NCBI GenBank assembly: GCA_020851635.1
Contig: JADZCJ010000118.1
Location: 1 to 64,000 of the forward strand
Source of the DNA: Anaerolineae bacterium
GTDB lineage: Bacteria; Chloroflexota; Anaerolineae; UBA4142; SHND01
Direction of reading: 5' to 3'
Length of the DNA stretch: 64,000 bases
The translations under genes and the position numbers were made by a program. This document shows, one piece after another, positions 1-64,000 of the stretch (position 1 is its first letter; each line of letters opens with the position of its first letter). The notes below the pieces were generated by a model, which did not search any database, was not told where the DNA came from, and saw nothing but the letters and a program-made list of their open reading frames with translations.

Positions 1-1745
1 AACGAAAATGCGAAAGCAGAGTAGAATAGGGATCAGGCAGTTTAAGCATAGCAGTATCTCTTGGCGGAGATTTTTTGCTGTAGCTTACTCTGCCTTTCCT
101 ATTCGCTCAAATGGATAAAGTCCAGCTGAGTCGGGCAGCAACTTGCCCGTTGTGTAAGCACAAATCTGACCGCATTCACAGTTACTACCAACGCACCTTA
201 AAAGACCTGCCGATGGCAGACCATACCGTCCAACTGCATTTGACCGTGCAACGCTTTCGCTGCTTTAACCCAACCTGTTCACGCAAGACCTTTGTCGAAT
301 CGCTTGGGTCCCTGGCACTCAAACATGCTCAACGTACTCAACGCTTCACCTCCGCTGGCACCGCATTGGGGATGGCGCTGGGCGGTGAAGCCGGACAGCG
401 TGCCGCCGACAAACTGCATCTTCCTGCGAGTCCCGATACCTTGTTGCGAATGATCCGACAGGTGCCGCTTGCGGCAGAAGGCAAATCATTTCGCGTGGTT
501 GGCATCGACGACTGGGCGTTCAGACGGAGCACTTCCTATGGCACCCTCATCGTGGACTTGGAACAACATCGGCCGATTGAGTTGCTCTCCGACCGCACGG
601 CCGAGACTGTCGCCGCCTGGCTCAAACAACATCCTGACATTGAGTTTGTCACACGCGACCGTTCGACCGAATACATCCGTGGCATTGCTTTGGGTGCACC
701 ACAAGCGCAACAAGTTGCAGATCGCTGGCATCTCCTGAAGAATATGACTGAACTCTTGGAACGGTTGCTTGCCAATCTACGCTCCGAGCTGAGCCGCTTT
801 CTCGCACAATTTAGCAATCCGCAGGAACCGGTCGTGCGACGCATCGAAAAACGCTCGAAAAATGAGCGGAATTTACGCGCGGCACGCCGCGCAAAACGAA
901 TCGCACGCTACGAACAAGTGCGCGCTTTATATGCCCGGGGCGTCAAGATCAAACGGATTGCCCAACAGTTACAGATGAGTCGCATGACGGTGCGTCAGTT
1001 TGCCAAGGCAGAAACGTATCCCGAAATGGCACCGCACTCGCGCATCGGTGCATTAACGCCATTTGAGCCATACTTGCGCCAACGCTGGAAGGAGGGCTGT
1101 CGCAATGCACTCCAACTGTATCGAGAAGTCTGCGCCCGAGGCTATCGTGCGAAAACCCATCACCAAGTGGCGAAATGGGTCGGCTTGCGCCGTGAAGAAC
1201 CAAAGCGGTATTCGCACCTGAGTAAGCGCATAGCAGAGTCACTTGCACCTTTGCCGACAACTGCAAACCCAACTAGCGTGTCCCAAGTCACGGTTCCCAG
1301 TGCCAAACGTTTGGCATGGTTACTTGTTAAAGATCCCGAGCAGTTGGATGAGAAGGAGAACACCCTATTAGGGCAATTGCTTCAACATCCTGCTGTCGCC
1401 AAGTGTTATGCCCTTGGGCAACAATTTACAAAGATGGTTCGTTATCAATTGCCCAAAAAACTGACGGGATGGCTCAAAGCCTGCCAGGACAGTGGGATCC
1501 CAGAGTTCGCCAGCTTTGCGGATGGGATCAACAGTGATCGTTCCGCGATTCGTGCGGCGCTGACACTGGCATGGAGCAACGGGCAACTCGAAGGACAAGT
1601 CAATCGGCTCAAGCTCATAAAGCGCCAAATGTATGGCCGAGCTAATTTTGATCTATTACGAATTCGAGTCTTATCCGAAACCTGATTCGATAGCAAGCAC
1701 GAAAGCTGCGGGAGAATCAGCTTTTGGGGTGAAGTACATACTTCA
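1..1745 (+). mobile_element. ISL3-family insertion sequence (left end not in window)
   Basis: The element carries one transposase gene followed by a short terminator-like hairpin (arms 1702-1708 and 1718-1724, then TTTT). Its right boundary must lie near 1730-1745, because from about 1735 rightward the minus strand reads as the C-terminal end of a GNAT acetyltransferase, whose frame is broken exactly where IS sequence starts. A small palindrome, GAAGTA-CA-TACTTC (1731-1744), sits at this junction. I could not find a matching terminal inverted repeat in the first 110 bases, so the left end is probably outside the window. Confidence 0.7.
111..1685 (+). CDS. ISL3-family DDE transposase
   Basis: This 524-residue protein is a cut-and-paste type transposase. 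An N-terminal zinc finger (CPLC near residue 12, CFNPTC near 50) is followed by the RNase-H-like core: VVGIDDWAF supplies the first Asp, VTRDRS the second, and the C-terminal WSNGQLEGQ segment carries the Glu followed by the family-typical KRQMYGRA stretch. A helix-turn-helix insertion is likely around residues 255-300 (RGVKIKRIAQQLQMS). The C-terminus looks complete. The N-terminus is about 15 residues shorter than most family members and ATG 111 has no Shine-Dalgarno; the frame stays open upstream to a TAG at 81, with CTG 90 a possible start, so the copy may be slightly damaged at its 5' end. Confidence 0.9.
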   Translation: MDKVQLSRAATCPLCKHKSDRIHSYYQRTLKDLPMADHTVQLHLTVQRFRCFNPTCSRKTFVESLGSLALKHAQRTQRFTSAGTALGMALGGEAGQRAADKLHLPASPDTLLRMIRQVPLAAEGKSFRVVGIDDWAFRRSTSYGTLIVDLEQHRPIELLSDRTAETVAAWLKQHPDIEFVTRDRSTEYIRGIALGAPQAQQVADRWHLLKNMTELLERLLANLRSELSRFLAQFSNPQEPVVRRIEKRSKNERNLRAARRAKRIARYEQVRALYARGVKIKRIAQQLQMSRMTVRQFAKAETYPEMAPHSRIGALTPFEPYLRQRWKEGCRNALQLYREVCARGYRAKTHHQVAKWVGLRREEPKRYSHLSKRIAESLAPLPTTANPTSVSQVTVPSAKRLAWLLVKDPEQLDEKENTLLGQLLQHPAVAKCYALGQQFTKMVRYQLPKKLTGWLKACQDSGIPEFASFADGINSDRSAIRAALTLAWSNGQLEGQVNRLKLIKRQMYGRANFDLLRIRVLSET

Positions 1746-2024
1746 AAATACGCTTGCACCGGCGCCCCCGCGCGTTCATACAGGCGAGTTGCGCCCATAA
1801 GATTTGCGGCGCCCACTCTCAGCCCCACTTTGGGGATGCTCCGCGAATAACACCATTATTCGACGCGCGCGATGTGGTAATCCTCCCGCATGTAAATCGT
1901 TAACCGAATAGTCAGGAGCGCCATAGTCGGCGAGATCAACCGCACAGATCAGTTCGTTGATCGCTTTAGCGTCCTCCGCAGTAGGCGGACGCTATATATC
2001 TCCCGGCACATGGTTGGTTTGCAT
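1735..2024 (-). pseudogene. Remnant of a GNAT acetyltransferase gene, interrupted beside the IS
   Basis: An ATG at 2024, preceded by GAGGGAACC, opens a frame that hits TAG (1994-1992) at codon 11 and then reads RPPTAEDAKAINELI, matching RRPTMEDAQAVADLI of the neighbouring gene at 2034-2987. About 40 codons later the frame is lost. In another frame GLRVGAANLMGATRLYERAG (1828 down to about 1765) matches the C-terminal GNAT signature of the same neighbour, and the sequence then runs into the IS right end. The middle of the two-domain protein (more than 200 residues) is missing. So a paralogue of the adjacent acetyltransferase has a nonsense codon, an internal deletion, a frame change and an IS at its 3' end. 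Confidence 0.75.
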
Positions 2025-2033
2025 GGTTCCCTC

Positions 2034-2987
2034 TCAAATGACCAATGCCATCGGCATTGGGAGATCCTTGCGAAATTCCGTGAATTGATCCTTGACGTGC
2101 ATGCCTGCCCGCCGATAGAGCTGCAGTGCGCCCGAAGGATTTTCGGCGTCCACCTCCAACCCGGCATGCGGCACGCCGAGTTTATGGAGCTCGCCAAATA
2201 CAGTATCGAGCAACGCGAGACCAATCCCGCGTCCCCGCCAGGGGCGGCGGACAGCGACCTGTTGGACCCAGCCACCCAGCGAGTCATTCATCGTAATTGT
2301 CGCTCCCACCACGAGTTGGTCGTCAAGCGCCAGGTACGAGAGGTGCGGCGCGAACGCACCATGTTCGAGGACAAGCGATGCCCATTCGTCAAATGGCACG
2401 TCGTTGTGCTGCCACAAATCGCGAAACGCTTCCTGAATACACGACCAAACGAGACGGTCGTCCTCTCCTCTCACAAAGGGGCGCAAAAGAATCCTCTCTG
2501 GTACTTTTGGTCGAGTCGGGGGTTGTGTCAGGTCAATATGCATGATGAATGCATGGCGCACCGCGTGATAGCCGTGTCGCTCCATACGGTTGACTTTGAC
2601 CGGTTCCGCCGCGTTCACGACATGACGCAGAACAATTTGGCGGTCCTCGATGCGTTCGAGCGCCCATGCCTCGGCGTTCTCGAGGATCCAATCCCCCAAA
2701 ACGGTGTGTTTAAAGCGCGGGTGGACGCACGAATTGTTGTTGAGGTGAACAACCTCTCCGGCATCGTACATGTGCATATACCCTGCGAGCGTTTCGTCGG
2801 ACGCAAAAATCATCCAGGCGTCGGTTTCGAGGTCAAGTCCCTTGCGCCGCCACATTGCGAGTTGGTCCGCCAGGTTCCATTCGGGCTTGCCGAATTCGTC
2901 AATGTCGCAGGCGACGATCAGGTCAGCGACCGCTTGCGCGTCCTCCATCGTCGGGCGACGCGTGGTAAAGCCATCAGGCAGTTTCAT
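2034..2987 (-). CDS. Two-domain GNAT N-acetyltransferase
   Basis: This 317-residue protein is built from two GNAT folds, as in mycothiol-synthase-like enzymes, and should transfer an acetyl group from acetyl-CoA to an unknown amine. The N-terminal half (1-150) has a degenerate acetyl-CoA loop. The C-terminal half (160-310) has an intact one (VRRPWRGRGIGLALL) and the closing signature VDAENPSGALQLYRRAG, which is shared with three paralogues upstream and with the adjacent pseudogene. The start ATG has GGGAGG seven bases upstream. It is the last gene of the long minus-strand operon and is separated from the MFS gene by 106 bases containing a strong stem-loop. The substrate cannot be read from sequence. 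Confidence 0.85.
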   Translation of the reverse strand: MKLPDGFTTRRPTMEDAQAVADLIVACDIDEFGKPEWNLADQLAMWRRKGLDLETDAWMIFASDETLAGYMHMYDAGEVVHLNNNSCVHPRFKHTVLGDWILENAEAWALERIEDRQIVLRHVVNAAEPVKVNRMERHGYHAVRHAFIMHIDLTQPPTRPKVPERILLRPFVRGEDDRLVWSCIQEAFRDLWQHNDVPFDEWASLVLEHGAFAPHLSYLALDDQLVVGATITMNDSLGGWVQQVAVRRPWRGRGIGLALLDTVFGELHKLGVPHAGLEVDAENPSGALQLYRRAGMHVKDQFTEFRKDLPMPMALVI

Positions 2988-3037
2988 GGTGTTCCTCCCG
3001 TGTCAAAGTCGTCCATAGTTCAGAAGGTGTTCGTGTT

Positions 3038-3089
3038 GCGGGTCTATGCAGGTGCGAGTGTGAATGTCCCTTGTCCTGCATAGACCCGC
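3038..3089. repeat. 15-bp perfect inverted repeat (stem-loop)
   Basis: The arms 3038-3052 (GCGGGTCTATGCAGG) and 3075-3089 are perfectly complementary around a 22-base loop. It lies between the stop of the MFS gene and the start of the last GNAT gene. There is no T-tract in either direction, so it is more likely an mRNA-processing or stability hairpin, or a partial attenuator, than an intrinsic terminator. Confidence 0.8.
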
Positions 3090-3093
3090 GTCA

Positions 3094-4326
3094 TTATGCC
3101 TCTGCGTTTATAGGCGCAGGACCGCGTTCAGTCGCATCTATTTTGCGTGAGTAGAGGTAGAGCGCCGGAACGAGAAACAGGGCGGCGACGACCATTTCGA
3201 CGCGCAGCGAAACGAGGGTCGCGATGGCGCCGAGGATGGGACCGCCGATCATTTGACCGAACGCGTCGGACTGGTTGCGCATGGAAAACACGGTCGCGCG
3301 CACGGATGAATCCACATGCTGGTTCAGCCACGCGGTCGCGAGCGGATAATTCATGCCGCGAATGGGATTGAGCGCGAGGACCGCCACGAGCGCGACGCCA
3401 AAGTTCCACGCCAGACCGAACACGATCATGAGAGCCATGAGCAAGGTCACGACAATTTGGAGAGAGCGCGCGACGACGACCTGATTGTTGGTGTCAACGC
3501 GGCGGTTCACAAATTCTGTCATTCCTATCCCCAGCACGAGCGAGATTGCACTGATGATGCCAATCCAGACTACAGGTTCCCAGTATGGCATCGAGTAGCT
3601 GACCAGATGCGGCACCCAGAGGCGGTCAAAGCCCTCGCTGAATGCGCCAAAGAATGCGGCTGCGATTACGAGTGTGACCAACACGCGGCGGGAACGAATG
3701 ACGCCCAAGCCCTGGCGAAAGGTATGCCCCATTTGTTGGAAATTGGACCGTTCCTCGCGGGGTTTGGGTTTGAATCCCGTCTCGGGCATGATGAGGGCAA
3801 GGATGCCTCCCAAAACAACGAGCAGCACACCACCCAACACGATCGGGATGTTGAGCGCGACCGTGCCGAGCAGGACGCTGGCGAGAATGCCGAACAGCGC
3901 ACCGGCGTTGCCAAACTGATTGCCGCGCAAGAATGCCTTGCCTGCTTTTTCCGGTCCGACCTCGTCGGCGACCCACGCTTCTTCTGCGCCGCTCATAAAG
4001 GTAACGCCGATACCCCAGATGACCTGGGCGAGCAGAATTGCCCAGAACCGGGGAATACTGCCCTCGACGATAAACCCGAGACCCACCAACACATAGCCGA
4101 TGATGATGGATAAACGGCGGCTGTAAACATCGGCGATGATGCCTGTGGGCACTTCTGCGATGAACGCGGTAAATTCCAACACCGTGCCGACGAGCACGAG
4201 TTGAAACGGATTCAAGCCCACCGTTTCGACCAGGTAGAGCGTCGAGACGGTAAAGATCACGGCGAACAACAGGGACGCCGTGAAACTCTGAAAAAGATAA
4301 ACAGGATATCCGTTGAGGCGCTTCAT
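3094..4326 (-). CDS. MFS drug-efflux-type transporter
   Basis: This 410-residue membrane protein has the hydrophobic pattern of twelve transmembrane helices and the MFS cytoplasmic loop after helix 2 (IADVYSRR, residues about 64-71). The GAEEAWVADEVG segment after helix 4 resembles DHA3-type tetracycline/macrolide exporters known from environmental Chloroflexota, so drug efflux is a reasonable inference; the substrate is unknown. Its ATG follows the rsgA stop codon by one base (TAA-C-ATG), with AGAGGCGAG just upstream inside rsgA, implying translational coupling. Its position among an ABC-F gene and many acetyltransferases supports a detoxification role. Confidence 0.85.
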   Translation of the reverse strand: MKRLNGYPVYLFQSFTASLLFAVIFTVSTLYLVETVGLNPFQLVLVGTVLEFTAFIAEVPTGIIADVYSRRLSIIIGYVLVGLGFIVEGSIPRFWAILLAQVIWGIGVTFMSGAEEAWVADEVGPEKAGKAFLRGNQFGNAGALFGILASVLLGTVALNIPIVLGGVLLVVLGGILALIMPETGFKPKPREERSNFQQMGHTFRQGLGVIRSRRVLVTLVIAAAFFGAFSEGFDRLWVPHLVSYSMPYWEPVVWIGIISAISLVLGIGMTEFVNRRVDTNNQVVVARSLQIVVTLLMALMIVFGLAWNFGVALVAVLALNPIRGMNYPLATAWLNQHVDSSVRATVFSMRNQSDAFGQMIGGPILGAIATLVSLRVEMVVAALFLVPALYLYSRKIDATERGPAPINAEA

Positions 4327-4327
4327 G

Positions 4328-5326
4328 TTAGCTCGCCTCTAACTTTTCGATGATTGTGCGATAGCTTGTATAACGCCGCGCTGATATCTCACCCGAGGCG
4401 ACCGCGTTCTTGATGGCGCAGTCGGGTTCGTGGTCGTGGGAACAGTCGTTGCCAAAACGACATTTGCCGAGATGGGGACGGAATTCGGGCAAGAGTTCGG
4501 CGAGTTCGGTGGGCTGAATATTCCAGAGAGTGAGATATTTCAAGCCCGGTGTGTCCACAACCCGCCCGCCGAAATCAAAATCATACATTTCGAGATGTGT
4601 GGTCGTGTGTTTGCCCTTGCCCGACGCACTGCTGATGTTGTTGACGCGCAACGCGAGCTTGGGCTGGAGGGCGTTGAGCAGGGTGGATTTGCCGACGCCG
4701 GACATGCCGACAAATACACTCATGCGGTCGCGCAGGATGGACTGTAAGTCCTCGATCCCCTGTCCTGTGGCGGCGCTGGTAAACAAAAGAGGGTAGCCGA
4801 TCTTGCGATACGTTTCTGCTTCGGTTTCCACCTGCTTGTCTCGCAATAGATCTCTTTTTGTAAAGACAATCAGGGAAGGGACATCTGCGTTTTCTGCGGA
4901 CGCCAGATAGCGGTCGAGCAGCTCCCAACGCGGCGCGGGCTGCGCGGACGCGACTACATGAACGAGAAAATCAATATTTGCCGCAATGACTTGCTCGGTC
5001 GGCTTGAGCCCGGGGTCCCGGCGCGCAATTTGATTGCGGCGGGGCATGACCTGCATAATGATGCCCGTTTGGTCGCCCGCGGGCAGAAACTGCACCACGT
5101 CGCCGATGGCAATCGGGTCAACGACACGAATATCGTGCACGTCAATGACACGGCGCCGGCGTGAAGTTGGCGCGGCAATCGGATATTCGAGCACTTTGCG
5201 GAGGCGCGACGAAATTTCACAGTCTACGAGATGCCCGTTAACGCGGACACCATAATGTCCAAGTGATTTTTTATATACGACCCCTTGCGCGAGTTGCGCG
5301 GCAGAGGTGTCTGATTCGAGAGTCAT
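4328..5326 (-). CDS. rsgA: Ribosome small-subunit GTPase RsgA
   Basis: RsgA is a circularly permuted GTPase that checks late 30S assembly. With the start at 5326 (AAGGAG five bases upstream) the protein has 332 residues: an OB-fold domain (about 15-110), then the permuted G motifs in the order G4 (TKRD, 156-159), G1 (GMSGVGKST, 207-215), G3 (DTPG, 258-261), and a C-terminal zinc site (C289, C295, H297/H299, C303). An in-frame ATG at 5398 gives 24 more residues that do not resemble the family; a second strong Shine-Dalgarno (AAGGAGGT) lies before it. Finding this ribosome factor inside a resistance-like operon between an MFS exporter and a hydrolase is unusual. Confidence 0.93.
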   Translation of the reverse strand: MTLESDTSAAQLAQGVVYKKSLGHYGVRVNGHLVDCEISSRLRKVLEYPIAAPTSRRRRVIDVHDIRVVDPIAIGDVVQFLPAGDQTGIIMQVMPRRNQIARRDPGLKPTEQVIAANIDFLVHVVASAQPAPRWELLDRYLASAENADVPSLIVFTKRDLLRDKQVETEAETYRKIGYPLLFTSAATGQGIEDLQSILRDRMSVFVGMSGVGKSTLLNALQPKLALRVNNISSASGKGKHTTTHLEMYDFDFGGRVVDTPGLKYLTLWNIQPTELAELLPEFRPHLGKCRFGNDCSHDHEPDCAIKNAVASGEISARRYTSYRTIIEKLEAS

Positions 5327-5405
5327 GGATTCTCCTTGAATGATTAGAGGAACGAGGCATTGCGCAGCGATTCCGGATTGAGGAGAAATTGAATACATGT
5401 TTCAT
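5271..5405 (-). CDS. Possible 44-residue upstream ORF before rsgA
   Basis: ATG 5405 has a near-perfect Shine-Dalgarno (AAGGAGGT, five-base spacing) and opens a short frame ending at TAA 5273-5271, which overlaps the beginning of rsgA in another frame. The peptide is basic and resembles nothing I know. It could be a leader or coupling ORF, or the ribosome site may simply serve rsgA from ATG 5398. Confidence 0.2.
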   Translation of the reverse strand: MKHVFNFSSIRNRCAMPRSSNHSRRIHDSRIRHLCRATRARGRI

Positions 5406-5416
5406 AGAGCACCTCC

Positions 5417-6286
5417 TTATTCTTGTGATGCTTGAAGCCAGCCGACGGTATTGGGGTCAACGTCACCGCCCAGTTCGGCATACGCGCTTTCGACGTTGCG
5501 ACGGTGCGCTTTGTGATTGTTTTCGACGGATTGACGATAGGGAATATCGGCGCACAGGGCGATTGTTTCCTGGAGGGATATGCCCGCCTTGACAGCATGG
5601 ATTACGCGTCCATGCAGTTCCGCGATATAGCGGCGGTCGTTCTCGATCCGCGCGCGAATTTCGGCGGGGTCCCGGGTCGGCGCGCCGTGACACGGGACCA
5701 ACATTCGGAAATCATCGGCGTTGATTTTTTGCATCGTATTCGTATAGTCGCCGAGATTGTCACTGACAAACGGAATTTCCTCATCGCTCAGCATATCGGC
5801 TGTCCAGACCGTGCCCGTCGCGGTTTCACGCACAAAAAGGTGGTCCGGCGCATGTCCCGGAGTGTGACAGAGTTCCAATTCCCAATCGCCAATCTCGAGG
5901 GTCATGGTCGCCCCGACCCACCGGGAAGGTTCGGGCATCTCGAACGGTCTGGTGAGGGCAAGATTGGGAGTGTTTGCAATGATTTCACGGATGCGTTGAT
6001 GATAAGTTCGCGCCTCTCTTGCAAACGCGTTATGGGCAATGACCTCTGCGCCGTTCCAGAGGTCCACCCCAAGGATATGGTCCCAGTGACAGTGAGTGAG
6101 AATGATTGCATGCACGATCCACTTGCGCGCCTCGATGAATTGCGCAATGGCATTGATTTCGGGTTCCGAGATGCCCGGGTCTACAAGCACCACATTGCCG
6201 TCATGGACAAAAATGCCGCTGTGGTAGGTGAATAGTGCGCTGGAATTGGTCCAGAGTGTGGGTGTGAGTGGGGTGAGGTCGGTCAT
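5417..6286 (-). CDS. Metallo-beta-lactamase-fold hydrolase
   Basis: This 289-residue protein has the zinc-binding MBL signature THCHWDH (His65, His67, Asp69, His70), then PGH (His145), TAD (Asp164) and PCHG (His200), so both metal sites look complete. The fold covers glyoxalase II, lactonases and beta-lactamase-like enzymes; the spacing is glyoxalase-II-like and no specific substrate can be assigned. The start ATG 6286 lies eight bases after the stop of the Eis-like gene, so the two are co-translated. A longer in-frame upstream extension exists but lies inside the preceding gene and does not look like family sequence. Confidence 0.85.
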   Translation of the reverse strand: MTDLTPLTPTLWTNSSALFTYHSGIFVHDGNVVLVDPGISEPEINAIAQFIEARKWIVHAIILTHCHWDHILGVDLWNGAEVIAHNAFAREARTYHQRIREIIANTPNLALTRPFEMPEPSRWVGATMTLEIGDWELELCHTPGHAPDHLFVRETATGTVWTADMLSDEEIPFVSDNLGDYTNTMQKINADDFRMLVPCHGAPTRDPAEIRARIENDRRYIAELHGRVIHAVKAGISLQETIALCADIPYRQSVENNHKAHRRNVESAYAELGGDVDPNTVGWLQASQE

Positions 6287-6294
6287 GTTGCTGC

Positions 6295-7650
6295 TCAATG
6301 AACCGGCATAATATGGGTTACGCGTTTCGGGAAAAGAATGTCGAGCAGAGCTTTGTTGCGGTCGCTGTCCACGATGCAATCGGGATACATATCAGCCAGT
6401 TCGACGCGCGAACGATAGCCAAACAATAGTTTCAGAAAGGTCAGGTCAGGGAACGCCGCATCGCCAAATCCCTTTTGCCCGATATCAACCGCCGTGGGCT
6501 GCCAGAGTCCGGCGACAGTCAGCTTGCCATTTTCGAATTTCACGCGCAGTCCGTTACGATAAAAGTTCAATGCAATCTCACCCGAATAGTTCCGCAGTTC
6601 CGACGCCGCGAGGCGCTGCTCCAAAACGGGCGCGATTTTCGTGAAAAATGCGGGCAGATCAGCAACGCGGATATACCAAGCATAGGGACCAAAGATCTGG
6701 GATGTTCTGCCCGCTGTGACAGTGTAGAACGGGTGGTTTGAGGAGAGATTCCACCCCAGCGACCCCAAGACCGAATTGTCCTGCCCGGCGATCTCGCCTG
6801 CCTGCCGCGCCAGCTCGCGCAGCACAAACGGTGTGACCTCATGCCACTCGAACGGCGGCTGAATTTCGTAGCAGAGTGTCCTGTGCTGTCCCTGGTGAAG
6901 ATGGCGACGGCGCATAATGACTCCGACGCGTTCGCCCTCTAGAGTTTCGATCACATCCCACCACGATTGCTGTCCGTTTAACGGGTCGGTTTCATTGAAA
7001 TTCTCATATTCGAGCGTGGCAGGGTCGCGTTCGCAGTGCAAGAGCGAACGTTTTGCCCCCAGCTTGTACATTTCTGCGACAAAAGGCAGGTCCGCAGGTC
7101 CCGCATGACGCAATTGATAATTGTCTATTTCTCCCGCGTTCAGCGTCGGAATTTGTTGGGGGACGAACGTCTGATAGGGCGCAGGCAATTCAATCGCAAA
7201 TTCGTAACCGAATTGGCGATAGTAAAAGGGAATTCCCGTTATTGCCTGGAGCAGCTCGCCGCGCTGCGCGCTCATTTCGTGCACGACGCGAAACTGTTCG
7301 CGGACCAGCCCGCGGTGGCGATACCCCGCATCCGTACCGACGATTTCTACTTGACCGACGGGAAAGGAAATCCCGTCCAGACTCCAGGTCTGGGAAATCA
7401 GGCAGAGGCACGAGACGATTTTGTTGGTGGCAGTTTCGACCACAATCAAAAAATCGTTTGGGCGAAAGGTGGGATGCTTGCCGCCCATCAAATCGCGCGT
7501 CCAGCCGCCCACATAAATCTCCAGTTCGCCGGTATCGGGATTGGCAAATGCGTGGATCTGCATTTCGACCAGCGCAGCTGTGTCCTCCACCGTGGCATGG
7601 CGCAGGATAAAACCGTTTCCAAGATCAAGAGGATTGTCAGATGTGTTCAT
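6295..7650 (-). CDS. Eis-like GNAT N-acetyltransferase
   Basis: This 451-residue protein has the three-part plan of the Eis family. An N-terminal GNAT domain carries the acetyl-CoA loop GYRHRGLVREQF (residues about 110-121). A second, degenerate GNAT-like domain follows (about 170-330), then a C-terminal sterol-carrier-like domain (about 335-451). Eis enzymes of mycobacteria acetylate several amines of aminoglycosides and polybasic peptides at many positions, so a resistance function is plausible by family. The start has no obvious Shine-Dalgarno. It is separated from the ABC-F gene by 45 bases and from the MBL hydrolase by eight. Confidence 0.85.
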   Translation of the reverse strand: MNTSDNPLDLGNGFILRHATVEDTAALVEMQIHAFANPDTGELEIYVGGWTRDLMGGKHPTFRPNDFLIVVETATNKIVSCLCLISQTWSLDGISFPVGQVEIVGTDAGYRHRGLVREQFRVVHEMSAQRGELLQAITGIPFYYRQFGYEFAIELPAPYQTFVPQQIPTLNAGEIDNYQLRHAGPADLPFVAEMYKLGAKRSLLHCERDPATLEYENFNETDPLNGQQSWWDVIETLEGERVGVIMRRRHLHQGQHRTLCYEIQPPFEWHEVTPFVLRELARQAGEIAGQDNSVLGSLGWNLSSNHPFYTVTAGRTSQIFGPYAWYIRVADLPAFFTKIAPVLEQRLAASELRNYSGEIALNFYRNGLRVKFENGKLTVAGLWQPTAVDIGQKGFGDAAFPDLTFLKLLFGYRSRVELADMYPDCIVDSDRNKALLDILFPKRVTHIMPVH

Positions 7651-7695
7651 GGATGTTGTTGGTTAAATCAAAAGTTGGAGAATTGACAAGCTGTC

Positions 7696-9342
7696 CTACC
7701 GGAACATGGATGCGCGGTCCGGAAAAACGCGCAGGGTTTGGTCTTGGATTGCCCAGATGCCCGTCGCAAAGCGGTCAATGAACGCGCGGTCGTGGACGGC
7801 GACGAGAATTGTGCCCGGAAAGGCATCGAGCGCCGCCTGGAAATGTTCGCGTGACGGAATGTCGAGATGATTGATGGGTTCGTCCAAAATCAAGACATTT
7901 GATTTTTCGGTGACGAGTTTTGCGAGAATCAGGCGGGCGCGTTCGCCATAACTCAGATTGCCGATGGGCGTCAAGACCTCGCCGCCTTCAAACATGAAAA
8001 AATGCAGGAAATGGCGCGCCTCGGTTTCATCTATGGGCATCAGCGAGCGAACGAGCGCGAGAGGCGTTTGCGCCGGATCAAGCGTTTCCTGCTCCTGCGG
8101 CATGTAGCCGAGGCGGACATTCGCGCCCAACCGTATCGCCCCTTCTGTCGGCGGGATTTCACCGACAATGTTGCGCAGAAGTGTGGATTTGCCCGTGCCG
8201 TTCGGCCCAACGAGTGCGATCCGTTCGCCGTGACTCAGAACGAGCGAGGCATGGCGATAGATCCAACGTTCGCCAAAGCGCATTCCCACATCCTCAAGCC
8301 CGAGCACCATTTGTCCGCTGCGCGGCATCTCGCCAAATTCGAGTTTCATGGCGTATCCCGCTTTGGGTTTTTCGATGCGGTCGTCGGACTCGAGATAGCG
8401 GTTTAATTTTTTCTCGCGCGAAAGGGCTTTTTTGGCGACTTTTTTGGCATAACGGCGCACCGTGGGCTGCCGTGAGGTCGTGGTCTTTTCGACCCACAAT
8501 GCGTGTTCTTTGGTGCGCGCAATGTCATGTTCGAGCCGACGGATTTCTGCCTGTTGGTCCCGGTAGGCTGCCCACGTCTTTTCCAACGCGTGTTCTTTGG
8601 CATCCTCGTACGCCGTATAATCGCCGTGATAGGGTGTGAGTTGATGCGTCTCGTCGTCCAGTTCGAGAATGAGAGAGACGGTACGATCGAGAAATGTGCG
8701 GTCGTGTGAAACAATCAGCGCGGCGCCCGAATAATCGCCGAGAAAAACTTCGAGCCATTCCAGCGCTTGCATATCGAGATGATTTGTCGGTTCATCGAGC
8801 AGCAAAACGTCCGGCTCGGAAATCAACAGGCGCGCGATCCCCGCGCGGGTGCGCTGTCCCCCGCTCAATTTCTCGATGGGCAGATCACGCGACACCCGTT
8901 CCAATCCCAAACCGCGCAGAATTTCTTGGATTCGCGATTCCATGTCATAGCCGCCGAGCGTTTCAAAGCGCGCGACCGCAGCGGAATATTCATCGAGCAG
9001 GGCAACATCAGATGCGGCGTGTTCCATCCGATTGGCAAGCGCATCCATCGCGCGTTTCGCCCCATCCCATTTGCTCACACCTTGACGCACAAGGGTTTCG
9101 AGGGTGAGTTCATTCGCAAAAGACTGTCCTTGAGGGAGATAGCCCAGCGTCGTATGCGAGTCGAGACGCGAGTACCCGCTGTCGGGCTGCTCCAGCCCAG
9201 CAATGATACGGAGAAGAGTGGTCTTGCCTGCGCCGTTCGCGCCGACCAGCGCCGCGCGCTCTCGGCGATTGAGCACGAAAGATACGTCGTCCAGAATTGT
9301 GCGGACGCCGTAGGTTTTGGAGAGATGCGAGACTTGGAGCAT
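7696..9342 (-). CDS. ABC-F family ATPase (possible ribosome-protection protein)
   Basis: This 548-residue protein has two ABC domains and no transmembrane segment, the ABC-F plan. Domain 1 has Walker A GANGAGKTT (34-42), signature LSGGQ (159-163) and Walker B LLLDEPTNHLD (180-190). Domain 2 has GPNGTGKST (379-387), LSYGE (463-467) and LILDEPINHLD (484-494). A charged linker (about 240-325), the element that reaches toward the ribosomal P-site tRNA in characterised members, joins them. ABC-F proteins either tune translation (EttA, Uup) or displace antibiotics from the ribosome (Vga, Lsa, Msr). The surrounding acetyltransferases, exporter and attenuator-like leader favour the resistance type, but sequence alone cannot prove it. 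Confidence 0.9.
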   Translation of the reverse strand: MLQVSHLSKTYGVRTILDDVSFVLNRRERAALVGANGAGKTTLLRIIAGLEQPDSGYSRLDSHTTLGYLPQGQSFANELTLETLVRQGVSKWDGAKRAMDALANRMEHAASDVALLDEYSAAVARFETLGGYDMESRIQEILRGLGLERVSRDLPIEKLSGGQRTRAGIARLLISEPDVLLLDEPTNHLDMQALEWLEVFLGDYSGAALIVSHDRTFLDRTVSLILELDDETHQLTPYHGDYTAYEDAKEHALEKTWAAYRDQQAEIRRLEHDIARTKEHALWVEKTTTSRQPTVRRYAKKVAKKALSREKKLNRYLESDDRIEKPKAGYAMKLEFGEMPRSGQMVLGLEDVGMRFGERWIYRHASLVLSHGERIALVGPNGTGKSTLLRNIVGEIPPTEGAIRLGANVRLGYMPQEQETLDPAQTPLALVRSLMPIDETEARHFLHFFMFEGGEVLTPIGNLSYGERARLILAKLVTEKSNVLILDEPINHLDIPSREHFQAALDAFPGTILVAVHDRAFIDRFATGIWAIQDQTLRVFPDRASMFR

Positions 9343-9393
9343 GTGGTGAGAGTCCTATTGTTGGCGCGAGCCAAGACCACCCGAACGGTGACG

Positions 9394-10410
9394 CTAACCA
9401 ACCCGCTTTTCGAGAATCAAGCCGGTCTTGAAGGGATGAAAGCCGATGCGCTCATAAAGCGCCAGCGCGCCCGTGAGATTCTCGGCGTCCACGCCCAGTC
9501 CGACATTGTCCAAACCCTCTTGTTTGAACCGGCGCATGGACTCGGCAAGGAGCGCGGAAGCGATGCCCCGTCTGCGCCATTTGCGGCGTGTGCCGAGACT
9601 CCCAATCCAACCGCGTTTGATGCCGAGCCGTTCGTTTTCCTGCTGCTTGACGCGGTTGATGGAAAAGGCGACCACCTCGTCGCCATTCATCACGACCAGC
9701 GTGAGGTCGCGGCGGACGTCGGAAACATCCATGATAAAGGGGTGCCACTCGGGTTCGGTGACTTGCTGGGACCCCCAGTGATCGCTGAACGCTTCGTTAA
9801 AGGCGTCGAGCATGGACCCGTCAATGTCCTCGCCATACGTCCGCAGGGTGAGACCTGTCGGCAGTGGATTGGCGGGGACCGGTTCGTTGAGGTCGCGCTC
9901 CATTTCGAAAAAGGAACGGACATGCACAAACCCGCGTTCGGCAAAGAGAGCGAGTTTACGTGTGTCTGATTCAGGCACAAAAGTCCGAACGAGACGCGGG
10001 AGCGCACGCGCCTCGTCTGTTTGTGCGGTTTCGGTGAGCCGCTCGGTCGCGCGTTCTTGCATCCATTCGATACATTCTTGTTCGAGCCCCCGGTCTCGTT
10101 CGTCGGGGTCACACTCGCAAACCAGAAAAGCGACATTCTCGTTTTTTGGGTTGGGATTGACAAACACCCGCGCAAACGCGGCAAGTTTGCCCCGGAGCGT
10201 TCGAACGATGCGTCCATCGTTTTCGGGATTGCTCCAGGGATCGTCAAATTGGTTCTCGAGGTCGTTGACCGATTCCGTATAGTCGTTGTTGTCGTGCCGG
10301 TTGACGACCTGGAATAGTTTCCAGATATCGCGCAGGTCCTGCCGCGTAATGCCGCGCCAGGTGTGCGCTTGTTTTTGTTCAAAGGATGGAGATGCAACAG
10401 AAAAAGGCAT
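9394..10410 (-). CDS. Two-domain GNAT N-acetyltransferase
   Basis: This 338-residue tandem GNAT protein has an N-terminal domain (about 15-165) that has lost the R/QxxGxG acetyl-CoA loop. Its C-terminal domain (about 180-335) is intact (RRKWRRRGIASALL, then VDAENLTGALALYERIG). It is a paralogue of the genes at 2034, 10454 and 11501. The 43-base gap upstream holds a small perfect hairpin (10430-10445, GACGGC arms around four bases) just before the start. The substrate is unknown; the class includes MshD-type and antibiotic-modifying enzymes. Confidence 0.83.
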   Translation of the reverse strand: MPFSVASPSFEQKQAHTWRGITRQDLRDIWKLFQVVNRHDNNDYTESVNDLENQFDDPWSNPENDGRIVRTLRGKLAAFARVFVNPNPKNENVAFLVCECDPDERDRGLEQECIEWMQERATERLTETAQTDEARALPRLVRTFVPESDTRKLALFAERGFVHVRSFFEMERDLNEPVPANPLPTGLTLRTYGEDIDGSMLDAFNEAFSDHWGSQQVTEPEWHPFIMDVSDVRRDLTLVVMNGDEVVAFSINRVKQQENERLGIKRGWIGSLGTRRKWRRRGIASALLAESMRRFKQEGLDNVGLGVDAENLTGALALYERIGFHPFKTGLILEKRVG

Positions 10411-10453
10411 TGTCGTCCTCGTTTCAACAGACGGCGAAAGCCGTCGCTACAAT

Positions 10454-11473
10454 TTACAGGTTGATTTGTTTGCGAAAGACCGCGGTGGAGCGGACTTGGC
10501 GGTACCCTACTTTTTCGTACAGGTGAAAGGCGCCGGTCGCGTTTTCGGTGTCCACGCCGAGAGCTGTATGGTCAAACCCCATTTCGCGGAACATTTTCAT
10601 GCTCTTGACGAGCAGCGCTTGCGCGATCCCGCGGCCGCGCCACGGTTTGCGAACGCCGATATTTTCGGTATAACCGCGTTTGTAATTGTATTTTTCATTT
10701 TCGAGCGCCTCTACATAATTCAAGACCATGCCGACGATTTGATCGCCCTCCCACGCGACTTGCCATAGATCAGAATTCCAGCGCGGGTTATTGGCAAAAC
10801 GTTGATAATCGCTCTCGTCTTCGACGACTCGGCCCCAATGTTCGGAAAACGCCTCCCCGTCGGCATCCCAGATCGCGCGCCATTGTTCGCGATGGACGAG
10901 ACGGGTCTCGATTCCGGGTGGCAGCTCGAGGTTGGGAATGTTGTCGAGATTGGAACACACCATGTCGGCAAGGTAACGGACGGGTTGATACTCATTTTTC
11001 TGAACCAATGTCTGAAGCCAAGTCTGCGAATCGGCTACAGAGAGCTCGTACCAGTGCGTGAAATGTTGCGGATTTTGCATGGCGTAGGATCGCTGGCGTT
11101 CTTTGGTCGCTCGCAAAAGCTCGTCCTCTACACCCCGGCCGCGCCATTCCGGCAAAACAAATATCCATTGAAAATACACGAATGATTCGTCCGTTGACTC
11201 TGTCCAGCGGCCATCTGCGTAGCCGACCAATTCTGCATCCCGCTCGATTAGCAAAAGGTCGTTGGCAGCGTCAAAATTCTTGAGATCCGCATACATCAAG
11301 CGCAAATCGTCACCGGTGCGCGCCTCTTCGAGACCGTCTGCGCCGCGACTTGCGTTCAGGACCACCGCCATGCGCTCAAAATCCCCATCCTCGCGCCAAT
11401 TGCGCAGGGTCAAACCCTGTGCCTCAAGGACAGGTGGTAGAGCGGACGCTAATAGTTTGAGAGTTGCAATCAT
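10454..11473 (-). CDS. Two-domain GNAT N-acetyltransferase
   Basis: Both GNAT domains of this 339-residue protein keep an acetyl-CoA loop: VLPEWRGRGVEDELL in the N-terminal half and VRKPWRGRGIAQALL in the C-terminal half, followed by VDTENATGAFHLYEKVG. This differs from the paralogues at 2034 and 9394, where only the C-terminal loop is intact, and may mean two active sites. The start has GGAGG six bases upstream, the best ribosome site among the two-domain GNAT genes. It is closest to the next gene upstream (11501-12517), separated by 27 bases, so the pair looks like a tandem duplication. Confidence 0.84.
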   Translation of the reverse strand: MIATLKLLASALPPVLEAQGLTLRNWREDGDFERMAVVLNASRGADGLEEARTGDDLRLMYADLKNFDAANDLLLIERDAELVGYADGRWTESTDESFVYFQWIFVLPEWRGRGVEDELLRATKERQRSYAMQNPQHFTHWYELSVADSQTWLQTLVQKNEYQPVRYLADMVCSNLDNIPNLELPPGIETRLVHREQWRAIWDADGEAFSEHWGRVVEDESDYQRFANNPRWNSDLWQVAWEGDQIVGMVLNYVEALENEKYNYKRGYTENIGVRKPWRGRGIAQALLVKSMKMFREMGFDHTALGVDTENATGAFHLYEKVGYRQVRSTAVFRKQINL

Positions 11474-11500
11474 GGGTCACCTCCAAGAGATGCGTTAGGG

Positions 11501-12517
11501 TCAAACCTGAAAAGCCTTGCGGTATGCGGTCATTGTGCGGATGGGACGGTAGCCCAGTTTCCCGTAGAGTTTGAGCGCTCCCGTTCCATTTTCGGTATCT
11601 ACTTCGAGGGCAGCTTCGGTCATGCCCAGTTCTCGAAATTGTCGCAGCCCACGCGCAATCAGCGCCTGTGCCAGTCCGCGCCCGCGATACGCTTTCAACG
11701 TTGCGATGTCTTCGGTAAAGCCGCGCTTGCGGTTGTAGAGGGCGTTATCCTCCGCGTCCACGGTATTTAGAACAACAGCGACTACCCGGTTGCCGTCCCA
11801 GGCGATCTGCCACAAATCATGGCGTGTGGACGGTCGCTTGAGCCAGAGTTCGTATGCCTCGTCCGTGTGCTCGGTTTCGCCCCAATGTTCGCTAAAAGCG
11901 TCAATCATCGAGAGCCAAATCGCATGCAAATGACCCGGCTCGACGGCGCGAACCTCGATGCCATCGGGCAGCGGCGCGCCCGGAATGTCACCAAGATTGG
12001 GACGCAGCATCGTATAAAAGTAACGGACCGGCGCGTACCCCTCCTGTTCCAGCAAATGTGTGAGGTCCCTCTGTAGATTGTCGAGAAATACCTGAAACGC
12101 CTTTGGCGCTTGCGCCGGATGTGTTGCCGCAATTTCGCGCAGGACTTGCTCGCTGTGGCGAATCATTGCCAGTCCGATGCCGCGCTTTTTATACTCGGGC
12201 AGGACAGAGCCGTGATGGTTATAGCAATATTGTCCGACGGCTTCGGGATAGCCGCGCAATGTTTTGTACGCCACCGCCTCGCCCGCTGCCTCCACCAGAA
12301 ACACGCCGCGCTTGATATCCATGTTTGGCATGGTTTCCAGATTGGACTTGAGGTCGTCCGCCGAGATGGATTCTTCGATCCCCAGCGAATGTCTGTCGGC
12401 ATGAACGATGCGGCGCATTTTTTCATAGTCCGAATCGTCACGCCAGCCGCGCAAGGCGAAACCTGCGGGCAAGCCGGCAGGCGCAAAAGTGACTGCTCCC
12501 GTAATGTTCTGGTTCAT
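11501..12517 (-). CDS. Two-domain GNAT N-acetyltransferase
   Basis: This is a 338-residue tandem GNAT protein. The N-terminal loop is VLPEYKKRGIGLAMI and the C-terminal loop TLKAYRGRGLAQALI, followed by VDTENGTGALKLYGKLG. The shared order and the conserved WGE/DLWQIAWDGN region show that it and the 10454-11473 product are recent paralogues relative to the other two-domain copies. GGGAGC lies seven bases before the ATG. It follows the last RimL-type gene by 30 bases in the same operon. The substrate is not predictable. Confidence 0.84.
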   Translation of the reverse strand: MNQNITGAVTFAPAGLPAGFALRGWRDDSDYEKMRRIVHADRHSLGIEESISADDLKSNLETMPNMDIKRGVFLVEAAGEAVAYKTLRGYPEAVGQYCYNHHGSVLPEYKKRGIGLAMIRHSEQVLREIAATHPAQAPKAFQVFLDNLQRDLTHLLEQEGYAPVRYFYTMLRPNLGDIPGAPLPDGIEVRAVEPGHLHAIWLSMIDAFSEHWGETEHTDEAYELWLKRPSTRHDLWQIAWDGNRVVAVVLNTVDAEDNALYNRKRGFTEDIATLKAYRGRGLAQALIARGLRQFRELGMTEAALEVDTENGTGALKLYGKLGYRPIRTMTAYRKAFQV

Positions 12518-12547
12518 GGCAGATGCTCCCGTTGTCCTGTGAATAAA

Positions 12548-13102
12548 TCAGTCATGTTCTTGGCGTGCTTGCCATTCGCTCCGCAGGATGCCCATTGAAA
12601 CGAGGTCCTCTCGCTTGCCGCCGCGGTGTTCGGTGCCGCGTGTTCCACCTTCGTGGACAAAGCCGACCTTGACATACGAGCGGATGGCTGGCGTGTTGGT
12701 GCTGACGGCGTCCAGTGAGACGCGGTGCAGGTTCAGTTCGAGAAACGCAAAACGCAGAACTACGTTCATGGCGTCACTGCCGTAGCCCTTGCCGCGATAC
12801 TCGCCATCGCCAATTCCGATTCCGACAAAGGCATCGCCCTGCACATGATCCACATGCATCAAAACGACAAAACCAATCAGCTTGTCATCATTGAGCGTGC
12901 GGACGCCAAAGGGATAAAATTTAGGGTTTAGCTCGCGCTCGACCATTTTGCGAACGGCTCGGCGGTCCGGTGGCGTCACCGGCTCGACCGACAAGAGACG
13001 GTTATAGTGCGTGTCCCGATCCCAACCGGCAATCGTCTCAACGTCGCGCTCATCCCGGGCAGTCAGGCGCACCAATTTCCCTCTCAACAGATGCTCATGC
13101 AT
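12548..13102 (-). CDS. RimJ/RimL-type GNAT N-acetyltransferase
   Basis: This 184-residue single-domain acetyltransferase belongs to the RimJ/RimL branch, which includes acetylases of ribosomal protein N-termini and antibiotic-modifying enzymes. It has the acetyl-CoA loop GEYRGKGYGSDAM (about 106-118) and the branch-typical LNLHRVSLDAVSTNTPAIRS segment. ATG 13102 overlaps the end of the preceding gene by eight bases (ATGCATGA), so the two are translationally coupled. It shares a nearly identical C-terminus (VSMGILRSEW) with the product of 13095-13658, showing that the two arose by duplication. Confidence 0.85.
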   Translation of the reverse strand: MHEHLLRGKLVRLTARDERDVETIAGWDRDTHYNRLLSVEPVTPPDRRAVRKMVERELNPKFYPFGVRTLNDDKLIGFVVLMHVDHVQGDAFVGIGIGDGEYRGKGYGSDAMNVVLRFAFLELNLHRVSLDAVSTNTPAIRSYVKVGFVHEGGTRGTEHRGGKREDLVSMGILRSEWQARQEHD

Positions 13103-13658
13103 TTTGAATTCTTTCCCATTCCGAACGGAGGATGCCCATGGAAACAAAATCGCCGCGCTTGCCGTAGCGGCGCATGGCTTGACGTATCACGCCTTCGTGG
13201 ACAAAGCCGACTTTTTCATAGGACCGAATCGCGCGCGGGTTGATGGAAAACGTAAACAGGTTCACGCGGTGCAGATTCAGCTCTAGAAAACCAAAGGCGA
13301 GGATCAGATTCATCGCATCGGTCCCGTAACCCTTGCCCCAATAATCGCGTTCGCCGATGCCGATGGCAACCCATGCGTTGTGGTGCGCGGTGTTGGCGTC
13401 AAAAAGTGAGGTCATGCCGATGAGATGGTCGTCCGCGAGCGTCCGGATCATGAAATTGTAGCTGCCATGGCGGTGTCTTTCTTCTTGACTTGTGAACCAT
13501 TCCTGCGTTTTTTTGACATCGCGCAGCATGGGCGCTTCGGTGTCCCACAATTGCATAAACTCGGTGTCGCGCGACCATTTGGCATAAGCTTGTCCCATCG
13601 CGTCGGGTGAGGCGGCGTCCAGGCGCGTGAGTTTGCCGGTATACAGATTTTGGTTCAT
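13095..13658 (-). CDS. RimJ/RimL-type GNAT N-acetyltransferase
   Basis: This 187-residue acetyltransferase carries ERDYWGKGYGTDAM as acetyl-CoA loop and LNLHRVNLFTFSINPRAIRS downstream. The frame is open far upstream, but the real start is ATG 13658: it overlaps the preceding stop as ATGA, and the protein then begins with the family-typical YTGKLTRLDA. It is the middle gene of three RimL-type paralogues joined by 4- and 8-base overlaps. Which amine it acetylates is unknown. Confidence 0.86.
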   Translation of the reverse strand: MNQNLYTGKLTRLDAASPDAMGQAYAKWSRDTEFMQLWDTEAPMLRDVKKTQEWFTSQEERHRHGSYNFMIRTLADDHLIGMTSLFDANTAHHNAWVAIGIGERDYWGKGYGTDAMNLILAFGFLELNLHRVNLFTFSINPRAIRSYEKVGFVHEGVIRQAMRRYGKRGDFVSMGILRSEWERIQNA

Positions 13659-14233
13659 TGTGCGGTGTCCTCGGCGGGATTTTTGGCGCGCCACTCGTCC
13701 GCCAGAATGCCATATGTCAGCGCATCCCAGTAGCGCCCGTCCCGATAAATCGCTTCGCGGCGACGCACTTCGAGCTGAAAGCCGTGTTTGGCAAGAAATT
13801 TCTGCGCCCCGGTGTTGTATTCGAATGTAAACACTGTCAGGCGATACAGGTTTAGTTCCTCGAACGCATAGCGAAGTATCATTTCGATTGCTTGGCTCCC
13901 CATGCCTTGACGGCGGTCGTCGGGTGAACCGATACCCATGTTGAAATGCGCGTTGCCATGATTCCACTCGATCCAAAAGATGTGGGCAAAACCGATGACG
14001 CGGTCGTCCGCCTGGGTGCGAATCACGAAATAATACAAGGCGTGCCCCGCCTCTTTTTCCATCTCTTCAAATCTCTTTTTGATGTGATATGGCGAAAGAG
14101 GGCGCGCCGGTTCATGGTCAACGAGGCGCAAATATGTCGGGTCGTTCGTCCATTTGGCAAAGATTTCGGCGTCCCGGTCGGCGTCAAACGCCGCGAAACG
14201 GATTTTTTTACCTTCAAAGAGTTGCAAGACCAT
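13655..14233 (-). CDS. RimJ/RimL-type GNAT N-acetyltransferase, first gene of the operon
   Basis: This 192-residue acetyltransferase is the promoter-proximal structural gene of the cluster. It has the loop SPDDRRQGMGSQAIEM (about 104-119) and LNLYRLTVFTFEYNTGAQKF. ATG 14233 is preceded by AAGGAG with a four-base spacer. The 5' leader (about 295 bases) contains a leader ORF and two intrinsic terminators, the second ending only about 30 bases before this start, so its expression must depend on read-through. Its stop overlaps the next start (ATGA). The best guess is a small-molecule or ribosomal-protein acetylase in a resistance setting. Confidence 0.86.
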   Translation of the reverse strand: MVLQLFEGKKIRFAAFDADRDAEIFAKWTNDPTYLRLVDHEPARPLSPYHIKKRFEEMEKEAGHALYYFVIRTQADDRVIGFAHIFWIEWNHGNAHFNMGIGSPDDRRQGMGSQAIEMILRYAFEELNLYRLTVFTFEYNTGAQKFLAKHGFQLEVRRREAIYRDGRYWDALTYGILADEWRAKNPAEDTAQ

Positions 14234-14262
14234 TTTGCTCCTTGGCGCAGGAAAATGAGAAC

Positions 14263-14290
14263 AAAAAAACCACGAGCAGGGCGCCCGTGG
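14263..14290 (-). terminator. Leader terminator T2 before the GNAT operon
   Basis: Transcribed on the minus strand, CCACGGGC pairs with GCTCGTGG (eight pairs, one G-U) around a five-base loop and is followed directly by seven T. It lies between terminator T1 and the first GNAT gene, downstream of the operon promoter, so it can only act as an attenuator for that gene or as a back-up terminator for readers from upstream. Confidence 0.85.
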
Positions 14291-14328
14291 CATGCCTTTC
14301 ACGATCAGGTTGGGTCGGGAAAAGGGAC

Positions 14329-14362
14329 AAAAAAACCACGGGCTATCAGTGTCGCCCGTGGT
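14329..14362 (-). terminator. Leader terminator T1 before the GNAT operon
   Basis: The minus-strand RNA forms ACCACGGGC/GCCCGTGGT (nine perfect pairs, ten-base loop) followed by seven U. The 5' arm CCACGGGC is identical to that of T2, so the T1 3' arm could pair with either 5' arm. It starts 22 bases after the stop codon of the leader ORF, a distance at which a stalled or terminating ribosome could influence folding. Confidence 0.88.
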
Positions 14363-14384
14363 GAAAAATCAATCGCGAGAATCG

Positions 14385-14486
14385 CTAGCGATGGTCAACA
14401 GGCGCACCGGTACAAGGTACCACAGCATCGCCGCCCTTGGGGGTGCGGTTGATGCGAGTGAATCCTTGAGAAAAAGTGTAAATCAT
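14385..14486 (-). CDS. Putative 33-residue regulatory leader peptide
   Basis: ATG 14486 is preceded by a consensus AGGAGG (14501-14496) with a nine-base spacer and lies about 40 bases after the predicted transcription start. It encodes 33 residues beginning MIYTFSQGFTRINR and ending GAPVDHR. The stop codon lies within a 12-base palindrome (14381-14392). No similarity to a metabolic protein is apparent, and no run of a single amino acid marks it as a biosynthetic-operon leader. The combination of a strong ribosome site, a short ORF, two terminators and then resistance-like genes matches leaders that sense ribosome-targeting antibiotics. Its function is inferred from this context only. Confidence 0.6.
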   Translation of the reverse strand: MIYTFSQGFTRINRTPKGGDAVVPCTGAPVDHR

Positions 14487-14534
14487 CAGTATGCGCCTCC
14501 TGTGGGGAAAGATTCCGTCACAAGAACGAGAGTT

Positions 14535-14563
14535 TTTATATCATGGATTGGGGCGGGTGTCAA
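14535..14563 (-). promoter_or_regulatory. Consensus sigma-70-type promoter of the GNAT operon
   Basis: On the minus strand TTGACA (14563-14558) is followed after exactly 17 bases by TATAAA (14540-14535). Transcription should start near 14528 and read through the leader ORF and both terminators into the acetyltransferase genes. It lies downstream of the LysM-protein stop, so it serves only the operon. It is one of the two best promoter matches in the window. Confidence 0.85.
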
Positions 14564-14649
14564 TACCTTTGCACAAGAAATTTCGATATTCTTTGTGCAG
14601 AATGTGGACAAACCCATAATTCTGTGCTCGAAATCTGCTTGCACCGGTC

Positions 14650-15933
14650 TCAAAAGATGACGAGCGCCATATTGTTGAAATAGCCCGACGCGCGTTTGTG
14701 ATTTGCCCAAGTGGTAAAACGAACCGTGCCATCGTAAGGATCGTGGTAGGTAACCCCTTGATCGGTTGCCGAGACGATGACGACGGCATGCTCGTAGGGG
14801 GTGAGGGGAATCTTGATGCCCGTCGAGAGTTCGACCCACTGCGGGGTTTGGGCGGTTTCGCGCCAGGTGGTCCACCAGATGACCGGGCGTCCCTGCTTTA
14901 GATTTTCAATGATGCTCGATTTGAACTGGTCGTAGGACTGCCCGTGATAGGCGGTGGACTGGCGCCCCAGTTTTTTCAGCCCTTTTTGCAAGCCCTGCGC
15001 ATAGGTGCCATAGTGTGTGAGACCACCGAGGAGACCATAATTTGTCTCGCCGCGAATGCCCTCGAACGGGTTCTCGCTGTGTGGCATTGCCGCTACAATT
15101 TCTTGTTCAGAGAGCGCGCCGCGAAGCGCCATTGCGGCGGCAGATTGTTCGCAGGTCAGCGTCTGCTCTTGCTTGTAGACGGGAATGCCCTCAACCGAGG
15201 CAAGCAGCCCCGGCGAGACAGCTGACTTGGGAGAGTTGTCGGCAAGGGTGGAAGCGCTCTCTGTATTGGGGATCGAGAGACGCTGCCCTGTATAAACGAA
15301 TGGGGTAGGGAGGTTGTTGGCAATGCGGATGGCTGCCATGGTGACCCCATGCGATATGGCGATGCCATAGAGCGTATCTCCCGCGCGGACGATATAAGAA
15401 ATCGTAGTCTTGGGCGATTGTGCGGATGCGGCGGGCGCACTTGATTCAGAGTTGGCAGGGAGAGGGGCGGCAGGTTTGGAAAGGGCATCCGATGCGGCAG
15501 AGGGAGCTGACCCCGCTCCCGGGATTTTTAGCGTCCAGCCCGTATACAAAAAACCATTGGGGGGAATATTGTTGGCGTCGGCAATCGAATTGACCGAAAC
15601 GCCGAATTGACGCGAAACGGAATAGAGCGTGTCGCCTGCGCGCACGGTATAAGTTCCGCCGGGCGATGCCAGCGCGACCTGAGAGGTTGCGTCGGCGGAG
15701 ACCTCTGTAGAATCCGGGTCACCCGGAATGGCAAGCCGCTGACCTGCATAGACCCAGCTATCAATCGTAACTCCGTTCGCCGAGGCAAGGTCCGCGGGCG
15801 AGACCCCGTACTGGCGCGCGATCGAATACAGAGTCTCGCCATAGGCGACGAGGTGAGTCGGGCTGTCCGCGTGAGTGACCAGCGGAAGACCCAAAGTGAG
15901 CAAAAGTGATCCAAGGACCAAGAGACGCCGCAT
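14650..15933 (-). CDS. Secreted protein with three LysM domains and a C39-like peptidase domain
   Basis: This 427-residue exported protein has an N-terminal signal peptide (MRRLLVLGSLL up to about THA at 22). Three LysM glycan-binding repeats follow at about 26-70, 93-138 and 178-222; each opens with the tyrosine-containing VxAGDTLYxx pattern (VAYGETLYS in the first) and they are separated by Ala/Ser/Pro-rich linkers. A papain-like C39_2 domain ends the protein, with Cys261 (TCEQSAAAMAL), His382 (YEHAVVI) and Asp398 (HDPYDG) as likely catalytic triad. It probably binds peptidoglycan and cleaves a peptide at the cell surface. ATG 15933 is chosen over ATG 15945 because GGAG lies six bases before it and the signal peptide then starts directly. 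Confidence 0.85.
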   Translation of the reverse strand: MRRLLVLGSLLLTLGLPLVTHADSPTHLVAYGETLYSIARQYGVSPADLASANGVTIDSWVYAGQRLAIPGDPDSTEVSADATSQVALASPGGTYTVRAGDTLYSVSRQFGVSVNSIADANNIPPNGFLYTGWTLKIPGAGSAPSAASDALSKPAAPLPANSESSAPAASAQSPKTTISYIVRAGDTLYGIAISHGVTMAAIRIANNLPTPFVYTGQRLSIPNTESASTLADNSPKSAVSPGLLASVEGIPVYKQEQTLTCEQSAAAMALRGALSEQEIVAAMPHSENPFEGIRGETNYGLLGGLTHYGTYAQGLQKGLKKLGRQSTAYHGQSYDQFKSSIIENLKQGRPVIWWTTWRETAQTPQWVELSTGIKIPLTPYEHAVVIVSATDQGVTYHDPYDGTVRFTTWANHKRASGYFNNMALVIF

Positions 15934-16001
15934 ATGATTCTCCATGAAAAATGACCCATGTATTTTAGCAGAAAATCGCGCGGCGCGCGAGTGGGCCCGT
16001 G

Positions 16002-16043
16002 AAAAAAAACACCTGCTGCCCGGAAACAGACAGGCGGCAGGTG
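16002..16043 (-). terminator. Intrinsic terminator after the PHP/AlbA-like gene
   Basis: On the minus strand an 11-pair stem (arms 16043-16033 and 16020-16010, one G-U) is followed by eight T (16009-16002). It separates the 16099-18600 gene from the LysM gene. Confidence 0.88.
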
Positions 16044-16098
16044 AAGAATTGCGAACAGGTGTTCGGAAGAACTTGCTATTTGTCGTATGTGAAAAATT

Positions 16099-18600
16099 TC
16101 AAGGGGTCCAGTTGGGCGGCAACACAAATTGATCGTCCAGATTTACGCTGACGCCGGGCGCTTGCTGCGGCGTCTCTACGGAGGGAGGATCGAGCACCGG
16201 CATCAACGTTTCGCCGGGTTCGATTTCCGTTGGAACGATTTGCGCGAAATCCGTCGGGGCATTTACAACATCCATCGCGTCGGGCAGTATGATGCTTTCG
16301 GCAGTGAGGACCGTCGGCTCGATTGCGGCGGTCGCGTCGTCCACAGCGACATGGGGGAATTCGTCCGATTCCATGATCGAGACCTCGGAATGCGCGCCGC
16401 CTTGTTCGAAATGCATCTGCAACTCGTCCGCATCTGCCGGCGGAGTTTCGAGTTCGACGGTTGCGCTCAGCGCAGCCGGGTCATGCGATTCCGAGACAAA
16501 AGGTGTCAAGTCCGCAACGCCGGGCGGAAATTGACTGCGACCGGGTCTGGTGAGCAGGCGAGGCGACTCCCGGTCCTCTGCTGCTTCCGCAGCGTCATTT
16601 GATTCTGATTCTGTGTGGATCGGCAGCGCAGAGTCATCGGCTGCAAAGAGCGTCGGCGCTTGAATGCTCTCCAGCTCACCCGCCACGCTTTCGGTCGGCG
16701 GATTGAATCCTTCGGGCAGATGGATTTCGCCATTGTCGTCGTCTTCGAGCTGTTCAACGGGCGTAGACTCGGAAAGTGTTTCGATCAGGTCTTTCCAAAC
16801 GCCGTGAATTCCGTCGTCGGTCACGCCATAATAGACGTGCAGTTCGCCATTCGAATCGCGCTGGACCAGATCATAGCGCAGCTTGCCCGCGCGCTCGCTG
16901 GCTTTGACAATGCCCACATCCCCAAGCCATCTGACGTCCGCTTTGGTTACGGTGTGCTTGTCGTGTTCGGCGATGGCATACTGCCACAACTTGCGCGCGC
17001 TCGAACGCGTGACATTGTGGATGATGCGGTTGTTGCGCAGGTCGCGCATGGTGTATTGGTTGTTCCCATGGGGGCGGGTCTTGGAGGCAACGATTTCTAC
17101 TCCTGTGTGCGGCGGAGGTCCGGGCATTTTCGGCGCCGCTTCGGGCACATCACTGTCGGGAGGAACTGTGTGTTTGTCCGAGGCGCTCTCTTTGTCTTCC
17201 GGCTCTTGTTGATCCTCTTTTTGCGTCTTGTCTGCCGTCTTGGATGCCCGGGACGGGGTACTCTCGGAACGCGCCGCAAATTCCACCGCCAGCGCGTCGC
17301 GCACGAGATTGACGATTTCGTCGCGAACGGCGAGCGAGGTCTCGTTTTCCGAGCGCACAAAAATCTGGGTTGAATCGAGCGTGTAGGGCGCCTCTGAGCC
17401 GCGCGGCACAATCATTTGCAGAATCTGTTTGCCGCCGCTCTTGAGCGTGTCCACCTGCACATCAATCGGCGGGACCACATGCTTGTTGATTTCAGCGCGC
17501 AGGTGGGTGGACGTTTCGAACGGCTTGGTCACGCCCTGAACGGGGTGACGAACGTTGGCGCTGGCGCCGATATAAATGGTGCCGCCGTTTGTGTTGGCGA
17601 GCGCGACCACGTCCTGCAAAATGCGGCGGTCAATGCCGTGTTTGCCGACGCTTTCGTGAAACGCCTGCACCAGCGTATCGCCTTCTTCGCGCGCGGAAAA
17701 GATGGGGTCAAATTCCTGAGAGGCAGCCGGAACATACGGGCGGGTCTTGGAAAAATCTTTGCCCGTCAACACATCCATGATGGCATCAAATGATGCTTCC
17801 GACACAAGGATTTCGGTAGGGCGGTCGCCAATACCCAGTTCCTGATTGTTGCCCGGAATGCCATTGACGCGGTGCGCGTCGCTGCCCTGAATGGCGTGCA
17901 TCTTGCGCGGATATTCCGGCTTGGTCCCGCTAAAGAATAATTGGGTGCGGCGGCGCGATTTGCTTGCGAGGTCAGTCACTTCGAGGGCGTGCAGATTCTC
18001 ATCCTGCGTGTAGGCGATGCGTGTTTGTCCGCCAAAATCGAACCCCGGCATCGCGACGCCGTGCGATGAATTGGCGTGGGCGGCGATGACGAGTCCACCC
18101 GCCTCGTTTATGAGACGGTATGCGGTCAACACATCCGTAGTTGCGCCCACTTCGCCGGAACCGACATCCAATTTGTCCGGGGGCACGTTCAAGTCGAGCA
18201 GCAAGTGTTCGAGTTCGCGCACGGTGGTCTCGGGCGGGAAAACGCCAAGCACATGAAAGCCCAGCGTGGCGGTCAACTCGAAACCGGGGAGCACGAGAAT
18301 TTTCTCGCGCAGGCGGCGAAATTCCGTCAATTGTTCTTTTTCTTCCGGCGTCAAGCGGTTGCGCCGCTCGAGCAGTTCCAGGTCTTGAATCTCTTCCATG
18401 TAACGCCGGTATCCCGCCGCCGTGTTGTGGTCGGTGATGGCGATAATATCGAGACCTTTGTGCTCGGCGCGTTTCAGAATGTCGAGATAGGTAACGTTCG
18501 GTTCGCGAAAGTCCGCCGAGGCGGGGGTATGCAGATGCAAATCCATCCGCTTCCACTGCGGGGGATTATTCTTGGATTGTTGTTTTCTTTTTGATGGCAC
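16099..18600 (-). CDS. PHP phosphoesterase-AlbA-like multidomain protein
   Basis: With a GTG start at 18600 (AAAAGGG seven bases upstream) the protein has 833 residues; a TTG at 18654 would add 18. The N-terminal PHP domain (about 15-330) shows DLHLHT, ITDHN, a histidine in AAHANSSH and GSDAH, the metal ligands of PHP phosphoesterases. A segment with [15 protein letters not shown] (about 380) fits an AlbA_2/Schlafen-type nucleic-acid-associated domain. A Ser/Lys/Pro-rich linker leads to a basic globular segment (about 545-650), and the last 180 residues are acidic and probably disordered. Known PHP-ATPase fusions (TrlF-like) differ in lacking such a tail. The role is unknown; DNA repair or stress signalling are guesses. 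Confidence 0.7.
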
Positions 18601-19209
18601 GTGTGAACCCTTTTCTGGGCGCTGCAACAAATGCAACGTGACCACGCAGGTCAAGCGGCGGACCCTCCGTGAATGGAGCGTTCGCGCAGGCGGATAGCGT
18701 TCTGCGCGGATTCGCGGTAAACGGAAAGGTCAGGCAAGACCGATCGGCCAAGTCACATTGATTGCAATTCCAGCGAGAAGGGTTGTAGGGCTGCCATGAC
18801 CTTGACTCGACAAGGGTTTTGGCTGCGAAATTCAAATGCGGGGAGGCGTTTGAGGACGTTCCGGATGCTCGGTGAAAAGTGAAATGGATACCGCGCAAAT
18901 GCGAAACCAAGAGCAAAAAATTTGACCACAGTGGAAAACCTGCTCAATGGAATCCAAATAGGGAACAACCGTTTTTCGCCGACCGCGCGTGAAAGATAAT
19001 TCAAATAGCGCAGTGATTCTTGCTACAACCCAACTCTACAATATATGGCGCGCATCGTTTTGGGGCAAAACCCAATTTGCCAGAGCGCGCCGGTTTAGTT
19101 ATTAAAGGTGGAGCGCTGCATTTGCTCCATTCTGTATGACGCAACAGGGGCGGTGAATGCAACGGCGTTTTGCCTCGCAGTCGGTCCGCCCCTTACCCTA
19201 CTATTATAT
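18601..19209. other. 609-base intergenic region with three inverted repeats
   Basis: No convincing gene is present between the Lon stop and the PHP gene start; the short open frames lack start sites and family resemblance. Three paired elements lie close together: GGCGCGC/GCGCGCC (19047-19053 and 19085-19091) enclosing an inner TTGGG/CCCAA hairpin, GGAGC/GCTCC (19110-19114 and 19124-19128), and AGGGGCGG/CCGCCCCT (19146-19153 and 19186-19193). The last may end the lon transcript. The set could be a structured small RNA, but I could not match it to 6S RNA, SRP RNA or another known class. Confidence 0.4.
19146..19193 (-). terminator. Stem-loop after lon (no T-tract)
   Basis: An eight-pair GC-rich stem begins 16 bases after the lon stop codon on the minus strand. 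The absence of a T-run makes it a weak intrinsic terminator; it may be a 3' stabilising hairpin. Confidence 0.5.
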
Positions 19210-21699
19210 TCAGTTTAGCGAACTTGTCACTTCGCGCTCGGGTTCCTGGTTGCCGTGACCGTTGAGCGTGGAAGGGACGGGCTTTGGCTCCAGCGCCGCT
19301 TTCCAGACATCTTCGACTCGCTCGGCAAGCACGAACTTGAGATCTTTACGGATTTCTTCGGGCAAATCATCCAGGTCGCGTTCGTTGCGACTCGGCAGGA
19401 TCACCGTATCCAAGCCGGCGCGGTGCGCCGCCAGGACTTTTTCTTTGATGCCGCCGACCGGCAGGACGCGACCGCGCAGGGTAATCTCACCCGTCATGGC
19501 GACGTTGTCGCGCACGCGGCGGTTCGTCAGCAAAGAAGCCAGCGCCGTCGCCATCGTAACGCCCGCGCTAGGACCATCCTTGGGCGTCGCGCCTTCGGGA
19601 ACGTGCAGGTGAATGTCGCTCTTTTCGATTTGTTCGGGGTCAATGCCGAGGTCGTGCATCTTGCTGCGGACATACGAATATGCCGCGTGCGAGGACTCGC
19701 GCATCACATCGCCCAGTTGACCCGTCACAAGGAACCCCTTGCTGCCGGGCATGCGAGTTGCCTCGATAAAGAGGATGTCTCCGCCGACCGGAGTCCAAGC
19801 TAAACCTGTGGCAACGCCCGGGGTTTCGGTGCGCTCGCGCACTTCATTGTAGAATCGCGCTTTGCCCAAGAGTTGGTGCACCAAATCTACGGTAACTTGA
19901 ATCGAATCATGGTCGCCTTGGGCGATTTTGGTCGCCAGTTTGCGAGCCACGCGCCCGATTTCGCGTTCGAGATTACGGACACCCGCTTCGCGGGTATAGT
20001 CGCGGATGATGGCGCGAATCGCGTCGTCGCCGAATGTGACTTCGTCGGCGCGCAAACCGTTTTCTTCAAGTTGGCGCGGAACGAGATAACCCTTGGCGAT
20101 CTGGGTCTTTTCGTAATCGGTGTAACCCGACAAGGGCAAGACCTCCATACGGTCGCGCAGCGGTCCCGAAATCGTTTCGAGAGTGTTTGCCGTGCAAATG
20201 AAAATCACCTGCGACAGGTCAAAGTCCACGTCGAGATAGTGATCGCGGAACGTCTTGTTTTGCGCGGGGTCGAGCACTTCTAAAAGCGCGCTCGACGGAT
20301 CGCCGCGATAATCTGCGCCCACCTTGTCTACTTCGTCCAGCATGATGACGGGGTTTTTCGTGCCCGCCCGTTTGATGGATTGAATCAGGCGACCGGGCAT
20401 TGCCCCGATATATGTGCGTCGGTGGCCGCGAATTTCAGCTTCGTCGTGCATGCCGCCGAGCGACATGCGAATAAACTTGCGCCCCAGCGCGCGGGCGACG
20501 GATTGACCCAGTGAAGTTTTACCCACTCCGGGCGGTCCGACGAGCGTGAGGATCGAGCCGCGATAGGTCCGCGATTCCTGGTCCTCTGCGCTGCCGCGTT
20601 CGGCGCGCAGTTTGCGCACGGCAAGATATTCGAGGATCCGATCTTTGATGTCCTGGAGGTCGTAGTGGTCCTCGTCGAGAATCCGGCGCGCATTCGGAAT
20701 GTCGAGATTGTCTTCGGTGCGCTTGTTCCACGGCAAGTCCACCAGCCAGTCGAGATACGTCTTGATCACGTGGTACTCGGCGGCGGCGGGGGGCATGGTC
20801 TTCATGCGGTCCAATTCGCGGCGCGCTTCTTTTTCGGCTTCTTCGGGCATGCCGGATTCGACAATCTTTTTCTCGTAGGCGGTGATTTCCGCTTCCTGCT
20901 CGCTGCTTTCGCCCAACTCTTTTTGAATCTGCTTCATCTGCTCGCGCAAGATGTATTCGCGCTGATTCTTTTCCATCTCGGCTTGCGCCTGCCCCGAAAT
21001 CTTTTTGCCGAGCTCAAGCACGTCAACTTCTTTGGTCAGCAGGGCATCGAGACGAAGCATCTTGTCCTGGACATTATCCAGTTCCAGCAGTTCCTGCGCT
21101 TGTTTCAAATCAATCCGCAGACTGGTGGCGATCATGTATACGAGTTGGCGCGGGTCTTCGACGTTCATGGCTGCCATCAGCAATTCTTCCGGCAGGGTTT
21201 GGGAAAGGTTGACCAGTTTGCGGAACAATTCGACGGTATTGCGCGTCAAAGCTTCGACCTCGACGCTCTTGTCAACGTGTTCGGGCGCGAGTTCGATCCT
21301 GGCTTTGAGATACGGGTCCGTCGAGGTGTATTCCTGAATACGAATCCGCTCCATGCCCTGCACAATCAGCCGGACGGTGCCATCGGGCGCGCGCAACATG
21401 CGATGAATGACCGCAGCGGTGCCGATTTCGTACAAGTCGTCGGGACCCGCGTCTTCGAATTTGTCGTTCTTGATGGTCACCAAGCCGATCAAGCGGTTGG
21501 TCTCTTTGACGACGTCATCCACCAAACGCAATGAACGTGCCTGCCCGACGTTTAGAGGCAGCACAGTGAGCGGATAAACTACAACTCCCTTGAGCGGCAA
21601 AATCGCCAGCTCGCCGGGAATGGTCGAACTAGATTCACTAATATTATCTTGGTCGCGCAATTCTTGTTCTTGGTCCTGATTTTGGTTGATGTCTGACAT
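19210..21699 (-). CDS. lon: ATP-dependent protease LonA
   Basis: Lon is a cytoplasmic ATP-dependent serine protease for damaged and regulatory proteins. This 829-residue protein has the full LonA plan: an N-terminal substrate-binding domain (about 25-220), a coiled-coil (about 225-300), the AAA+ module with GPPGVGKTS and VIMLDEVDK, and the protease domain with the Ser711 (DGPSAG) and Lys754 (GGIKEK) dyad. A short acidic tail follows. It lies 43 bases downstream of hsp20 on the same strand, forming a protein-quality-control operon divergent from rpoD. AGAGGT precedes the ATG. Confidence 0.97.
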
Positions 21700-21742
21700 C
21701 GTATAAACCTCTTGATTTGAGACGGCAGTGACGGTGTGTTGG

Positions 21743-22174
21743 TTAGTCGTTTTGAACTGAATTTACTGCAATCACCTTGGCTAGCGGTTTTACTTTGGGT
21801 AATGTGATGGTCAAAAATCCGTCCTGATAGGTTGCCTTGATTGCTTCGATGTTGTATTCGCCGGGCAAATACACTTCGCTGGCAAAATCGCCGTATTGGA
21901 CTTCGAGGCAATGGCAGGCGGCGCGTGATTGCCGGTCGGAGCGGCGCCCGCTGACCCGCAGGATGCGTTCGTGAAATTCGACCTGGATCTTGGTGGGGTC
22001 CATGCCGGCGATTTCGATCAATATAACCACGTCCTCGCTTGTTTCGTATACGTCCGTAGGGGGTCGCCACATGGAAGGCGGCTGCCCCTGCTCGTGCAAA
22101 AGCATCGAGCTGAGCATGCGGTCCATTTTGAGCGAGAAACCGACGAGTTCTTCAGGGTCTTTGTAGCGCGCCAT
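21743..22174 (-). CDS. Hsp20-family small heat-shock protein
   Basis: This 143-residue chaperone has an alpha-crystallin domain (about 40-130) with the conserved [10 protein letters not shown] and [10 protein letters not shown] blocks, and a C-terminal LAKVIAV segment resembling the I-x-I oligomerisation motif. It holds unfolding proteins during stress. GGAGA lies six bases before the ATG. The upstream minus strand contains a TATAAT (22331-22326) that could be its -10 box, with no good -35 and no CIRCE-type repeat seen, so heat-shock control is not evident. It is co-transcribed with lon. Confidence 0.93.
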
Positions 22175-22463
22175 ATGGGTATCTCCAACCTTGATAAAGG
22201 TGTTTCAAGTTTATTGCAATTCGGTTAGTATGCGGATAGTGATTTGTAAGGCAAAATGCGAATTTCTTACCTGATTATCAAGACATTCAGGGCGGAGTTA
22301 GCAGTCTCTGCCCGCGAGTCCTTGGATTATACACTCTTTTTACCAAGTTGGCACTATTCAAAGGGGTAGGCAAACCTGGGAGAATCGGACCAATTGAAAT
22401 CAAACTGACACCCGAACATTTTGCAAAATCAGTAGGTTTTTTGCGCCAAAATGCACAAAAGTA

Positions 22464-22492
22464 TTGACGCGCGCTATTTCGCGTCGTATAAT
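22464..22492 (+). promoter_or_regulatory. Consensus promoter of the housekeeping sigma-factor gene
   Basis: TTGACG (22464-22469) and TATAAT (22487-22492) are separated by exactly 17 bases, with transcription expected near 22499. This near-perfect vegetative promoter suggests autoregulation of the primary sigma factor by its own holoenzyme. The divergent hsp20-lon transcript starts further left. Confidence 0.85.
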
Positions 22493-22505
22493 GTTTCTGA
22501 GACGG

Positions 22506-22585
22506 CTCACCCTGTCTCAATTTTGTTGCCCATAGCCGGTCAGGGTGAGTCCAGGATTATGTAAAAGCACATCTCACCGGGGTGA
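22506..22585 (+). other. Two stem-loops in the 5' leader of rpoD
   Basis: The roughly 130-base leader contains a nine-pair perfect stem (CTCACCCTG at 22506-22514 with 22541-22549, 26-base loop) and a compact hairpin TCACC-GG-GGTGA (22574-22585) some 35 bases before the start codon. Neither is followed by T-residues. They may affect mRNA stability or translation; no riboswitch class was recognised. Confidence 0.5.
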
Positions 22586-22628
22586 TATCGGGAAGGGCGT
22601 TTCAAAAAAACGTAGATAGGTGATGGGA

Positions 22629-23942
22629 ATGGCGACACGTCGAGTAACTAAAAACGTTCAAGCACGTTCGAGCGGGGTGGCGGACAAGCCCCGGCGCGCG
22701 CGCAGTGGAGAGGGCAACGGCAACGGGAACGGACACAAGGCGACAAAACCGGTTGTTGTGGCATCTGCCGCGTCAGCCGAAAAATCGCCGGCAGTTGCGA
22801 TCCAGACGCGCGCGATCGTACAGCAGCTGGTCGAAAAGGGCAAAGCTCAAGGTTGGCTTTCACAGGACCAGCTATTGCAATTGTTTCCCGAAGCCGAGTC
22901 CAACATCGAGCAGCTGGAAGAAGTTTATATCGTTCTGTTTGAAGAAGGGATTCAGCTTGTAGACCAGGCAGAGGTGCCGGACAGCTCCGCCGACAAACCC
23001 GAAGAGCCCGCGCAGGTGGACTTGAACGAAATCGGGATTGACGATACCGTTTCGCTCTATCTCAAAGAGATTTCCCGCATTCCGTTGTTGCGCGCCGAAC
23101 AAGAGGTCGAATATGCCAAGGGCATGGAGACTGGCAAAAAGGCGCGCCAGCAGTTGAATCGTTCGACCACCATCAGTCTCGCCGAACGCAACAAGCTGGA
23201 ACAAAAGATCCGCGACGGTGAATTGTGCCGCCAGAAATTGATCAAGGCAAACTTTCGGCTGGTGGTTTCGATCGCTAAAAAGTATATCGGGCGCGGCGTT
23301 TCATTTCTGGATTTGATTCAGGAAGGGAACATCGGGTTGATTCGCGCAGTCGAGAAATTCGATTATAAACGCGGTTTCAAGTTTTCGACGTATGCGACGT
23401 GGTGGATTCGCCAGGCGATTACGCGGGCGATTGCAGACCAGGGACGCACGATCCGCGTTCCTGTGCACATGTGTGAGCGCATCAACAAGCTAACGCGGGT
23501 TTCGCGCCAGTTGGTGCAGGAACTGGGACGCGAGCCGACGCCCGACGAAATTGCAAAGGAACTGGGCACGACGCCGAAAAAGGTCGAACGGATCATCAAG
23601 ATTTCGCAGCGCCCGTTGTCGTTGGAAATGCCGGTGGGGGAGGAGCAGGATTCACATCTGGGTGACTTTATTCCCGACGAATCAACGCTCGGACCCACGG
23701 ACGCGGCATCCCATCAGCTTTTGCGCGAGCAGATGGAGGAGATTTTGACCTCGCTCTCGCCGCGTGAAGGGCGGGTTTTGCAGTTGCGGTTTGGGCTCAA
23801 GGACGGCAAGAGCCATACGCTGGAAGAAGTGGGCAAGAAATTTGGCGTGACGCGCGAGCGGATTCGCCAAATCGAAGCCAAAGCGCTGCGCAAGCTGCGT
23901 CATCCCAGCCGCAGCCGCAAACTGCGCGATTATCTGGAATGA
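22629..23942 (+). CDS. rpoD: Primary RNA polymerase sigma factor (sigma-70/SigA)
   Basis: This 437-residue protein is the group-1 sigma factor. A short basic, Gly/Asn-rich N-terminus leads to a region 1.1-like segment (about 65-120) and region 1.2 ([17 protein letters not shown]). Region 2 shows the invariant [17 protein letters not shown] and [13 protein letters not shown], and region 4 ([20 protein letters not shown]) carries the -35-binding helix-turn-helix. ATG 22629 is preceded by AGGTG with a six-base spacer; GTG 22620 and ATG 22623 are alternatives. It has a consensus promoter and its own terminator, so it is monocistronic. Confidence 0.95.
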
Positions 23943-23951
23943 AAACAAGGA

Positions 23952-23986
23952 AAAGGACAGCGCTCAAGTCGCTGTCCTTTTTTTTT
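23952..23986 (+). terminator. Intrinsic terminator of rpoD
   Basis: An 11-pair stem (AAAGGACAGCG, 23952-23962, with 23970-23980) and a seven-base loop are followed by a run of T to 23986. It lies ten bases after the stop codon. Confidence 0.95.
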
Positions 23987-24000
23987 AGAGATTGATTTTC

Positions 24001-24029
24001 TTTGGATTTATCTTTATTTTTGCTACAAT
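24001..24029 (+). promoter_or_regulatory. Probable promoter of the folate genes
   Basis: TTTGGA (24001-24006) and TACAAT (24024-24029) are 17 bases apart, giving a start near 24036 and a 50-base leader before the cyclodeaminase-like gene. The -35 box is a weak match. Confidence 0.5.
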
Positions 24030-24085
24030 GACAAGGCAATCTTGAGTGGGCAGTATTTCTCCTCGTTTGTTTTATCCGGACCTCT

Positions 24086-24709
24086 ATGAACTTTTCCGAT
24101 TTAACCCTCACTGAATTTACCAAAGAGCTCGCGTCCGTTTCAGCCGCGCCGGGTGGTGGGTCGGCTGCGGCGCTGGCGGGGGCATTGGGCGCTTCGTTGG
24201 CGGCAATGGTGGGACGACTGACCATCGGGCGCAAAAATTATACAGACGTTAGCGCGGAATTTGAAGCGATCGTGCCGCGCGCCGATGCGCTCAAGATCGA
24301 GTTGTTGGAATTGATGCAGCAAGACGCTGACGCGTATGCCGTTGTGATGCAGGCGTATCAACTCGCCAAGTCCACCGAGTCGGAACAGGCGGCGCGGACG
24401 CGGGCGATTCAGAGCGCACTGCAGCGTGCGGCAGAAATTCCCCTGCGAGTGGCACAGGTGTGCGCTGAGGTATTGGAATTGGGCGCTGTGGCAGGGGCAA
24501 AGGGAAACAAGAACGCGGCAAGTGATGCGGGCGTCGGCGCGCTGATGGCAGAAGCGGGTTTACAGGCGGCATTGTTGAATGTGGAAATCAATCTCGGGCT
24601 GATTCACGACGAAGAGTTCAAGGCGTGTATACGGGTGCAGCTCGGTCCGTTGAAAAGCGCGGCGGCGAATCGCCAGAATATTCTGAATATCGTACAAGCG
24701 CGAATGTAG
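24086..24709 (+). CDS. fchA: FTCD_C-type cyclodeaminase/cyclohydrolase
   Basis: This 207-residue alpha-helical protein matches the C-terminal domain of formiminotransferase-cyclodeaminase, whose stand-alone form FchA acts as methenyl-tetrahydrofolate cyclohydrolase. The hallmark PGGGSAAALAGALGASLAAM (22-41) and the GAKGNKNAASDAGVGALMAE block near 156 are intact. It is followed after eight bases by formate-tetrahydrofolate ligase, so the two enzymes catalyse adjacent steps between formate and methenyl-THF. Cyclohydrolase is therefore more likely than histidine-degradation cyclodeaminase; FolD was not seen in the window. Confidence 0.88.
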   Translation: MNFSDLTLTEFTKELASVSAAPGGGSAAALAGALGASLAAMVGRLTIGRKNYTDVSAEFEAIVPRADALKIELLELMQQDADAYAVVMQAYQLAKSTESEQAARTRAIQSALQRAAEIPLRVAQVCAEVLELGAVAGAKGNKNAASDAGVGALMAEAGLQAALLNVEINLGLIHDEEFKACIRVQLGPLKSAAANRQNILNIVQARM

Positions 24710-24717
24710 GGTTATTC

Positions 24718-26412
24718 ATGACCGCTCCCACCTCTCCGCTCCCGATTGCCCAGATCGCAGAAAAAATGGGTCTCCAACTTGCCGATATCGAGCCGCACGG
24801 GAAATATCGCGCCAAATTGTCGCCCGATCTGTTGGCGCGTTTCGCCGAACGTCCGAATGGCAAGTATATCGTTGTCACGTCGGTGACGCCCACGCCGACG
24901 GGGGAGGGTAAGACCACGACAGCCATCGGGCTTGCAATGGGCATGAATCGGATGGGCTATCGTGCGGCCGTTTCGCTGCGGCAAAGCGCGCTCGGCTCGG
25001 TGTTGAATTATCGCGGCGGCGCGGCGGGCGCGGGCAACGCGCACCTGGCGCCCTATACGATGATGAACCTCAACGCGAGCAGTGACCATCATGTGATTGC
25101 GCTCGCCAACAATTTGTTGGCGGCGTGCATTGACAATGTGTTGATCCACGGCAATCCGATGGAGCTCGACCCGTTTTCGCTGGCATGGTCGCGCGTGATT
25201 CAAATCAGCGATCGCGCGCTGCGCCAGGTGCTGACGGGCTTGGGCGGGCGCGAGAACGGGACGCCGCGCGAGGCGCGATTTGACACGGTCACGTCGTCCG
25301 AAGTGATGGCGCTGGTCGGTCTGGTGAACGGGAATGACGAAAGGTCGGCATTGGCGGATTTGCGCGCGCGTGTGGGGCGGATTGTGGTCGGGCGCTCGCG
25401 TCGCGGCAAGCTGATCACCGCCGACGATTTGAAATGCGCGGGCGCCATGACCGCGCTCTTGACGGATGTGGTCAAGCCCAATCTGATGCAAACGAACGAA
25501 GGCACACCCGCATTCGTGCATATGGGGACGCTGGCGAATCTGTCGTATGGTTCCAGCTCGGTCCTGGCGGACCGCATCGCGCTCAAGACCAACGAATATG
25601 TCATCGTCGAAGCGGGGTTTGGCAGTGATCTGGGGCTTGAAAAATTTATTGACATCAAGGCGCGGGTCACGGGGATTATGCCGAATGCTGCGGTTGTGGT
25701 CACGACGCTGCGCGCGCTAAAAATGCACGGCGGGGTGGGCAAAGTGGCTGCAGGCAAGCCACTGCCCGACGAGCTAAACAAGGAAAATCTGCATGCGCTT
25801 GAAAAGGGCGCGGCAAACCTGCTCAAGCATATCGAGAATGCCAGGTTGTTTGGGCTGCCGGTCATCGTGGCGATCAACCGTTATCCGAGGGACACAGACC
25901 GCGAGATTGCGCGGGTCGAACAGTTGGCGCGCGAGGCGGGCGCGGAAGGCACATACTCGTCCGACGTATATGTGAGAGGCGGTGCGGGCGCGATCTCGCT
26001 TGCCGAAGCGGTGGCGCATGCGGCAAACAAGCCGACGCAAGCGCGGCTGTTGTACGCAAACTCGCTGCCGCTCCGTGACAAGATCGAACGAGTGGTGACC
26101 CAGATTTATGGCGGCGGCGGTGCTGAATTTTCATCCGCCGCGCAGGACCGCTTGAACCAGCTGACCGAGCAGGGGTTTGGCGAACTGCCGGTGTGTATTG
26201 CCAAGACTCATCTTTCGTTGACGCACGAAGAAAAACACAAGGGACGCCCAAAGAATTTCAAGCTGCCGATTCGAGAAGTGCGGTTGGCGGCGGGCGCGGG
26301 CTATGTCGTTGCCCTGGCGACGGACATTCGCACCATGTCGGGGATGCCCACCCATCCCGCGTTAGAGACGATTGACCTGGACGCGGATGGTAACATGGTT
26401 GGATTGGAATAG
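24718..26412 (+). CDS. fhs: Formate-tetrahydrofolate ligase
   Basis: The enzyme joins formate to tetrahydrofolate with ATP, producing 10-formyl-THF. The 564-residue length is typical. The nucleotide-binding loop TPTGEGKTT lies at 59-67, and the folate-family RQSALGSVLNYRGGAAGAG segment follows near 90; DLDADGNMVGL closes the protein. ATG 24718 is used because the family N-terminus (PIAQIAEKMGL) starts just after it; the open frame extends further upstream only inside fchA. With fchA it forms a one-carbon unit that may work in purine/Met supply or in formate assimilation. Confidence 0.96.
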   Translation: MTAPTSPLPIAQIAEKMGLQLADIEPHGKYRAKLSPDLLARFAERPNGKYIVVTSVTPTPTGEGKTTTAIGLAMGMNRMGYRAAVSLRQSALGSVLNYRGGAAGAGNAHLAPYTMMNLNASSDHHVIALANNLLAACIDNVLIHGNPMELDPFSLAWSRVIQISDRALRQVLTGLGGRENGTPREARFDTVTSSEVMALVGLVNGNDERSALADLRARVGRIVVGRSRRGKLITADDLKCAGAMTALLTDVVKPNLMQTNEGTPAFVHMGTLANLSYGSSSVLADRIALKTNEYVIVEAGFGSDLGLEKFIDIKARVTGIMPNAAVVVTTLRALKMHGGVGKVAAGKPLPDELNKENLHALEKGAANLLKHIENARLFGLPVIVAINRYPRDTDREIARVEQLAREAGAEGTYSSDVYVRGGAGAISLAEAVAHAANKPTQARLLYANSLPLRDKIERVVTQIYGGGGAEFSSAAQDRLNQLTEQGFGELPVCIAKTHLSLTHEEKHKGRPKNFKLPIREVRLAAGAGYVVALATDIRTMSGMPTHPALETIDLDADGNMVGLE

Positions 26413-26511
26413 TTGGATTGTAAGGTTGAGATTGACAAAGGAGTCAAGAGCGGTCGGCAGCGCGTCCGGCAGATGTGTTTTGCCCCTGCAGCTGTTCGAG
26501 CGCCGAGCGAA

Positions 26512-27891
26512 ATGAAAACTCGTAATTCTACAAAAGCGCGTCTACGCGCTAACGGTCCGCGGATTATTACGCCTCCGCCCGGACCCAAAGCAAAAAAGTT
26601 GTTGGCGCGCGACAAAAAAGTGGTCTCGCACTCGTATCCGCGCGATTATCCGTTTGTGATGGACCGTGGGATTGGCGCGCAGGTATGGGACGTGGACCGC
26701 AATCGCTATATTGATTGGATGGCGGGGATCGCGGTTAATGCGACCGGGCACAGCCATCCCAAATTGGTCAAGGCATTGCAGGAACAGGCGGAAAAATTCT
26801 TGCATATCTCTTCGGATTTTTACCACGAATCCATGATTCGTCTCGGGGAACGGATCAACGAGATTGCGCCGATGCAAGAGGATGTGGGCGTGTTTTATTG
26901 CAATTCGGGCACCGAGGCGGTGGAAGCGGCGATCAAATTGGCGCGTTATGCGACCAAACGCCAGCGTTTTATTGGCTTTCTCGGCGCATTTCACGGACGC
27001 TCGATGGGCTCGCTCTCGTTCACGGCATCCAAGCACGTCCAGCAGGAGCGGTTTTTTCCGACCATGCCCGGTGTGGTGCACGTGCCCTTTCCCAACCCTT
27101 TTCGTCCGGTCCTGGAACTGCACCGTGAAGGGGATTATGGCGACACGGTGGTGGATTACATCGAGCGTGTCATCTTTCAAACCATTCTGCCGCCTGAAGA
27201 ATGTGCTGCCATTTTGCTCGAACCGATCCAGGGCGAAGGCGGCTATATCGTTCCGCCGCAAAACTTTTTCCCGCGCTTGCGAGAAATGTGCGACAAGCAT
27301 GGGATCATTTTGATTGCGGACGAAGTCCAGTCCGGGGTCGGGCGCACGGGCAAATGGTGGGCGATCGAAAATTGGAACGTCGAGCCGGATATTGTCTGTT
27401 CCGCCAAAGGGATTGCCAGCGGGTTGCCCTTGGGGTTGATGTTTGCGCGCCAGTCCATTATGAAAAAGTGGGTGCCGGGGGCGCATGGCAATACATATGG
27501 CGGCAATCCGCTTGCGTGTGCCGCCGCGCTGACGACGTTGGAGCTGGTCGAAAACGGGATGATGGCGAATGCGATCGAGCAGGGCGAATTCATCATGGAT
27601 GCGCTCGCCGAAATGCAAATGCGACATCCGTCCATAGGAGATGTGCGCGGTCTCGGTTTGATGATCGGCGTCGAGTTTGTGCAGGACAAGACGAGCAGGC
27701 AGCCGGCGCAGCAACTGCGCGAAGAAGTTGTGCGTCACGCCTTTCAGAATGGTTTGCTGCTGCTCGGATGCGGACGGAGCACGATTCGCATTGCGCCGCC
27801 GTTGATGATCGAGCGACCCCTGGTCGAAGAGGGGCTTGAATTGTTTGAAGCTGCCGTCACCAGCGCCGAGAAAAAGCACAAGCTGTTGTAA
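26512..27891 (+). CDS. Class-III PLP aminotransferase (GABA/ornithine-type)
   Basis: This 459-residue enzyme is a pyridoxal-phosphate transaminase that moves an omega- or alpha-amino group to a 2-oxo acid. Conserved blocks include NSGTEAVEAAIKLAR (cofactor phosphate binding), the LIADEVQSGVGRTG block with the Asp that contacts the pyridine nitrogen, and VCSAKGIASGLPLG with the Schiff-base Lys. The RDYPFVMDRGIGAQVWD start resembles archaeal and Chloroflexota 4-aminobutyrate or ornithine aminotransferases more than ArgD. ATG 26512 is preferred over a TTG at 26413. The exact amino donor is open. Confidence 0.88.
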   Translation: MKTRNSTKARLRANGPRIITPPPGPKAKKLLARDKKVVSHSYPRDYPFVMDRGIGAQVWDVDRNRYIDWMAGIAVNATGHSHPKLVKALQEQAEKFLHISSDFYHESMIRLGERINEIAPMQEDVGVFYCNSGTEAVEAAIKLARYATKRQRFIGFLGAFHGRSMGSLSFTASKHVQQERFFPTMPGVVHVPFPNPFRPVLELHREGDYGDTVVDYIERVIFQTILPPEECAAILLEPIQGEGGYIVPPQNFFPRLREMCDKHGIILIADEVQSGVGRTGKWWAIENWNVEPDIVCSAKGIASGLPLGLMFARQSIMKKWVPGAHGNTYGGNPLACAAALTTLELVENGMMANAIEQGEFIMDALAEMQMRHPSIGDVRGLGLMIGVEFVQDKTSRQPAQQLREEVVRHAFQNGLLLLGCGRSTIRIAPPLMIERPLVEEGLELFEAAVTSAEKKHKLL

Positions 27892-27919
27892 GGAGCCGCC
27901 GGTTCGTCCTGTAGAATTG

Positions 27920-28675
27920 ATGAATTCGATTACGGTCCTTGGGGTTCGGGTAGACGACGTCACAATGCCGGAGGCGTTGGCGCGCGTGGATGAGTTTATG
28001 CAAGAGCCGCGTCTGCACCAGATTGTGACGGTCAATCCCGAATTTATCATGGCGGCGCAAAAGGATGCGGCGTTTGCGGAGGCGCTCGCCGATAGCGACT
28101 TGAACCTGCCTGACGGCGCAAACCTCTTGCGCGCGGCGCAGGCACAGGGGACCCCACTGCGCGAACGGGTCGCGGGCACCGATTTTATCTGGTATTTGAG
28201 CGGGCTGGCGGCGACGGCGGGCTGGAAAGTGTTTTTGTTGGGCGGGCGAGATGGCGTGGGCGGACGAGCTGCAGCGCGGATGCAGACGCGCTATCGCAGT
28301 CTCAAGATTGTGGGGATGTTTGAGGGCTCTCCCGGCGACGAGGACGCGGCGGAGATCATTTCGCGCATCAACGAGAGCGGCGCAGAGGTACTTTTTGTGG
28401 CGTATGGCGCGCCCGCGCAGGACGTGTGGATTCGGCGGCATGGCGCGGAATTGAACACGGTCAGGGTTGCGATCGGCATCGGCGGCGCGTTTGATTTTAT
28501 CGCAAAAAAAGTGAGACGCGCGCCCACGTGGATGCAGAAAATTGGCTTGGAATGGCTGTTTCGGCTGGTGATGCAACCCTGGCGGTTGCGGCGACAGTGG
28601 AATCTGGTCGTTTTTACAATGAAGGTCTTGCGTCAGAAAAGGACGGCGGGACCAAAAAAACTCGAGAATTATTGA
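27920..28675 (+). CDS. WecG/TagA/CpsF-family glycosyltransferase
   Basis: The family (GT26) transfers N-acetylmannosamine or related sugars from UDP to lipid-linked acceptors in cell-surface polymer synthesis. This 251-residue protein shows the family blocks VTVNPEFIMAAQ (30-41), DLNLPDGANLLRA, VAGTDFIWYLS and FVAYGAPAQDVWI, followed by GIGGAFDFIAKKVRRAPTWM and a basic C-terminal end that may contact the membrane. The frame is open upstream into the aminotransferase gene, but family sequence begins at MNSITVLGV (ATG 27920, 28 bases after the previous stop). Confidence 0.9.
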   Translation: MNSITVLGVRVDDVTMPEALARVDEFMQEPRLHQIVTVNPEFIMAAQKDAAFAEALADSDLNLPDGANLLRAAQAQGTPLRERVAGTDFIWYLSGLAATAGWKVFLLGGRDGVGGRAAARMQTRYRSLKIVGMFEGSPGDEDAAEIISRINESGAEVLFVAYGAPAQDVWIRRHGAELNTVRVAIGIGGAFDFIAKKVRRAPTWMQKIGLEWLFRLVMQPWRLRRQWNLVVFTMKVLRQKRTAGPKKLENY

Positions 28676-28687
28676 TTCACCTTACGC

Positions 28688-28762
28688 ATGTCATTTCGAA
28701 CAAAGTGAGAAATCTCGGTTTTCCCAAGAGAGATTTCTCGCAAAAACGGCTCGAAATGACAT
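28688..28762. repeat. REP-like nested palindrome between convergent genes
   Basis: Two nested inverted repeats, ATGTCATTTCGA (28688-28699 with 28751-28762) and GAGAAATCTC (28707-28716 with 28730-28739), give one long two-segment hairpin. Sequences of the type 'GTCATTTCGA...GAGAAATCTC' recur between genes in many environmental bacterial genomes as non-autonomous palindromic repeats. Its place between two converging genes suggests it also ends both transcripts. Only one copy lies in this window. Confidence 0.75.
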
Positions 28763-28818
28763 TTACTGCGTAACATGAGTTATTGAAAATGCGCTTATAA
28801 TCTCGAGTTTTTCTATGT

Positions 28819-29475
28819 TTATTTTCCTTCGAGGCGATAGCCCTCACCGCGCACCGTGACGAGCAGCCGGGGCTTGTTGGGGTCATCCTCTATCTTTTCT
28901 CGCAGCCAGCGCATGTGAACATCGAGCGTGCGGGTATCCCCCAGATAATCCGTGTCCCAAATTTTTTGCATCAATGTCTTGCGCGAGACAATCTGCCCGG
29001 GATTCGCCATAAACAACCGCAAGAGTTCGAATTCTTTGGGAGTCAACTTGTGCGAGCGCCCGCCGCGCGTGATCCGGCGGCGTTCGACGCTCAAGGTCAG
29101 CCCGCTGACCTTGAGTTCGCGCGGGGGACGGTTGTCCAGCGCCGTCCGCACGCGCTGGGTCAGTTTTTTGGGGGTGGTCGTTTTGGGCAGCACCACCGCT
29201 CCATTGCTCCCACCGTCCACACGATTGACGTTCTGCGCGAGCAGAATCATGACGGGATGAGAGCCGCGATGCAGGGAACGGACCAACCGCTTGATGCTCA
29301 GGCGCGGTGAGGTGGTGTCAAGCACGACGGCGTCGGGCAGGCGCGCCTTGGCTTGGGCGAGCGCTTGCCGTCCACTGTGCGCGGTCAGGATCGAATATTC
29401 TTTTTTGTTGAAGAACGTAGCAAGATTTGCCGTAACCTCTTTGTCATTGGCGACAATCAGAACGGTCGCTGGCAT
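28819..29475 (-). CDS. OmpR-family response regulator with a partly degenerate receiver
   Basis: This 218-residue protein has a receiver-like domain (1-110) and a winged-helix DNA-binding domain (about 122-216, with KLTPKEFELLRLFMANPG and the RTLDVHMRWLREKI recognition region). The phospho-acceptor Asp53 and Lys98 are present, but the acidic pair is reduced to Asn10-Asp11 and the switch Thr/Ser after strand 4 is Ala80, so phosphorylation may be weak or absent. No sensor kinase lies beside it. AGGAG precedes the ATG with a six-base spacer, and the leader is long (about 235 bases). Confidence 0.85.
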   Translation of the reverse strand: MPATVLIVANDKEVTANLATFFNKKEYSILTAHSGRQALAQAKARLPDAVVLDTTSPRLSIKRLVRSLHRGSHPVMILLAQNVNRVDGGSNGAVVLPKTTTPKKLTQRVRTALDNRPPRELKVSGLTLSVERRRITRGGRSHKLTPKEFELLRLFMANPGQIVSRKTLMQKIWDTDYLGDTRTLDVHMRWLREKIEDDPNKPRLLVTVRGEGYRLEGK

Positions 29476-29635
29476 TAAAAACTCCTGCGTGCATCTCGAG
29501 CTGCCAAGATATTTGCGTCCCGTTACCGCGCGCCTCCTCCGGGGAGGTCACGTCACCGAACATGGGGGCGTAACCAGGGTGATGACGTCTCTGGTAGTGC
29601 ATTAGCGCTGCAATTTCATCGGGCTGCTGCACCAA
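29444..29635 (-). CDS. Possible small ORF overlapping the regulator start
   Basis: A 63-codon frame (TTG 29635 or GTG 29632) runs through the regulator's leader and overlaps its first 32 bases. Its codons and composition (VQQPDEIAALMHYQRRHHPG and onward) look protein-like and GC-rich at third positions, but there is no Shine-Dalgarno and I recognise no family. It may be a small unknown protein, a gene remnant, or chance. Confidence 0.25.
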   Translation of the reverse strand: MVQQPDEIAALMHYQRRHHPGYAPMFGDVTSPEEARGNGTQISWQLEMHAGVFNASDRSDCRQ

Positions 29636-29717
29636 CAGGTCGCGGAGCGAAAAATTTTGTCACCACGAAAAGGGTTTGTGCCCGCTCGTGATGACATCAT
29701 TTGTGAAAGCGGCGGTG

Positions 29718-29746
29718 ATTATAGCCGTCCTTGAAGAATTGGCAAA
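29718..29746 (-). promoter_or_regulatory. Probable promoter of the response-regulator gene
   Basis: On the minus strand TTTGCC (29746-29741) and TATAAT (29723-29718) are 17 bases apart, giving a start near 29711 and a leader of about 235 bases before ATG 29475. Confidence 0.55.
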
Positions 29747-29917
29747 CCTTAAAGGATTTCAACATCACAGGATTTTGAGCATCGCGCATCGAAAAACATT
29801 GATTTTCGATTGACGCAAACTCGTTTGCGCGCCGGACTCGATTGTAATCTGTTTGAAATAAAAGAGAATGGCGCGGGCTGACGCTTGTGATTCTTGACAC
29901 GCAAGGAGTGTGGTCCT

Positions 29918-31555
29918 ATGAGCATGCACGGTGGCCGACTGGTCGCGCGCGTTTTGAAAAATGAGGACGTATCGCATCTTTTTACATTGTGCGGCGGACA
30001 TATTGCATCCATTTATGATGGCTGTATTGACGAAGGGATTCAAATCATTGACACGCGGCACGAGCAAGCAGCCGCGCATGCCGCGGATGCCTATGCGCGG
30101 CTCACGCGCGGCATCGGCGTCGCCGCGGTGACGGCGGGTCCGGGCGTAACGGACGCTGTGACAGCGGTTGCCAATGCGTATTTTGCAAACAGCCCGCTGC
30201 TGCTCCTCGGCGGCGCGGCGCCGTTGGAACAGCAGGGACGCGGCGCGCTCCAGGAAATGGAACAGGTCGCGCTGCTCAAACCGATCACCAAATATAGTAT
30301 CGCGATTCACCAGACCGACCGGATACCTGAATTGTTGACGCAGGCGATTCGCATCGCGCTGTCCGGGCGTCCGGGACCGGTCTTTGTCGAAATACCTTTT
30401 GATGTCTTGATACAGTTTGTGGACGAGGAGAACGTCAAGTTCCCAACGCAATATCGCACGACCGCGCGCGCGTTTGGCGACACTGCCCAAATCGGACGCG
30501 CGGCGAGCTTGATTTCCAATGCCCGGCATCCCATCGTCCTGGCGGGATCACAGGTGTATTGGGAGGATGCGAGCGCGGCATTGCGGACGTTTATCGAAAA
30601 GCTGAATCTGCCAGTATTCCCGAACGGGATGGGGCGGGGCACGCTCCCGATGAATCATCCCAACTGTCTGCCGCTAGCCCGCGGCGCCGCTCTACGGCAG
30701 GCGGATATCGTGTTGTCGCTGGGTGTGCCGATGGATTTTCGCATGCGGTACGGCGAGTTTGGGGCGGCGACCAGGTTGATCCAGGTGGATGTGGATGCGG
30801 CGGAAATTGGACGCAATCGCGCTGTGGAGGTGGGCATTGTGGGCAGCGCGCGGGCGGTTTTGGAGCAGTTGACGACAGCGGCCCCTGCCGTTGATTTTGG
30901 CGACTGGGTGGCGCAGCTGCAGGGAGTCCAGGAAGAAAAACGAACGGAACTGGCGGAATGGGAAAACTCGAACGCACTGCCAATTCATCATTTGCGGCTA
31001 GCTCGCGAATTGAACAACCTCCTGGATGAGGATACGATAGTGATTGCGGATGGCGGCGATGTGGTGGGGCTGGCTGCCAAAGTCCTGAATATCACACAAC
31101 CCGGACAGTGGATGGACCCCGGACCTCTCGGCTGTCTCGGCGTGGGGCTGCCCTTTGCGCTGGCGGCACAGGCGCTGTATCCAAACAAAAAGGTGATCGT
31201 GCTCAATGGCGATGGTTCGTTCGGATTGAACGGGATGGAGTTTGACACGGCTGTTCGCTTTAATCTGCCAATCGTGACCGTAATCGGAAACGACGGGCAG
31301 TGGGGCGAAATCCGGCTGCCGCAGATCGCCCTGATGGGTGAAGAGCGCGCAGTGGCAACGCGGCTTGCGCCGGGCGCGCATTATGAAAGGATCGCCGACG
31401 CCTTTGGCGGGTATGGCGAATTTGTCATCCATCCAGCCGAGATTGTGCCCGCAATCCACCGCGCGCGGGCAAGCGGCAAACCCGCGATTGTGAATGTGAT
31501 GATAGACCCCGAAGGCGTGAGCAAAGCGGATGCGGTGCGGGCGTATGTACTGTGA
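29918..31555 (+). CDS. Thiamine-diphosphate enzyme (acetolactate synthase/2-hydroxyacyl-CoA lyase-like)
   Basis: This 545-residue protein has the three domains of pyruvate-oxidase-type ThDP enzymes. The catalytic Glu lies in DTRHEQAAAHAADAYAR (about 45-61). The ThDP motif appears as GDGSFGLNGMEFDTAVRFN (about 432-450), starting with GDG but ending in a variant form, and is followed by IGNDGQWGE. FAD-binding residues of the central domain are not obvious. It may be a 2-hydroxyacyl-CoA lyase, an oxalyl-CoA decarboxylase-like enzyme or an acetolactate-type synthase; no small ilvN-like subunit is nearby. AAGGAG lies nine bases before ATG 29918. Confidence 0.85.
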   Translation: MSMHGGRLVARVLKNEDVSHLFTLCGGHIASIYDGCIDEGIQIIDTRHEQAAAHAADAYARLTRGIGVAAVTAGPGVTDAVTAVANAYFANSPLLLLGGAAPLEQQGRGALQEMEQVALLKPITKYSIAIHQTDRIPELLTQAIRIALSGRPGPVFVEIPFDVLIQFVDEENVKFPTQYRTTARAFGDTAQIGRAASLISNARHPIVLAGSQVYWEDASAALRTFIEKLNLPVFPNGMGRGTLPMNHPNCLPLARGAALRQADIVLSLGVPMDFRMRYGEFGAATRLIQVDVDAAEIGRNRAVEVGIVGSARAVLEQLTTAAPAVDFGDWVAQLQGVQEEKRTELAEWENSNALPIHHLRLARELNNLLDEDTIVIADGGDVVGLAAKVLNITQPGQWMDPGPLGCLGVGLPFALAAQALYPNKKVIVLNGDGSFGLNGMEFDTAVRFNLPIVTVIGNDGQWGEIRLPQIALMGEERAVATRLAPGAHYERIADAFGGYGEFVIHPAEIVPAIHRARASGKPAIVNVMIDPEGVSKADAVRAYVL

Positions 31556-31598
31556 GTTCAGGGCAGGGGGTTGGTTAGTGGAATTGGGTTGGTGAGCA

Positions 31599-31604
31599 TA
31601 TAAT
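31599..31604 (+). promoter_or_regulatory. -10 box placing the GT2 transcript start at the start codon
   Basis: A perfect TATAAT ends eight bases before ATG 31613, so transcription should start at or within two bases of the start codon. No Shine-Dalgarno is present. This indicates leaderless translation. No convincing -35 box was found. Confidence 0.5.
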
Positions 31605-31612
31605 CCCTGCCG

Positions 31613-32380
31613 ATGAAGACCACTGTGGTCATTCCGACTTTTAACGAAGCGGACAACCTGCGCGAGATTACCACCACGCTTCTCAACCTCCCTGTTTCAG
31701 ACCTCGATATCCTAGTTGTGGATGATGAATCCACCGACGGCACAGGCGCGCTCGCCGATGAGTTGAGCCGCCAAGTTGCCCCCCGTCTCAAGGTCCTGCA
31801 CCGACCCGCCAAATCCGGGTTGGGGACTGCGTATATTGATGGATTCACTCTTGCCATGGAGAATGGCGCGGACTATCTGGTCCAGATGGATGCCGACTTT
31901 TCGCACTCGCCCGATTATGTGCCGCGATTTCTTGAGCGCGTTGACAAATACGATCTGGTTGTTGGCTCGCGCTATGTGCCCGGCGGCAAGCTGGACGAAC
32001 GCTGGAGTTTTTGGCGCTATCTCTTGAGTTGGTGGGCAAACAGTGTGTATGTGCGTCTGATACTGGGACTCAAGGTGCGCGACGCCACTGCCGGGTTCAA
32101 ACTGTGGCGACGGAGCGCGCTGGAAAAAATAGACCTTGCACGCGTGCGCGCCAACGGGTATGTTTTCCAGGTAGAGATGGCATACCTGTCCGAACAGAGT
32201 GGTCTGCGTATCCTGGAGTATCCGATCTATTTCGAAGACCGTCGCATCGGTCGGTCCAAGATGGACATGCGCGTCAAGTGGGAAGCAGCTTTGCGTGTCT
32301 GGGAAATTCGTTCGCGCTATGGTCCGTTGAGAAAAAATGCTTCGATTGTGACGCATCAGCTCGAAACATCTGAAAAGTAA
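31613..32380 (+). CDS. GT2-family polyprenol-phosphate glycosyltransferase
   Basis: This 255-residue protein resembles dolichol/polyprenol-phosphate mannosyltransferases. It opens with [12 protein letters not shown] and has [11 protein letters not shown] (nucleotide-sugar binding), [10 protein letters not shown] (the metal-binding DxD) and GSRYVPGG, and lacks C-terminal membrane spans, so it is of the soluble DPM1 type. It would charge a lipid carrier with a hexose at the cytoplasmic face. It is probably translated from a leaderless mRNA. The next gene, a giant multi-spanning protein, follows after 51 bases and may use the product. Confidence 0.9.
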
Positions 32381-32431
32381 GATGGCTTGTCTTGTTGTTT
32401 TGTCGGGTTGCTGCGTAAAGCGAGCGGAAGC

Positions 32432-35400
32432 GTGAAACGCACAGACTTTGTCGCGATTCTGCTGTTTCTGGCGCTCGCTGTCTTGTTTTTTGCGCCGGCG
32501 CTGTTTACCAATCGTTCGCTGGTGCCGTTCGATAACCTCTATCGGTTTCCCCCGTGGAACGCGTTCGCCGAACAAAACGGCGTTGTCGAGGCATACAATC
32601 CGCTGCTCGACGATCTGGTCCTCGAGAACTATGCCTGGAAAAACTTTATACGCGAGTCCATCCGCGGGGGTGAGATTCCGTTGTGGAACCCGTATATCCT
32701 GGCGGGTCAGCCGTTTCTCGCCGCCGGACAAAATGCGGCGCTGTATCCCTTTGGCGTTCTCTTTTATATCCTCCCTCTGGCGCAGGCATACACAATTTTT
32801 GCCATCGCGCATTACTGGTTTGCCGCGTGCGCCATGTATTTTCTGGCGCGTGTGCTTGGGCTGAAAGGATTTGCCGCGACGATCAGCGGGGTGATTTATG
32901 CCTTGAGCGGGTTTATGGTCGTCAGCGTGGTCTTTCCGATGGTGGTGAGCGCGGCGGCATGGCTGCCCGCGATTCTGGCGGTGGTCGAGCTCACCCTGCG
33001 GGAAGAGGGCAAACGCGGGACAGATAGGTTTTCGCAGCCACGTCAATTGTTTTTTTCGCTTGCCGCTGCGGTCTTGCTCGGCGTCCAATTCCTCGCGGGG
33101 CATGTCGAGATCTCGTACTATATTCTGCTGGTGTTGGCGTTTTATGCCGCATGGCGGATTTTGGGGATGAATGTATCCCTGAGACCGCGCGAGATTCGCT
33201 GGGGCGGGCTGTCGCGCGCGGGCGTGATCATGCTCGGGATCGTGGCGCTGAGTTTTGCGCTCGCGGCGATTCAGATTCTGCCTCTTTACGAGTTGGTGCG
33301 CGCGAATTTCCGCGAAGGGTCGGCATTATACCAAGAGGTGGCGGGTTGGGCGCTGCCCACGCGTCAGGTGTTGACGTTTTTTATCCCCGATTTTTTTGGC
33401 AATCCGACGCATCATGGTTATTTTGACATTTATGATGCGGTATGGAAACCCGCGCCGCAGGGCACAATTTTCTGGGGCGTCAAGAATTATGTCGAAGCGG
33501 GTGCGTATGTGGGAATCCTCGCGCTCGTCCTGGCGGTGACAGGAGTTTTTAGCCGGCGGCTCGATCTGCGCGGGTCAAAATTCTTTTTTGCCGTCCTCGC
33601 CGTTCTCTCGCTCTTGTTTGCGTTTGGCACTCCTTTGTACGCAATTCTCTTTTATGGTCTCCCGGGCTGGAATCAACTGCATACGGCGTTTCGCTGGATT
33701 TTTCCATGGACGCTGTGTGTTGCGTTTCTGGCGGGGGTCGGGGTTGATACGCTGGGCGCGGCGTGTTCGACCAGCGCGCGCGCGCGCGCAAGACGCGCAA
33801 TCACGCTGGTCGGCGCGGCGCTTGTCACATTTGGTTTGGTGACGCTTTTTATGCTCGCACTGTCGCTCGTCATGCGCGAGCAGTTCACACAGTTTGCCGA
33901 TGCGTTTGTGCAGGCGTCCGATTTGGCGCAGCCCGTCTTTGTGACCGGACAGGCGTTCTGGTCGTATCAGGCGCGCAACCTTGCGCTGTTGGGGCTGTTT
34001 GTTGTATTGGCGGGCGTCGTGTATCTGGTCGCGCGGATGCAGTGGCGGGTGCGCGGCATCGAGGTGTGGAAACCGCTCGCGTTTTTGGTCATTGTGGCGG
34101 ATGTGTTTGCGGCGGGCATTGGTTTTTATCCGCGCGCCGAAATGAAACTGGCGGAATTTGTGCCGCCCGCCATTCAGTTTTTGCAAAAGGATAAATCGCT
34201 ATATCGCATCGCCTCGTATGACGCGCGCGGCGAAAAGATGATGAACGCCAACAGTGCGATGCCGTTCGGCATTCAGGATATTCGCGGCTATGACTCGATC
34301 ATTGCGAAACAGTATGTCGAGTATATGGGCGCGCTCGCACGACAGAACGAACTGCTCTATAACCGCATTGCGGCGTTTTATGATTACCAGCCCCTGCAAT
34401 CGCCTCTCTTGGATCTCCTCAATGTCAAGTATATTTTGACGACGCGCCCCGTGCCGTTCGCCAATTATCCTCTGGTCTATGACGGCGAAATCAAGATCTA
34501 TGAAAACCCAAACGTCCTGCCGCGCGCATTTCTGGTAAACGAGGCGCGAGTCATTCCGGACCGGGCGGAGCTGCTCGGCGAATTGGCAAAAGCGGACGTG
34601 ACGCGCGAAGTCTTGTTGGAGCAAGCGCCGCTTGCGCCGCTCAAGGGCGGAACGGGAGAGAATCCCCTGCCGACGTTTGAAAAATACACCGGGCTTGAGG
34701 TGATTCTCCGCACAAACGCGGCACAGCCAACGTATCTGGTGCTCGCCGACACGTTTTTTCCGGGCTGGATTGGTCAGATAGACGGAAAGGACACTCCAAT
34801 CTATCGCGCGGACGGCAATTTTCGCGCGGTGCAGGTCCCGGCGGGTGAACATACCGTTCGTTTCAAGTATTCGCCCATTTCGTTCCGGGTTGGCTCGGTG
34901 CTGTCGCTGTTGGCAGTGATTGCCGTGCTTTTGGCACTGGTCGCGCTGGTGTGGCAGAGATTTGTGCTGGCGACGACGGCGGGCTCGGAATCACAGGTGC
35001 GAACAGTCGCCAAGAACTCGCTCGTGCCGATGGGCGCGTCTTTGTTGATTCAGGTCATCAACTTTGCGCTCGCGCTCGTTGTGCTGCGTGTGCTGGGTCC
35101 CGAAAACAACGGTAACTATGCGTTTGCGGCGACTGTGTGGTTTTTTCTGTCGGCGATCACCGAGTTTGGGTTGGGGATTCTGACCACGCGCGAGGTCGCG
35201 CGAGACCGTTCCAAGGCAAATTTATATTTGACCAATGCGGTCCTTTTGCGTCTCGGGTTGACCGTCGCCGCGTCCGTGCTGCTGGCGGGCGTCATCCTCG
35301 TCTATTCGCTCTGGGGAGCGCTGAATAATGAAACGATCTGGGCGATGATTCTGCTCTGGGTCTCGCTCTTTCCCAACCATGTCGCCGCGGCGCTGTCAGG

Positions 35401-36496
35401 CATGTTTTATGCGTATGAAAAGTTTGAATATCCGACGGCAATCGAGATCGGCACAGCTCTGGTGAGCGTGGCGCTGCAGATAGCGGTGTTGTTGGCGGGG
35501 TATGGCATCGTCGGATTGGCGGGCGTTTCGATTGTTACGAACCTCTTGACGCTGGTGGTCATGTATTATCTGGTGCGCCGTCTATTGTTCAAGCCGCATT
35601 TTGCGCCCGACCGCACGCTCGCGCGCTGGATGTTTATCGAGTCCTATCCGCTGATGATGAACAATTTGCTGGCAAATCTGTTTTTCAAGATTGATGTCTT
35701 TTTGCTGCTGCCGCTGACGAACGCGACGATTCTGGGGTATTACAATGCGGCATACAAGTTTGTTGCCGCGCTCAACTTTATTCCGTCCAAATTTACCCTC
35801 GCGATCTTTCCCATGCTGTCGCGGCTTTCTACCGGCTCGCCGGATGCGATGCGCCGCGCGTTGATTGTCTCGGTCAAGTTGTTGACGTGGATTGCGCTGC
35901 CCATTACGATCGCGATCGTATTTGTTGCCGAACCGTTGATTCTGATCTTTGCAGGGGTGGCGTATTTGCCGGATTCGGCAATTGCCTTGCAGTGGCTCAT
36001 TTGGTTTTTGCCGTTCAGTTTTATCAACAGCGTGGTGCACTATATCTTGATTGCGTTGAACGAGCAGCGGTTTTTGACGCGGGCGTTTCTGGTGGGGCTT
36101 GTGTTTAACATTGCGGCGAACCTGCTCTTGATTCCGCCGCTGACCTATATCGGCGCGGCGCTCGTGACGGTGTTTTCAGAATTTGCGTTGTTGATTCCGT
36201 TCTATTATGCGCTGCGCAAGCACATGACGCCGCTGCCGATCCTCGATATGTTCTGGCGTCCGGCGGTCGCTGCCGGAGTGATGGCTGCGATCCTATATGT
36301 GCTGATCCCACAAAACATCATTTTGGCGCTGGCGGTGGCAACGCTTGTGTATGGCATCTCGCTGTTGCTCCTGGGCGCGCTCGGCGCGGACGAATGGATG
36401 CTGGCACAGAAATTGGCGCCAAAACGTTTCGAGCGGCTGATGGTAATGTTATCGCGGGGGGCGCTGGTTGCCGAGGGCGGAAAACAAAAATCGTGA
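32432..36496 (+). CDS. YfhO-like membrane protein fused to a polysaccharide flippase
   Basis: This 1,354-residue protein combines two families. Residues 1 to about 850 are YfhO-like: a dozen or more membrane spans, an acidic loop typical of GT-C enzymes (YNPLLDDLVLENYAWK), the GGEIPLWNPYILAGQP block, and a periplasmic beta-rich portion ending in TYLVLADTFFPGW and VRFKYSP. From about 865 to the end is a Wzx/MurJ-type lipid-oligosaccharide exporter with about 12-14 helices (SLLIQVINFALALVVLRVLG at its start). A hydrophobic span and a short linker join them. Fusing a glycosyl-transfer-type module to a flippase suggests coupled transport and modification of a lipid-linked glycan. The start is GTG 32432 by a weak GAGCGGA site. 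Confidence 0.85.
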   Translation: MKRTDFVAILLFLALAVLFFAPALFTNRSLVPFDNLYRFPPWNAFAEQNGVVEAYNPLLDDLVLENYAWKNFIRESIRGGEIPLWNPYILAGQPFLAAGQNAALYPFGVLFYILPLAQAYTIFAIAHYWFAACAMYFLARVLGLKGFAATISGVIYALSGFMVVSVVFPMVVSAAAWLPAILAVVELTLREEGKRGTDRFSQPRQLFFSLAAAVLLGVQFLAGHVEISYYILLVLAFYAAWRILGMNVSLRPREIRWGGLSRAGVIMLGIVALSFALAAIQILPLYELVRANFREGSALYQEVAGWALPTRQVLTFFIPDFFGNPTHHGYFDIYDAVWKPAPQGTIFWGVKNYVEAGAYVGILALVLAVTGVFSRRLDLRGSKFFFAVLAVLSLLFAFGTPLYAILFYGLPGWNQLHTAFRWIFPWTLCVAFLAGVGVDTLGAACSTSARARARRAITLVGAALVTFGLVTLFMLALSLVMREQFTQFADAFVQASDLAQPVFVTGQAFWSYQARNLALLGLFVVLAGVVYLVARMQWRVRGIEVWKPLAFLVIVADVFAAGIGFYPRAEMKLAEFVPPAIQFLQKDKSLYRIASYDARGEKMMNANSAMPFGIQDIRGYDSIIAKQYVEYMGALARQNELLYNRIAAFYDYQPLQSPLLDLLNVKYILTTRPVPFANYPLVYDGEIKIYENPNVLPRAFLVNEARVIPDRAELLGELAKADVTREVLLEQAPLAPLKGGTGENPLPTFEKYTGLEVILRTNAAQPTYLVLADTFFPGWIGQIDGKDTPIYRADGNFRAVQVPAGEHTVRFKYSPISFRVGSVLSLLAVIAVLLALVALVWQRFVLATTAGSESQVRTVAKNSLVPMGASLLIQVINFALALVVLRVLGPENNGNYAFAATVWFFLSAITEFGLGILTTREVARDRSKANLYLTNAVLLRLGLTVAASVLLAGVILVYSLWGALNNETIWAMILLWVSLFPNHVAAALSGMFYAYEKFEYPTAIEIGTALVSVALQIAVLLAGYGIVGLAGVSIVTNLLTLVVMYYLVRRLLFKPHFAPDRTLARWMFIESYPLMMNNLLANLFFKIDVFLLLPLTNATILGYYNAAYKFVAALNFIPSKFTLAIFPMLSRLSTGSPDAMRRALIVSVKLLTWIALPITIAIVFVAEPLILIFAGVAYLPDSAIALQWLIWFLPFSFINSVVHYILIALNEQRFLTRAFLVGLVFNIAANLLLIPPLTYIGAALVTVFSEFALLIPFYYALRKHMTPLPILDMFWRPAVAAGVMAAILYVLIPQNIILALAVATLVYGISLLLLGALGADEWMLAQKLAPKRFERLMVMLSRGALVAEGGKQKS

Positions 36497-36520
36497 GCGC
36501 CAAGCTCACGATTTTTGTTT
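36482..36520. terminator. Bidirectional terminator containing both stop codons
   Basis: A perfect 17-pair palindrome (36482-36498 with 36504-36520, loop GCCAA) has A5/T5 flanks and so works on both strands. The stop codon of the plus-strand fusion gene (36494-36496) and that of the minus-strand DUF1992 gene (36506-36508) lie in its two arms, and as a result both proteins end in the residues KQKS. Confidence 0.95.
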
Positions 36521-36997
36521 CGGGTCATTCAGGAATGTTTCGACCTCAAAATCAATGCGGATGCGGCGGAGGTGGACCTGGGGTGAAGGCGCCTTGAGAT
36601 TGTAGGTGTCAATCGCGCGGTTGAGCGCGGTTGCCTGCGCGCGGAATTGTTCGACGAGCGCCGCCCGTTGGCGTTCTCGCTCTGCAGGTTGTTTGGGTGG
36701 GTTTTCGAGAAAGTGGCGGAGCGGCGCATAGAGTTTTTCCCGGTCGGCGCGCACTTGACCGAGGGTTTCGATCCAATCGGGGGCAAAGCCCGCGTTTTTC
36801 AAGAGATTGAATGCGAGCTCCCAGTCTTGGGGGACGTTCGGATCACGCGCGAGATCGAGCGGTTTGCCGGCGCCACGCAAATTGTCAAAGTCGCCGCGTT
36901 CCATCGCCTCGCGGATCTGCTGGTCAACCGCGCTTTCGAGGTTGATGGCGTCGAGTTTTTTGCGGGTGGGTCTGTCGTTGTTTTCCGGTTCTGCCAC
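36506..36997 (-). CDS. DUF1992 (DnaJ-homologue subfamily C member 28-like) protein
   Basis: This protein of about 163 residues has the DUF1992 core: ESAVDQQIREAMERGDFDNLRGAGKPLD near residue 20, then WELAFNLLKNAGFAPDWIE and a basic helical end. Bacterial members are small cytoplasmic proteins without a J-domain and of unknown function. GTG 36997 is chosen because family sequence begins just after it; the frame is open to 37135 but the extra residues look random. It converges on the YfhO-flippase gene with a shared terminator. Confidence 0.8.
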   Translation of the reverse strand: MAEPENNDRPTRKKLDAINLESAVDQQIREAMERGDFDNLRGAGKPLDLARDPNVPQDWELAFNLLKNAGFAPDWIETLGQVRADREKLYAPLRHFLENPPKQPAERERQRAALVEQFRAQATALNRAIDTYNLKAPSPQVHLRRIRIDFEVETFLNDPKQKS

Positions 36998-37085
36998 TTG
37001 AGCTCGCGTGAATCGGGAATAGAGTAATTTTATGCCAAGCAAGAGACAGGTCAATTTGCGCAACGACTCTCCCGGCTCGATGAAA

Positions 37086-37127
37086 AACGCCTTGCAGTTG
37101 AGCAAAACATGCTCTCTGCAAGGCGTT
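37086..37127. repeat. Nested hairpin (12 + 5 pairs)
   Basis: AACGCCTTGCAG (37086-37097) pairs with 37116-37127 and encloses GAGCA/TGCTC (37100-37104 with 37110-37114). It lies between the RRM gene and the DUF1992 gene, both on the minus strand. It is probably a transcript 3'-end structure for the RRM mRNA; no T-tract directly follows on the minus strand. Confidence 0.7.
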
Positions 37128-37241
37128 CCGAACACAGCTCGAAAATGCTTGAGCGGGAATGTGTTTGTTTGATTGTTTTTTCGAGTTTGATGCGGCAGTT
37201 AGCAGGTTGAGTGGCGTTCCATTCTCAGGGCGCGTTGCGCG

Positions 37242-37556
37242 TTATCCGAAATTGCTCGAACCACCCCCGCCGCCGTGTTTCCCCCCCTCGCCTTTGTCTT
37301 GCCGCGGCTTGGCAAGGTCAACCTTGAGCGTGCGATTTTTGAGTTGTGCGCCGTTGAACATGGATTGAGCGCGGCTGGCGTCGTCGTCGGTGGCAAATTC
37401 GACAAAGCCGAACCCTTTGCTTCGTCCCGAGTCGCGGTCTGTTATGATCGCTGCGTCGGTGACGGCGCCTGCGCCTGCAAAGAAATCCTTTAACTCTTCG
37501 ACCGTGAGTTGATAGGGCAGATTCCCCACATACAGTCGAGGGCGATTACCAGTCAT
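37242..37556 (-). CDS. RRM-domain RNA-binding protein
   Basis: This 104-residue protein has one RNA-recognition motif (RNP2 LYVGNL at 8-13, RNP1 KGFGFVEF at 47-54) and a Gly-rich tail, like the cold-inducible Rbp proteins of cyanobacteria and Chloroflexota. It probably acts as an RNA chaperone. AAGGAG precedes the ATG. The nearest good promoter is some 340 bases upstream, giving a very long 5' leader as in cold-shock genes, so post-transcriptional, perhaps temperature-dependent control is plausible. Confidence 0.93.
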   Translation of the reverse strand: MTGNRPRLYVGNLPYQLTVEELKDFFAGAGAVTDAAIITDRDSGRSKGFGFVEFATDDDASRAQSMFNGAQLKNRTLKVDLAKPRQDKGEGGKHGGGGGSSNFG

Positions 37557-37904
37557 AGCCGGTTACTCCTTTTGCCGAGCGATGTTTTGAAAGCAAGTAT
37601 AGCTTGCAAAACGGACCATGGGTGAAGGTAGCAAAAGTTAATAGGTGATTCGGGACGACAGTGATGACGCCCCACGCGATGCGTTGGCGCTCCTTTCATC
37701 CTCCAACTGTCTCACCCCGCTTTGAGACAATTTCAACCCGGCGCTCTCGAGTTCTTGCAATCGAGTACTCGGAGGTTGACTTGCGAGGAGAATTCCGACG
37801 GGAAGGGGGCGGCGCGTCGTGTCGGCAGCCGGCGCGGCGTAAAGGATACGAGTGGATCTGTAGAGAGGCATCAAACTATGAACAAAAGCATCAAGTCTTG
37901 CAAA

Positions 37905-37934
37905 AATATACCACGCGGCGCGCGGTATTGTCAA
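37905..37934 (-). promoter_or_regulatory. Promoter upstream of the RRM gene with a ~340-base leader
   Basis: On the minus strand TTGACA (37934-37929) and TATATT (37910-37905) are 18 bases apart, with TG one base before the -10 (extended -10). Transcription would start near 37898. The stretch 37557-37898 contains no recognisable gene, only weak open frames and a small GCAAG/CTTGC hairpin near 37597, so it appears to be an untranslated leader. Confidence 0.65.
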
Positions 37935-38093
37935 CGGGTTTGCTGCCGAATGCTCGAAACGCAGCGATACAATCGAGACTGCTGTGTCTCTGCCGCCATG
38001 CTGCGATAACCCGGGGTTATTTGAATCCCGAAACTCCCCAAAAGGGTGGAATCCCAGCGCAGCTGGGCAGGGATGACCGAGTGTCAAAGCACA

Positions 38094-39713
38094 CTATTTG
38101 TGCCGATACAACCGCGCGTAGCCGAGGGGAGAGGTAAAAATGAGAGCAAAATCGCTTTCCAGACTCGCAAGAATTGCTGGCGGCGGCTCGTAGCCCTGTC
38201 CAAATGAGGCATCTTCGACCAATAAGAGGACATAATCCACGCGCATGCCTGTGTCGCGTTCGTACCCCCGGAGATCGAGCTTGGGCGCGCCTGTTGCGAT
38301 TTTGGTGATGTAGGGGGTCGGGTCAACCTCCGACCGGAAGCGGAACGGAAAATAATCGGTGCGCGCTTCGTAATTGGTGAGGTCTATTGTCCGGCGCATC
38401 GCCGCCACATAGCCCGCCCCGTGTAAGAGCACGCGGATGCGCGAGAGGTGTGTCGAGCTGGGGTCTGCGCTCGCGCGGCTTGCAAAAGTCAAAGGCAGGA
38501 GCGTAGTGTGCGGCTCGATGTGCGCGGCGACAGTATAGACGTCTTGAAGGTGCGCGTTTAGTACGCGCTGCGCATCGAGGCGGATGAACAAGAGACTGAC
38601 GACCCAAATGCCGGCTGAGACTGTCACCGCGGTCTTTAAGAGGAAAGAATATGTTTGCGCGGCGAGCCAAAAGAGCAACGCAAAGACCAAAAACATAACC
38701 ATCCGTTGTTTGACAAAACTGCCCCCGGCAATAGATCCGGGAATGAGCATGTAGACAACAAAATAGACGCCCAATGCAGCCAGCCAGCCGTCCCATAATT
38801 GGATTCTTTGTGTTTTGAATTTGCGGAACAGCTGCAACAGAAATAATGCGCCCAACCCGGCGAGGAGCGCGCTTGCGAACCAGAAATCGCGCTCGTCGAG
38901 AGCGACGATGGTGTTCATGCGCGCGAGAATGAGCAGTGATACGCGCCAGTTGGTGTCCATTTGAAGTGGTTGACTCGCGTCGCGTGTGGCAAATGTCAGG
39001 AGCAGGATGGCGGGAACGAGAGCGAGCAAGATGACAGGCAAAAGACGCTTGCGGACCTGCAGTCGAAGCGGGCGATGCTGAACGAGCACATCGAGAAATA
39101 GAAACCAAAGGGCGAGCGTTCCGATGGCAAGCGCGCCCATGCCCCAGACGAGGATGTGCGCCCCATAGAGCAGCAAGGAAACAAGAACAAGTATCAAGAA
39201 AGTGCGTGGGTCAATGTGGTCGCGGCGGCGCAGCCAAAAGCCGAGCAAGAAAAAATAGAGCGGGATGGCGGAGCAGAAATTGTAAAAACCTTTGAAGAGG
39301 GCGAGCGAGTATACGAGTGGCAAGGTCAGCAGCGCCAACCATCGCGCCTCGAACGAAATGGCGGTCAAGGCATAGCGCGCAGTCACAGGCAAGAGGATGA
39401 TGTATGCCGACAGAAATAACTTTTCGGCGACAACCGGGGAACCCCAGAGCATCAACGCGGCGAGCACAAGGTGACCAACCCAGTTGGTGAGCGCGGCAGG
39501 GTTGAAAGTGTAAAAAGAACTGATCTCGGGGCGCGCGGGATTCCAATAGTTGACCAACAGATCCGCATTTTCGACGTGAGCTGCACCGTCCTGGGTTGGA
39601 AAAAACGGAAAAATCCAAATCGGCACGAGGCAGATGAGGACGAGTCCGGCGAAAAGCCAATCGGCAGGGGTGGCGAATTGGAGCAACAGCCAGCGCCGAA
39701 GAGATTGCAACAT
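38094..39713 (-). CDS. Multi-spanning membrane protein, GT-C-like
   Basis: This 539-residue protein has about 11-12 hydrophobic helices and ends in a soluble region of about 130 residues. The first loop contains FPTQDGAAHVENADLL with acidic residues, the position of the catalytic Asp in GT-C glycosyltransferases, and the soluble end resembles the extracytoplasmic part of such proteins. No closer family was recognised. It may be a lipid-carrier-dependent glycosyltransferase or a surface-polymer protein. A TTG five codons upstream is an alternative start; neither has a clear ribosome site. Confidence 0.65.
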   Translation of the reverse strand: MLQSLRRWLLLQFATPADWLFAGLVLICLVPIWIFPFFPTQDGAAHVENADLLVNYWNPARPEISSFYTFNPAALTNWVGHLVLAALMLWGSPVVAEKLFLSAYIILLPVTARYALTAISFEARWLALLTLPLVYSLALFKGFYNFCSAIPLYFFLLGFWLRRRDHIDPRTFLILVLVSLLLYGAHILVWGMGALAIGTLALWFLFLDVLVQHRPLRLQVRKRLLPVILLALVPAILLLTFATRDASQPLQMDTNWRVSLLILARMNTIVALDERDFWFASALLAGLGALFLLQLFRKFKTQRIQLWDGWLAALGVYFVVYMLIPGSIAGGSFVKQRMVMFLVFALLFWLAAQTYSFLLKTAVTVSAGIWVVSLLFIRLDAQRVLNAHLQDVYTVAAHIEPHTTLLPLTFASRASADPSSTHLSRIRVLLHGAGYVAAMRRTIDLTNYEARTDYFPFRFRSEVDPTPYITKIATGAPKLDLRGYERDTGMRVDYVLLLVEDASFGQGYEPPPAILASLESDFALIFTSPLGYARLYRHK

Positions 39714-39872
39714 ACGTTTAGTGGGCAAGCAAAGGAAAAGGCGCGGTCGCGTTTTTCGGATAATCGAAACGGAACCACGCCTTTATGATTTGATCAAACC
39801 TGAAAGCAATGCCCCTCGCCGGCATCAGATGCGAGGAAATGACGCGCCCGGCGCGCCATTTCACTATGATGA

Positions 39873-42062
39873 TTACACGAACAGCGCCGCGAGCACCAGC
39901 GTAATTGTCGCGAGCAGTTTGATGAGAACGTGAATCGAGGGTCCCGCCGTGTCCTTGAAGGGATCACCCACAGTGTCTCCGACGACCGCGGCTTTGTGTG
40001 CGTCACTGCGTTTCTTTTCCAACTTGCCTGTGACGGGGTTCATGACGCCTTCCGACTCGATCCATTTTTTCGCATTGTCCCACGCGCCGCCCGAGTTGTT
40101 GAGCAGGGTTGCCATAAGGATACCGGCAATCGTGCCGACCATCAAGAGACCCGCTTCCGCTTCCCAGCGCAAGAGCACGCCAGCCAGAATCGGAGCGCCC
40201 ACGGCGAGAATGCCGGGGAGAATCATCGAGCGGAGCGCGCCGCGGGCGGTAATGTCCACCGCGCGGGCATAATCGGGCTTGGAGGTGCCCTTCATGATGC
40301 CGGGGTCTTCGCGGAACTGACGACGCGTTTCTTCGATGATCTGTTCCGCCACGCTGCCGACGGCGCGGATGGCGAGCGAGCTAAAGAGAAAGATCAACAT
40401 GGCGCCGATCATGGCGCCGACAAAGACCTCGACCTTGCCGAGATTGACGATGTGCGCCCGCGCAAAAATCTCGATACCTTCGGGGGAACTCGGCAAAACG
40501 CCCGCGATGGTTTGCTGAATCAACGCCACTTTGTCGAGATAGGCGCTAAACAACAGAAACGCGGCGAGGGCGGCGGAACCGATTGCATACCCCTTGGTCA
40601 ACGCCTTGGTCGTATTGCCCGCCGCATCGAGAGCGTCTGTGCCGCGACGTACCTCTTCGGGCGCGCCCGACATTTCCACGATGCCGCCCGCATTGTCCAC
40701 GATCGGACCGAAGGTATCCATCGCAAGAATAAAGGCGGCGGTCATCAACATGCCCATCGTCGCGACCGCGGTTGCGTATACGCCCGCGACATATGGTTCC
40801 AGCGCCAGGTCGGCTGCAGCTTGCGTGCCGCACCAGAACGAGCCGATGAGCGCAATGCCGACCGCGATCACGGGCAGGGCAGTGTTTTCGAGACCGACGG
40901 AAAAGCCGGTGATGATGTTGGGACCATCCCCACGCAAACTGGCGCGCACGATGTCACGCACCGGGCGAAAGCGTCCTTCGGTATAGTACATGGTAATGAG
41001 GACGAACGCGACGCTATTGAGGAGACCAATGATGCCCGCCCAAACAAACCACCAGCTGCCGAGCAGTTGATAAGTGACGATTGCGAGCACGATGGCTGAT
41101 AAAAAGACGGTAAAGGCAAAACCGCGATAAAGCGCGTTTGTCGGCTCTTCACCCTCTTTGTAACGAATGCCGGGGATGTTGGTTGTGGCAATGACGCCGA
41201 CGATGGAAAGGATCAGCCCAAAGGAGCGAATGATGAGCGGAAAGAAAATCCAGACATTATTGCCGCTGACTACAGCGAGCGCGACACCCAGAATCATCGC
41301 GCCGATATTTTCGGCAACGGTGGATTCAAAGAGGTCTGCGCCGCGACCCGCACAGTCGCCCACGTTGTCACCGACAAGGTCGGCGACGACGGCTGCATTG
41401 CGCGGGTCGTCTTCGGGGATGCCTGCTTCGACCTTGCCGACCAGGTCTGCGCCCACGTCCGCCGCCTTGGTATAAATCCCACCGCCCAGTTGGGCAAAGA
41501 GGGCGACAAAACTGGCGCCAAAACCCATACCCACGATCAGAAACGGAGCAATTTCGGGATGGTTAAAGCCATCATAGAGCCAGAACATGGCGGCGACGCC
41601 GATGAGTGACAACCCGACCACGAGGAAACCGGACACGGCTCCGCCGCGCAGCGCCACATTTAGCGCCGGGGCAACGCCTTGACGTGCCGCACTCGCCACA
41701 CGCACGTTCGAACGGACGGCGACATACATGCCGATGATGCCGCTGAGCGCGCTTGCGGCTGCGCCGACAATGAATGCGATACCCGTCTTGAGCGCAAGGT
41801 CCAGACCCTTGATGGCGGTCTCGGTGACCGTCTCTTGGGAGACGAGGAGCGCGACGATGATTGCTGTGACCACTGCAAGAATCGCAATAGTCAGGTACTG
41901 ACGGCGAATGAATGCAATCGCCCCTTCGTAAATCGTGTCCGACACCGCCTTCATTTCCGGGGTGCCCTCGTCGCGGCCAAGCACGTCGCGCACGAGATAA
42001 ATCACGAACGCCAGACCAAGAATGCCTGAAATAGGGATGACCCAGAGCCAGGTCGAATCCAT
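39873..42062 (-). CDS. hppA: Membrane-bound proton-pumping pyrophosphatase, K+-independent type
   Basis: This 729-residue integral membrane enzyme hydrolyses pyrophosphate and pumps protons (Na+ pumping cannot be excluded). About 16 helices are expected. The catalytic loops are present: DVGADLVGKVE, DNVGDCAGRGADLFES and DPFKDTAGPS. The ion-dependence site reads GNTTKALTKG, with Lys where K+-dependent enzymes have Ala, marking the K+-independent class. AAGGAG lies seven bases before the ATG. A promoter and then a strong intrinsic terminator lie upstream, so expression may be attenuated. It would recycle biosynthetic pyrophosphate as membrane energy. Confidence 0.96.
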   Translation of the reverse strand: MDSTWLWVIPISGILGLAFVIYLVRDVLGRDEGTPEMKAVSDTIYEGAIAFIRRQYLTIAILAVVTAIIVALLVSQETVTETAIKGLDLALKTGIAFIVGAAASALSGIIGMYVAVRSNVRVASAARQGVAPALNVALRGGAVSGFLVVGLSLIGVAAMFWLYDGFNHPEIAPFLIVGMGFGASFVALFAQLGGGIYTKAADVGADLVGKVEAGIPEDDPRNAAVVADLVGDNVGDCAGRGADLFESTVAENIGAMILGVALAVVSGNNVWIFFPLIIRSFGLILSIVGVIATTNIPGIRYKEGEEPTNALYRGFAFTVFLSAIVLAIVTYQLLGSWWFVWAGIIGLLNSVAFVLITMYYTEGRFRPVRDIVRASLRGDGPNIITGFSVGLENTALPVIAVGIALIGSFWCGTQAAADLALEPYVAGVYATAVATMGMLMTAAFILAMDTFGPIVDNAGGIVEMSGAPEEVRRGTDALDAAGNTTKALTKGYAIGSAALAAFLLFSAYLDKVALIQQTIAGVLPSSPEGIEIFARAHIVNLGKVEVFVGAMIGAMLIFLFSSLAIRAVGSVAEQIIEETRRQFREDPGIMKGTSKPDYARAVDITARGALRSMILPGILAVGAPILAGVLLRWEAEAGLLMVGTIAGILMATLLNNSGGAWDNAKKWIESEGVMNPVTGKLEKKRSDAHKAAVVGDTVGDPFKDTAGPSIHVLIKLLATITLVLAALFV

Positions 42063-42098
42063 TTAGCCAACTCCTTTCGACAGTCGAGAATTCGGTGC

Positions 42099-42140
42099 AA
42101 AAAAAACGTCACGCCGCGCCACTCTCTGGACGCGGCGCGA
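42099..42140 (-). terminator. Intrinsic terminator in the hppA leader
   Basis: On the minus strand a ten-pair GC-rich stem (42140-42131 with 42118-42109, one G-U) is followed by two bases and then eight T (42106-42099). It lies about 45 bases before the hppA start but downstream of the putative hppA promoter, an attenuator-like arrangement. It can also stop readers from the HD gene. Confidence 0.85.
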
Positions 42141-42183
42141 CAGTGCGTTTGCGTAATCGTTTCGTTTCAGACAACGGTCAGCG

Positions 42184-42211
42184 ATTCTACCACATGTTAC
42201 AAATTTCGCAA
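42184..42211 (-). promoter_or_regulatory. Putative hppA promoter with extended -10
   Basis: On the minus strand TTGCGA (42211-42206) is followed after 16 bases by TAGAAT (42189-42184), with TGG directly before the -10 box (extended -10). Transcription would start near 42177 and cross the terminator at 42140-42099. Confidence 0.5.
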
Positions 42212-42316
42212 GCCAAACCGCAGGCGTTTACCCGCAAATCTAGCCCAGGTTCATCACCAGACACCCGGTGGCTTGAAACAAGCGTCAAATTGGAGATGGC
42301 GACATTCAGCGGTGGA

Positions 42317-43156
42317 TCAGATCTTGACGATGGTCACAAGTTTCTTTTCTGTTTCGCCGGTGACGGTGGCTTCCACTTCGACGTATTTTTCAATCCCGGA
42401 GCCGGTCAGCTTGTCTTTCATCAGCTCGTCAACCTGAAAAATACCCGCCGAGTTGTTCATGATGATGCGGATGCGGATGGGGCGCTCTTCGCCGTGGCTG
42501 ATTTCAACCTTGTCAATCGCCGCCGCCGACACGGAATGAATATTGACGTTGCCCGCCTGAAAAGGAATGCGCGAGCGCCCCTGGGACATGTCCAGTGCGT
42601 CACCCACGCGGACGATGCCCGCCTCGACAGTCAACGGTCTCCCATCCGCGCGGTGCGAAATGATTGCATGCAGTGTCTCGGAACGCAACACCGTGGCGGC
42701 ACCCACGTCGTAAATGCCCTCCAGGACTCGCTTGATGATGGGCTGGGCAACAAAAAGACTGTATTGTTCATGGTCAATGCGGTGGATGGACATGCCCACA
42801 TCGTGCATCAGCGCGGCGAGAACTATGACGACTTGGACGTCGGCGAATGAAAAACCAAACGGGTCGGCATAATTCTTTACCAGTGAGAACTCGACCCCGG
42901 CTTCTTGCAAAAGGCGCGCCAGCCGCAGCGAAATATTCGCCACGATATTCATGTGGACGGGACCGTGATCGCTCATGCCGAGACGATTCACCGCGTTGAT
43001 ATTTTGGGCGAGCCATAGCGCGTACAATTCCTCATCGGCGTTGATGCGGTCCACGACCTTTTGCAGGGTGGGGGAGTGGCGGAGGGGGAGGCGAATGCGC
43101 GGCTTGTCACTCGCATGCGCTTCGGGTTGCGCAAGGTCAATCATTGGTTCGGGCAT
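42317..43156 (-). CDS. HD-domain phosphohydrolase (COG3294-like)
   Basis: This 279-residue protein has an HD-type metal site: His64/His68 in SDHGPVHMN, His118-Asp119 in LMHDVG and His125, then ISHRADG, fitting the archaeal/Chloroflexota HD phosphohydrolase group. The C-terminal third (about 200-279) is beta-rich with VEISHGEERPIRIRIIMNN. Substrates of this group are not established; nucleotides are likely. The start at ATG 43156 has no ribosome site. It follows the histidine-phosphatase gene by 62 bases on the same strand. Confidence 0.8.
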   Translation of the reverse strand: MPEPMIDLAQPEAHASDKPRIRLPLRHSPTLQKVVDRINADEELYALWLAQNINAVNRLGMSDHGPVHMNIVANISLRLARLLQEAGVEFSLVKNYADPFGFSFADVQVVIVLAALMHDVGMSIHRIDHEQYSLFVAQPIIKRVLEGIYDVGAATVLRSETLHAIISHRADGRPLTVEAGIVRVGDALDMSQGRSRIPFQAGNVNIHSVSAAAIDKVEISHGEERPIRIRIIMNNSAGIFQVDELMKDKLTGSGIEKYVEVEATVTGETEKKLVTIVKI

Positions 43157-43218
43157 GGTTGTGTGTCGCACATTCAACCACTGTATGTTTTTCGGGACAG
43201 CGGTCGGTTGAGGCGCAA

Positions 43219-43827
43219 TCAGGCGAGATGTATGGTCTCGTTCATGAGAGTTACAATATACGCTCCGTCGCGCGACTCGATGCAATTGATGCAGCCGATG
43301 TCCTGGCGAATGTGCCAGATCGAGTCGTTGGCGAGACCGAGCGCGATGCAAATTGCCACATGGCAGGTGACGCGGTGAGAAACGAGCGCGACGGTCTCGC
43401 CCAAATGGTCATCGCACAGTTTGTTGAACAACTTGTCTACGCGCAGGCGCACCTGACGGATTGATTCCCCGCCCGGAAATTCGACTCGGCCGGGTGTCTT
43501 GACCCATTTGTCATGCAGGGCGGGATATTTTTCGCGGATGTCCTCGCGCGCCATTCCTTCCCAGGCGCCATAGTCAATATCGAGCAAATCTGCGGTGATC
43601 TGAATCTCGAGGTTGTGCGAATCGGCGAGGGGTTTCGCCGTTTGAATCGCGCGTGGGAGCGGGCTGGCGTACACGGCGTCGAGTTTGTGTGCGGCAAGGT
43701 GGGTGGCGATTTTTTGTGCCTGCAGGATGCCTATCTCGTTGAGTGGGATATCGGACCGCCCGCGATAGCGTTCTGTTTTGTTCCACTCTGTCTCGCCGTG
43801 ACGGATGAGGATAAAGCGAGTACTTAT
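43219..43827 (-). CDS. Histidine phosphatase (phosphoglycerate-mutase-like), apparent ATA start
   Basis: This protein of about 202 residues begins its fold at once with FILIRHGETEWN (phospho-acceptor His10), has SPLPRAIQTAKPLA, the acid/base Glu in DYGAWEGM, and the second His in LVSHRVT. This is the GpmB/CobC/PhoE branch of cofactor-independent-looking phosphatases. A strong AAAAGGAG (43839-43832) stands four bases before ATA 43827, and no ATG, GTG or TTG lies between the ribosome site and the domain; the nearest upstream TTG would add about 30 unconserved residues. The start is therefore either a rare ATA or a mutated ATG. Confidence 0.85.
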   Translation of the reverse strand: MSTRFILIRHGETEWNKTERYRGRSDIPLNEIGILQAQKIATHLAAHKLDAVYASPLPRAIQTAKPLADSHNLEIQITADLLDIDYGAWEGMAREDIREKYPALHDKWVKTPGRVEFPGGESIRQVRLRVDKLFNKLCDDHLGETVALVSHRVTCHVAICIALGLANDSIWHIRQDIGCINCIESRDGAYIVTLMNETIHLA

Positions 43828-43951
43828 GTGTCTCCTTTTGGGTATTTGATTCTCGGTCCCGGATTTTCGAGGTGGGAGCGGATCGAAAATCGGCAAACTG
43901 GAAAGCCAATGTGAGCAGGGACCTGAAAATGAGCAGGTTGAGAATGATCGA

Positions 43952-43960
43952 ATTATACCA
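43952..43960 (-). promoter_or_regulatory. Extended -10 promoter of the histidine-phosphatase gene
   Basis: The minus strand reads TGG-TATAAT (43960-43952). There is no recognisable -35 box, which is usual for extended -10 promoters. Transcription would start near 43945, about 120 bases before the gene. Confidence 0.5.
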
Positions 43961-44073
43961 AACTTTGCCGATATGCCCGCGCGAGGCAAACACATGCTGC
44001 ATCTGCACATTGGGACGGGGGCAATTATCTGATACACTGTGCGATGGCATAATTTCTCTTGGGAGTTGATTCG

Positions 44074-45618
44074 ATGAAATTTCCTCGTAAAAGTGGTGTT
44101 GTTCTGCATCCAACGTCGCTGCCGGGTCCTTTGGGCATCGGTGATTTGGGTGACGCAGCGTATCAGTTTGTTGATTGGCTGGCTGAGGCGGGGCAAGGAT
44201 ATTGGCAGGTGCTGCCCCTCAGCCCGACGGGATATGGCGACTCGCCATATCAAGGATTGTCCGCCTTTGCGGGGAACCCGTTGATGATCAGCCCCGAACG
44301 GCTGGCACGGTTGGGACATCTGGATGCGGCAAATCTGCAAGGCGTACCGTCATTTTCGAATGTGCGGGTTGATTTTGGTCGGCTCATTCCATGGAGATTC
44401 GATTTGTTGAACCGCGCCTATGACAATTTCAAAGCGCGGGCGACAGAGTCACAGCGCGGCGCATTTGAGGAATTTTCGACCTCACAGGCGTCCTGGTTGG
44501 AGGATGCCGCCTTGTTTCTCGCGCTCAAGGAAACGCATAATCGGAGCGCGTGGTACGATTGGGAACCCGAGATTCGGGCGCGCAAGCCCCACGCGCTGGC
44601 GCAAGCCCGTCGAGAGCTGGCGGATGGGATTGCGCGGCAAAAGTATTTTCAGTGGATATTTTACGACCAGTGGCTGGCGCTCAAAAAGTATGCGAATGCG
44701 CTCGGCATCGCGATTATCGGGGATATTCCCATCTATGTCGCGCGCGACTGCTGTGACGTGTGGACAAATCCGCACCTGTTTACGTTGGACAAGAACCTGG
44801 ACCCCGAAACGGTTTCGGGCGTGCCGCCGGATTATTTTAGTGTGGACGGTCAGTTCTGGGGGCATCCGTTGTATCGCTGGGATGTGATGGAGCAGGAGGG
44901 GTACAAATGGTGGATCGAGCGCTTTAAGAGTGTGTTTACGATGGCGGATGTTGCGCGGATCGATCATTTTCGGGCGTTTTATAACTATTGGGAGATCCCC
45001 GCCGATGCCAAGACGGCGCGTGAGGGGCATTGGAAGTTTGGCGCGGGCGGCGAGCTGTTTGGCGCAGTAAGCCAAGAGTTGGGTGATGTGCGGATCATTG
45101 CCGAGGACCTGGGCGATTTTGATGCCAAATCGCGCGCGGGATTGGACAAGCTGATGCAAGAGTTTGGCTTTCCCGGCATGAAAATACTGCAATTTGCATT
45201 TGGCGGAACAGCCGAAGCGGCGTTCTTGCCGCACAATTACACGCGCGAATGGGTGGTGTATACGGGAACGCACGACAACGATACGGTGGTTGGTTGGTGG
45301 GACAGCGCCGCCGAAAGCGAAAAGCATTTTACGCGGCTCTATCTCAACACGGACGCAAAGGATATCGCGTGGGACTTGATTCGAGCGGTGTTGGCATCGG
45401 TTGCAAATACCGCGCTCATCCCCGCGCAAGACATTTTAAGGTTGGGCAACGAGGCGCGCATGAACCTGCCCGGAGTCTCGGGACCACCAAATTGGTGCTG
45501 GCGGATGGAGCAAGGAGCGCTGGACCAAACAAATGCCGCTCGACTTTTGGAACTTGTGCAGGTGTATGGGCGTCTGGAATTCAAGCCCAAAGCAACGGCT
45601 AAAGAGACTGACGATTAG
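44074..45618 (+). CDS. malQ: 4-alpha-glucanotransferase
   Basis: MalQ (GH77) disproportionates maltodextrins and takes part in glycogen or starch breakdown. This 514-residue enzyme has the family start SGVVLHPTSLPGPLGIGDLG, QVLPLSPTGYGDSPYQ, the catalytic nucleophile Asp in ARIDHFRAF, the acid/base Glu in IIAEDLG and the third Asp in TGTHDNDT. GGGAG lies eight bases before ATG 44074. It stands divergent from the histidine-phosphatase gene. No other glycogen gene lies in the window. Confidence 0.96.
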   Translation: MKFPRKSGVVLHPTSLPGPLGIGDLGDAAYQFVDWLAEAGQGYWQVLPLSPTGYGDSPYQGLSAFAGNPLMISPERLARLGHLDAANLQGVPSFSNVRVDFGRLIPWRFDLLNRAYDNFKARATESQRGAFEEFSTSQASWLEDAALFLALKETHNRSAWYDWEPEIRARKPHALAQARRELADGIARQKYFQWIFYDQWLALKKYANALGIAIIGDIPIYVARDCCDVWTNPHLFTLDKNLDPETVSGVPPDYFSVDGQFWGHPLYRWDVMEQEGYKWWIERFKSVFTMADVARIDHFRAFYNYWEIPADAKTAREGHWKFGAGGELFGAVSQELGDVRIIAEDLGDFDAKSRAGLDKLMQEFGFPGMKILQFAFGGTAEAAFLPHNYTREWVVYTGTHDNDTVVGWWDSAAESEKHFTRLYLNTDAKDIAWDLIRAVLASVANTALIPAQDILRLGNEARMNLPGVSGPPNWCWRMEQGALDQTNAARLLELVQVYGRLEFKPKATAKETDD

Positions 45619-45650
45619 CTATTTTTCTGCCGCCCGGTTCGTGAAAAAAT

Positions 45651-45679
45651 TTGCGAGTTTCATACCCTTGTGCTACTAT
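45651..45679 (+). promoter_or_regulatory. Promoter of the surface glycoside-hydrolase gene, long leader
   Basis: TTGCGA (45651-45656) and TACTAT (45674-45679) are 17 bases apart. The start near 45686 leaves a leader of about 365 bases to TTG 46053. The leader contains TCGAGAG/CTCTCGA (near 45833-45858) and a GC hairpin around CGGGCTTGCCCG (near 45930-45950), and no gene. It may be regulatory, but no known riboswitch was recognised. Confidence 0.55.
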
Positions 45680-46052
45680 CCGTGCCGCTTCGCGAGATTC
45701 GCGCGAGTCCCGGCGGTGACTGTGCTTTTGATTACTCTGGTAACAATGCCCGAACACCCTCGCTTCACCCGATCCCGGCCAGATTCTGTAACGTGGTAAT
45801 TCCCGTTTGTACACTCTATTCCACGTCGCGTCGAGAGAGAGCGCTTGGCTCTCGAACGCACCGTTCCTTGCCCCCATCTGGATTTTTCTGCGTCACGCAG
45901 CACGCTGAGGCAACCACACGCATCCCCCCATCCAACGGGCTTGCCCGCTGGATACGCGACCGCTCCCCGCTCTTGTCCTGTCTCATTCAGGGCGGCGCGC
46001 GGCGGATTTGGTGCGTGTCACGAACGGCAAACTGACAAGGAGAAGGACGCTT

Positions 46053-48980
46053 TTGAACGCTCAATCCAATCCCGTTGAGGGGTCCACCAACTGGCTTCGC
46101 AAACATCCCGGTTCGGCACTGGTCTATTTCGTCGTGCTGCCGCTGATGGCATGCGCGGTGCTGATGCTGCCGCCGATTGCGCTGCCCTCGCGCATTGCAA
46201 ATGCGGGCTATATTGCGGTCAACAGCAAAGGCGCAACGGTCACAGAGGCGGATGGTTTTGAAATCACCATCCCCGAAGACGCGGTGCGGAACGGCACATC
46301 ATTGCGCTTGAGCACAATGTCGCTGGACAATTTCCTGAACAGCGAGCTGGCGCGCACGCTTCCGTTATATCTGGAACCGCGCGGTCCGCTCTATCAGGTT
46401 GCGCTGCAAGGAGAACAGCCGCAAGAAACCAACTTGATCGTGCCCATTCCGTTAGAAATCGAGTCGTTCGATACCATGGACCTGTATGCGCTCTGGAATC
46501 AACGCTGGTTCAAAATTCCGTTCACGATACATGCTGCTGACGAGATTTTGGAAGCAACGTTGAATTTTGCGCCGGAAGCTGTGGTGGTCGTTGACACGCT
46601 GCCGCGCGCGCCGGTGATTGCCGCAAGCATTCCGAACCCCAAGACGCTGCCGGGGGTGGTGGACAATCTGCTGGTGCAGGTGAATCCGCAGGGGCTTGTG
46701 CTGGCGGATGGCGGCGGTATCGCCGGAGAGCCGGTGGCGATGGCAGAAACTAACCTGACCTCGAATTTCTCGGTCCTGCCGACCGTGTCCAACGTGGACG
46801 CAAACGGCGCGCGCACCGACCTGGTTGCCAACATGATGCTTGACGATGTCCAGCGGACCACACACATTGACGCGCTGGTGGACCTTGCGGTTCAAAAAGT
46901 GTATCGCGGGTATAACCTGTCGTACGAAGGCATCCCGTCGGGCGATCAAGAGCTCTTTACGGCGTTTGTCAGAGAGTTGGCGCGTGAATTACATGCGAAA
47001 CAGAAAATTCTGAGCGTCACCTTGCCCGCGCCCACACCGATTTCCGAGGTTGAATTTGACACCGGCGGATACAACTGGGCTTTGATCGGGCGCTATGCGG
47101 ACGAGGTGAAAATTTCGCTGTTGGACGACCCGCGGGCGTTTGAAGGCGAACCGAACTTGCAGGACCAATACCTCAAATGGGCGGTGTCGCAGATTGACCG
47201 CAGCAAACTGCAGCTTGTCCTTGCGACGCAGGGGCGCGACAGCACCGCAGATACATACGTGCCGGTCGCGTTTGGGCAGGCGCTCAAGTTGGTGGGCGCG
47301 GTGACTGTTCCGCCCGATGCCGCGCCCGGCACTCGGGTCACGCTCGAACTGGAAGGGCTGGCAAAGGCGGGCGGGATTCAAACGCACCCGGAGAGTGGTC
47401 TGTTTTACTTTAACTATTCGGATAACAATGGCGCCCAGCATACGGTCTGGCTCGAAAACGCCGACTCGGTTGCGAAAAAGATTGCGCTGGCGCTGCACTA
47501 TAATCTGGGTGGGGTGGCGCTGACCGATTTTAATGCTGATTCGGGCATGGATGCGCGCATCTGGACGGTGCTGGAGAATTATCGTTCGATGCAGCCGACA
47601 ATTGTCGAGAATCAACTGCAGTTGGTCTGGAGCGTTGACAACAATCAGATTGGGACGTCTCCCGTAAGTGATCCGAAAATGATTTGGAACGCGCCGCAAG
47701 ACGGTGGACAGCACCAAATTCAAGTCGCGCTCTCGGTAGACGGCGGCGTGACAGCCGGCGCGCCCGTGGGCAGTGTGGTCAAGTTGGCGCAAGCTGCAGC
47801 CCCGACTCCCGTTCCACCTACGGCAGAGCCGACACAAGACGCGCCCGAACCTACGGCGCGGCCCTCCAATGCGAACACTCAATCACAGCCAACGACTGTA
47901 ACGCCGGTAGAAGAGCCGACTCGCAAGCCCGTGCCTTCACCGTCTGTAGGCGGCAACTTTGGCGGGCAGAACTTGTTTAACTATGGCATCCAGATTGACT
48001 GGACGAGCAAAGACCGTGACGTCGAGCTGAGTCAAGTGCAGAACATGGGTTTTCGCTGGGTCAAAGTCCAGGTCCGTTGGTGTGATATGGAATCGGGCAA
48101 GGGGCAAGCGGACTTGAGCGGACCCGACGATATTGTCAATCGCGCAAATGCGCGCGGCATCAAAGTCCTGTTTAGCGTACTGTGCGCCCCCGAATGGTCG
48201 CGCTCGGTGCATCAAGGTGAAGGTCCGCCCGATAACATGCAGGATGCGGCTGACTTTTTCGCAGGTCTGGCGAGCCGCTATTGCAACACCGCATTGGGCG
48301 CCATTGAAGTATGGAACGAAGAGAACTTGCAGCGTGAATGGAACGGCGCGCCCCTGTCAGCCGCGCGATATATGGACATGTTGAAAGCGGTTTATCCCGC
48401 GATGAAGAATGCGTGCCCTTCCATCGTGGTTGTTTCGGGCGCGATGACGCCAACGGGTTGGAATGACGGGGTCGTGGCAATTGATGATATTCAATATCTC
48501 GAACAGCTGTATCAGAACGGGCTAAAGGACTTTTCGGACGCCATCGGGGCACATCCGAGCGGCTATAATGTGCCCGCGCTGTGCAATATCACGGACCCGG
48601 CATGCAATCGTCCCGAAGCGTCGTTCCGTTCGCCGTTTGATAATCGTCACCCAAGTTGGAGTTTTCTCTCGACGATGACGGGATATCGCAGTGTGATGGC
48701 ACGACATGGAGACAACAACAAGCAGATTTGGGCGACCGAGTTTGGATGGCCCACGCATACCGGCGGCAGCTGTGGCGGTGGTCCCTGTCATCCTGCCGGA
48801 GCTGACAATTCGCCCGAACAGGCAGGGCAGTGGTATGTGGAAGCGTATCAATGGGGCAAGCAGCAAGGATGGGTCGGGGTAATGATCGCCTGGCAGCTCG
48901 ACTTTGACCGGGGCGAACTGGATGCGTTCCGCATTCTCGGCAAACCGGCGTATGATATGCTGGCAGGGATGCCCAAGTAG
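46053..48980 (+). CDS. Large surface protein: GH18-like domain plus GH39/GH5-like hydrolase
   Basis: With TTG 46053 (AAGGA six bases upstream) the protein has 975 residues. One membrane span near 20-45 anchors it or exports it. The first 580 residues are beta-rich with a TIM-barrel-like segment (YNWALIGRYADEVKISLLDD and the LVLATQG strand) related to GH18 proteins. A Pro/Thr-rich linker (about 587-635) leads to a glycosidase-like domain (about 640-975) with the proton donor in EVWNEEN and the nucleophile in WATEFGWPT, the clan-A pattern also seen in PslG-like GH39. It probably cleaves a polysaccharide at the cell surface; the substrate is unknown. Confidence 0.8.
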   Translation: MNAQSNPVEGSTNWLRKHPGSALVYFVVLPLMACAVLMLPPIALPSRIANAGYIAVNSKGATVTEADGFEITIPEDAVRNGTSLRLSTMSLDNFLNSELARTLPLYLEPRGPLYQVALQGEQPQETNLIVPIPLEIESFDTMDLYALWNQRWFKIPFTIHAADEILEATLNFAPEAVVVVDTLPRAPVIAASIPNPKTLPGVVDNLLVQVNPQGLVLADGGGIAGEPVAMAETNLTSNFSVLPTVSNVDANGARTDLVANMMLDDVQRTTHIDALVDLAVQKVYRGYNLSYEGIPSGDQELFTAFVRELARELHAKQKILSVTLPAPTPISEVEFDTGGYNWALIGRYADEVKISLLDDPRAFEGEPNLQDQYLKWAVSQIDRSKLQLVLATQGRDSTADTYVPVAFGQALKLVGAVTVPPDAAPGTRVTLELEGLAKAGGIQTHPESGLFYFNYSDNNGAQHTVWLENADSVAKKIALALHYNLGGVALTDFNADSGMDARIWTVLENYRSMQPTIVENQLQLVWSVDNNQIGTSPVSDPKMIWNAPQDGGQHQIQVALSVDGGVTAGAPVGSVVKLAQAAAPTPVPPTAEPTQDAPEPTARPSNANTQSQPTTVTPVEEPTRKPVPSPSVGGNFGGQNLFNYGIQIDWTSKDRDVELSQVQNMGFRWVKVQVRWCDMESGKGQADLSGPDDIVNRANARGIKVLFSVLCAPEWSRSVHQGEGPPDNMQDAADFFAGLASRYCNTALGAIEVWNEENLQREWNGAPLSAARYMDMLKAVYPAMKNACPSIVVVSGAMTPTGWNDGVVAIDDIQYLEQLYQNGLKDFSDAIGAHPSGYNVPALCNITDPACNRPEASFRSPFDNRHPSWSFLSTMTGYRSVMARHGDNNKQIWATEFGWPTHTGGSCGGGPCHPAGADNSPEQAGQWYVEAYQWGKQQGWVGVMIAWQLDFDRGELDAFRILGKPAYDMLAGMPK

Positions 48981-48994
48981 AATCTGAAACGAGC

Positions 48995-49025
48995 AAGCAG
49001 CGAGGGATAAATCTCGCTGCTTTTT
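48995..49025 (+). terminator. Intrinsic terminator after the glycoside-hydrolase gene
   Basis: AAGCAGCGAG (48995-49004) pairs with CTCGCTGCTT (49013-49022) around an eight-base loop and is followed by T to 49025. It separates the hydrolase gene from the ProRS-like gene. Confidence 0.93.
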
Positions 49026-49040
49026 CATAGAGAACACGGT

Positions 49041-49046
49041 TATACT
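49041..49046 (+). promoter_or_regulatory. -10 box for a leaderless ProRS-like transcript
   Basis: TATACT ends seven bases before ATG 49054, so transcription should start at the start codon. There is no Shine-Dalgarno. The promoter must be separate from the preceding gene, whose terminator ends at 49025. Confidence 0.45.
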
Positions 49047-49053
49047 ATTTGCG

Positions 49054-50553
49054 ATGCGATATTCTAATCTGTTTGCCAAAACGAAACGAGATGCTCCCGC
49101 TGACATTACGGATGAGACGCTGAGGTTGGCATACCGCGCGGGGCTGATTCGCCCGGTGGAGCACGGACAGCTTGTATATTTGCCGCTTGCGGCAAATGTG
49201 ATTTCACAGATGCATTTGATGCTGCGCGGTGATCTGCGACAACTGGGCGCGCAAGAATTGAACGGTGTGCCGCAGATTCAGCTCGACGGGATTGCGTCGG
49301 CAGAAATTCAATCCTACAAACAGCTGCCTGCGCGCATTTATCGGTCGAGCCAAGGGACGACGCGTTTGCATCTGGCATCGTTGGAGGCGGGTCTGGAGGC
49401 GGCGAAAGAAACGCAAGCAGCATTCGAAAAAATCGCGCGCGATTTCTTTGTATACGCCGGGATTCAACCGCTCGCGGCGCAGGATGTGGCGGGTGCGCGG
49501 ATGTGGTATGTGACAGCGCCCCAGCGCGATGTCGAAATTTTCAAGAGTGGTGGGTACGCAGCAACGAGGGCGGCGGCGACCCCGTTCAAGCCGCCTGCGC
49601 CCGCCGAAGCGCTCCTCGAATGTCAATTGGTCGAGACGCCGCACTGTGACACGATCGAGTCGCTGGCACAATATCTGCAAGTACCGACGAGCAGGACTGC
49701 CAAGGCGATTTTTTATGCATCCGGGGACCGGACCATTTTTGCGGTCGTGCGCGGGGATTTGCAGATTGACGAGAATAAAATAAAGCGCGCGCTCGGCGTG
49801 GACACTCTGCGCTGGGCGACGGACGAGGAAATTGCGCGAGTCGGCGCAGTGCCGGGCTATGCGTCACCGGTCGGCACGCGCGGGGCGACAATCATTGTGG
49901 ATGATTCGGTCGCCAATTCACCCAATCTGGTCGCGGGCGCGAACCGGGAGGGCTACCATCTGTTGAACACGAATGTGCCGCGCGATTTCAAGCCCGATGT
50001 GATAACGGATCTCGCGTTGGCGCGGGTGGGGGACCCGGCTCCCGACGGGAGTGGAACGCTCGAGCTGACGCGGGGGACCGAATTGGGAATATTGACGCCG
50101 CCACGCTTGCTCGACGCAAATTTCCTCGACATGAATGGCAAGGCACAAAAGCAAATTGCCGTGACAATGGAACTGGATTTTGGCGCGATTTTGCTAGCTC
50201 ACCTCGCCGCGCATCATGACGAGCGAGGAATCACCTGGTCGCGGGCATTGGCGCCGTATGACGTGTATGTTGTGGCACTCAATGCCGACAAACCCGAGGT
50301 CGCGCCGGTGTTGGAAAAAGTGAATGATGCGATTTCGCTGGCAGGTCTGGAAGCGTTTGTGGATGACCGCAGCGAAAGCGCGGGCGTCAAATTCAACGAC
50401 GCCGATTTGATCGGTTTGCCCCTTCGCATCACGGTGGGTCCCAAGACGGTCGCGCAGAATGGCATCGAGCTCAAGGCGCGGGGTGAGGCGGAGGCGCGGC
50501 TGGTGGCGATTGACCAGTTGGGGGCAGAATTGGACAAGTGGATTGGGATTTGA
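49054..50553 (+). CDS. ProRS-like protein: editing domain kept, synthetase motifs lost
   Basis: This 499-residue protein aligns with bacterial prolyl-tRNA synthetase from end to end but is about 70 residues short. The INS editing domain (about 185-325) looks intact, with Lys217 in RTAKAIF, GAVPGYASPVG and NLVAGAN. The anticodon-binding domain (about 398-499) is also recognisable. The catalytic core is not: the motif-2 region with its FRDE and REF blocks is missing after residue 95, the GHIF-LGTKYS strand reads GILTPPRLL, and motif 3 (MELDFGAILLAHLAAHHDE) lacks its arginine. It may act as a tRNA-editing or tRNA-binding factor. A genuine ProRS must exist elsewhere. Confidence 0.8.
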   Translation: MRYSNLFAKTKRDAPADITDETLRLAYRAGLIRPVEHGQLVYLPLAANVISQMHLMLRGDLRQLGAQELNGVPQIQLDGIASAEIQSYKQLPARIYRSSQGTTRLHLASLEAGLEAAKETQAAFEKIARDFFVYAGIQPLAAQDVAGARMWYVTAPQRDVEIFKSGGYAATRAAATPFKPPAPAEALLECQLVETPHCDTIESLAQYLQVPTSRTAKAIFYASGDRTIFAVVRGDLQIDENKIKRALGVDTLRWATDEEIARVGAVPGYASPVGTRGATIIVDDSVANSPNLVAGANREGYHLLNTNVPRDFKPDVITDLALARVGDPAPDGSGTLELTRGTELGILTPPRLLDANFLDMNGKAQKQIAVTMELDFGAILLAHLAAHHDERGITWSRALAPYDVYVVALNADKPEVAPVLEKVNDAISLAGLEAFVDDRSESAGVKFNDADLIGLPLRITVGPKTVAQNGIELKARGEAEARLVAIDQLGAELDKWIGI

Positions 50554-51131
50554 TGCTGCGGATCATCATCGTCGCAGTTTTGGGGTTGATGACGTGGGTC
50601 GGGATTCACTCGGTGTGGACGATCAATGTCGGAACGAATGCGCAGCCGCGCTCTGCGGATGTGGCGATTGTCCTGGGAACGCGGGTTGACCGCAGCGGGA
50701 ACCCGTCGCGCTTGCTGCGCGAACGTCTGGACCGCGCATACGATCTGTTCCGGACTGACATGGCGCGAAATATCATTGTCAGCGGCGGGTTGGGGCGCGA
50801 AGGATATGAGGAAGCCGACGTAATGCGCGAATATCTGATCCGGCGCGGGGTCCCGGGCGAACGGATCGCCGTGGACCGTCAGGGGTATGACACGTACGAG
50901 ACCGCGCGCGGCGCCAAAGCGATTATGGACGCAAAGCATTTTCGCTCGGCGATTGTGGTTTCGCATTACTATCATCTGCCGCGCGCGCTGATTACTCTGG
51001 AACGGTTCGGGGTGCAGGATGTGTCTGCTGCCGCCGTAGAGATTCCTCCGATGTGGCGCGATTCGTTCAACGTCCTGCGCGAGTTTGCCGCATTCTATTT
51101 TTATCTGGTGAGAGATTATGCCGCGACGTAA
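50553..51131 (+). CDS. YdcF/SanA-family (DUF218) membrane-anchored protein
   Basis: This 192-residue protein has an N-terminal membrane span (about 3-20) and a DUF218 domain with DVAIVLGTRV, VSGGLG, EADVMREYL and the VSHYYHLPRALITLE block. Such proteins act at the envelope, possibly on polyprenyl or sugar substrates; the chemistry is not established. Its ATG shares a base with the previous stop (TGATG), and its end overlaps era by 14 bases, so translation of ProRS-like, YdcF and Era is coupled. Confidence 0.85.
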   Translation: MLRIIIVAVLGLMTWVGIHSVWTINVGTNAQPRSADVAIVLGTRVDRSGNPSRLLRERLDRAYDLFRTDMARNIIVSGGLGREGYEEADVMREYLIRRGVPGERIAVDRQGYDTYETARGAKAIMDAKHFRSAIVVSHYYHLPRALITLERFGVQDVSAAAVEIPPMWRDSFNVLREFAAFYFYLVRDYAAT

Positions 51132-52065
51132 AAAACAAGAGGATGGCGAGATTGCGCCGGAAGAGACCGGGTCCGAGTATCGTTCAGGTTTTTGTGTGAT
51201 CGTCGGACGACCGAATGTCGGCAAATCTACTTTGTTGAACTTGTATGTTGGCGTCAAGGTAACCATCGTTTCGGACAAGCCGCAGACCACGCGGCGGGTG
51301 GTGCGCGGGATTTTGACGCTTCCGGAGGCGCAGATTGTGTTTGTGGACACTCCGGGGATTCATCGCCCAATTCACCCGCTCGGCAAATTCATGGTGCGTT
51401 CGGCGCTTGATTCGGTCCAGGATGTGGATGTGGTCGTGTTTGTGGTAGATGGCTCGAAAATGCCGACGCGCGAGGACGAGGACATTGCGGCAATGTTGAA
51501 CGAACGCGTGACCGCGCCGGTGCTGCTGGCGCTCAATAAAATGGACCTGCTCAAGCGCGATGCAATCGGCGAAATTACGCAGGCGTATTTTGACCTTGTC
51601 AAACACGATGATTGGATGCGTATTTCGGCGACGAAAAAGGACAATACGGACAAACTGCTCGAAATGATTGTGGCGCGCTTGCCCGCAGGTCCCGCGCTGT
51701 ATCCGGAACAAGAAATCACCGATATGCCGATGCAGTTTCTGGCGGGGGAACTGGTGCGCGAACAACTGCTCATCAATACACGCCAGGAGGTGCCCCATTC
51801 GATTGCCGTGCAGGTGGATGAGTGGGAGGAACGCTCGCCGCAGTTGACATATATTTCCGCGACGATTTGGGTGGAAAAAGATTCGCAAAAGGCGATTGTG
51901 ATTGGCGAACGCGGGAGTATGTTGAAAAAGGTGGGGCAGGCGGCGCGCAAGGAAATCGAAGCGTGGCTCGGGCACCAGGCATATCTCGAGTTGACGGTCA
52001 AGGTGCGTCAACAGTGGAGGCGCGACAACCGGCTATTGCAAGAGCTGGGGTATGCAGAACAATAG
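51118..52065 (+). CDS. era: GTPase Era, 16S rRNA maturation factor
   Basis: Era binds the 3' end of 16S rRNA and helps 30S assembly. The 315-residue protein has G1 GRPNVGKST (30-38), G3 DTPG (77-80), G4 NKMD (140-143) and a C-terminal KH domain with VIGERGSMLKKVGQAAR. It starts with a charged 20-residue extension (PRRKKQEDGEIAPEE). ATG 51118 lies inside the end of the YdcF gene. Confidence 0.96.
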   Translation: MPRRKKQEDGEIAPEETGSEYRSGFCVIVGRPNVGKSTLLNLYVGVKVTIVSDKPQTTRRVVRGILTLPEAQIVFVDTPGIHRPIHPLGKFMVRSALDSVQDVDVVVFVVDGSKMPTREDEDIAAMLNERVTAPVLLALNKMDLLKRDAIGEITQAYFDLVKHDDWMRISATKKDNTDKLLEMIVARLPAGPALYPEQEITDMPMQFLAGELVREQLLINTRQEVPHSIAVQVDEWEERSPQLTYISATIWVEKDSQKAIVIGERGSMLKKVGQAARKEIEAWLGHQAYLELTVKVRQQWRRDNRLLQELGYAEQ

Positions 52066-52144
52066 GGATGATGGACTCGATTGTTGTTGTCTTGAAGAAC
52101 GGATTTTGTCGAACGCATCCTGCAAGCTGCGCGCATGGAAAAGC

Positions 52145-52177
52145 AAAAACTCGAGGGCACCCAGCTCTCGAGTTTTT
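52145..52177 (+). terminator. Intrinsic terminator after era
   Basis: AAAAACTCGAG (52145-52155) pairs with CTCGAGTTTTT (52167-52177), with three further inner pairs, and is followed by more T. The A-rich 5' side makes it potentially bidirectional, serving also the converging molybdopterin-binding gene. Confidence 0.9.
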
Positions 52178-52262
52178 TGTTTAGAGGGAAACGCAAGTGT
52201 TACGGCGAATGTCGTTTGCGCTTGCCGGGAGCTAGAGTAGATTCCGCTTTGGTTTAGGGGAC

Positions 52263-52296
52263 AGACCTTCGAGGTTTCCGGAAACCTCGAAGGTCT
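52263..52296. repeat. 34-base perfect palindrome
   Basis: The two 17-base halves, AGACCTTCGAGGTTTCC and its complement, adjoin without a loop. Palindromes of the type ACCTTCGAGGTTT recur between genes in several environmental bacterial genomes and behave like small dispersed repeats. This copy lies between the convergent era and molybdopterin-binding genes. No second copy is in the window. Confidence 0.85.
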
Positions 52297-52324
52297 TGCA
52301 CCCTAGATTGAATAGGAATTTGCT

Positions 52325-53299
52325 CTAGAGCAACAACCCGCCGTTGGCAAGGGCAACAACGTCACGTTTTTGAATACGCTCCCCCGCAAGGAGGCGAGGA
52401 AGGACCAGGTCAACGACGTTTGTGTCGCGGGATTTTACGCAGCCGGGCGCGCCGATGATGGGCAGAGCGCCGATATAGGCAAGCAAGAGCAGGTTGCCGG
52501 GCTCGACCGGGGCGCCATAGAGTTCGATGACGCCGCCTGCCTGCCGAATGCCCGTCGGTGTGACATCGGTGGCATCCATGATAGAAGTTTCGCCCGCGAG
52601 AATGATACAGTCGGCTTGTGCGTTTTTTGCGCGCCCAATCGCGTCTGCAATCGCGCTCTCCTGATGGTCTACATATTCGTCAGAGATGACGCGCGACCCC
52701 AAATCTTGGATGCGCCCCCGGATGGGCGGCAAGAGACCCTGTTGAACGCGTTCGCGCGCCTCGGAGCTGCCGGTGAGAATGACGGCAACATTCACGGGCG
52801 CAAGCTCGAGCACGCCAATTACGTTTGCGGTGTCACGCGCGATGCATTCCACCTCGACCAGGGTCGTTTCAGGAACGGCGAGACCGATGGTCTTGACGGT
52901 CGCAACCATCTTTTTTGGCGTGACGACCGTGTTTGAGGGAATGGTGGCTACCGTGATCCCATCCATCGCATTTAGTTGGTCGAGGGCATGGGGGTTGACT
53001 TTGAAGACGCCGCGCACGTTCGAGTGAAAATTGATTCGACCGGTGCCGATGGCAAAAGCTGATACGTTTGTGCCGAGAACTGCATCGGCGACGCGCGCGG
53101 CGGCGTCGTTTTCGCTCACGTCTCCCTGTTCGAACATTCCAACAATGACGCTTGTTTTGCCGAGCGCGGCGAGTTTTGCAATATCGCTTGCGACAAGACG
53201 CTGTCCTTTTTTCAGCGCTTTGTGCCCCTGCGCGTCGGCAATATTATGGATGAGGACGCCGCCGAGGGCAGAGGAAATAGGAGTCTCAATAATCTTCAT
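52325..53299 (-). CDS. MoCF/MoeA-like molybdopterin-binding-domain protein
   Basis: This 324-residue protein has an N-terminal SAF-like/MoeA-type part (ALKKGQRLVASDIAKLAALG) and a C-terminal MoCF_biosynth-type domain (about 165-300) with VAVILTGSSE, SGEA-like IILAGETSIMD and GAPVEPGNLLLLAY. Such proteins accompany molybdenum hydroxylases and may insert or mature the cofactor, but no molybdoenzyme gene is visible here. ATG 53299 follows the rtcB stop by one base. The link with RNA-repair genes is unexplained. Confidence 0.75.
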   Translation of the reverse strand: MKIIETPISSALGGVLIHNIADAQGHKALKKGQRLVASDIAKLAALGKTSVIVGMFEQGDVSENDAAARVADAVLGTNVSAFAIGTGRINFHSNVRGVFKVNPHALDQLNAMDGITVATIPSNTVVTPKKMVATVKTIGLAVPETTLVEVECIARDTANVIGVLELAPVNVAVILTGSSEARERVQQGLLPPIRGRIQDLGSRVISDEYVDHQESAIADAIGRAKNAQADCIILAGETSIMDATDVTPTGIRQAGGVIELYGAPVEPGNLLLLAYIGALPIIGAPGCVKSRDTNVVDLVLPRLLAGERIQKRDVVALANGGLLL

Positions 53300-53300
53300 C

Positions 53301-54752
53301 TTAACCTTTGATCACTGCCAGGGGTTCAAGGCGGGCGACCATTTTGCCGATACCTGCGGCGTCAACCACATGCACGACGCGGGAAACGTCCTTGTATGCC
53401 GCCGGCGCTTCTTCGGCGAGACCGCTGAGAGAGCCGGCGCGCACTTGAATTCCGCGTTCCTGCATTTCCGCGCGTAGTTTTTCGCCGCGAATTTCTTTTT
53501 TGGCGCGATGGCGGCTCCAGACGCGACCTGCACCGTGGCAGCACGATCCAAATGTTTGTGACATCGAACCCGTTGTGCCGCACAAGATATAGGACATGGT
53601 GCCCATCGAGCCGGGAATCAAGACGGGTTGTCCGATTTGTTGAAGGTCCGGCGGAAGGGTGGGGGAATGTGGACCAAAGGCGCGCGTTGCGCCTTTGCGA
53701 TGCACGAGGACCCGGATAGATGCATCATTGACGGCATGGGTTTCGACTTTTGCCATGTTGTGCGCAATGTCATAGACCTGATGCAGATCGAAATCCATGA
53801 ATTTGCCCTTGAACGTCTCGGCAAAAGAACGACGGATGTGAAAGGCGAGCACCTGCCGATTGGCAAAGGCGAAATTTGCGGCTGCGCCCATCGCCCCGAC
53901 ATAGTCCTGTCCTTCGGGTGAGGTGTAGGGCGCGGCGACCAGCTCGCGGTCGGGCAGAATGATGCCGTACTCTAGCACCACACGCTGGAAACGGTCCACA
54001 TAATCCTGGCAGACCTGATGCCCAAGCCCGCGTGAGCCGCAATGAATCTGGACGACGACCTGATTTTCAAACAAGTCGAGCACGCGCGCGGATTCCGCGT
54101 CATAGATTGCCGAGACGCGGTCCACCTCGATAAAGTGGTTGCCCGCGCCGAGTGTCCCGAGCTGGTCGCGCCCGCGCTCGCGCGCTTTGTGTGATACCTT
54201 GTTTGCGTCCGCCCAGGGGATGCGCCCATATTCCTCGGTGCGCGGCAAATCCTCCGGTCTGGCATAGCCGCGCTCCAGCGCCCATTCGGACCCGCGATTG
54301 AGGATATTGTCCAGATCCTCGCCAAAAAGTTCGACGCTGCCGCCGACCCCAACTCCGCTGGGGCAATTGCGATACAAGGTTGTTGCGAGGTCTGACAGGT
54401 GGGGTTGGATTTCGTTTGCGTCGAGATGCGAGGCGAGAACACGCACTCCGCAGTTGATATCGTAGCCGACCGCGCCGGGCGATATGACGCCGTCGCTTGT
54501 TGCAGTCGCAAAAACACCGCCGACCGGCGCGCCATAGCCCTGATGAATGTCTGGCATGGCGATAGCATATTGGACGATGCCCGGAAGGGTCGAAGTATTG
54601 ATGAGCTGCTCGATGGACTTGTCCTGCAGCGCATCATCGAGCAATTCCTGGTCCGCCCATATGCGCGCGGGCACGCGCATGTCGCGGCGATATTCGCGCG
54701 GGACCTGCCAAACAAACTCGTTGATACGTTCCAGATCGTTTTTCGAAATCAT
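53301..54752 (-). CDS. rtcB: RNA-splicing ligase RtcB
   Basis: RtcB joins RNA ends with 2',3'-cyclic phosphate and 5'-OH using GTP and Mn2+. The 483-residue protein shows the metal-site residues in GYDINCGVR, GAGNHFIEV and HCGSRGLGHQ, and the guanylated His in SCCHGAGR. It starts at ATG 54752, which shares one base with the archease stop (TGATG). A further in-frame ATG lies at 54782 inside archease. The pair is the standard archease-RtcB unit for RNA repair. Confidence 0.96.
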   Translation of the reverse strand: MISKNDLERINEFVWQVPREYRRDMRVPARIWADQELLDDALQDKSIEQLINTSTLPGIVQYAIAMPDIHQGYGAPVGGVFATATSDGVISPGAVGYDINCGVRVLASHLDANEIQPHLSDLATTLYRNCPSGVGVGGSVELFGEDLDNILNRGSEWALERGYARPEDLPRTEEYGRIPWADANKVSHKARERGRDQLGTLGAGNHFIEVDRVSAIYDAESARVLDLFENQVVVQIHCGSRGLGHQVCQDYVDRFQRVVLEYGIILPDRELVAAPYTSPEGQDYVGAMGAAANFAFANRQVLAFHIRRSFAETFKGKFMDFDLHQVYDIAHNMAKVETHAVNDASIRVLVHRKGATRAFGPHSPTLPPDLQQIGQPVLIPGSMGTMSYILCGTTGSMSQTFGSCCHGAGRVWSRHRAKKEIRGEKLRAEMQERGIQVRAGSLSGLAEEAPAAYKDVSRVVHVVDAAGIGKMVARLEPLAVIKG

Positions 54753-55150
54753 CAGACATCCACCACAATAGTTGTTTCCCAACCCATTTCGGTCTGAACG
54801 ATGTCGAGGTTATGGAACGTGACGGCTTTGATGAATTTGGTGGTGGGTTGCGAAGGCGCGCCGTGAATGGTAGCTTGCAGCTCTGTTTCGGTAAAGTGGG
54901 TGAGCACAAAGTTCTGATAGGTCTCGCGCTTTGTCTCCTGGAGAAACAAGAGCTCGTTTAGCCAATTGACCAGCAGCGCCTGGCGGTCAATACCCTCGAC
55001 CCGCACCTCGCGAGTAGTGGTTGATTGGACATCGAGCGCGCCTTCGAGAGCAAAAATGGCGTATGCGGCGTTGGTAAAGAGTTCGGGGAGGGTCGGCGCC
55101 GTGACGCGAAATGCCCAATCGGCGGTATGGTCAATTTCCTCGTACGACAT
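54752..55150 (-). CDS. Archease, RtcB-activating protein
   Basis: Archease accelerates guanylation and turnover of RtcB. The 132-residue protein has the family pattern EEIDHTADWAFRV at the N-terminus, LLVNWLNELLFL in the middle and TFHNLDI near the end; the conserved Asp and His ligands (EEIDHTAD) are present. It overlaps the ribF end by 20 bases and touches rtcB by one base, so all three are coupled. Confidence 0.95.
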   Translation of the reverse strand: MSYEEIDHTADWAFRVTAPTLPELFTNAAYAIFALEGALDVQSTTTREVRVEGIDRQALLVNWLNELLFLQETKRETYQNFVLTHFTETELQATIHGAPSQPTTKFIKAVTFHNLDIVQTEMGWETTIVVDV

Positions 55151-56114
55151 GGCTCAAAGGTTGGGCTGTGACGTGAGGTTCTCCCGGCGGGAGGTGGGAC
55201 AGAATGGCGCGGGCATTTTGGACGTCAAGCGCCATCTGGTCCAACAGCGCCTGAATGCTGTCGAATTTCTCTTCGTCGCGCAAGCGTTCGATAAAAAAGA
55301 CCTGGAGTTCCTCGCCATAAATCCAACGCGTGAAATCGAGAATATAGATTTCGACGAGCCGTTTGCCCCCGCCAAAAGTTGGACGAACGCCGATGCTCGC
55401 CGCGCCGTCAAACCAGTCGCTCCCGAGACGCACCCGCACCGCATAGATGCCGTTGGCAGGAATCAGTTTTTTGTCGGGAATTTCCAGATTGGCGGTCGGG
55501 TAACCCAGTTCTCGCCCGCGGTGGTCGCCGTGGATTACGTTGCCCTGCAACATTGGATAACGTCCCAGCAAGTCCGATGCGGTTGCCACATCGCCCGCGG
55601 CGACCAATTCGCGGAGACGTGTGCTCGAAATAATGCCATCCGGGACCGGGGATGGTTCCACCACCGTAACCGTATAGCCAAACTCTTTGCCCAAATCTCG
55701 CAGTACCGGAATCGTCCCTTCGCGCTTGTGTCCAAGGGCGAAATTGGGTCCGCAGACGAGTTCGACGAAATTGAGATGATTCTTGAGCAACTCGATAAAT
55801 TCACGGGCGCGTAAACGCGACTGTTCGAGCGAAAAGGGAAAAACGACCACGTAATCTGTGCCCAGATTTGCCAGCAGGGTGAGCCGCTCTTCCAAAGTGC
55901 TCAACAACAGCATGGGCGATTCGGGACGAAGGACCAGACGCGGGTGCGGATTGAGCGTCACGATTACGCTTGCGGCATTTTTCTCGCGCGCATGTTTAAT
56001 TACAGTGCGAATGAGCTGCGCGTGTCCGCGGTGCAGCCCGTCAAATGAGCCGATGGTGACAACACTGGGGCGGGAAATTTGAACATCGGAAAGGGTGCGA
56101 TAAATCTCGGTCAT
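55131..56114 (-). CDS. ribF: Bifunctional riboflavin kinase/FAD synthetase
   Basis: RibF makes FMN and FAD from riboflavin. The 327-residue protein has the N-terminal adenylyltransferase domain (SFDGLHRGHAQL at 23-34 with the HxGH-type site, NPHPRLVL) and the C-terminal flavokinase domain (GRELGYPTANL and the VEIYILDF strand). ATG 56114 overlaps the truB stop as ATGA. The truB-ribF order is common in bacteria. Confidence 0.95.
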   Translation of the reverse strand: MTEIYRTLSDVQISRPSVVTIGSFDGLHRGHAQLIRTVIKHAREKNAASVIVTLNPHPRLVLRPESPMLLLSTLEERLTLLANLGTDYVVVFPFSLEQSRLRAREFIELLKNHLNFVELVCGPNFALGHKREGTIPVLRDLGKEFGYTVTVVEPSPVPDGIISSTRLRELVAAGDVATASDLLGRYPMLQGNVIHGDHRGRELGYPTANLEIPDKKLIPANGIYAVRVRLGSDWFDGAASIGVRPTFGGGKRLVEIYILDFTRWIYGEELQVFFIERLRDEEKFDSIQALLDQMALDVQNARAILSHLPPGEPHVTAQPLSHVVRGN

Positions 56115-56983
56115 TTCAATACTTTGTGTGGTTTTAGTTGGGAATCAGCCGATCGTTCGAGAATGGCAAAAAACTCATCGCGCTCATCATACGCGCACAC
56201 AAGGGACGTAGTCAAATCATGCGGGACAGCAATAAATTGGCCGTTGCGCACGGCGCGCGCTTGTGCCGCCTGTAAATGGATCCTGTCAAATTGCGGCACG
56301 ATGGCATCCATCGGCAGGAGCAGAGTCGCGAGGGTGTTTGCGGCGACAGCGTCGGCGAGGCGTTCGAGCGTGAGCGCGGATTCGATCGTAAAAATGCCGC
56401 TTGCCGTACGACGCAGCGCGGCGAGGTGCGCCACGGTGTCCAGTTTTGCGCCGAGATCGTGCGCCAGCGAACGGATGTAGGTCCCCTTGCTGCAATGCAC
56501 ATCAAAGGAAACGCGCGCGCCGTCAATTTCCACATTGTTTATAGAAAAGAACTCGACGGCACGCGGCTGCATTTCCATCCGGACTCCCGCGCGCGCCATC
56601 TTGTACGCGCGCTTGCCCTGAATCTGGATGGCAGAATGGGCAGGCGGGATCTGGTCTTGTTTGCCGACAAAGGACCGGAGCGCGTCCAGGATTTCGTGGG
56701 GCGAGCGGGTCCCGTCCTGTGTTGCGACGACACGCCCTGTCGCATCATAGGTATCCGTCTCGCTGCCCAGCTGAACGGTTGCGCGATATTTTTTGTCCTG
56801 GTCAACGATGTATTCCGAAAGACGGACCGCGCTGTCGAGGAGGACCAGGAGGACGCCCGTCGCCATGGGGTCGAGCGTGCCCGCATGACCGACGCGGTCC
56901 TCGCCGGTGATTTTTCGAACGCGGTGCACCGCCGAGTGCGAGGAAAGCCCCTGGGGTTTATCGAGGATTAGCAGCGCATTCAT
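56111..56983 (-). CDS. truB: tRNA pseudouridine-55 synthase TruB
   Basis: TruB makes pseudouridine 55 in the T-loop of tRNAs. The 290-residue protein has ILDKPQGLSSH and the catalytic Asp38 in HAGTLDPMATG, then KKYRATVQLG and CSKGTYIRSLAHDLG. A short C-terminal extension resembles a truncated PUA-like region. ATG 56983 matches the family start; the frame continues upstream without resemblance. It lies 42 bases after nrnA. Confidence 0.96.
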   Translation of the reverse strand: MNALLILDKPQGLSSHSAVHRVRKITGEDRVGHAGTLDPMATGVLLVLLDSAVRLSEYIVDQDKKYRATVQLGSETDTYDATGRVVATQDGTRSPHEILDALRSFVGKQDQIPPAHSAIQIQGKRAYKMARAGVRMEMQPRAVEFFSINNVEIDGARVSFDVHCSKGTYIRSLAHDLGAKLDTVAHLAALRRTASGIFTIESALTLERLADAVAANTLATLLLPMDAIVPQFDRIHLQAAQARAVRNGQFIAVPHDLTTSLVCAYDERDEFFAILERSADSQLKPHKVLK

Positions 56984-57025
56984 GGAACGACAGAGGAATG
57001 GGGCGGACCGAGCCGACACGAAAGC

Positions 57026-57991
57026 TCAGACGCCCGTTTCGGCGCGCACGGTATTCAACACGCGTTCTGCCGCCGTTGAGAGGGGTGCGGGCAAGAGAGC
57101 GCCCGCCGCTTGTTTATGTCCGCCGCCGCCGAGACGTGTGGCGACCCCGGAAATGTCCACATGGGCGCGCGAACGCAAACTAAGGTCTATGCTGCCGTCT
57201 TGTTTTTCGGTGAGGACAAAAGCAATGTCTGCGTCGGCGACGGTCAGGAGCTGGGTCACGATGCCGTTGGTGCCGCTGCCATTGAGACCGAGCGCCTTTT
57301 GCGTCTTGAAATCCAGCTGCGTCCAAATTATGCCGCCCTCCAGTTTGGAATGTTCGATGGCATAGCCCAGCGCGCGCAGCGCGGCGTACGAGCGGCGGCT
57401 ATAAACACGATCAATGATCTGGGGGATATCGGCGCCATGCCGAAGCAGTTTTGTTGCCTTGTTCAATGTTTCGGGGGTCGTCGAGCCGGTTCGAAAACAC
57501 ATCGTATCGGTGACGATGCCCGTAAGCAGCGCCTGGGCGACATCTTGCGTGATTGGCGCGTCGAGCGCGCAGATGACATCGAACACGATTTCGGCGGTGG
57601 AGGCAGCTGTGGTGTCCACAAGATTGAGGTCGCCAAATGGTTCATTGGTGACGTGGTGGTCAATCAAGATGACGGGGCGTGTGCCGCTCCTGGCGCGGTT
57701 GAGCGCCTTGCCGTAGCGTTTGGAATCACTGCCGTCCACATAGACAAACACGTCCTGGTCTCCCGGCTCGTGCGCGGCGATCTCGTGAAACCCTTGTAGG
57801 AAATTCAGATTTGAGGGGACTTGATCATCCAGCGAGACGGTCACGCGCTTGCCCAGCAGGCGCAAAGCGTGCGCCAGCGCCAATTGGGAGCCGACGCAAT
57901 CGCCGTCGGGTTGGATGTGTGCGGCGATAAAGACGCTGTCGGCGTTTTTTAATGTGGTGACAACCTTTTTTATAACTTGCGAATCTGCCAT
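57026..57991 (-). CDS. nrnA: DHH-family nanoRNase/pAp phosphatase
   Basis: NrnA degrades very short RNAs and converts pAp to AMP. The 321-residue protein has the DHH metal motifs (AAHIQPDGD at 23-31, VDGSD at 85-89, DHH at 111-113) and the C-terminal DHHA1 domain with GGGGHKQAAGA. Its usual neighbours rbfA and infB are expected just upstream, but only infB is there. The 172-base gap to infB contains a strong palindrome and no open frame of rbfA type. Confidence 0.94.
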   Translation of the reverse strand: MADSQVIKKVVTTLKNADSVFIAAHIQPDGDCVGSQLALAHALRLLGKRVTVSLDDQVPSNLNFLQGFHEIAAHEPGDQDVFVYVDGSDSKRYGKALNRARSGTRPVILIDHHVTNEPFGDLNLVDTTAASTAEIVFDVICALDAPITQDVAQALLTGIVTDTMCFRTGSTTPETLNKATKLLRHGADIPQIIDRVYSRRSYAALRALGYAIEHSKLEGGIIWTQLDFKTQKALGLNGSGTNGIVTQLLTVADADIAFVLTEKQDGSIDLSLRSRAHVDISGVATRLGGGGHKQAAGALLPAPLSTAAERVLNTVRAETGV

Positions 57992-58087
57992 AATATCGCG
58001 GATAGGGCATAGGGATGATGTGAACAGAACGAACGCCGTTCTCATCATCCTCAACTGGTCCGCTTTCCAGGGTGTGTTGGCATTTCG

Positions 58088-58119
58088 TCGGCGGGGTGTT
58101 CAGTTGAACGCCCCGCCGA
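58088..58119. repeat. Palindromic stem-loop between infB and nrnA
   Basis: TCGGCGGGG (58088-58096) pairs with CCCCGCCGA (58111-58119), and inside it GTTCA pairs with TGAAC. It follows the infB stop by about 45 bases on the minus strand. It lacks a T-run, so it may be an mRNA processing or partial termination site in the operon. Confidence 0.75.
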
Positions 58120-58163
58120 TGGAATATCAATCATGGATGGGCGAGTACGAGAGTGTGCCCGTA

Positions 58164-60611
58164 CTAGCTTACGCGCTCTTTTTTGTAGAACTCGATCACG
58201 TCGCCTTCTTGCAGGTCATTGAATCCCTCAAGACTGATGCCGCACTCGTAACCTTCGGCGACTTCTTTGACATCATCGGTAAAGCGTTTGAGCGAGCTGA
58301 GCTTGCCCGTGAATAATTCTTTTTGCCCGCGCAGCACTTTGGCAGTCTCTGTACGCGAGATCGTGCCTTTGATAACACGCGATCCCGCGACCACGTTCTT
58401 TTTGACGTTAAAGATTTTCAAAACCTGGGCGCGACCTGTGAGCACGTCCTTGTATTCGGGCTCGAGCATGCCCTTGAGCGCCTTGTCAATGTCTTCGATC
58501 ACTTTGTAGATAATGTTGTATTTGCGGACATCTACCTTTTCTTGTTCAGCCAGATTTTCGGCAGCGCCTTCGAGGGCGACGTTAAAGGCGATGATGATCC
58601 CTTGAGAGGCGGCGGCGAGCATCACGTCCGCCTGCGTCACGTTGCCGATGCCCTGGCGCACGATCTTGACGTGCAAGTTGCCGTCACCGAGTCTTTCCAG
58701 TGAAGAGACAATGGGTTCCAGTGAACCCGCCACGTCGGCTTTGACCAAAAGGTTTAGCTCTTTGATCGAACCCTCTTTGAATTTGGCGTACAAATCGTTC
58801 AATGTCACGGTAGAACTTTTGACCTGTTTGGCTTTACGCGCCTGCACGCGTTGATAGGCGCGGGTGCGCGCCTCATGCTCGGTGGCGACTTCTTCGAACG
58901 ACTCGCCTGCGGGCGGCACATCGCTCAGCCCGGTCACGACGACCGGGGTGGAAGGTCCGGCGTGTTCGATGGTTGCGCCGCGCTCGTCAAACATGGCGCG
59001 AATTTTGGCATATGCTTCGCCGATGAGAATAAAGTCGCCGACGTTCAGCGTGCCTTCGCGCACGAGCATGGTGGCGGTCGGACCCTGCTGTTTGTCGAGA
59101 CGCGATTCGATGATCACACCGGTCGAGAGTTTGTCGGGATTTGCTTTCAAGTCGGCGAGTTCAGCGACGAGCAGGATGTTTTCCAGCAGGTCATCGAGAC
59201 CGATCTTTTGCTTGGCGGAAATCGGGACTACGGTCACTTCGTCCTTGCCGCCATAAACTTCCAGTCCAATTTCGGCGAGCTGCTGTTTTACGCGCTCCGG
59301 GTTTGCGGTGGGGCGGTCAATCTTGTTCATTGCCACGATGATTGGCACCTGGGCTGCGCGGGCATGTTCGATTGCCTCGCGCGTCGTCGGCATGACGCCG
59401 TCATCCGCCGCGACGACAATGACGGCAATATCGGTCGCCCTGGCGCCGCGCGCGCGCATTGCAGTAAACGCTTCGTGACCCGGCGTATCGAGAAACGTGA
59501 TTCTTTTGTCGTTGTACTCAATCTGGTATGCGCCGATATGCTGTGTGATGCCGCCAAATTCGCCGCCGACTACGTTGGTGTGCCGAATCGCATCCAACAA
59601 TGACGTTTTGCCGTGATCAACATGACCCATCACCGTGACTACGGGCGGGCGCGGTTTCATGGCTCGAAGCTCTTCTTCGGTGTAATCCACCTTTTTTGGA
59701 ATCGAGCTGAGGATGGTGACGGATTCCTCGACCACTTCGGGTTTTTCTTCTTTGACTTGAAAGCCCAATTCTTCGGCGATCAGAGCTGCCGTGTCAAAGT
59801 CAATCGTTTGGGTGATATTTGCCATGACACCGTTTGCCATCAGTTTCTTGATGATGTCAATTGGCGTGAGTTTCAACGATGTCGCCAAATCGCGGACAGT
59901 GAGCATTGCGGGCAAGACCACGACCTGAGGCACGGCAAGTTTGACAGGCGCAGGCGCAGCGATGGGGCGGGGGCTGCCGGGGCGCGTGCCGGTCTGTAGT
60001 CGAGAGCCGCCCTGTGGCGGGCGTGCGCCGGTCTGCGGACGGGAGCCGCTCTGCGGTGGACGTGTGCCGCCCTGCGGACGCGAACCACCCTGCGGTGGGC
60101 GTGTGCCACCCTGCGGACGTGAACCACCCTGCGGCGGACGGGAGCCGCCTGGTGGACGCGAGCCACTCTGCGGGGACCGATTGCCGCCCTGTGCCGGGGG
60201 TCTGTTTTGACCAAAAGAGGGACGTGGTCCCGTGCTGCTCCCTGTGCCCGTACGTTGGGGCGGCCGAGAACCGGATTGTGAGGAAGAACCGGGGCGCGGG
60301 GCGCCGGTGCGAGATGCGCCGGTCCCCGTTCCGGAGGGACGCGTTGTTCCTGACGATGGGCGGGGTGAACTGCTGCGTGACGCGCCGCTGCCGGATGGAC
60401 GTGCGGCGCCGGAACCGGAAGGCCGTGGCGCGCCCGAGCCGGAGCTGGCAGAGCGCGGCGCGGCAGGTGATGCTGCGGGTTTTGGCGAAGTGGGTGCGGC
60501 GGCGCGCGGCTTGGGGGCAGCGGCGTTGGTGGTATCGGCAGGTTTCTTGTCGGCGCTTGAATTATCTATTTGAGCGTCACCGGTTGGATTAGGGGTCAAT
60601 TCGTCAGCCAT
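58164..60611 (-). CDS. infB: Translation initiation factor IF-2
   Basis: IF-2 brings initiator tRNA to the 30S subunit. The 815-residue protein starts with about 220 residues of Pro/Arg/Gly/Ser-rich, probably disordered sequence that replaces the usual helical N-terminus, including a 13-residue repeat. The IF2_N domain follows (about 232-290), then the GTPase domain (GHVDHGKTS at 329-337, [12 protein letters not shown]) and domains II-IV. GAGGATGGA precedes the ATG. It is the largest gene of the nusA-ylxR-infB cluster. Confidence 0.96.
59973..60128 (-). repeat. Tandem 39-base repeat inside infB
   Basis: Four imperfect copies of a 39-base unit encode [13 protein letters not shown]-type 13-residue repeats (IF-2 residues 162-213). 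The first two copies are identical at protein level and the last two have drifted, which suggests slippage or unequal recombination. The number of copies may vary between strains. Confidence 0.85.
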
Positions 60612-60928
60612 TCCATCCTCGCTTTAACAAGCATTTGCTCACAAACGAACAGCGCGAAAGAAAATCGGCGGGTCGCCGTGAACAAACAATTGTACAGTCA
60701 GAACGCTGCAATGGAAGGCGCCACGCGAAAAACGCGCGGTTGCATGCCATGTGCAGCCGTCGTGAAAGATATTAAATTCAGAAAGTGAGGACTGGATGCG
60801 CGGACGCAAATGGGGACGCGTCGTGGACGAACGAGGGGAAAAGGAACGATGGCACAGCTCAAATCATCGTCATGTTCTCCTCACATTGCCGGTGCGCGTC
60901 GTGCAGCCAGCCAAATTCAGCCAGGTCT
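60612..60928. other. 317-base gap between infB and ylxR
   Basis: No gene is evident. On the minus strand a TACAAT about 85 bases before infB could be a -10 box with a poor -35, and a small GAGGAG site starts only a three-codon frame. The unusual spacing for this operon suggests a secondary infB promoter or a lost small gene. Confidence 0.3.
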
Positions 60929-61288
60929 TCACTTGATCTGATGCGCCGCTTGATTCGGAGCGCGGCGCGGCTCGGTCGGTGTACCTTTCATTTCAGTTTC
61001 CGTTGCGTCGTGCGCGGGAAACGTCTTGGCCAATTCAATCAGAGCTTGCAAGTCGGTCGGCGCAAGCGCCGACTCTAGTTTTAGCGCATGCTTTAGTGTG
61101 CCGGGCGCGCCAATCACGGCTTGAAAACATTCGCGGGATTTGTGAACATAGGTCCCGCGTCCATTTTTTTTGCCCGTCGGGTCTGCAATCACAGCGCCTT
61201 CCGGTGTGCGGACAAGACGTATCAGTTCACGCTTGTTGGTCACATTGCGGCAGCCGATGCAGGTGCGTCGGGGGATGTGCTTTGCCAT
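60929..61288 (-). CDS. ylxR: YlxR/RnpM-family RNA-binding protein
   Basis: This 119-residue protein has the DUF448 pattern PRRTCIGCRNVTNKRELIRL (6-25) and GRGTYVHKSREC (43-54). In Bacillus the homologue binds RNase P RNA and modulates it. The last 25 residues are a charged extension. It lies 49 bases after nusA, its usual place. Confidence 0.92.
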   Translation of the reverse strand: MAKHIPRRTCIGCRNVTNKRELIRLVRTPEGAVIADPTGKKNGRGTYVHKSRECFQAVIGAPGTLKHALKLESALAPTDLQALIELAKTFPAHDATETEMKGTPTEPRRAPNQAAHQIK

Positions 61289-61337
61289 GCAAGATTGCGG
61301 ATAAGGGTTACGACCGGACAGTCCCTTGATCCCTTTT

Positions 61338-62897
61338 TTATTCCTCGTCTACAGTCTCTTGCTCGTCCGCTGTCGCCTCATCATCCAGTTCCTGGTCTTG
61401 TTCGTCCAACTCGTCCAGCCAATCGTTCTTGCCGCCTTTGTGTTTCTTTTGGGCGACAACCTTACCCGCCTTGGGGTCAAAGACAAGCGTCTGGCGTTTG
61501 CGGCGGTCCTCTTTGAGTTTGCGGGTGCGTTCGTCGTCTTCCGGATTGTCGCGGTTGTCCTCTTGGATCTGGCGTTCTTCAAATTGACGGAGCGCTTCGG
61601 CAAAGGGAATTTCTTCTTCGGGTTCCGGTTCGGGCTCCGGCGCGGGAGCGACCGCAAGAGGAGTCTCGACGCGCGCGGCGGACGCCGGCTCGCCGGGTTG
61701 CGCCGGTTTGGCGTCCTCAGGCGCAGTCCCGACCAAGTCCGTCGGCGTTTCCGGAACGGACTCGATGTCGGTCTCGACTTGGGTGATGATTTGCTGAGCA
61801 GCGAGCACCGCTTCCTGCTCCATCTGACGCCGCATGACATCTTCGTTTACTTGCGCCTCGCTCTTGATGTCAATGCGCCAGCCCGTCAGTTTTGCGGCGA
61901 GCCGCGCGTTCTGCCCTTCTTTGCCAATCGCGAGCGACAATTGTTTATCGGCGACGATCACGGTTGCGACCTTGTCGCCATCCTCATCCTCGGTCAGGGT
62001 CACCTGGGTCACTTTGGCGGGCGAAAGCGCGCTGGCGATAAAAATCTGCGGATTCGGGTTCCATTCGATCACGTCAATTTTTTCGCCCGACAATTCGTTC
62101 ACAATCGCCTGGATCCGCACCCCGCGCTGCCCGACGCACGCGCCGACGGGGTCAATGCCGTCCTGTGTTGCGGCGACGGCGACTTTACTGCGCTGACCCG
62201 CTTCGCGCGCGATGGACTTGATCTCTACCAAGCCGTTGAAAATTTCCGGAACTTCGATTTCGAGCAGACGGCGCAGCATGTTGCGATGCGTGCGCGAGAG
62301 CATGACCTGGGGACCGCGCGACGATTTGTTGACCTCGATAATCAACGCGCGAATCTTTTGGTTGTGCCGATATCGTTCGGTGGGAATCTGTTCGTTTTTG
62401 GGCAGGACCCCCTCAAGGCGCCCCAGGTCAATGGTGAGGTTGCCCTGTTCGATAGTTTTGACGGTGCCTTGAACAATTTCACCCTCTCGCTCGTGAAAGG
62501 TGGTGTAGAGGGTGTCGCGCTCGGCTTCGCGGATGCGCTGTAGGACGACCTGCTTGGCAGTTTGCGCGGCGATGCGCCCAAAGTTGTCGGGCGTGGACTC
62601 GATGGCGACTTGGCCCCCGAGGTCTGCCATCGGATCAATTTCGCGCGCCCTGTCGAGGGTGATTTCTGCGCGCGGATCCAACACATTTTCCACGACCGTT
62701 TTCTGGGCAAAGATTTTTACTTTGCCGCTGCTCGGGTCAATTTTTGCGGAAATGTTGGTGGAGCCGCCGTAATTCCGTTTGTATGCCGAAACGAGCGCCT
62801 GTTCCACAGCGCCGAGTACTGTCTCTTTGGACAAGCCGCGTTCCGTGCAAATTTGTGCGATTGCGACGATAAAATCGTTTTTGGTTGCCTGCGCCAT
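61338..62897 (-). CDS. nusA: Transcription termination/antitermination factor NusA
   Basis: NusA binds RNA polymerase and modulates pausing and termination. The 519-residue protein has the N-terminal polymerase-binding domain (1-125), S1 (about 130-200), KH1 with [20 protein letters not shown]2 with [19 protein letters not shown] (about 315-333), and a long acidic, Glu/Pro-rich C-terminal extension (about 360-519) unlike the acidic repeats of Escherichia coli. rimP, which normally precedes nusA, is missing; a membrane-protein gene stands there instead. Confidence 0.96.
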
Positions 62898-62954
62898 ATA
62901 ACGTGCCCAAAGCGTGTCAGACCGCGTCTGTCATACTTTGTCTCTATCAACAAA

Positions 62955-62979
62955 GAACAGTCGGGGGCGCCGACTGTTC
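62955..62979 (-). terminator. Stem-loop between the DUF4203-like gene and nusA
   Basis: GAACAGTCGG (62955-62964) pairs perfectly with 62970-62979 around a five-base loop. On the minus strand it is followed by TTTGTTG only, but on the plus strand by AGAAAAAAAAC, so its termination efficiency for the upstream membrane-protein gene is uncertain. Confidence 0.5.
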
Positions 62980-63043
62980 AGAAAAAAAACGAGCGAGGTT
63001 GAATAGCCAAATTATATGCAAAAGGGTTGTTTTTGCAAATCGC

Positions 63044-63718
63044 TCAGAGTTTAGAAGGCGCGGGCGCTGGTGACGTCGGTTGCCCGGTTTTTTTGCGCTC
63101 CCCGCGTCGCCAGACGCTGGTTTGATAAACGATTCCAACGAGCATGGTAATCAACCACATATAGGCGCTGAGGGGCGAATTTAGATCGAGCTTGAACGCA
63201 TCTACCAGCATCTTGGAACCGAGCATGACGGACAGAATGATCATGGTCTCGGCGGGTTGATTAATTGCAATGACGGCGATGATGGCGCCGGCGACAATCA
63301 CCAAAGTTCGGCGGACCGGCTCGGGCAGCTCGAACGCAAACAGGTGCAGGATGATCACAAGGAAAAACGCCCCGGTCGAAAAACCAACCACCGCGCTTGC
63401 CGCGCGGGGAAAGCGCAGTGAGCAAATCACGCCTGCCAAAGCAGAGACGATGAACCAGAAAACCAGCAGGAGAGCTATCTGAAGCTGAGACTGGGTTGGT
63501 TCACCGACGCTTTCGAGCCCCAAGTCGAACTGCATACTGCCCTGTGCCAGCATATCGAGCGCGTTGGGGTCAAGCAAAGCTCCCAGCAATACAATCGCCG
63601 ATGTTGCAAATACAAATGCCCCCAGAATCCAAAAGAGCCGACGCCCGAACAATACAAAGATCAAGCCGACTCCGAATTGGAGGGCAAAATCAACTATGAT
63701 CTCTATGTTCTGTTCCAT
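63044..63718 (-). CDS. Multi-spanning membrane protein (DUF4203-like)
   Basis: This 224-residue protein has about seven hydrophobic helices and a hydrophilic Lys/Pro-rich C-terminus. The pattern of a short first helix pair, FGRRLFWILGAFVFA and the ALAGVICSLRFPRAA block fits the DUF4203/TMEM198-like class of unknown function. GAGGCAGA precedes the ATG. It occupies the place where rimP is usually found. Confidence 0.65.
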   Translation of the reverse strand: MEQNIEIIVDFALQFGVGLIFVLFGRRLFWILGAFVFATSAIVLLGALLDPNALDMLAQGSMQFDLGLESVGEPTQSQLQIALLLVFWFIVSALAGVICSLRFPRAASAVVGFSTGAFFLVIILHLFAFELPEPVRRTLVIVAGAIIAVIAINQPAETMIILSVMLGSKMLVDAFKLDLNSPLSAYMWLITMLVGIVYQTSVWRRGERKKTGQPTSPAPAPSKL

Positions 63719-63792
63719 AAATCTGCCTCGCCTGATGATTCAAGCATAGGTTTGGGCAATTGATGTCATATGTTCCATCACATGCCCTCGCT

Positions 63793-64000
63793 CTATTTGT
63801 CAGAGGAAAACGAGTTCCATACGGACCAAACGATGCGCAGACCGATGGCGGTTGCAATCACCGCGCCCCCAAGAAACAAGAAAAAGGCGATGGACGAAAG
63901 CTGGATGCCGCCCCATTGACTGGTCAAATTTGTCGCAATGGCTGAACCAATCAAAAGTCCGACGAGCAAAAGGGTGAGCGCCAGCAGAGTGATGTTGCGA
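63793..64000 (-). CDS. Small membrane protein, 5' part beyond window
   Basis: The last 208 bases encode the C-terminal 68 residues of a minus-strand protein ending SFSSDK. Two hydrophobic stretches (NITLLALTLLLVGLLIG and SIAFFLFLGGAVIATAIGL) are separated by a short polar loop, so at least two membrane spans are present. No family is recognised. It precedes the DUF4203-like gene by about 75 bases on the same strand. Confidence 0.7.
   Translation of the reverse strand, partial: RNITLLALTLLLVGLLIGSAIATNLTSQWGGIQLSSIAFFLFLGGAVIATAIGLRIVWSVWNSFSSDK

Follow-up and report, generated by a model that had tools for sequence, protein, structure and literature searches.

A leader-RNA family of Anaerolineae as a candidate ribosome-mediated attenuator of antibiotic-stress operons

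How does a bacterium of the phylum Chloroflexota control a long train of genes for acetyltransferases, an exporter and ribosome-associated proteins, and against what would such a train be directed? The question is raised by a locus from an Anaerolineae bacterium (assembly GCA_020851635.1, contig JADZCJ010000118.1, positions 1 to 64,000; this whole stretch of 64,000 nucleotides is called the window). There, positions 14563 to 2034 contain 12 minus-strand genes, with a promoter, a leader ORF of 33 codons and two terminators ahead of them. Leader-ORF attenuation of inducible resistance has been studied mainly in Firmicutes and Actinobacteria.

Layout of the operon and its leader

A preliminary description, made from the letters of the DNA, had proposed a resistance-like operon of 12 genes behind a promoter and a leader. 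All 12 ORFs of the minus-strand train (14233-2034) are found, and their classes are confirmed by Pfam and NCBIfam profiles, through which the gene families were assigned and the identities of the MFS and ABC-F proteins were refined. The promoter (TTGACA/TATAAA), the leader ORF and the terminators can all be located upstream of the train (Table 1). The spacing is also as first given, with overlaps of 4 and 8 bases, gaps between 1 and 51, and 106 before the last gene: from gene 1 to gene 12 the successive values are -4, -8, 30, 27, 43, 51, 45, 8, 18, 1 and 106 bases. Start codons were revised to ATG 13658 for the second GNAT, ATG 13102 for the third, and ATG 6286 for the MBL-fold hydrolase. The earlier view that the train forms one long unit gains from the order and spacing conserved behind a single leader, from which we infer that all 12 genes may be co-transcribed, but the strong inverted repeat in the 106-base gap makes it less certain that gene 12 belongs to this transcript.

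Table 1. Features of the leader and of the gene train in the window
Feature	Position	Strand	Remarks
Sigma-70-type promoter TTGACA-17-TATAAA	14535..14563	-	TTGACA 14563-14558, 17 nt, TATAAA 14540-14535
Segment 1, Shine-Dalgarno region AGGAGGCGCATA of leader ORF	14490..14501	-	1:2 duplex -16.1 kcal/mol
Leader ORF MIYTFSQGFTRINRTPKGGDAVVPCTGAPVDHR (stop), putative, 33 codons	14385..14486	-	end GGD..PC[TS][GS][AV]PVD recurs in congeners
Segment 2, switching strand GGTGCGCCTGTTGAC	14394..14408	-	invariant core in 14 leaders
Terminator 1 (segments 3, 4), then T7	14336..14361	-	-18.1 kcal/mol
Terminator 2 (segments 5, 6)	14269..14291	-	5' arm complementary to 3' arm of terminator 1
Gene 1, RimL-type GNAT, single-domain (Acetyltransf_3)	13655..14233	-	74-80% identity in five congeners
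Gene 2, RimL-type GNAT, single-domain (Acetyltransf_3)	13095..13658	-	4-base overlap with gene 1
Gene 3, RimL-type GNAT, single-domain (Acetyltransf_3)	12548..13102	-	8-base overlap with gene 2
Gene 4, two-domain GNAT	11501..12517	-	
Gene 5, two-domain GNAT	10454..11473	-	
Gene 6, two-domain GNAT	9394..10410	-	
Gene 7, ABC-F ATPase, ribosomal-protection-like	7696..9342	-	NF000355
Gene 8, Eis-like acetyltransferase	6295..7650	-	Acetyltransf_9; relatives behind same leader in other families
Gene 9, MBL-fold hydrolase, accessory	5417..6286	-	missing in congener G002
Gene 10, RsgA	4328..5398	-	TIGR00157; genome's only copy
Gene 11, MFS exporter, TetA(P)-like	3094..4326	-	NCBIfam best match TetA(P)
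106-base gap, genes 11/12	2988..3093	-	strong 15-bp inverted repeat, no T run
Gene 12, two-domain GNAT	2034..2987	-	after RsgA and MFS in G001, after MFS in G002

The ABC-F protein passes the model for ribosomal-protection-like members of its family (NF000355, ribo_prot_ABC_F, 433.2 bits against a cut-off of 380), and stays far under the cut-offs of the named resistance subfamily models (Vga, Lsa, Msr, Sal, OptrA and others). The identity of RsgA is secure, with 236 bits against a cut-off of 100 for TIGR00157 and with PDB matches that also point to RsgA. The Eis-like protein is above the cut-off for Acetyltransf_9 and reaches just 19 bits against a cut-off of 259 in the curated model PRK01346. 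For the MFS exporter, the best NCBIfam scores are those of the tetracycline exporters TetA(P) and Tet(40), both far under their cut-offs, and the protein lies outside the curated TetA(P) model (NF000043, 319 bits against a cut-off of 750).

Alternative pairings in the leader RNA

The promoter, the Shine-Dalgarno region and the ORF are present and conserved across the leaders, and in relatives the same type of promoter lies at an equal position. Terminator 1 is present in 47/47 leaders. The leader ORF varies in length from about 16 to 34 codons across the family, and in the window its conserved end, GTGCGCCTGTT, codes for ..APVD. A serial double switch is not a general feature, since several leaders in other families have one clear terminator only.

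Besides the terminators themselves (3:4 and 5:6), three alternative duplexes can be drawn: 1:2, 2:3 and 4:5. Segment 2 is complementary to segment 1, with which it could form an anti-antiterminator, and to segment 3, with which it could form an antiterminator. These pairings were assessed by a swap test on semi-automatically picked segments, in which the duplex energy of a leader's segment with its own partner is compared with that obtained with another leader's partner, and a permutation p is calculated. Swapping weakens 1:2 from -16.9 to -13.7 kcal/mol (p<0.0002 for 13 leaders; p=0.0026 in the sister family alone), 2:3 from -20.8 to -17.6 kcal/mol (p=0.0004 for the same 13 leaders, and not significant within either family alone, p=0.13 and 0.28), and 4:5 from -17.4 to -11.6 kcal/mol (p<0.0002 overall; p=0.009 in the genus alone). 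In the same test, the control pairings 1:3 (p=0.73) and 1:5 (p=0.14) have no preference for their own partners, nor does 1:3 in the larger leader sets (p=0.78-0.93). With 45 leaders, both 1:2 and 2:3 reach p<0.0002, the 1:2 value being obtained with the best of several Shine-Dalgarno candidates. The 20 leaders that come from the later phylum search also prefer their own partners (1:2, p<0.0002; 2:3, p=0.0004), and this search was unable to favour 1:2, because its covariance model (R1) held only segment 2 and terminator 1. The preliminary description had not remarked on two terminators able to be disarmed in series; such a disarming of terminator 2 through 4:5 is suggested by complementarity and by the swap test.

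The alignment leads in the same direction. The 2:3 duplex is paired in 96.4% of the alignment cells, as against 22-60% when the strands are slid, and terminator 1 is paired in 99.1%, with three pairs changed on both sides. At column 62, in the 5' arm of terminator 1, a change of C to U goes with a change of G to A in the terminator partner, and the segment-2 partner also changes from G to A except in two leaders. In the sister family, the bases CCTTGNCGTAGTGCGCCC are read in another frame and the ORF ends in ..SLP (stop), while one member of that family, G292, uses the window's frame (..PCRSAPFAGR, stop). Since the same bases are kept across different frames, it is the RNA itself that is constrained. 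Within the genus, GGD is retained with differing third bases, which suggests that the leader peptide may matter as well, in a role besides that of the RNA.

Folding was predicted for RNAs that stop shortly beyond the terminator 1 apex, with the footprint of a ribosome at a chosen codon. When the footprint is at the start codon of such cut RNAs, 2:3 is predicted in 42/45 leaders, and when it is at the last codon, in none of the 45; with segment 2 shuffled, 2:3 appears in 31/225 cases. These predictions indicate that completion of the leader ORF would force termination, and that a ribosome held early would permit antitermination. The predicted switch is seen only in transcripts that stop short of the 3' arm of terminator 1: equilibrium folding of whole leaders favours the terminators in most states, with no general switch. 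In the window, the ribosome-free leader is not predicted to settle into 1:2, though this pairing covaries over the family.

Distribution of the leader and of its genes

The preliminary description took the attenuator as a feature of one operon, and the widespread family to which it belongs was missed. The covariance model R1, built without gene information, finds the leader in 19/20 genomes of the order and in 20/350 genomes of the phylum (E 1e-4), and each of six congeners has one copy of the exact motif. Out of 47 leaders, 46 have readable downstream DNA, and all 46 precede GNAT, Eis, MFS, ABC-2 exporter, RIO-kinase or ABC-exporter genes; in one genome (G204), the relative of a target class is the second gene after the leader. 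A second leader, at G000:C121:6562-6656 of the window's own genome, lies ahead of a BmrCD-like heterodimeric ABC exporter. A weak match of the model in the same genome (G000:C47) looks like an ordinary terminator and was discarded, as were matches of the sister-family motif pattern outside the order, which are those expected by chance, a reversed control pattern having given about as many. The exact leader motif was not found in viral contigs, and Rfam 15 has no match in the window or at the leaders in 12 loci. No paper on such leaders in Chloroflexi or Anaerolineae was found in a partial coverage of the literature, which does not prove absence, and the phylum is not mentioned in two attenuator/ncRNA surveys.

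That gene set and leader should recur together in relatives was an expectation of the preliminary description, and it is borne out. Five genomes of the same genus have the same leader with the same gene order behind it, as far as their contigs reach: RimL GNATs, two-domain GNATs, ABC-F, Eis-like protein, MBL and/or RsgA, MFS exporter and last GNAT, the MBL and RsgA genes being variably present. A gene order repeated behind the same leader in five congeners, together with a class-wide leader, is more than chance would give. The sister family has a rearranged cluster that comprises an ABC-2 exporter, two RimL GNATs, an MFS exporter, a RIO1-domain kinase, GNATs, a DUF4037 protein, an Eis-like protein and an ABC-F protein; its MFS and ABC-F proteins are 48-49% and 53-57% identical to those of the window, and it carries the RIO kinase instead of RsgA. 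In further families (G152, G280, G313), the leader stands before RimL GNATs, a two-domain GNAT, and Eis-like and/or MFS genes.

RsgA is missing from 8/11 genomes of the order that were searched and, in those 11, is found nowhere but in this operon, namely in the window, in G002, and in G001, where its contig reads RsgA-MFS-GNAT. A duplicated resistance paralog in the manner of HflXr is ruled out by the single copy. The MFS exporter is 75-78% identical in congeners and 42-61% identical behind the same leader in other families. Its closest named relative, at 51%, is from a 'Chloroflexia bacterium', and in the named records with related MFS genes (L014-L016) the leader is not found at the sensitivity of R1.

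Proposed switch and known attenuators

The preliminary description called the attenuator translation-sensing, and this stands. The alternative pairings covary, different families share the leader, and the genes that it precedes always belong to the same functional classes. A role of the leader as an attenuator is strongly supported, about as well as comparative data allow. In the proposed off state, translation would run to the end of the leader ORF with the ribosome covering segment 2, and terminators 1 (3:4) and 2 (5:6) would form. In the on state, a ribosome stalled early in the leader ORF, presumably by an antibiotic, would block segment 1, so that 1:2 is lost and segment 2 is free to form the 2:3 duplex with terminator 1's 5' arm. 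The released 3' arm (4) could then bind the 5' arm (5) of the second terminator, both terminators would fail, and readthrough would allow the genes to be transcribed. The GNAT, Eis-like and MFS products would acetylate and export the drug, while the ABC-F protein plus RsgA (the RIO kinase in the sister family) would clear or repair ribosomes. Such a role in resistance fits the gene classes and the targets of the leader. It is probable, on the whole of this evidence, that a cis-acting, ribosome-mediated attenuator controls an antibiotic-stress operon, and that the same family controls further export and modification operons.

The leader could instead be a general translation or amino-acid sensor, responding to slow translation (starvation, cold, specific charged tRNAs), with an operon that acetylates proteins and matures ribosomes instead of resisting drugs. 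RimL/RimI-type GNATs, RsgA and the RIO kinase do act on proteins or ribosomes, and the conserved leader end could read particular tRNAs. However, the leader also precedes heterodimeric ABC, ABC-2 and MFS exporters, it has no run of a single amino acid, its N-terminal parts vary freely, and its conserved end is frame-shifted in the sister family, all of which make this reading unlikely. Self-resistance, in which the operon guards against an antibiotic made by the organism itself, is very improbable: ABC-F proteins, GNATs and MFS exporters are found in antibiotic producer clusters, but the operon and its leader are kept over many genera and families while their neighbours are rearranged, and the few adjoining genes to which a name was given encode a LysM peptidase and an ISL3 transposase. 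It is just as hard to believe that the two hairpins, although strong and placed immediately after a small ORF, do no more than terminate the upstream gene, with an undetected operon promoter behind them, as a good promoter lies between the end of that gene (14650) and the window's leader ORF, relatives have equally placed promoters before their leader ORFs, and leader ORF and covarying alternative pairings recur before unrelated operons.

The antibiotic-stress attenuator would follow a switch logic that is proven for vmlR (PMC9226507), bmrCD (PMC4191407) and hflXr (PMC6310831) and described for whiB7 (PMC10727445). It would work like these attenuators, yet as an RNA it forms a distinct family that is marked by a leader end of its own. 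The mycobacterial WhiB7 regulon is alike in its entry through a leader-ORF attenuator and in what it switches on, namely GNATs of the Eis type and others, ABC-F proteins, MFS exporters and a ribosome GTPase, including eis2 and hflX (PMC10727445). WhiB7 acts in trans (PMC10727445), whereas here each operon has its own attenuator, and WhiB (PF02467) is absent from the five genomes tested, with Corynebacterium as positive control. The system is best read as a cis-acting regulon with WhiB7-like gene content and no WhiB protein. Whether an undescribed Chloroflexota family of attenuator RNAs is the common sensor of a dispersed, activator-free antibiotic-stress regulon, with one switch design set separately before multidrug ABC exporters, acetyltransferase/MFS/ABC-F operons and the ribosome-maturation factors RsgA and RIO kinase, and having two serial terminators in its fullest form, is an evenly balanced question. 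If so, RsgA and the RIO kinase would be new types of ribosome-directed resistance factor. An attenuator family conserved in a large and mostly uncultured phylum, and standing before whole operons of acetyltransferases, exporters and ribosome factors, would show how such bacteria coordinate their response when they lack a WhiB7-like activator. It makes a role of RsgA and RIO kinases under antibiotic stress directly testable, and the leader serves as an RNA signature for locating uncharacterised resistance genes.

Other known systems resemble the locus in part. In Bacillus subtilis, vmlR has a leader ORF within the anti-antiterminator, an overlapping antiterminator, an intrinsic terminator and an ABC-F gene downstream, but its ORF has three codons and there is one terminator (PMC9226507). 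Here the ORF has about 16-34 codons and its end is conserved, two terminators are frequent, and 12 genes make up the operon. In Listeria, HflXr (rli80-lmo0762) and lmo0919 are an attenuator-controlled ribosome GTPase and an ABC-F protein, both resistance factors there (PMC6310831). HflXr is homologous to HflX, which splits ribosomes (PMC6310831), whereas RsgA is a different GTPase and the genome's sole copy, and here GTPase and ABC-F protein are joined in one operon. The mefA/msrD operon likewise puts an MFS exporter and an ABC-F protein under attenuator control, but with two genes and two separate leader peptides (PMC10314930), and its sequences differ from those here. Finally, bmrB-bmrCD of B. 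subtilis combines a leader peptide, terminator, antiterminator and anti-antiterminator with a heterodimeric ABC exporter (PMC4191407); the second leader of the window's genome also precedes an exporter of this kind. The bmrB terminator is inside the leader ORF (PMC4191407), whereas here it comes after the ORF, and a single RNA family stands before operons of several types.

Downstream end and surroundings of the operon

Beyond the last of the twelve genes lies a decayed two-domain GNAT, the remnant of a thirteenth gene (1700-2030 of the window, minus strand). Its N- and C-terminal pieces are not in the same frame; they score 82 and 68, with shuffled controls reaching at most 47 and 41. An ISL3-family transposase is encoded close to the operon end, on the plus strand (111-1685). 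The gap at 2988-3093, which separates the MFS gene from the last GNAT, carries an inverted repeat of 15 bp (-40 kcal/mol) that lacks a T run; this repeat could end the transcript or act in its processing or stabilisation. Elsewhere in the window, PHP and Schlafen AlbA_2 domains are found together in one 851-aa ORF (16099-18654, minus strand).

Other leader copies

A second leader copy in the window's genome (locus L126, G000:C121:6562-6656, minus strand) is located upstream of a heterodimeric ABC exporter, and the usual Shine-Dalgarno was sought before its ORF and not found. In three other genomes (G004, G005, and G292; loci L116, L117, and L130), RIO1-domain kinases are preceded by their own leader copy.

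Proteins of related operons

RIO1-domain kinases are also included in the operon of the sister family. The operons of another family recurrently encode a small four-cysteine protein, MNLRCxYCQTPFTxSR.., which is without a Pfam match; its gene has a GNAT gene on one side and an Eis-like or MFS gene on the other.

Positions of both proteins within their loci
Protein	Locus	Coordinates
RIO1-domain kinase, sister-family operon	L085	10678-11697
RIO1-domain kinase, sister-family operon	L065	7172-8149
RIO1-domain kinase, sister-family operon	L086	2674-3654
Four-cysteine protein	L155	3228-3647
Four-cysteine protein	L156	4387-4794
Four-cysteine protein	L160

Follow-up and report, generated by a model that had tools for sequence, protein, structure and literature searches.

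A conserved leader peptide and two coupled terminators form a putative ribosome-controlled attenuator before a likely antibiotic-resistance operon in Anaerolineae

We analysed a 64,000-nucleotide stretch of DNA from an Anaerolineae bacterium (hereafter the window), in which a short leader ORF and two tandem terminators on the minus strand precede a run of twelve genes. We consider it likely that this leader is a ribosome-controlled transcription attenuator which controls a 12-gene resistance operon through six RNA segments with alternative pairings, in response to a ribosome stall, most likely drug-induced, at a conserved Gly-Gly-Asp (GGD) motif. The best reading of the sequence is ribosome-mediated transcription attenuation of the ermK/bmrCD/trp kind, with a leader peptide that is new, two terminators of which the first would control the second, and a leader that would serve two operons. 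A translation-controlled attenuator before resistance genes, made up of leader peptide and terminators and following the logic of ermK and bmrCD, had already been suggested in a first-pass annotation, and as a sequence-based proposal it is now well supported by the conservation of twelve leaders and by the genes downstream. The anatomy, conservation, pairing potential and gene content of the system are read directly from the sequences.

The leader promoter (14535..14563, minus strand, as for all features of the leader) consists of TTGACA at 14563-14558, a 17-bp spacer and TATAAA at 14540-14535, and a TG at 14543-14542 gives it an extended -10 element (TGn-TATAAA). It is followed by a Shine-Dalgarno sequence, AGGAGG (14496..14501), and a leader ORF of 33 codons, MIYTFSQGFTRINRTPKGGDAVVPCTGAPVDHR (14385..14486), which has homologues in every congeneric genome, two per genome. 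On reading the sequence, promoter, AGGAGG and ORF were all found where the first-pass annotation had placed them, and they recur in five congeneric genomes; TTGACA and TGnTATA are kept in the alignment of 6/6 leaders of the same class (GNAT class, see below), as is GGAGG. Inside the ORF lie the GGD codons (14427..14435), the proposed stall site, with conserved amino acids and free Gly codons, and a conserved 21-nt element, TGTACCGGTGCGCCTGTTGAC (14394..14414), which encodes the peptide CTGAPVD, includes RNA segment 2 and fits TGTAYNRGTGYGCCTGYTGAC in 12/12 leaders. The stop codon was originally described as part of a 12-base palindrome; the TAG does lie in ATCGCTAGCGAT (14392-14381), but that palindrome is specific to the window, and the conserved feature is a hairpin, AUCGC-N11-GCGAU (14372..14392; arms 14392-14388 and 14376-14372), which carries the stop codon in its loop and pairs in 100% of cells across six genomes.

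Terminator T1 (14329..14362; stem 14362-14335, U7 14335-14329) starts 22 nt past the stop codon and T2 (14263..14291; stem 14291-14269, U7 14269-14263) 44 nt past T1, a distance earlier given as about 45. Their shared 5' arms, both CCACGGGC, and their U7 tails were likewise seen in the sequence as first reported, and both terminators recur in the five congeneric genomes, where the T1 stem pairs at 100% over the six-genome set and T2 is backed by sequence, terminator scan and six-genome pairing. T2 was the top terminator-like match in a scan of 8 kb, which missed T1 for the sole reason that its loop measures 10 nt. The pattern CCACGRGC-N0-16-GYYCGTGG-T5 occurs at T1 and T2 only in the whole 5.8-Mb genome (reversed control, 0), and we therefore rejected the idea that the CCACGGGC arms are a genome-wide terminator convention. 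The fold of the leader beats 200/200 shuffles (z -2.85), and Rfam gave no match in the window above the gathering score.

A search with the leader peptide returned homologues in 5/5 congeneric genomes, so that the genus set of six genomes (that of the window and these five) contains 12 leaders, per genome one GNAT-class and one ABC-class, with the consensus …GGD-x4-CT[G/S]APVD-x(1-2)-stop. GNAT-class loci consist of promoter, ORF, T1, T2 and then a GNAT gene, the congeners matching the window, and ABC-class loci of promoter, ORF, a single terminator and a two-subunit ABC exporter, the solved relatives of which include BmrC/BmrD. The window's own genome also holds an ABC-class leader (L072); this second copy before an ABC exporter was absent from the first-pass annotation, as was the complementarity of the T1 3' arm to the T2 5' arm. 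Homologous loci that keep the terminators without the ORF, which that annotation had regarded as speaking against an attenuator, were looked for within the genus and none was found, ORF and terminators always occurring together. In all 12 homologues a short ORF, with frame, GGD and stop position kept in the predicted translation, lies between promoter and structural gene, and 12/12 carry by sequence one (ABC class) or two (T1 and T2, GNAT class) intrinsic terminators between ORF and structural gene.

Outside the genus, a degenerate DNA pattern for GGD-x4-CT[GS][AV]P[VA]D found no match among 84,980 species genomes; its 10 matches all fall in five Chloroflexota (Anaerolineae) genomes of the genus, one per class in each. 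The six genomes contain exactly 12 copies of the 21-nt element, with one further match at 2 mismatches, and a search of the phylum with the leader alignment yielded weak matches only: of seven regions read, six were without leader architecture and one was the exporter leader of the window's own genome. Mobile spread of the leader was rejected, as its motif was not found in viral contigs and it had no plasmid match. Genomes of the sister family retain tandem GNAT genes, and in the two out of five with a readable upstream side (G008 and G010) neither leader nor terminators precede them; judged from these two, the GNAT genes may predate the attenuator. In the same two genomes, GNAT genes related to those of the window sit directly behind an ABC ATPase gene (L094 in G008, L093 in G010).

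The ABC-class leaders have two further features. In 6/6 of them (L072, L022, L024, L026, L028, L030) a two-codon mini-ORF, AUG-NNN-UAA, with a variable middle codon (CGU, AGU, AAU, AUU), overlaps the leader start (UAAUGAGC; about columns 177-190 of alignment A3), and may couple re-initiation to the leader. Their 5' UTR also contains, upstream of the leader ORF, a conserved hairpin, GUUUUGACAA...UUGUCnGAAC (A3 columns 123-133 / 158-168), which the GNAT class does not have.

The six segments of the GNAT-class leader offer mutually exclusive pairings. Segment 1, AGGCGCAU (14491..14498), pairs with segment 2 in 97.9% of cells over six genomes, with a single compensatory change from G-C to A-U in G004, and would hide the leader Shine-Dalgarno sequence in the OFF form. 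Segment 2, CGGUGCGCCUGU (14398..14409), is the 3' end of the ORF and the putative antiterminator strand; its partner, segment 3 (ACGGGCG-a-CACUG, 14347..14359), was delimited by alignment and pairing counts and comprises the T1 5' arm and loop. The 2:3 pairing, which dominates the folding of the transcript before the terminator is made, is possible in 6/6 GNAT leaders (segment 2 as RGUGYGCCUGU) and holds in 94.4% of cells in this class and 96.1% in the ABC class; R has changed from G to A opposite a U, and therefore both states pair in 5/6. In the ABC class the ORF end pairs with a different terminator arm in another register (UGCG-c-CUG-u-UGAC with GUCACAG-u-CGCA), and duplex energies range from -15 to -22 kcal/mol. 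Synonymous-codon controls for 2:3 were strong in the ABC class (duplex 0-1/300) and weak in the GNAT class (44-88/300). An antiterminator suggested earlier, CUGUGG (14425-14420) with CCACGG, is broken in 5/6 genomes and pairs fully in the window alone, and we have dropped it. Segment 4, GCCCGUGGU (14335..14343), is the T1 3' arm and segment 5, GCCACGGGC (14283..14291), the T2 5' arm, the latter placed by alignment, pairing counts and folding; 4:5, the predicted ON pairing, is complementary in 6/6 genomes and 100% of cells, as are T1, T2 and the stop-codon hairpin, of which the last is compatible with 2:3. When the partner was slid by 1-3 columns as a control, pairing fell to 21-47%.

By sequence, 4:5 is thus an alternative to T1 and T2 in 6/6 genomes, with covariation at one pair, which is C-G in the window and G001 and U-A in the other four genomes; at this position the 5' partner in T1 is always G and the 3' partner in T2 always U. 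The window genome and G001 are not sisters (0.998 in the combined tree, with which the ABC-protein tree agrees), and therefore at least two double changes took place at this pair; the GNAT tree alone leaves their relation unsettled. Covariation was seen in this pair and in the compensatory change in 1:2, but the events are few and most helix positions invariant because the set consists of six related genomes, and shuffle controls were not decisive. These data also bear on the view that T1 and T2 are two ordinary tandem terminators which insulate the operon from an upstream gene or promoter, with a small ORF that is translated and not regulatory. In its favour, terminators often occur in tandem, and the likeness of T1 to T2 suggests a local duplication, from which the complementarity of 4 and 5 would follow without further cause. 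We nevertheless give insulation a very slight probability. With the leader promoter placed after the upstream gene and ahead of T1 and T2, the transcript that these terminators act upon is that of the leader; in 6/6 genomes the ORF is accompanied by the terminators at a conserved spacing, the ORF 3' end is also complementary to the very dissimilar terminator arm of the exporter operon, and the C-G/U-A covariation at 4:5 is needed by neither T1 nor T2.

To follow the attenuator through its states, the RNA left uncovered by the ribosome was folded with ViennaRNA at 37 C. With the ribosome edge at GGD and the terminator 3' arm still unmade, 2:3 was dominant in 12/12 leaders (10-13.7 pairs), and with the P-site at the Cys codon, about five codons past Asp, it was down to 0-3 pairs; 2:3 is conserved and, computationally, predicted only with a ribosome before the Cys codon. 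With the ribosome at the leader stop, T1 forms. Once 2:3 is in place and before the T2 3' arm is made, 4:5 forms in 6/6 (8.7-8.9 of 9 pairs); after that arm is made, 4:5 persists in three genomes and T2 partly recovers in the remaining three. The terminator is more stable at equilibrium than 2:3 in 11/12 leaders (ddG 4-14 kcal/mol), and antitermination would therefore have to be kinetic. Folded without a ribosome, the window leader and both leaders of G003 (GNAT and ABC) are predicted to adopt 2:3 and not 1:2; the predicted default in the untranslated state thus differs between leaders, and 1:2 may not be a dependable one.

From these elements we infer a ribosome stall, located at GGD and caused by a drug, that would decide on termination as follows. 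An unhindered ribosome would reach the leader stop and cover segment 2, leaving the T1 5' arm, 22 nt past the stop, free, upon which T1 (3:4) and T2 (5:6) would form and transcription would end; after release of the ribosome, segment 2 could pair with the leader Shine-Dalgarno region (1:2). A ribosome stalled at or just before Gly-Gly-Asp would have its leading edge just short of segment 2, which could then pair with the T1 5' arm (2:3), and the T1 3' arm so released would pair with the T2 5' arm (4:5), such that both terminators would fail in a single event and the GNAT and ABC-F genes would be transcribed. The ABC exporter operon would follow the same logic with the same leader and one terminator, and a single signal, most likely an antibiotic that targets the ribosome, should induce both operons.

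Whether the peptide itself matters in this switch can be judged from codon use. In a codon comparison of leader pairs, GGD shows 0.00 amino-acid versus 0.38 synonymous differences per codon, and CTGAPVD 0.07 synonymous and 0.13 amino-acid differences, the latter mostly via transitions; CTGAPVD moreover uses locally rare codons (CCT 14%, GTT 19%, GGT 16% and AGT 6% of their own families), of which CCT, GTT and RGT are nearly fixed. Selection therefore seems to act on the amino acids of GGD but on the nucleotide sequence at the 3' end of the leader ORF. GGD is also the sole invariant feature in the leader region before segment 2. Compared by eye with arrest motifs quoted in papers or generally known, the leader was not found to have one in common with ErmCL, ErmBL, ErmDL/MefAL, MsrDL, BmrB, TnaC or SecM (e.g. 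R/K-x-R/K at the stall site), and to our knowledge GGD is unlike any known arrest motif. The main competing explanation is a generic translation-rate sensor, as proposed for bmrB of B. subtilis, in which any slowing of the leader ribosome lets 2:3 form, the identity of the peptide does not matter and many drugs would act as inducers. It would account for the formation of 2:3 in most leaders with the ribosome at any position between roughly six codons ahead of GGD and two beyond it and for the constraint on CTGAPVD as RNA and not as peptide, and bmrCD does work without a dedicated arrest peptide (PMC4191407). We regard such a sensor as rather unlikely, given that none of the 12 leaders departs from GGD although its Gly codons vary, that the motif keeps a fixed spacing of 4 codons to CTGAPVD (5 in one leader) just inside the permissive zone, and that the ABC leader of G001 is permissive only at -2 to +2 around Asp.

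The genes behind the leader, all on the minus strand, fit a stall caused by a drug. The first structural gene (13655..14233, Shine-Dalgarno AAGGAG 14243-14238) encodes a GNAT acetyltransferase (PF13302, 4e-18) that is 74-80% identical in the congeners, and domain matches identify a second (13095..13658) and third (12548..13102) GNAT acetyltransferase and three GNAT proteins of 338-339 aa, each most likely containing a pair of GNAT domains (9394..12517; 12517-11501, 11473-10454 and 10410-9394). These are followed by a ribosomal-protection-like ABC-F protein (7696..9342; NF000355, 433 bits against an NCBIfam cut-off of 380), the closest solved structures of which are EttA, then VmlR/ExpZ, PoxtA and Vga, a GNAT protein with an Eis-like Acetyltransf_9 domain (6295..7650; PF13527, 1e-15), present in the congeners, and a metallo-beta-lactamase-fold hydrolase (5417..6289; PF00753, 1e-20). 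The last three genes encode, by domain or family match, the GTPase RsgA (4328..5398), an MFS efflux protein resembling TetA(P) (3094..4326; NF000043, 4e-95, under the family cut-off) and a further GNAT acetyltransferase (2034..2987). Strand and spacing suggest that the 12 genes, 14233-2034, would form one transcript, and the congeners show the same gene order within the limits of the available sequence. On their annotation they are likely antibiotic-resistance genes, and such an attenuator in front of ABC-F and GNAT genes points to ribosome-acting drugs. The idea that RsgA is a resistance paralogue like HflXr was rejected as unsupported, since no second copy was found in the genome; as a ribosome-assembly GTPase inside a resistance operon, RsgA may be under the attenuator or under its own promoter. 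The MFS protein, near TetA(P)/Tet(40) and below the cut-off, is a possible tetracycline-type exporter, and just past the last gene of the operon an ISL3-type transposase (PF01610, 111-1685) lies on the opposite strand.

This gene content also weighs on an amino-acid attenuator, in which the tandem Gly codons (or Asp, Cys) would report charged tRNA like Trp-Trp in trpL. The two adjacent Gly codons are precisely at the position from which a stalled ribosome would leave segment 2 free, and the three-segment logic is that of trp, but the run of regulatory codons is no longer than two and the downstream genes encode acetyltransferases, ABC-F and exporters, not amino-acid biosynthesis, which makes this explanation improbable.

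Drug-responsive attenuation, the reading we prefer, would have several consequences. The leader is conserved across the genus and would place an exceptionally large number of genes for acetyltransferases, ribosome protection and efflux under its control, and as it is common to two operons it would define a post-initiation regulon held by one leader peptide. The peptide-constrained GGD and an RNA-constrained antiterminator strand one footprint downstream would make a clean separable design, the domino of two terminators a simple route to lower leakage, and the attenuator may point to a natural product encountered by these uncultured bacteria. More tentatively, and with somewhat more doubt than confidence, we propose a new drug-sensing arrest-peptide family (x-V-x-G-G-D) in Chloroflexota that would act at a single codon on two operons that are not linked and be followed by nucleotides forming a shared antiterminator strand which fits two unrelated terminator sequences, 2:3 and then 4:5 toppling two terminators in the larger operon. 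The literature searched contained no antibiotic-responsive attenuator from Chloroflexota, those found being mainly from Firmicutes.

Among known systems, the trp attenuator alternates 1:2, 2:3 and 3:4 according to ribosome position. The window leader shares this alternation and, unlike trp, has no run of regulatory codons, adds a second terminator through an extra 4:5/5:6 pair and has likely resistance genes as targets. As the ermK attenuator of Bacillus licheniformis (Kwak 1991) is described in PMC4335068 and PMC5418344, a short leader ORF and two adjacent intrinsic terminators there precede a resistance gene, and a stall favours the antiterminator, as we propose here; the peptides are unrelated, and ermK, so described, guards one rRNA methylase, whereas the window leader would guard a 12-gene operon. 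In the bmrB-bmrCD system of Bacillus subtilis a translated ORF likewise controls an intrinsic terminator, the antiterminator is again less stable than the terminator and the switch is said to be kinetic (PMC4191407), and one of our two target operons encodes a BmrC/BmrD-like ABC exporter. The bmrB terminator, however, falls within the ORF, for which no dedicated arrest motif is described (PMC4191407), whereas in the window the terminators lie past the stop codon and GGD is conserved. The leaders of mefA/mel and msrD also place a leader peptide and an intrinsic terminator before an ABC-F gene, a drug-stalled ribosome preventing termination (PMC4335068, PMC10314930), but their peptides, MTASMRLR and MYLIFM, are unrelated to that of the window and they have a single terminator. 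Finally, msrDL stalls at its own stop codon, whereas the RNA logic of the window leader would need a stall some 7 codons before segment 2.

Follow-up and report, generated by a model that had tools for sequence, protein, structure and literature searches.

Does a prolyl-tRNA synthetase (ProRS) that has lost its synthetase motifs, while keeping its editing and anticodon-binding domains, still serve the cell, and in what capacity? The question was raised by a gene at positions 49054-50553 of the window, meaning the whole stretch of DNA analysed (64,000 nucleotides; contig JADZCJ010000118.1 of an Anaerolineae bacterium). The gene starts with ATG and encodes 499 residues, and its product is treated here as a decayed type II ProRS and a proposed stand-alone trans-editing protein. 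The features of this gene and of its two downstream neighbours lie on the forward (+) strand.

Domain content and fold

The original prediction of a ProRS paralogue without synthetase motifs, with an INS editing domain and an anticodon-binding domain, was borne out by the open reading frame, Pfam matches and alignment. Two Pfam domains were matched, the INS editing domain (PF04073, tRNA_edit; residues 195-307, 49636-49974; 92.1 bits, cut-off 25.5) and the anticodon-binding domain (PF03129, HGTP_anticodon; residues 403-495, 50260-50538; 58.8 bits, cut-off 21), and no Pfam match to a class II core domain was obtained. Residues 1-160 (49054-49533), when aligned with intact ProRSs of the class, proved to be what is left of the first part of the class II synthetic core: the N-terminus and motif 1 region are retained, but motif 2, REF and the TXE loop are gone. 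The later core segment (residues 311-395, 49984-50238) has lost the GHIF-LGTKYS strand and the motif 3 arginine. In comparison with intact type II ProRSs from its own order and class, MTHEEV, TKFRDEPR, RVREF, MGG..HEFM, GHIFKLGTKYS and the motif 3 arginine were all absent, and ~70 residues of the synthetic core were missing. Both NCBIfam models of type II ProRS scored below cut-off (TIGR00409, 202.8 vs 306.7; NF006625, 276.3 vs 558).

Signature residues were counted as 1 of 11 catalytic and 7 of 7 in the INS domain. Lys217 (49702-49704) aligned with the INS catalytic lysine, K279 in E. coli ProRS. Together with the GAVPG loop (Gly264-Gly268; 49843-49857) and with GAN (295-297) and His302 of the GAN...YH block (residues 295-302, 49936-49959), it was invariant across the aligned relatives. 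The anticodon-binding domain carries the conserved DDR.ESAGVKFNDADLIG block, which is also retained in decayed homologues.

The domain order of a functional type II ProRS was met, with INS between the positions of motifs 2 and 3, a C-terminal anticodon domain and a ProRS fold. Structure prediction, which had been proposed as a check, gave an AlphaFold2 model of high confidence (mean pLDDT 92.5, pTM 0.85) that aligned over its whole length with Enterococcus faecalis ProRS (2j3l; Z 37.5, 498 residues); the class II scaffold is thus predicted to persist with its active site stripped. The nearest solved structures were INS-bearing bacterial ProRSs (2j3l, 5znj), and the closest PDB relative of the INS domain alone was likewise a ProRS INS, not YbaK or ProXp. 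Judged by sequence, the protein is a homologue of type II ProRS that fails the tests for a working synthetase; that it does not activate proline is inferred.

Proline charging and other editors in the source genome

The source genome (5.8 Mb, 97.7% complete) was searched for another proS. The sole other ProRS was a complete 478-residue type I (archaeal/eukaryotic-type) enzyme without INS (TIGR00408, 536.9 bits, cut-off 437), and no type II ProRS above the model cut-off was found in the 97.7% of the genome that is represented. The absence of any other proS, which would have told against the original prediction, therefore does not hold, and the possibility that the 499-residue protein was the sole, odd ProRS of the organism was rejected. 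The tRNA(Pro) genes with UGG and CGG anticodons carry the bacterial-type C1:G72 pair and A73. Formation of Ala-tRNA(Pro) is established for other ProRSs; for the present type I enzyme, which lacks INS, it is inferred.

Two small INS proteins were encoded besides the 499-residue protein, one nearest YbaK and the other nearest TTHA1699 (2cx5), which serves as the ProXp-x reference (PMC11295145). Neither ProXp-ala nor any third small INS protein was found in the genome. With only a YbaK and a ProXp-x relative present, the Ala-tRNA(Pro) step would otherwise be uncovered.

Selection and gene neighbourhood within the genus

A full-length, stop-free orthologue was present in 6/6 congeners at 66-75% identity. 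Assembly error was ruled out, as six genomes show an identical gene structure. Across the six species, at approximately one synonymous change per site, dN/dS was 0.18 for the whole gene, 0.11 for the INS domain, 0.14 for the anticodon domain and 0.30 for the core remnant; the value for their type I ProRS was 0.12. The editing domain is therefore under constraint equal to that of an essential synthetase, and the old core is under looser, still purifying, selection.

The gene is followed by a DUF218 (SanA/YdcF-like) gene (50553-51131), whose ATG overlaps the stop codon before it by one base (TGATG), and by the era GTPase gene identified by Pfam (51118-52065). Both adjoin the decayed gene in 6/6 congeners. 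The proposed coupling to ydcF and era was thus upheld as linkage, with a correction of name: the DUF218 protein is nearer SanA than YdcF, and scores below the SanA model cut-off. Upstream, window positions 46008-48980 encode an unidentified large secreted-looking protein of 990 residues, which is the neighbour in 6/6 congeners as well. The conserved DUF218/era linkage gives no functional clue.

Distribution of decayed type II ProRSs in Anaerolineae

Of 298 genomes scanned in the class, 188 had a type I ProRS and 230 matched the type II model. Because the TIGR00409 E-value alone cannot part intact from decayed proteins (one protein, in G025, reached 1e-143 with 7/11 catalytic residues), type II sequences were inspected individually in 189 genomes, 64 without and 125 with type I, and were called intact if at least 10 of 11 catalytic residues were present. 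The type I-bearing sample was partly picked for low scores, and its decayed fraction is not an unbiased estimate. The type II core was intact in 63/64 genomes lacking type I; where type I was present, it was intact in 63/125 and decayed in 62/125 (Fisher p = 2e-13, not corrected for ancestry). The decayed count falls to 61 if G049 is left out, a rejected case in which an in-frame TGA in one assembly is probably a sequence error. The only decayed protein without a type I match (L243 in G263; 9/11 residues) came from a 91%-complete genome, and type I was present in every other examined member of the genus. The 499-residue protein is accordingly no isolated oddity, as decayed type II ProRSs are numerous in the class.

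Decay was graded. In the mildest cases the motifs were mutated in a protein of full length (e.g., L103, L050), intermediate ones were ~500-545 residues with deletions (the source genus, L057, L064, L081), and the most reduced form was a ~400-residue remnant, found in family f29, which includes G046 (L265; a single-contig genome 99% complete), and in G079 (L263), both near-complete genomes. In this ~400-residue form almost the whole class II core is deleted, which leaves a short stretch at the N-terminus, INS and the anticodon domain. While catalytic residues fell to as few as 1/11, the INS Lys, Asp and His were each kept in 62/62 decayed proteins, and the anticodon block DDR.E.AGVKFxDADLIG was nearly intact (mean 5.85/6). 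The loop proline position was variable (P/A/G). In two genomes (G022, 97% complete; G027, 95% complete) the decayed protein was the only PF04073 gene, and it would be the only INS-type editor there.

Several further observations were made during these scans. Two genomes (G274, G154; 98-100% complete) have a type I ProRS and zero PF04073 genes, and apparently lack INS-type proofreading of tRNA(Pro). One genome (G150; 90% complete, 5% contamination) carries two intact type II proteins on long branches (L308, L309) and one type I. A decayed ProRS with 2/11 catalytic residues (L225) was found on JANWYE010000057.1, labelled Chloroflexus sp. SKYG63, a label outside Anaerolineae; either the phenomenon is wider than the class or the contig is mis-binned. 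Scans of named genomes used patterns drawn from INS and the anticodon domain and returned mostly intact ProRSs with few decayed members. No relative of the 499-residue protein was found on viral contigs, and plasmid records gave distant matches only, mostly to ordinary ProRSs.

Repeated origin of decay

A tree of 188 sequences was built from the INS and anticodon-domain columns. It required 19 changes between the intact and decayed states, at least 6 of them forced by the starred branches, and 21 losses when loss was treated as irreversible under a midpoint root. On a smaller, better-modelled tree 11 changes were required, at least 4 of them forced. A phylogenetically independent test of co-occurrence with type I, restricted to well-supported branches, left 6 pairs, of which 2.1 spoke for the association and 0.0 against it (median p 0.5), too few for significance. 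The same retirement of type II ProRS seems to have occurred many times in the class.

In the sister family, type I was present in one genome only (G012), directly after an intact type II gene (L237; C58:9280-10941 and 11152-12564). Such type II/type I tandems, in the same orientation and with type II intact or nearly so, recurred at G012:C58, G205:C88, G101:C99, G282:C16, G177:C19, G066:C245 and others. Early damage to the type II core was seen in one tandem (L118 in G031), the congener of which (G066) is intact. It is as if the type I gene arrived beside the old type II gene, and adjacent pairs look like the starting point of the decay process.

Proposed function and alternatives

The proposal is that the 499-residue protein, formerly the type II ProRS of its lineage, now hydrolyses Ala-tRNA(Pro) in trans; a probability of roughly 80% is assigned to this reading. 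In the proposed scheme, the charging role would have passed to a type I ProRS without an editing domain, and the old enzyme, freed of charging, would have shed the motifs that bind ATP, proline and CCA, with a class II scaffold still carrying the INS hydrolase and the anticodon-binding domain. The anticodon domain would grip tRNA(Pro) in trans through G35/G36, and the INS site would hydrolyse alanine misattached by the type I enzyme. No biochemical evidence is available, and hydrolysis, substrate and choice of tRNA are all inferred. Editing in cis by the INS of ProRS relies on recognition of G35/G36 by the anticodon domain and makes little use of the acceptor stem (PMC3973320); the smallest set to keep is therefore INS with the anticodon domain, and exactly that set was kept. 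The suggestion that the protein is a trans-editing factor for mischarged tRNA-Pro is well supported to this extent, the complete type I proS included. Against it, the class II scaffold could have been kept for some additional role, such as dimerisation or partner binding. In roughly half of the type I-bearing genomes with a type II protein, that protein is intact, and many with type I have no type II, so such an editor is not always needed.

Other readings were weighed against trans-editing of Ala-tRNA(Pro). That the protein is an unusual ProRS still active in charging is suggested by its predicted ProRS-like fold alone; with the motif 2 arginine, REF, TXE and the motif 3 arginine all missing and a complete type I ProRS at hand, this is close to untenable. 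A pseudogene near loss would account for the vanished core motifs and for the type II gene being wholly missing from many type I-bearing genomes. It was nonetheless rejected because the gene is full-length, stop-free and conserved across six species with a dN/dS of 0.18 overall; its neighbours are also conserved, and the protein is kept in many lineages with INS residues unaltered. Decay towards loss is thus very improbable.

A regulator, sensor or scaffold that binds tRNA(Pro), and whose INS domain serves structure or amino-acid sensing and not hydrolysis, would have precedent, as regulatory pseudo-synthetases exist. HisZ and GCN2-like proteins reuse synthetase folds, HisZ is itself encoded in the source genome, and the class II scaffold here is partly kept and predicted to fold. 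INS is under the strongest constraint, however, its catalytic Lys/Asp/His are kept in 62/62 decayed proteins, and the ~400-residue members are nearly without scaffold, yet INS and the anticodon domain stay; such a role is doubtful. The remaining alternative retains trans-editing and changes its substrate, to Cys, Abu, Ser or Thr on tRNA(Pro), or to several of these. The INS of ProRS is alanine-specific, the present INS is nearest to it in the PDB and not to YbaK or ProXp, and in the source genome Cys is already covered by YbaK and a ProXp-x relative is also encoded. On the other hand, amino-acid specificity differs among members of the INS superfamily (PMC11295145), the loop proline position varies, and some genomes have no further INS-type gene. 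Another substrate is possible, though unlikely.

Relation to known systems and implications

Bacterial type II (P-type) ProRSs such as that of E. faecalis share whole-length homology, domain order, the INS catalytic lysine and the anticodon domain with the 499-residue protein, which differs from them in lacking motifs 2 and 3, the TXE loop and ~70 residues and in falling under the family score cut-offs. It passes the PF04073-plus-catalytic-lysine criterion of INS-superfamily trans-editors and fails the single-domain, ~150-180-residue criterion of YbaK and ProXp, being 499 residues long with an anticodon domain. Its proposed job resembles that of ProXp-ala (e.g., Caulobacter crescentus) and other INS trans-editors, namely clearance of Ala-tRNA(Pro) in trans where ProRS lacks INS. 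ProXp-ala reads G72/A73 in the acceptor stem, whereas the present protein has an anticodon domain on the same chain (PMC3973320, PMC11295145). YbaK, a Cys-tRNA(Pro) deacylase of ~160 residues, shares the INS-type fold and lysine; it cannot select a tRNA by itself and gains specificity from the ProRS to which it binds (PMC6344894). Streptomyces ProRSx is likewise a second, diverged ProRS in one genome, but it retains charging activity with an odd tRNA (PMC9437257), whereas the present protein lacks the catalytic motifs.

A stand-alone editor built of an editing domain and an anticodon domain is without known precedent in the INS superfamily, all known members of which besides the INS of ProRS are single-domain, but not beyond it: archaeal ThrRS-ed (Sulfolobus) has a like design, with editing and anticodon-binding domains beside a separate editing-less synthetase (PMC11295145). 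ThrRS-ed derives from another synthetase, and its editing domain is unrelated to INS. No threonyl editing (N2) domain was found in the 499-residue protein, in which only PF04073 and PF03129 were detected, and the Ser-tRNA(Thr) hydrolase model NF011500 matched its anticodon part only (13.7 bits, cut-off 362). No report of a ProRS-derived trans-editor in bacteria or Chloroflexi was found in the open literature.

Taken across the class, it is likely that Anaerolineae many times independently made the displaced type II ProRS, after repeated take-over by type I, into a dedicated proofreader. On this reading, no INS-superfamily protein that edits in trans with a tRNA-reading domain of its own would have been known before; the proteins would select tRNA(Pro) through the anticodon, and some genomes would have no other INS-type editor. 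Genes of this kind may be wrongly labelled proline--tRNA ligase by annotation pipelines. How anticodon recognition in ProRS reaches the distant INS site is described as an open question (PMC3973320), and the decayed proteins are natural separation-of-function enzymes, in which the two domains involved are kept and the rest is shed to a varying degree. The series from intact enzyme to ~400-residue remnant in living species would represent a route from replaced synthetase to proofreader, repeated within one class.
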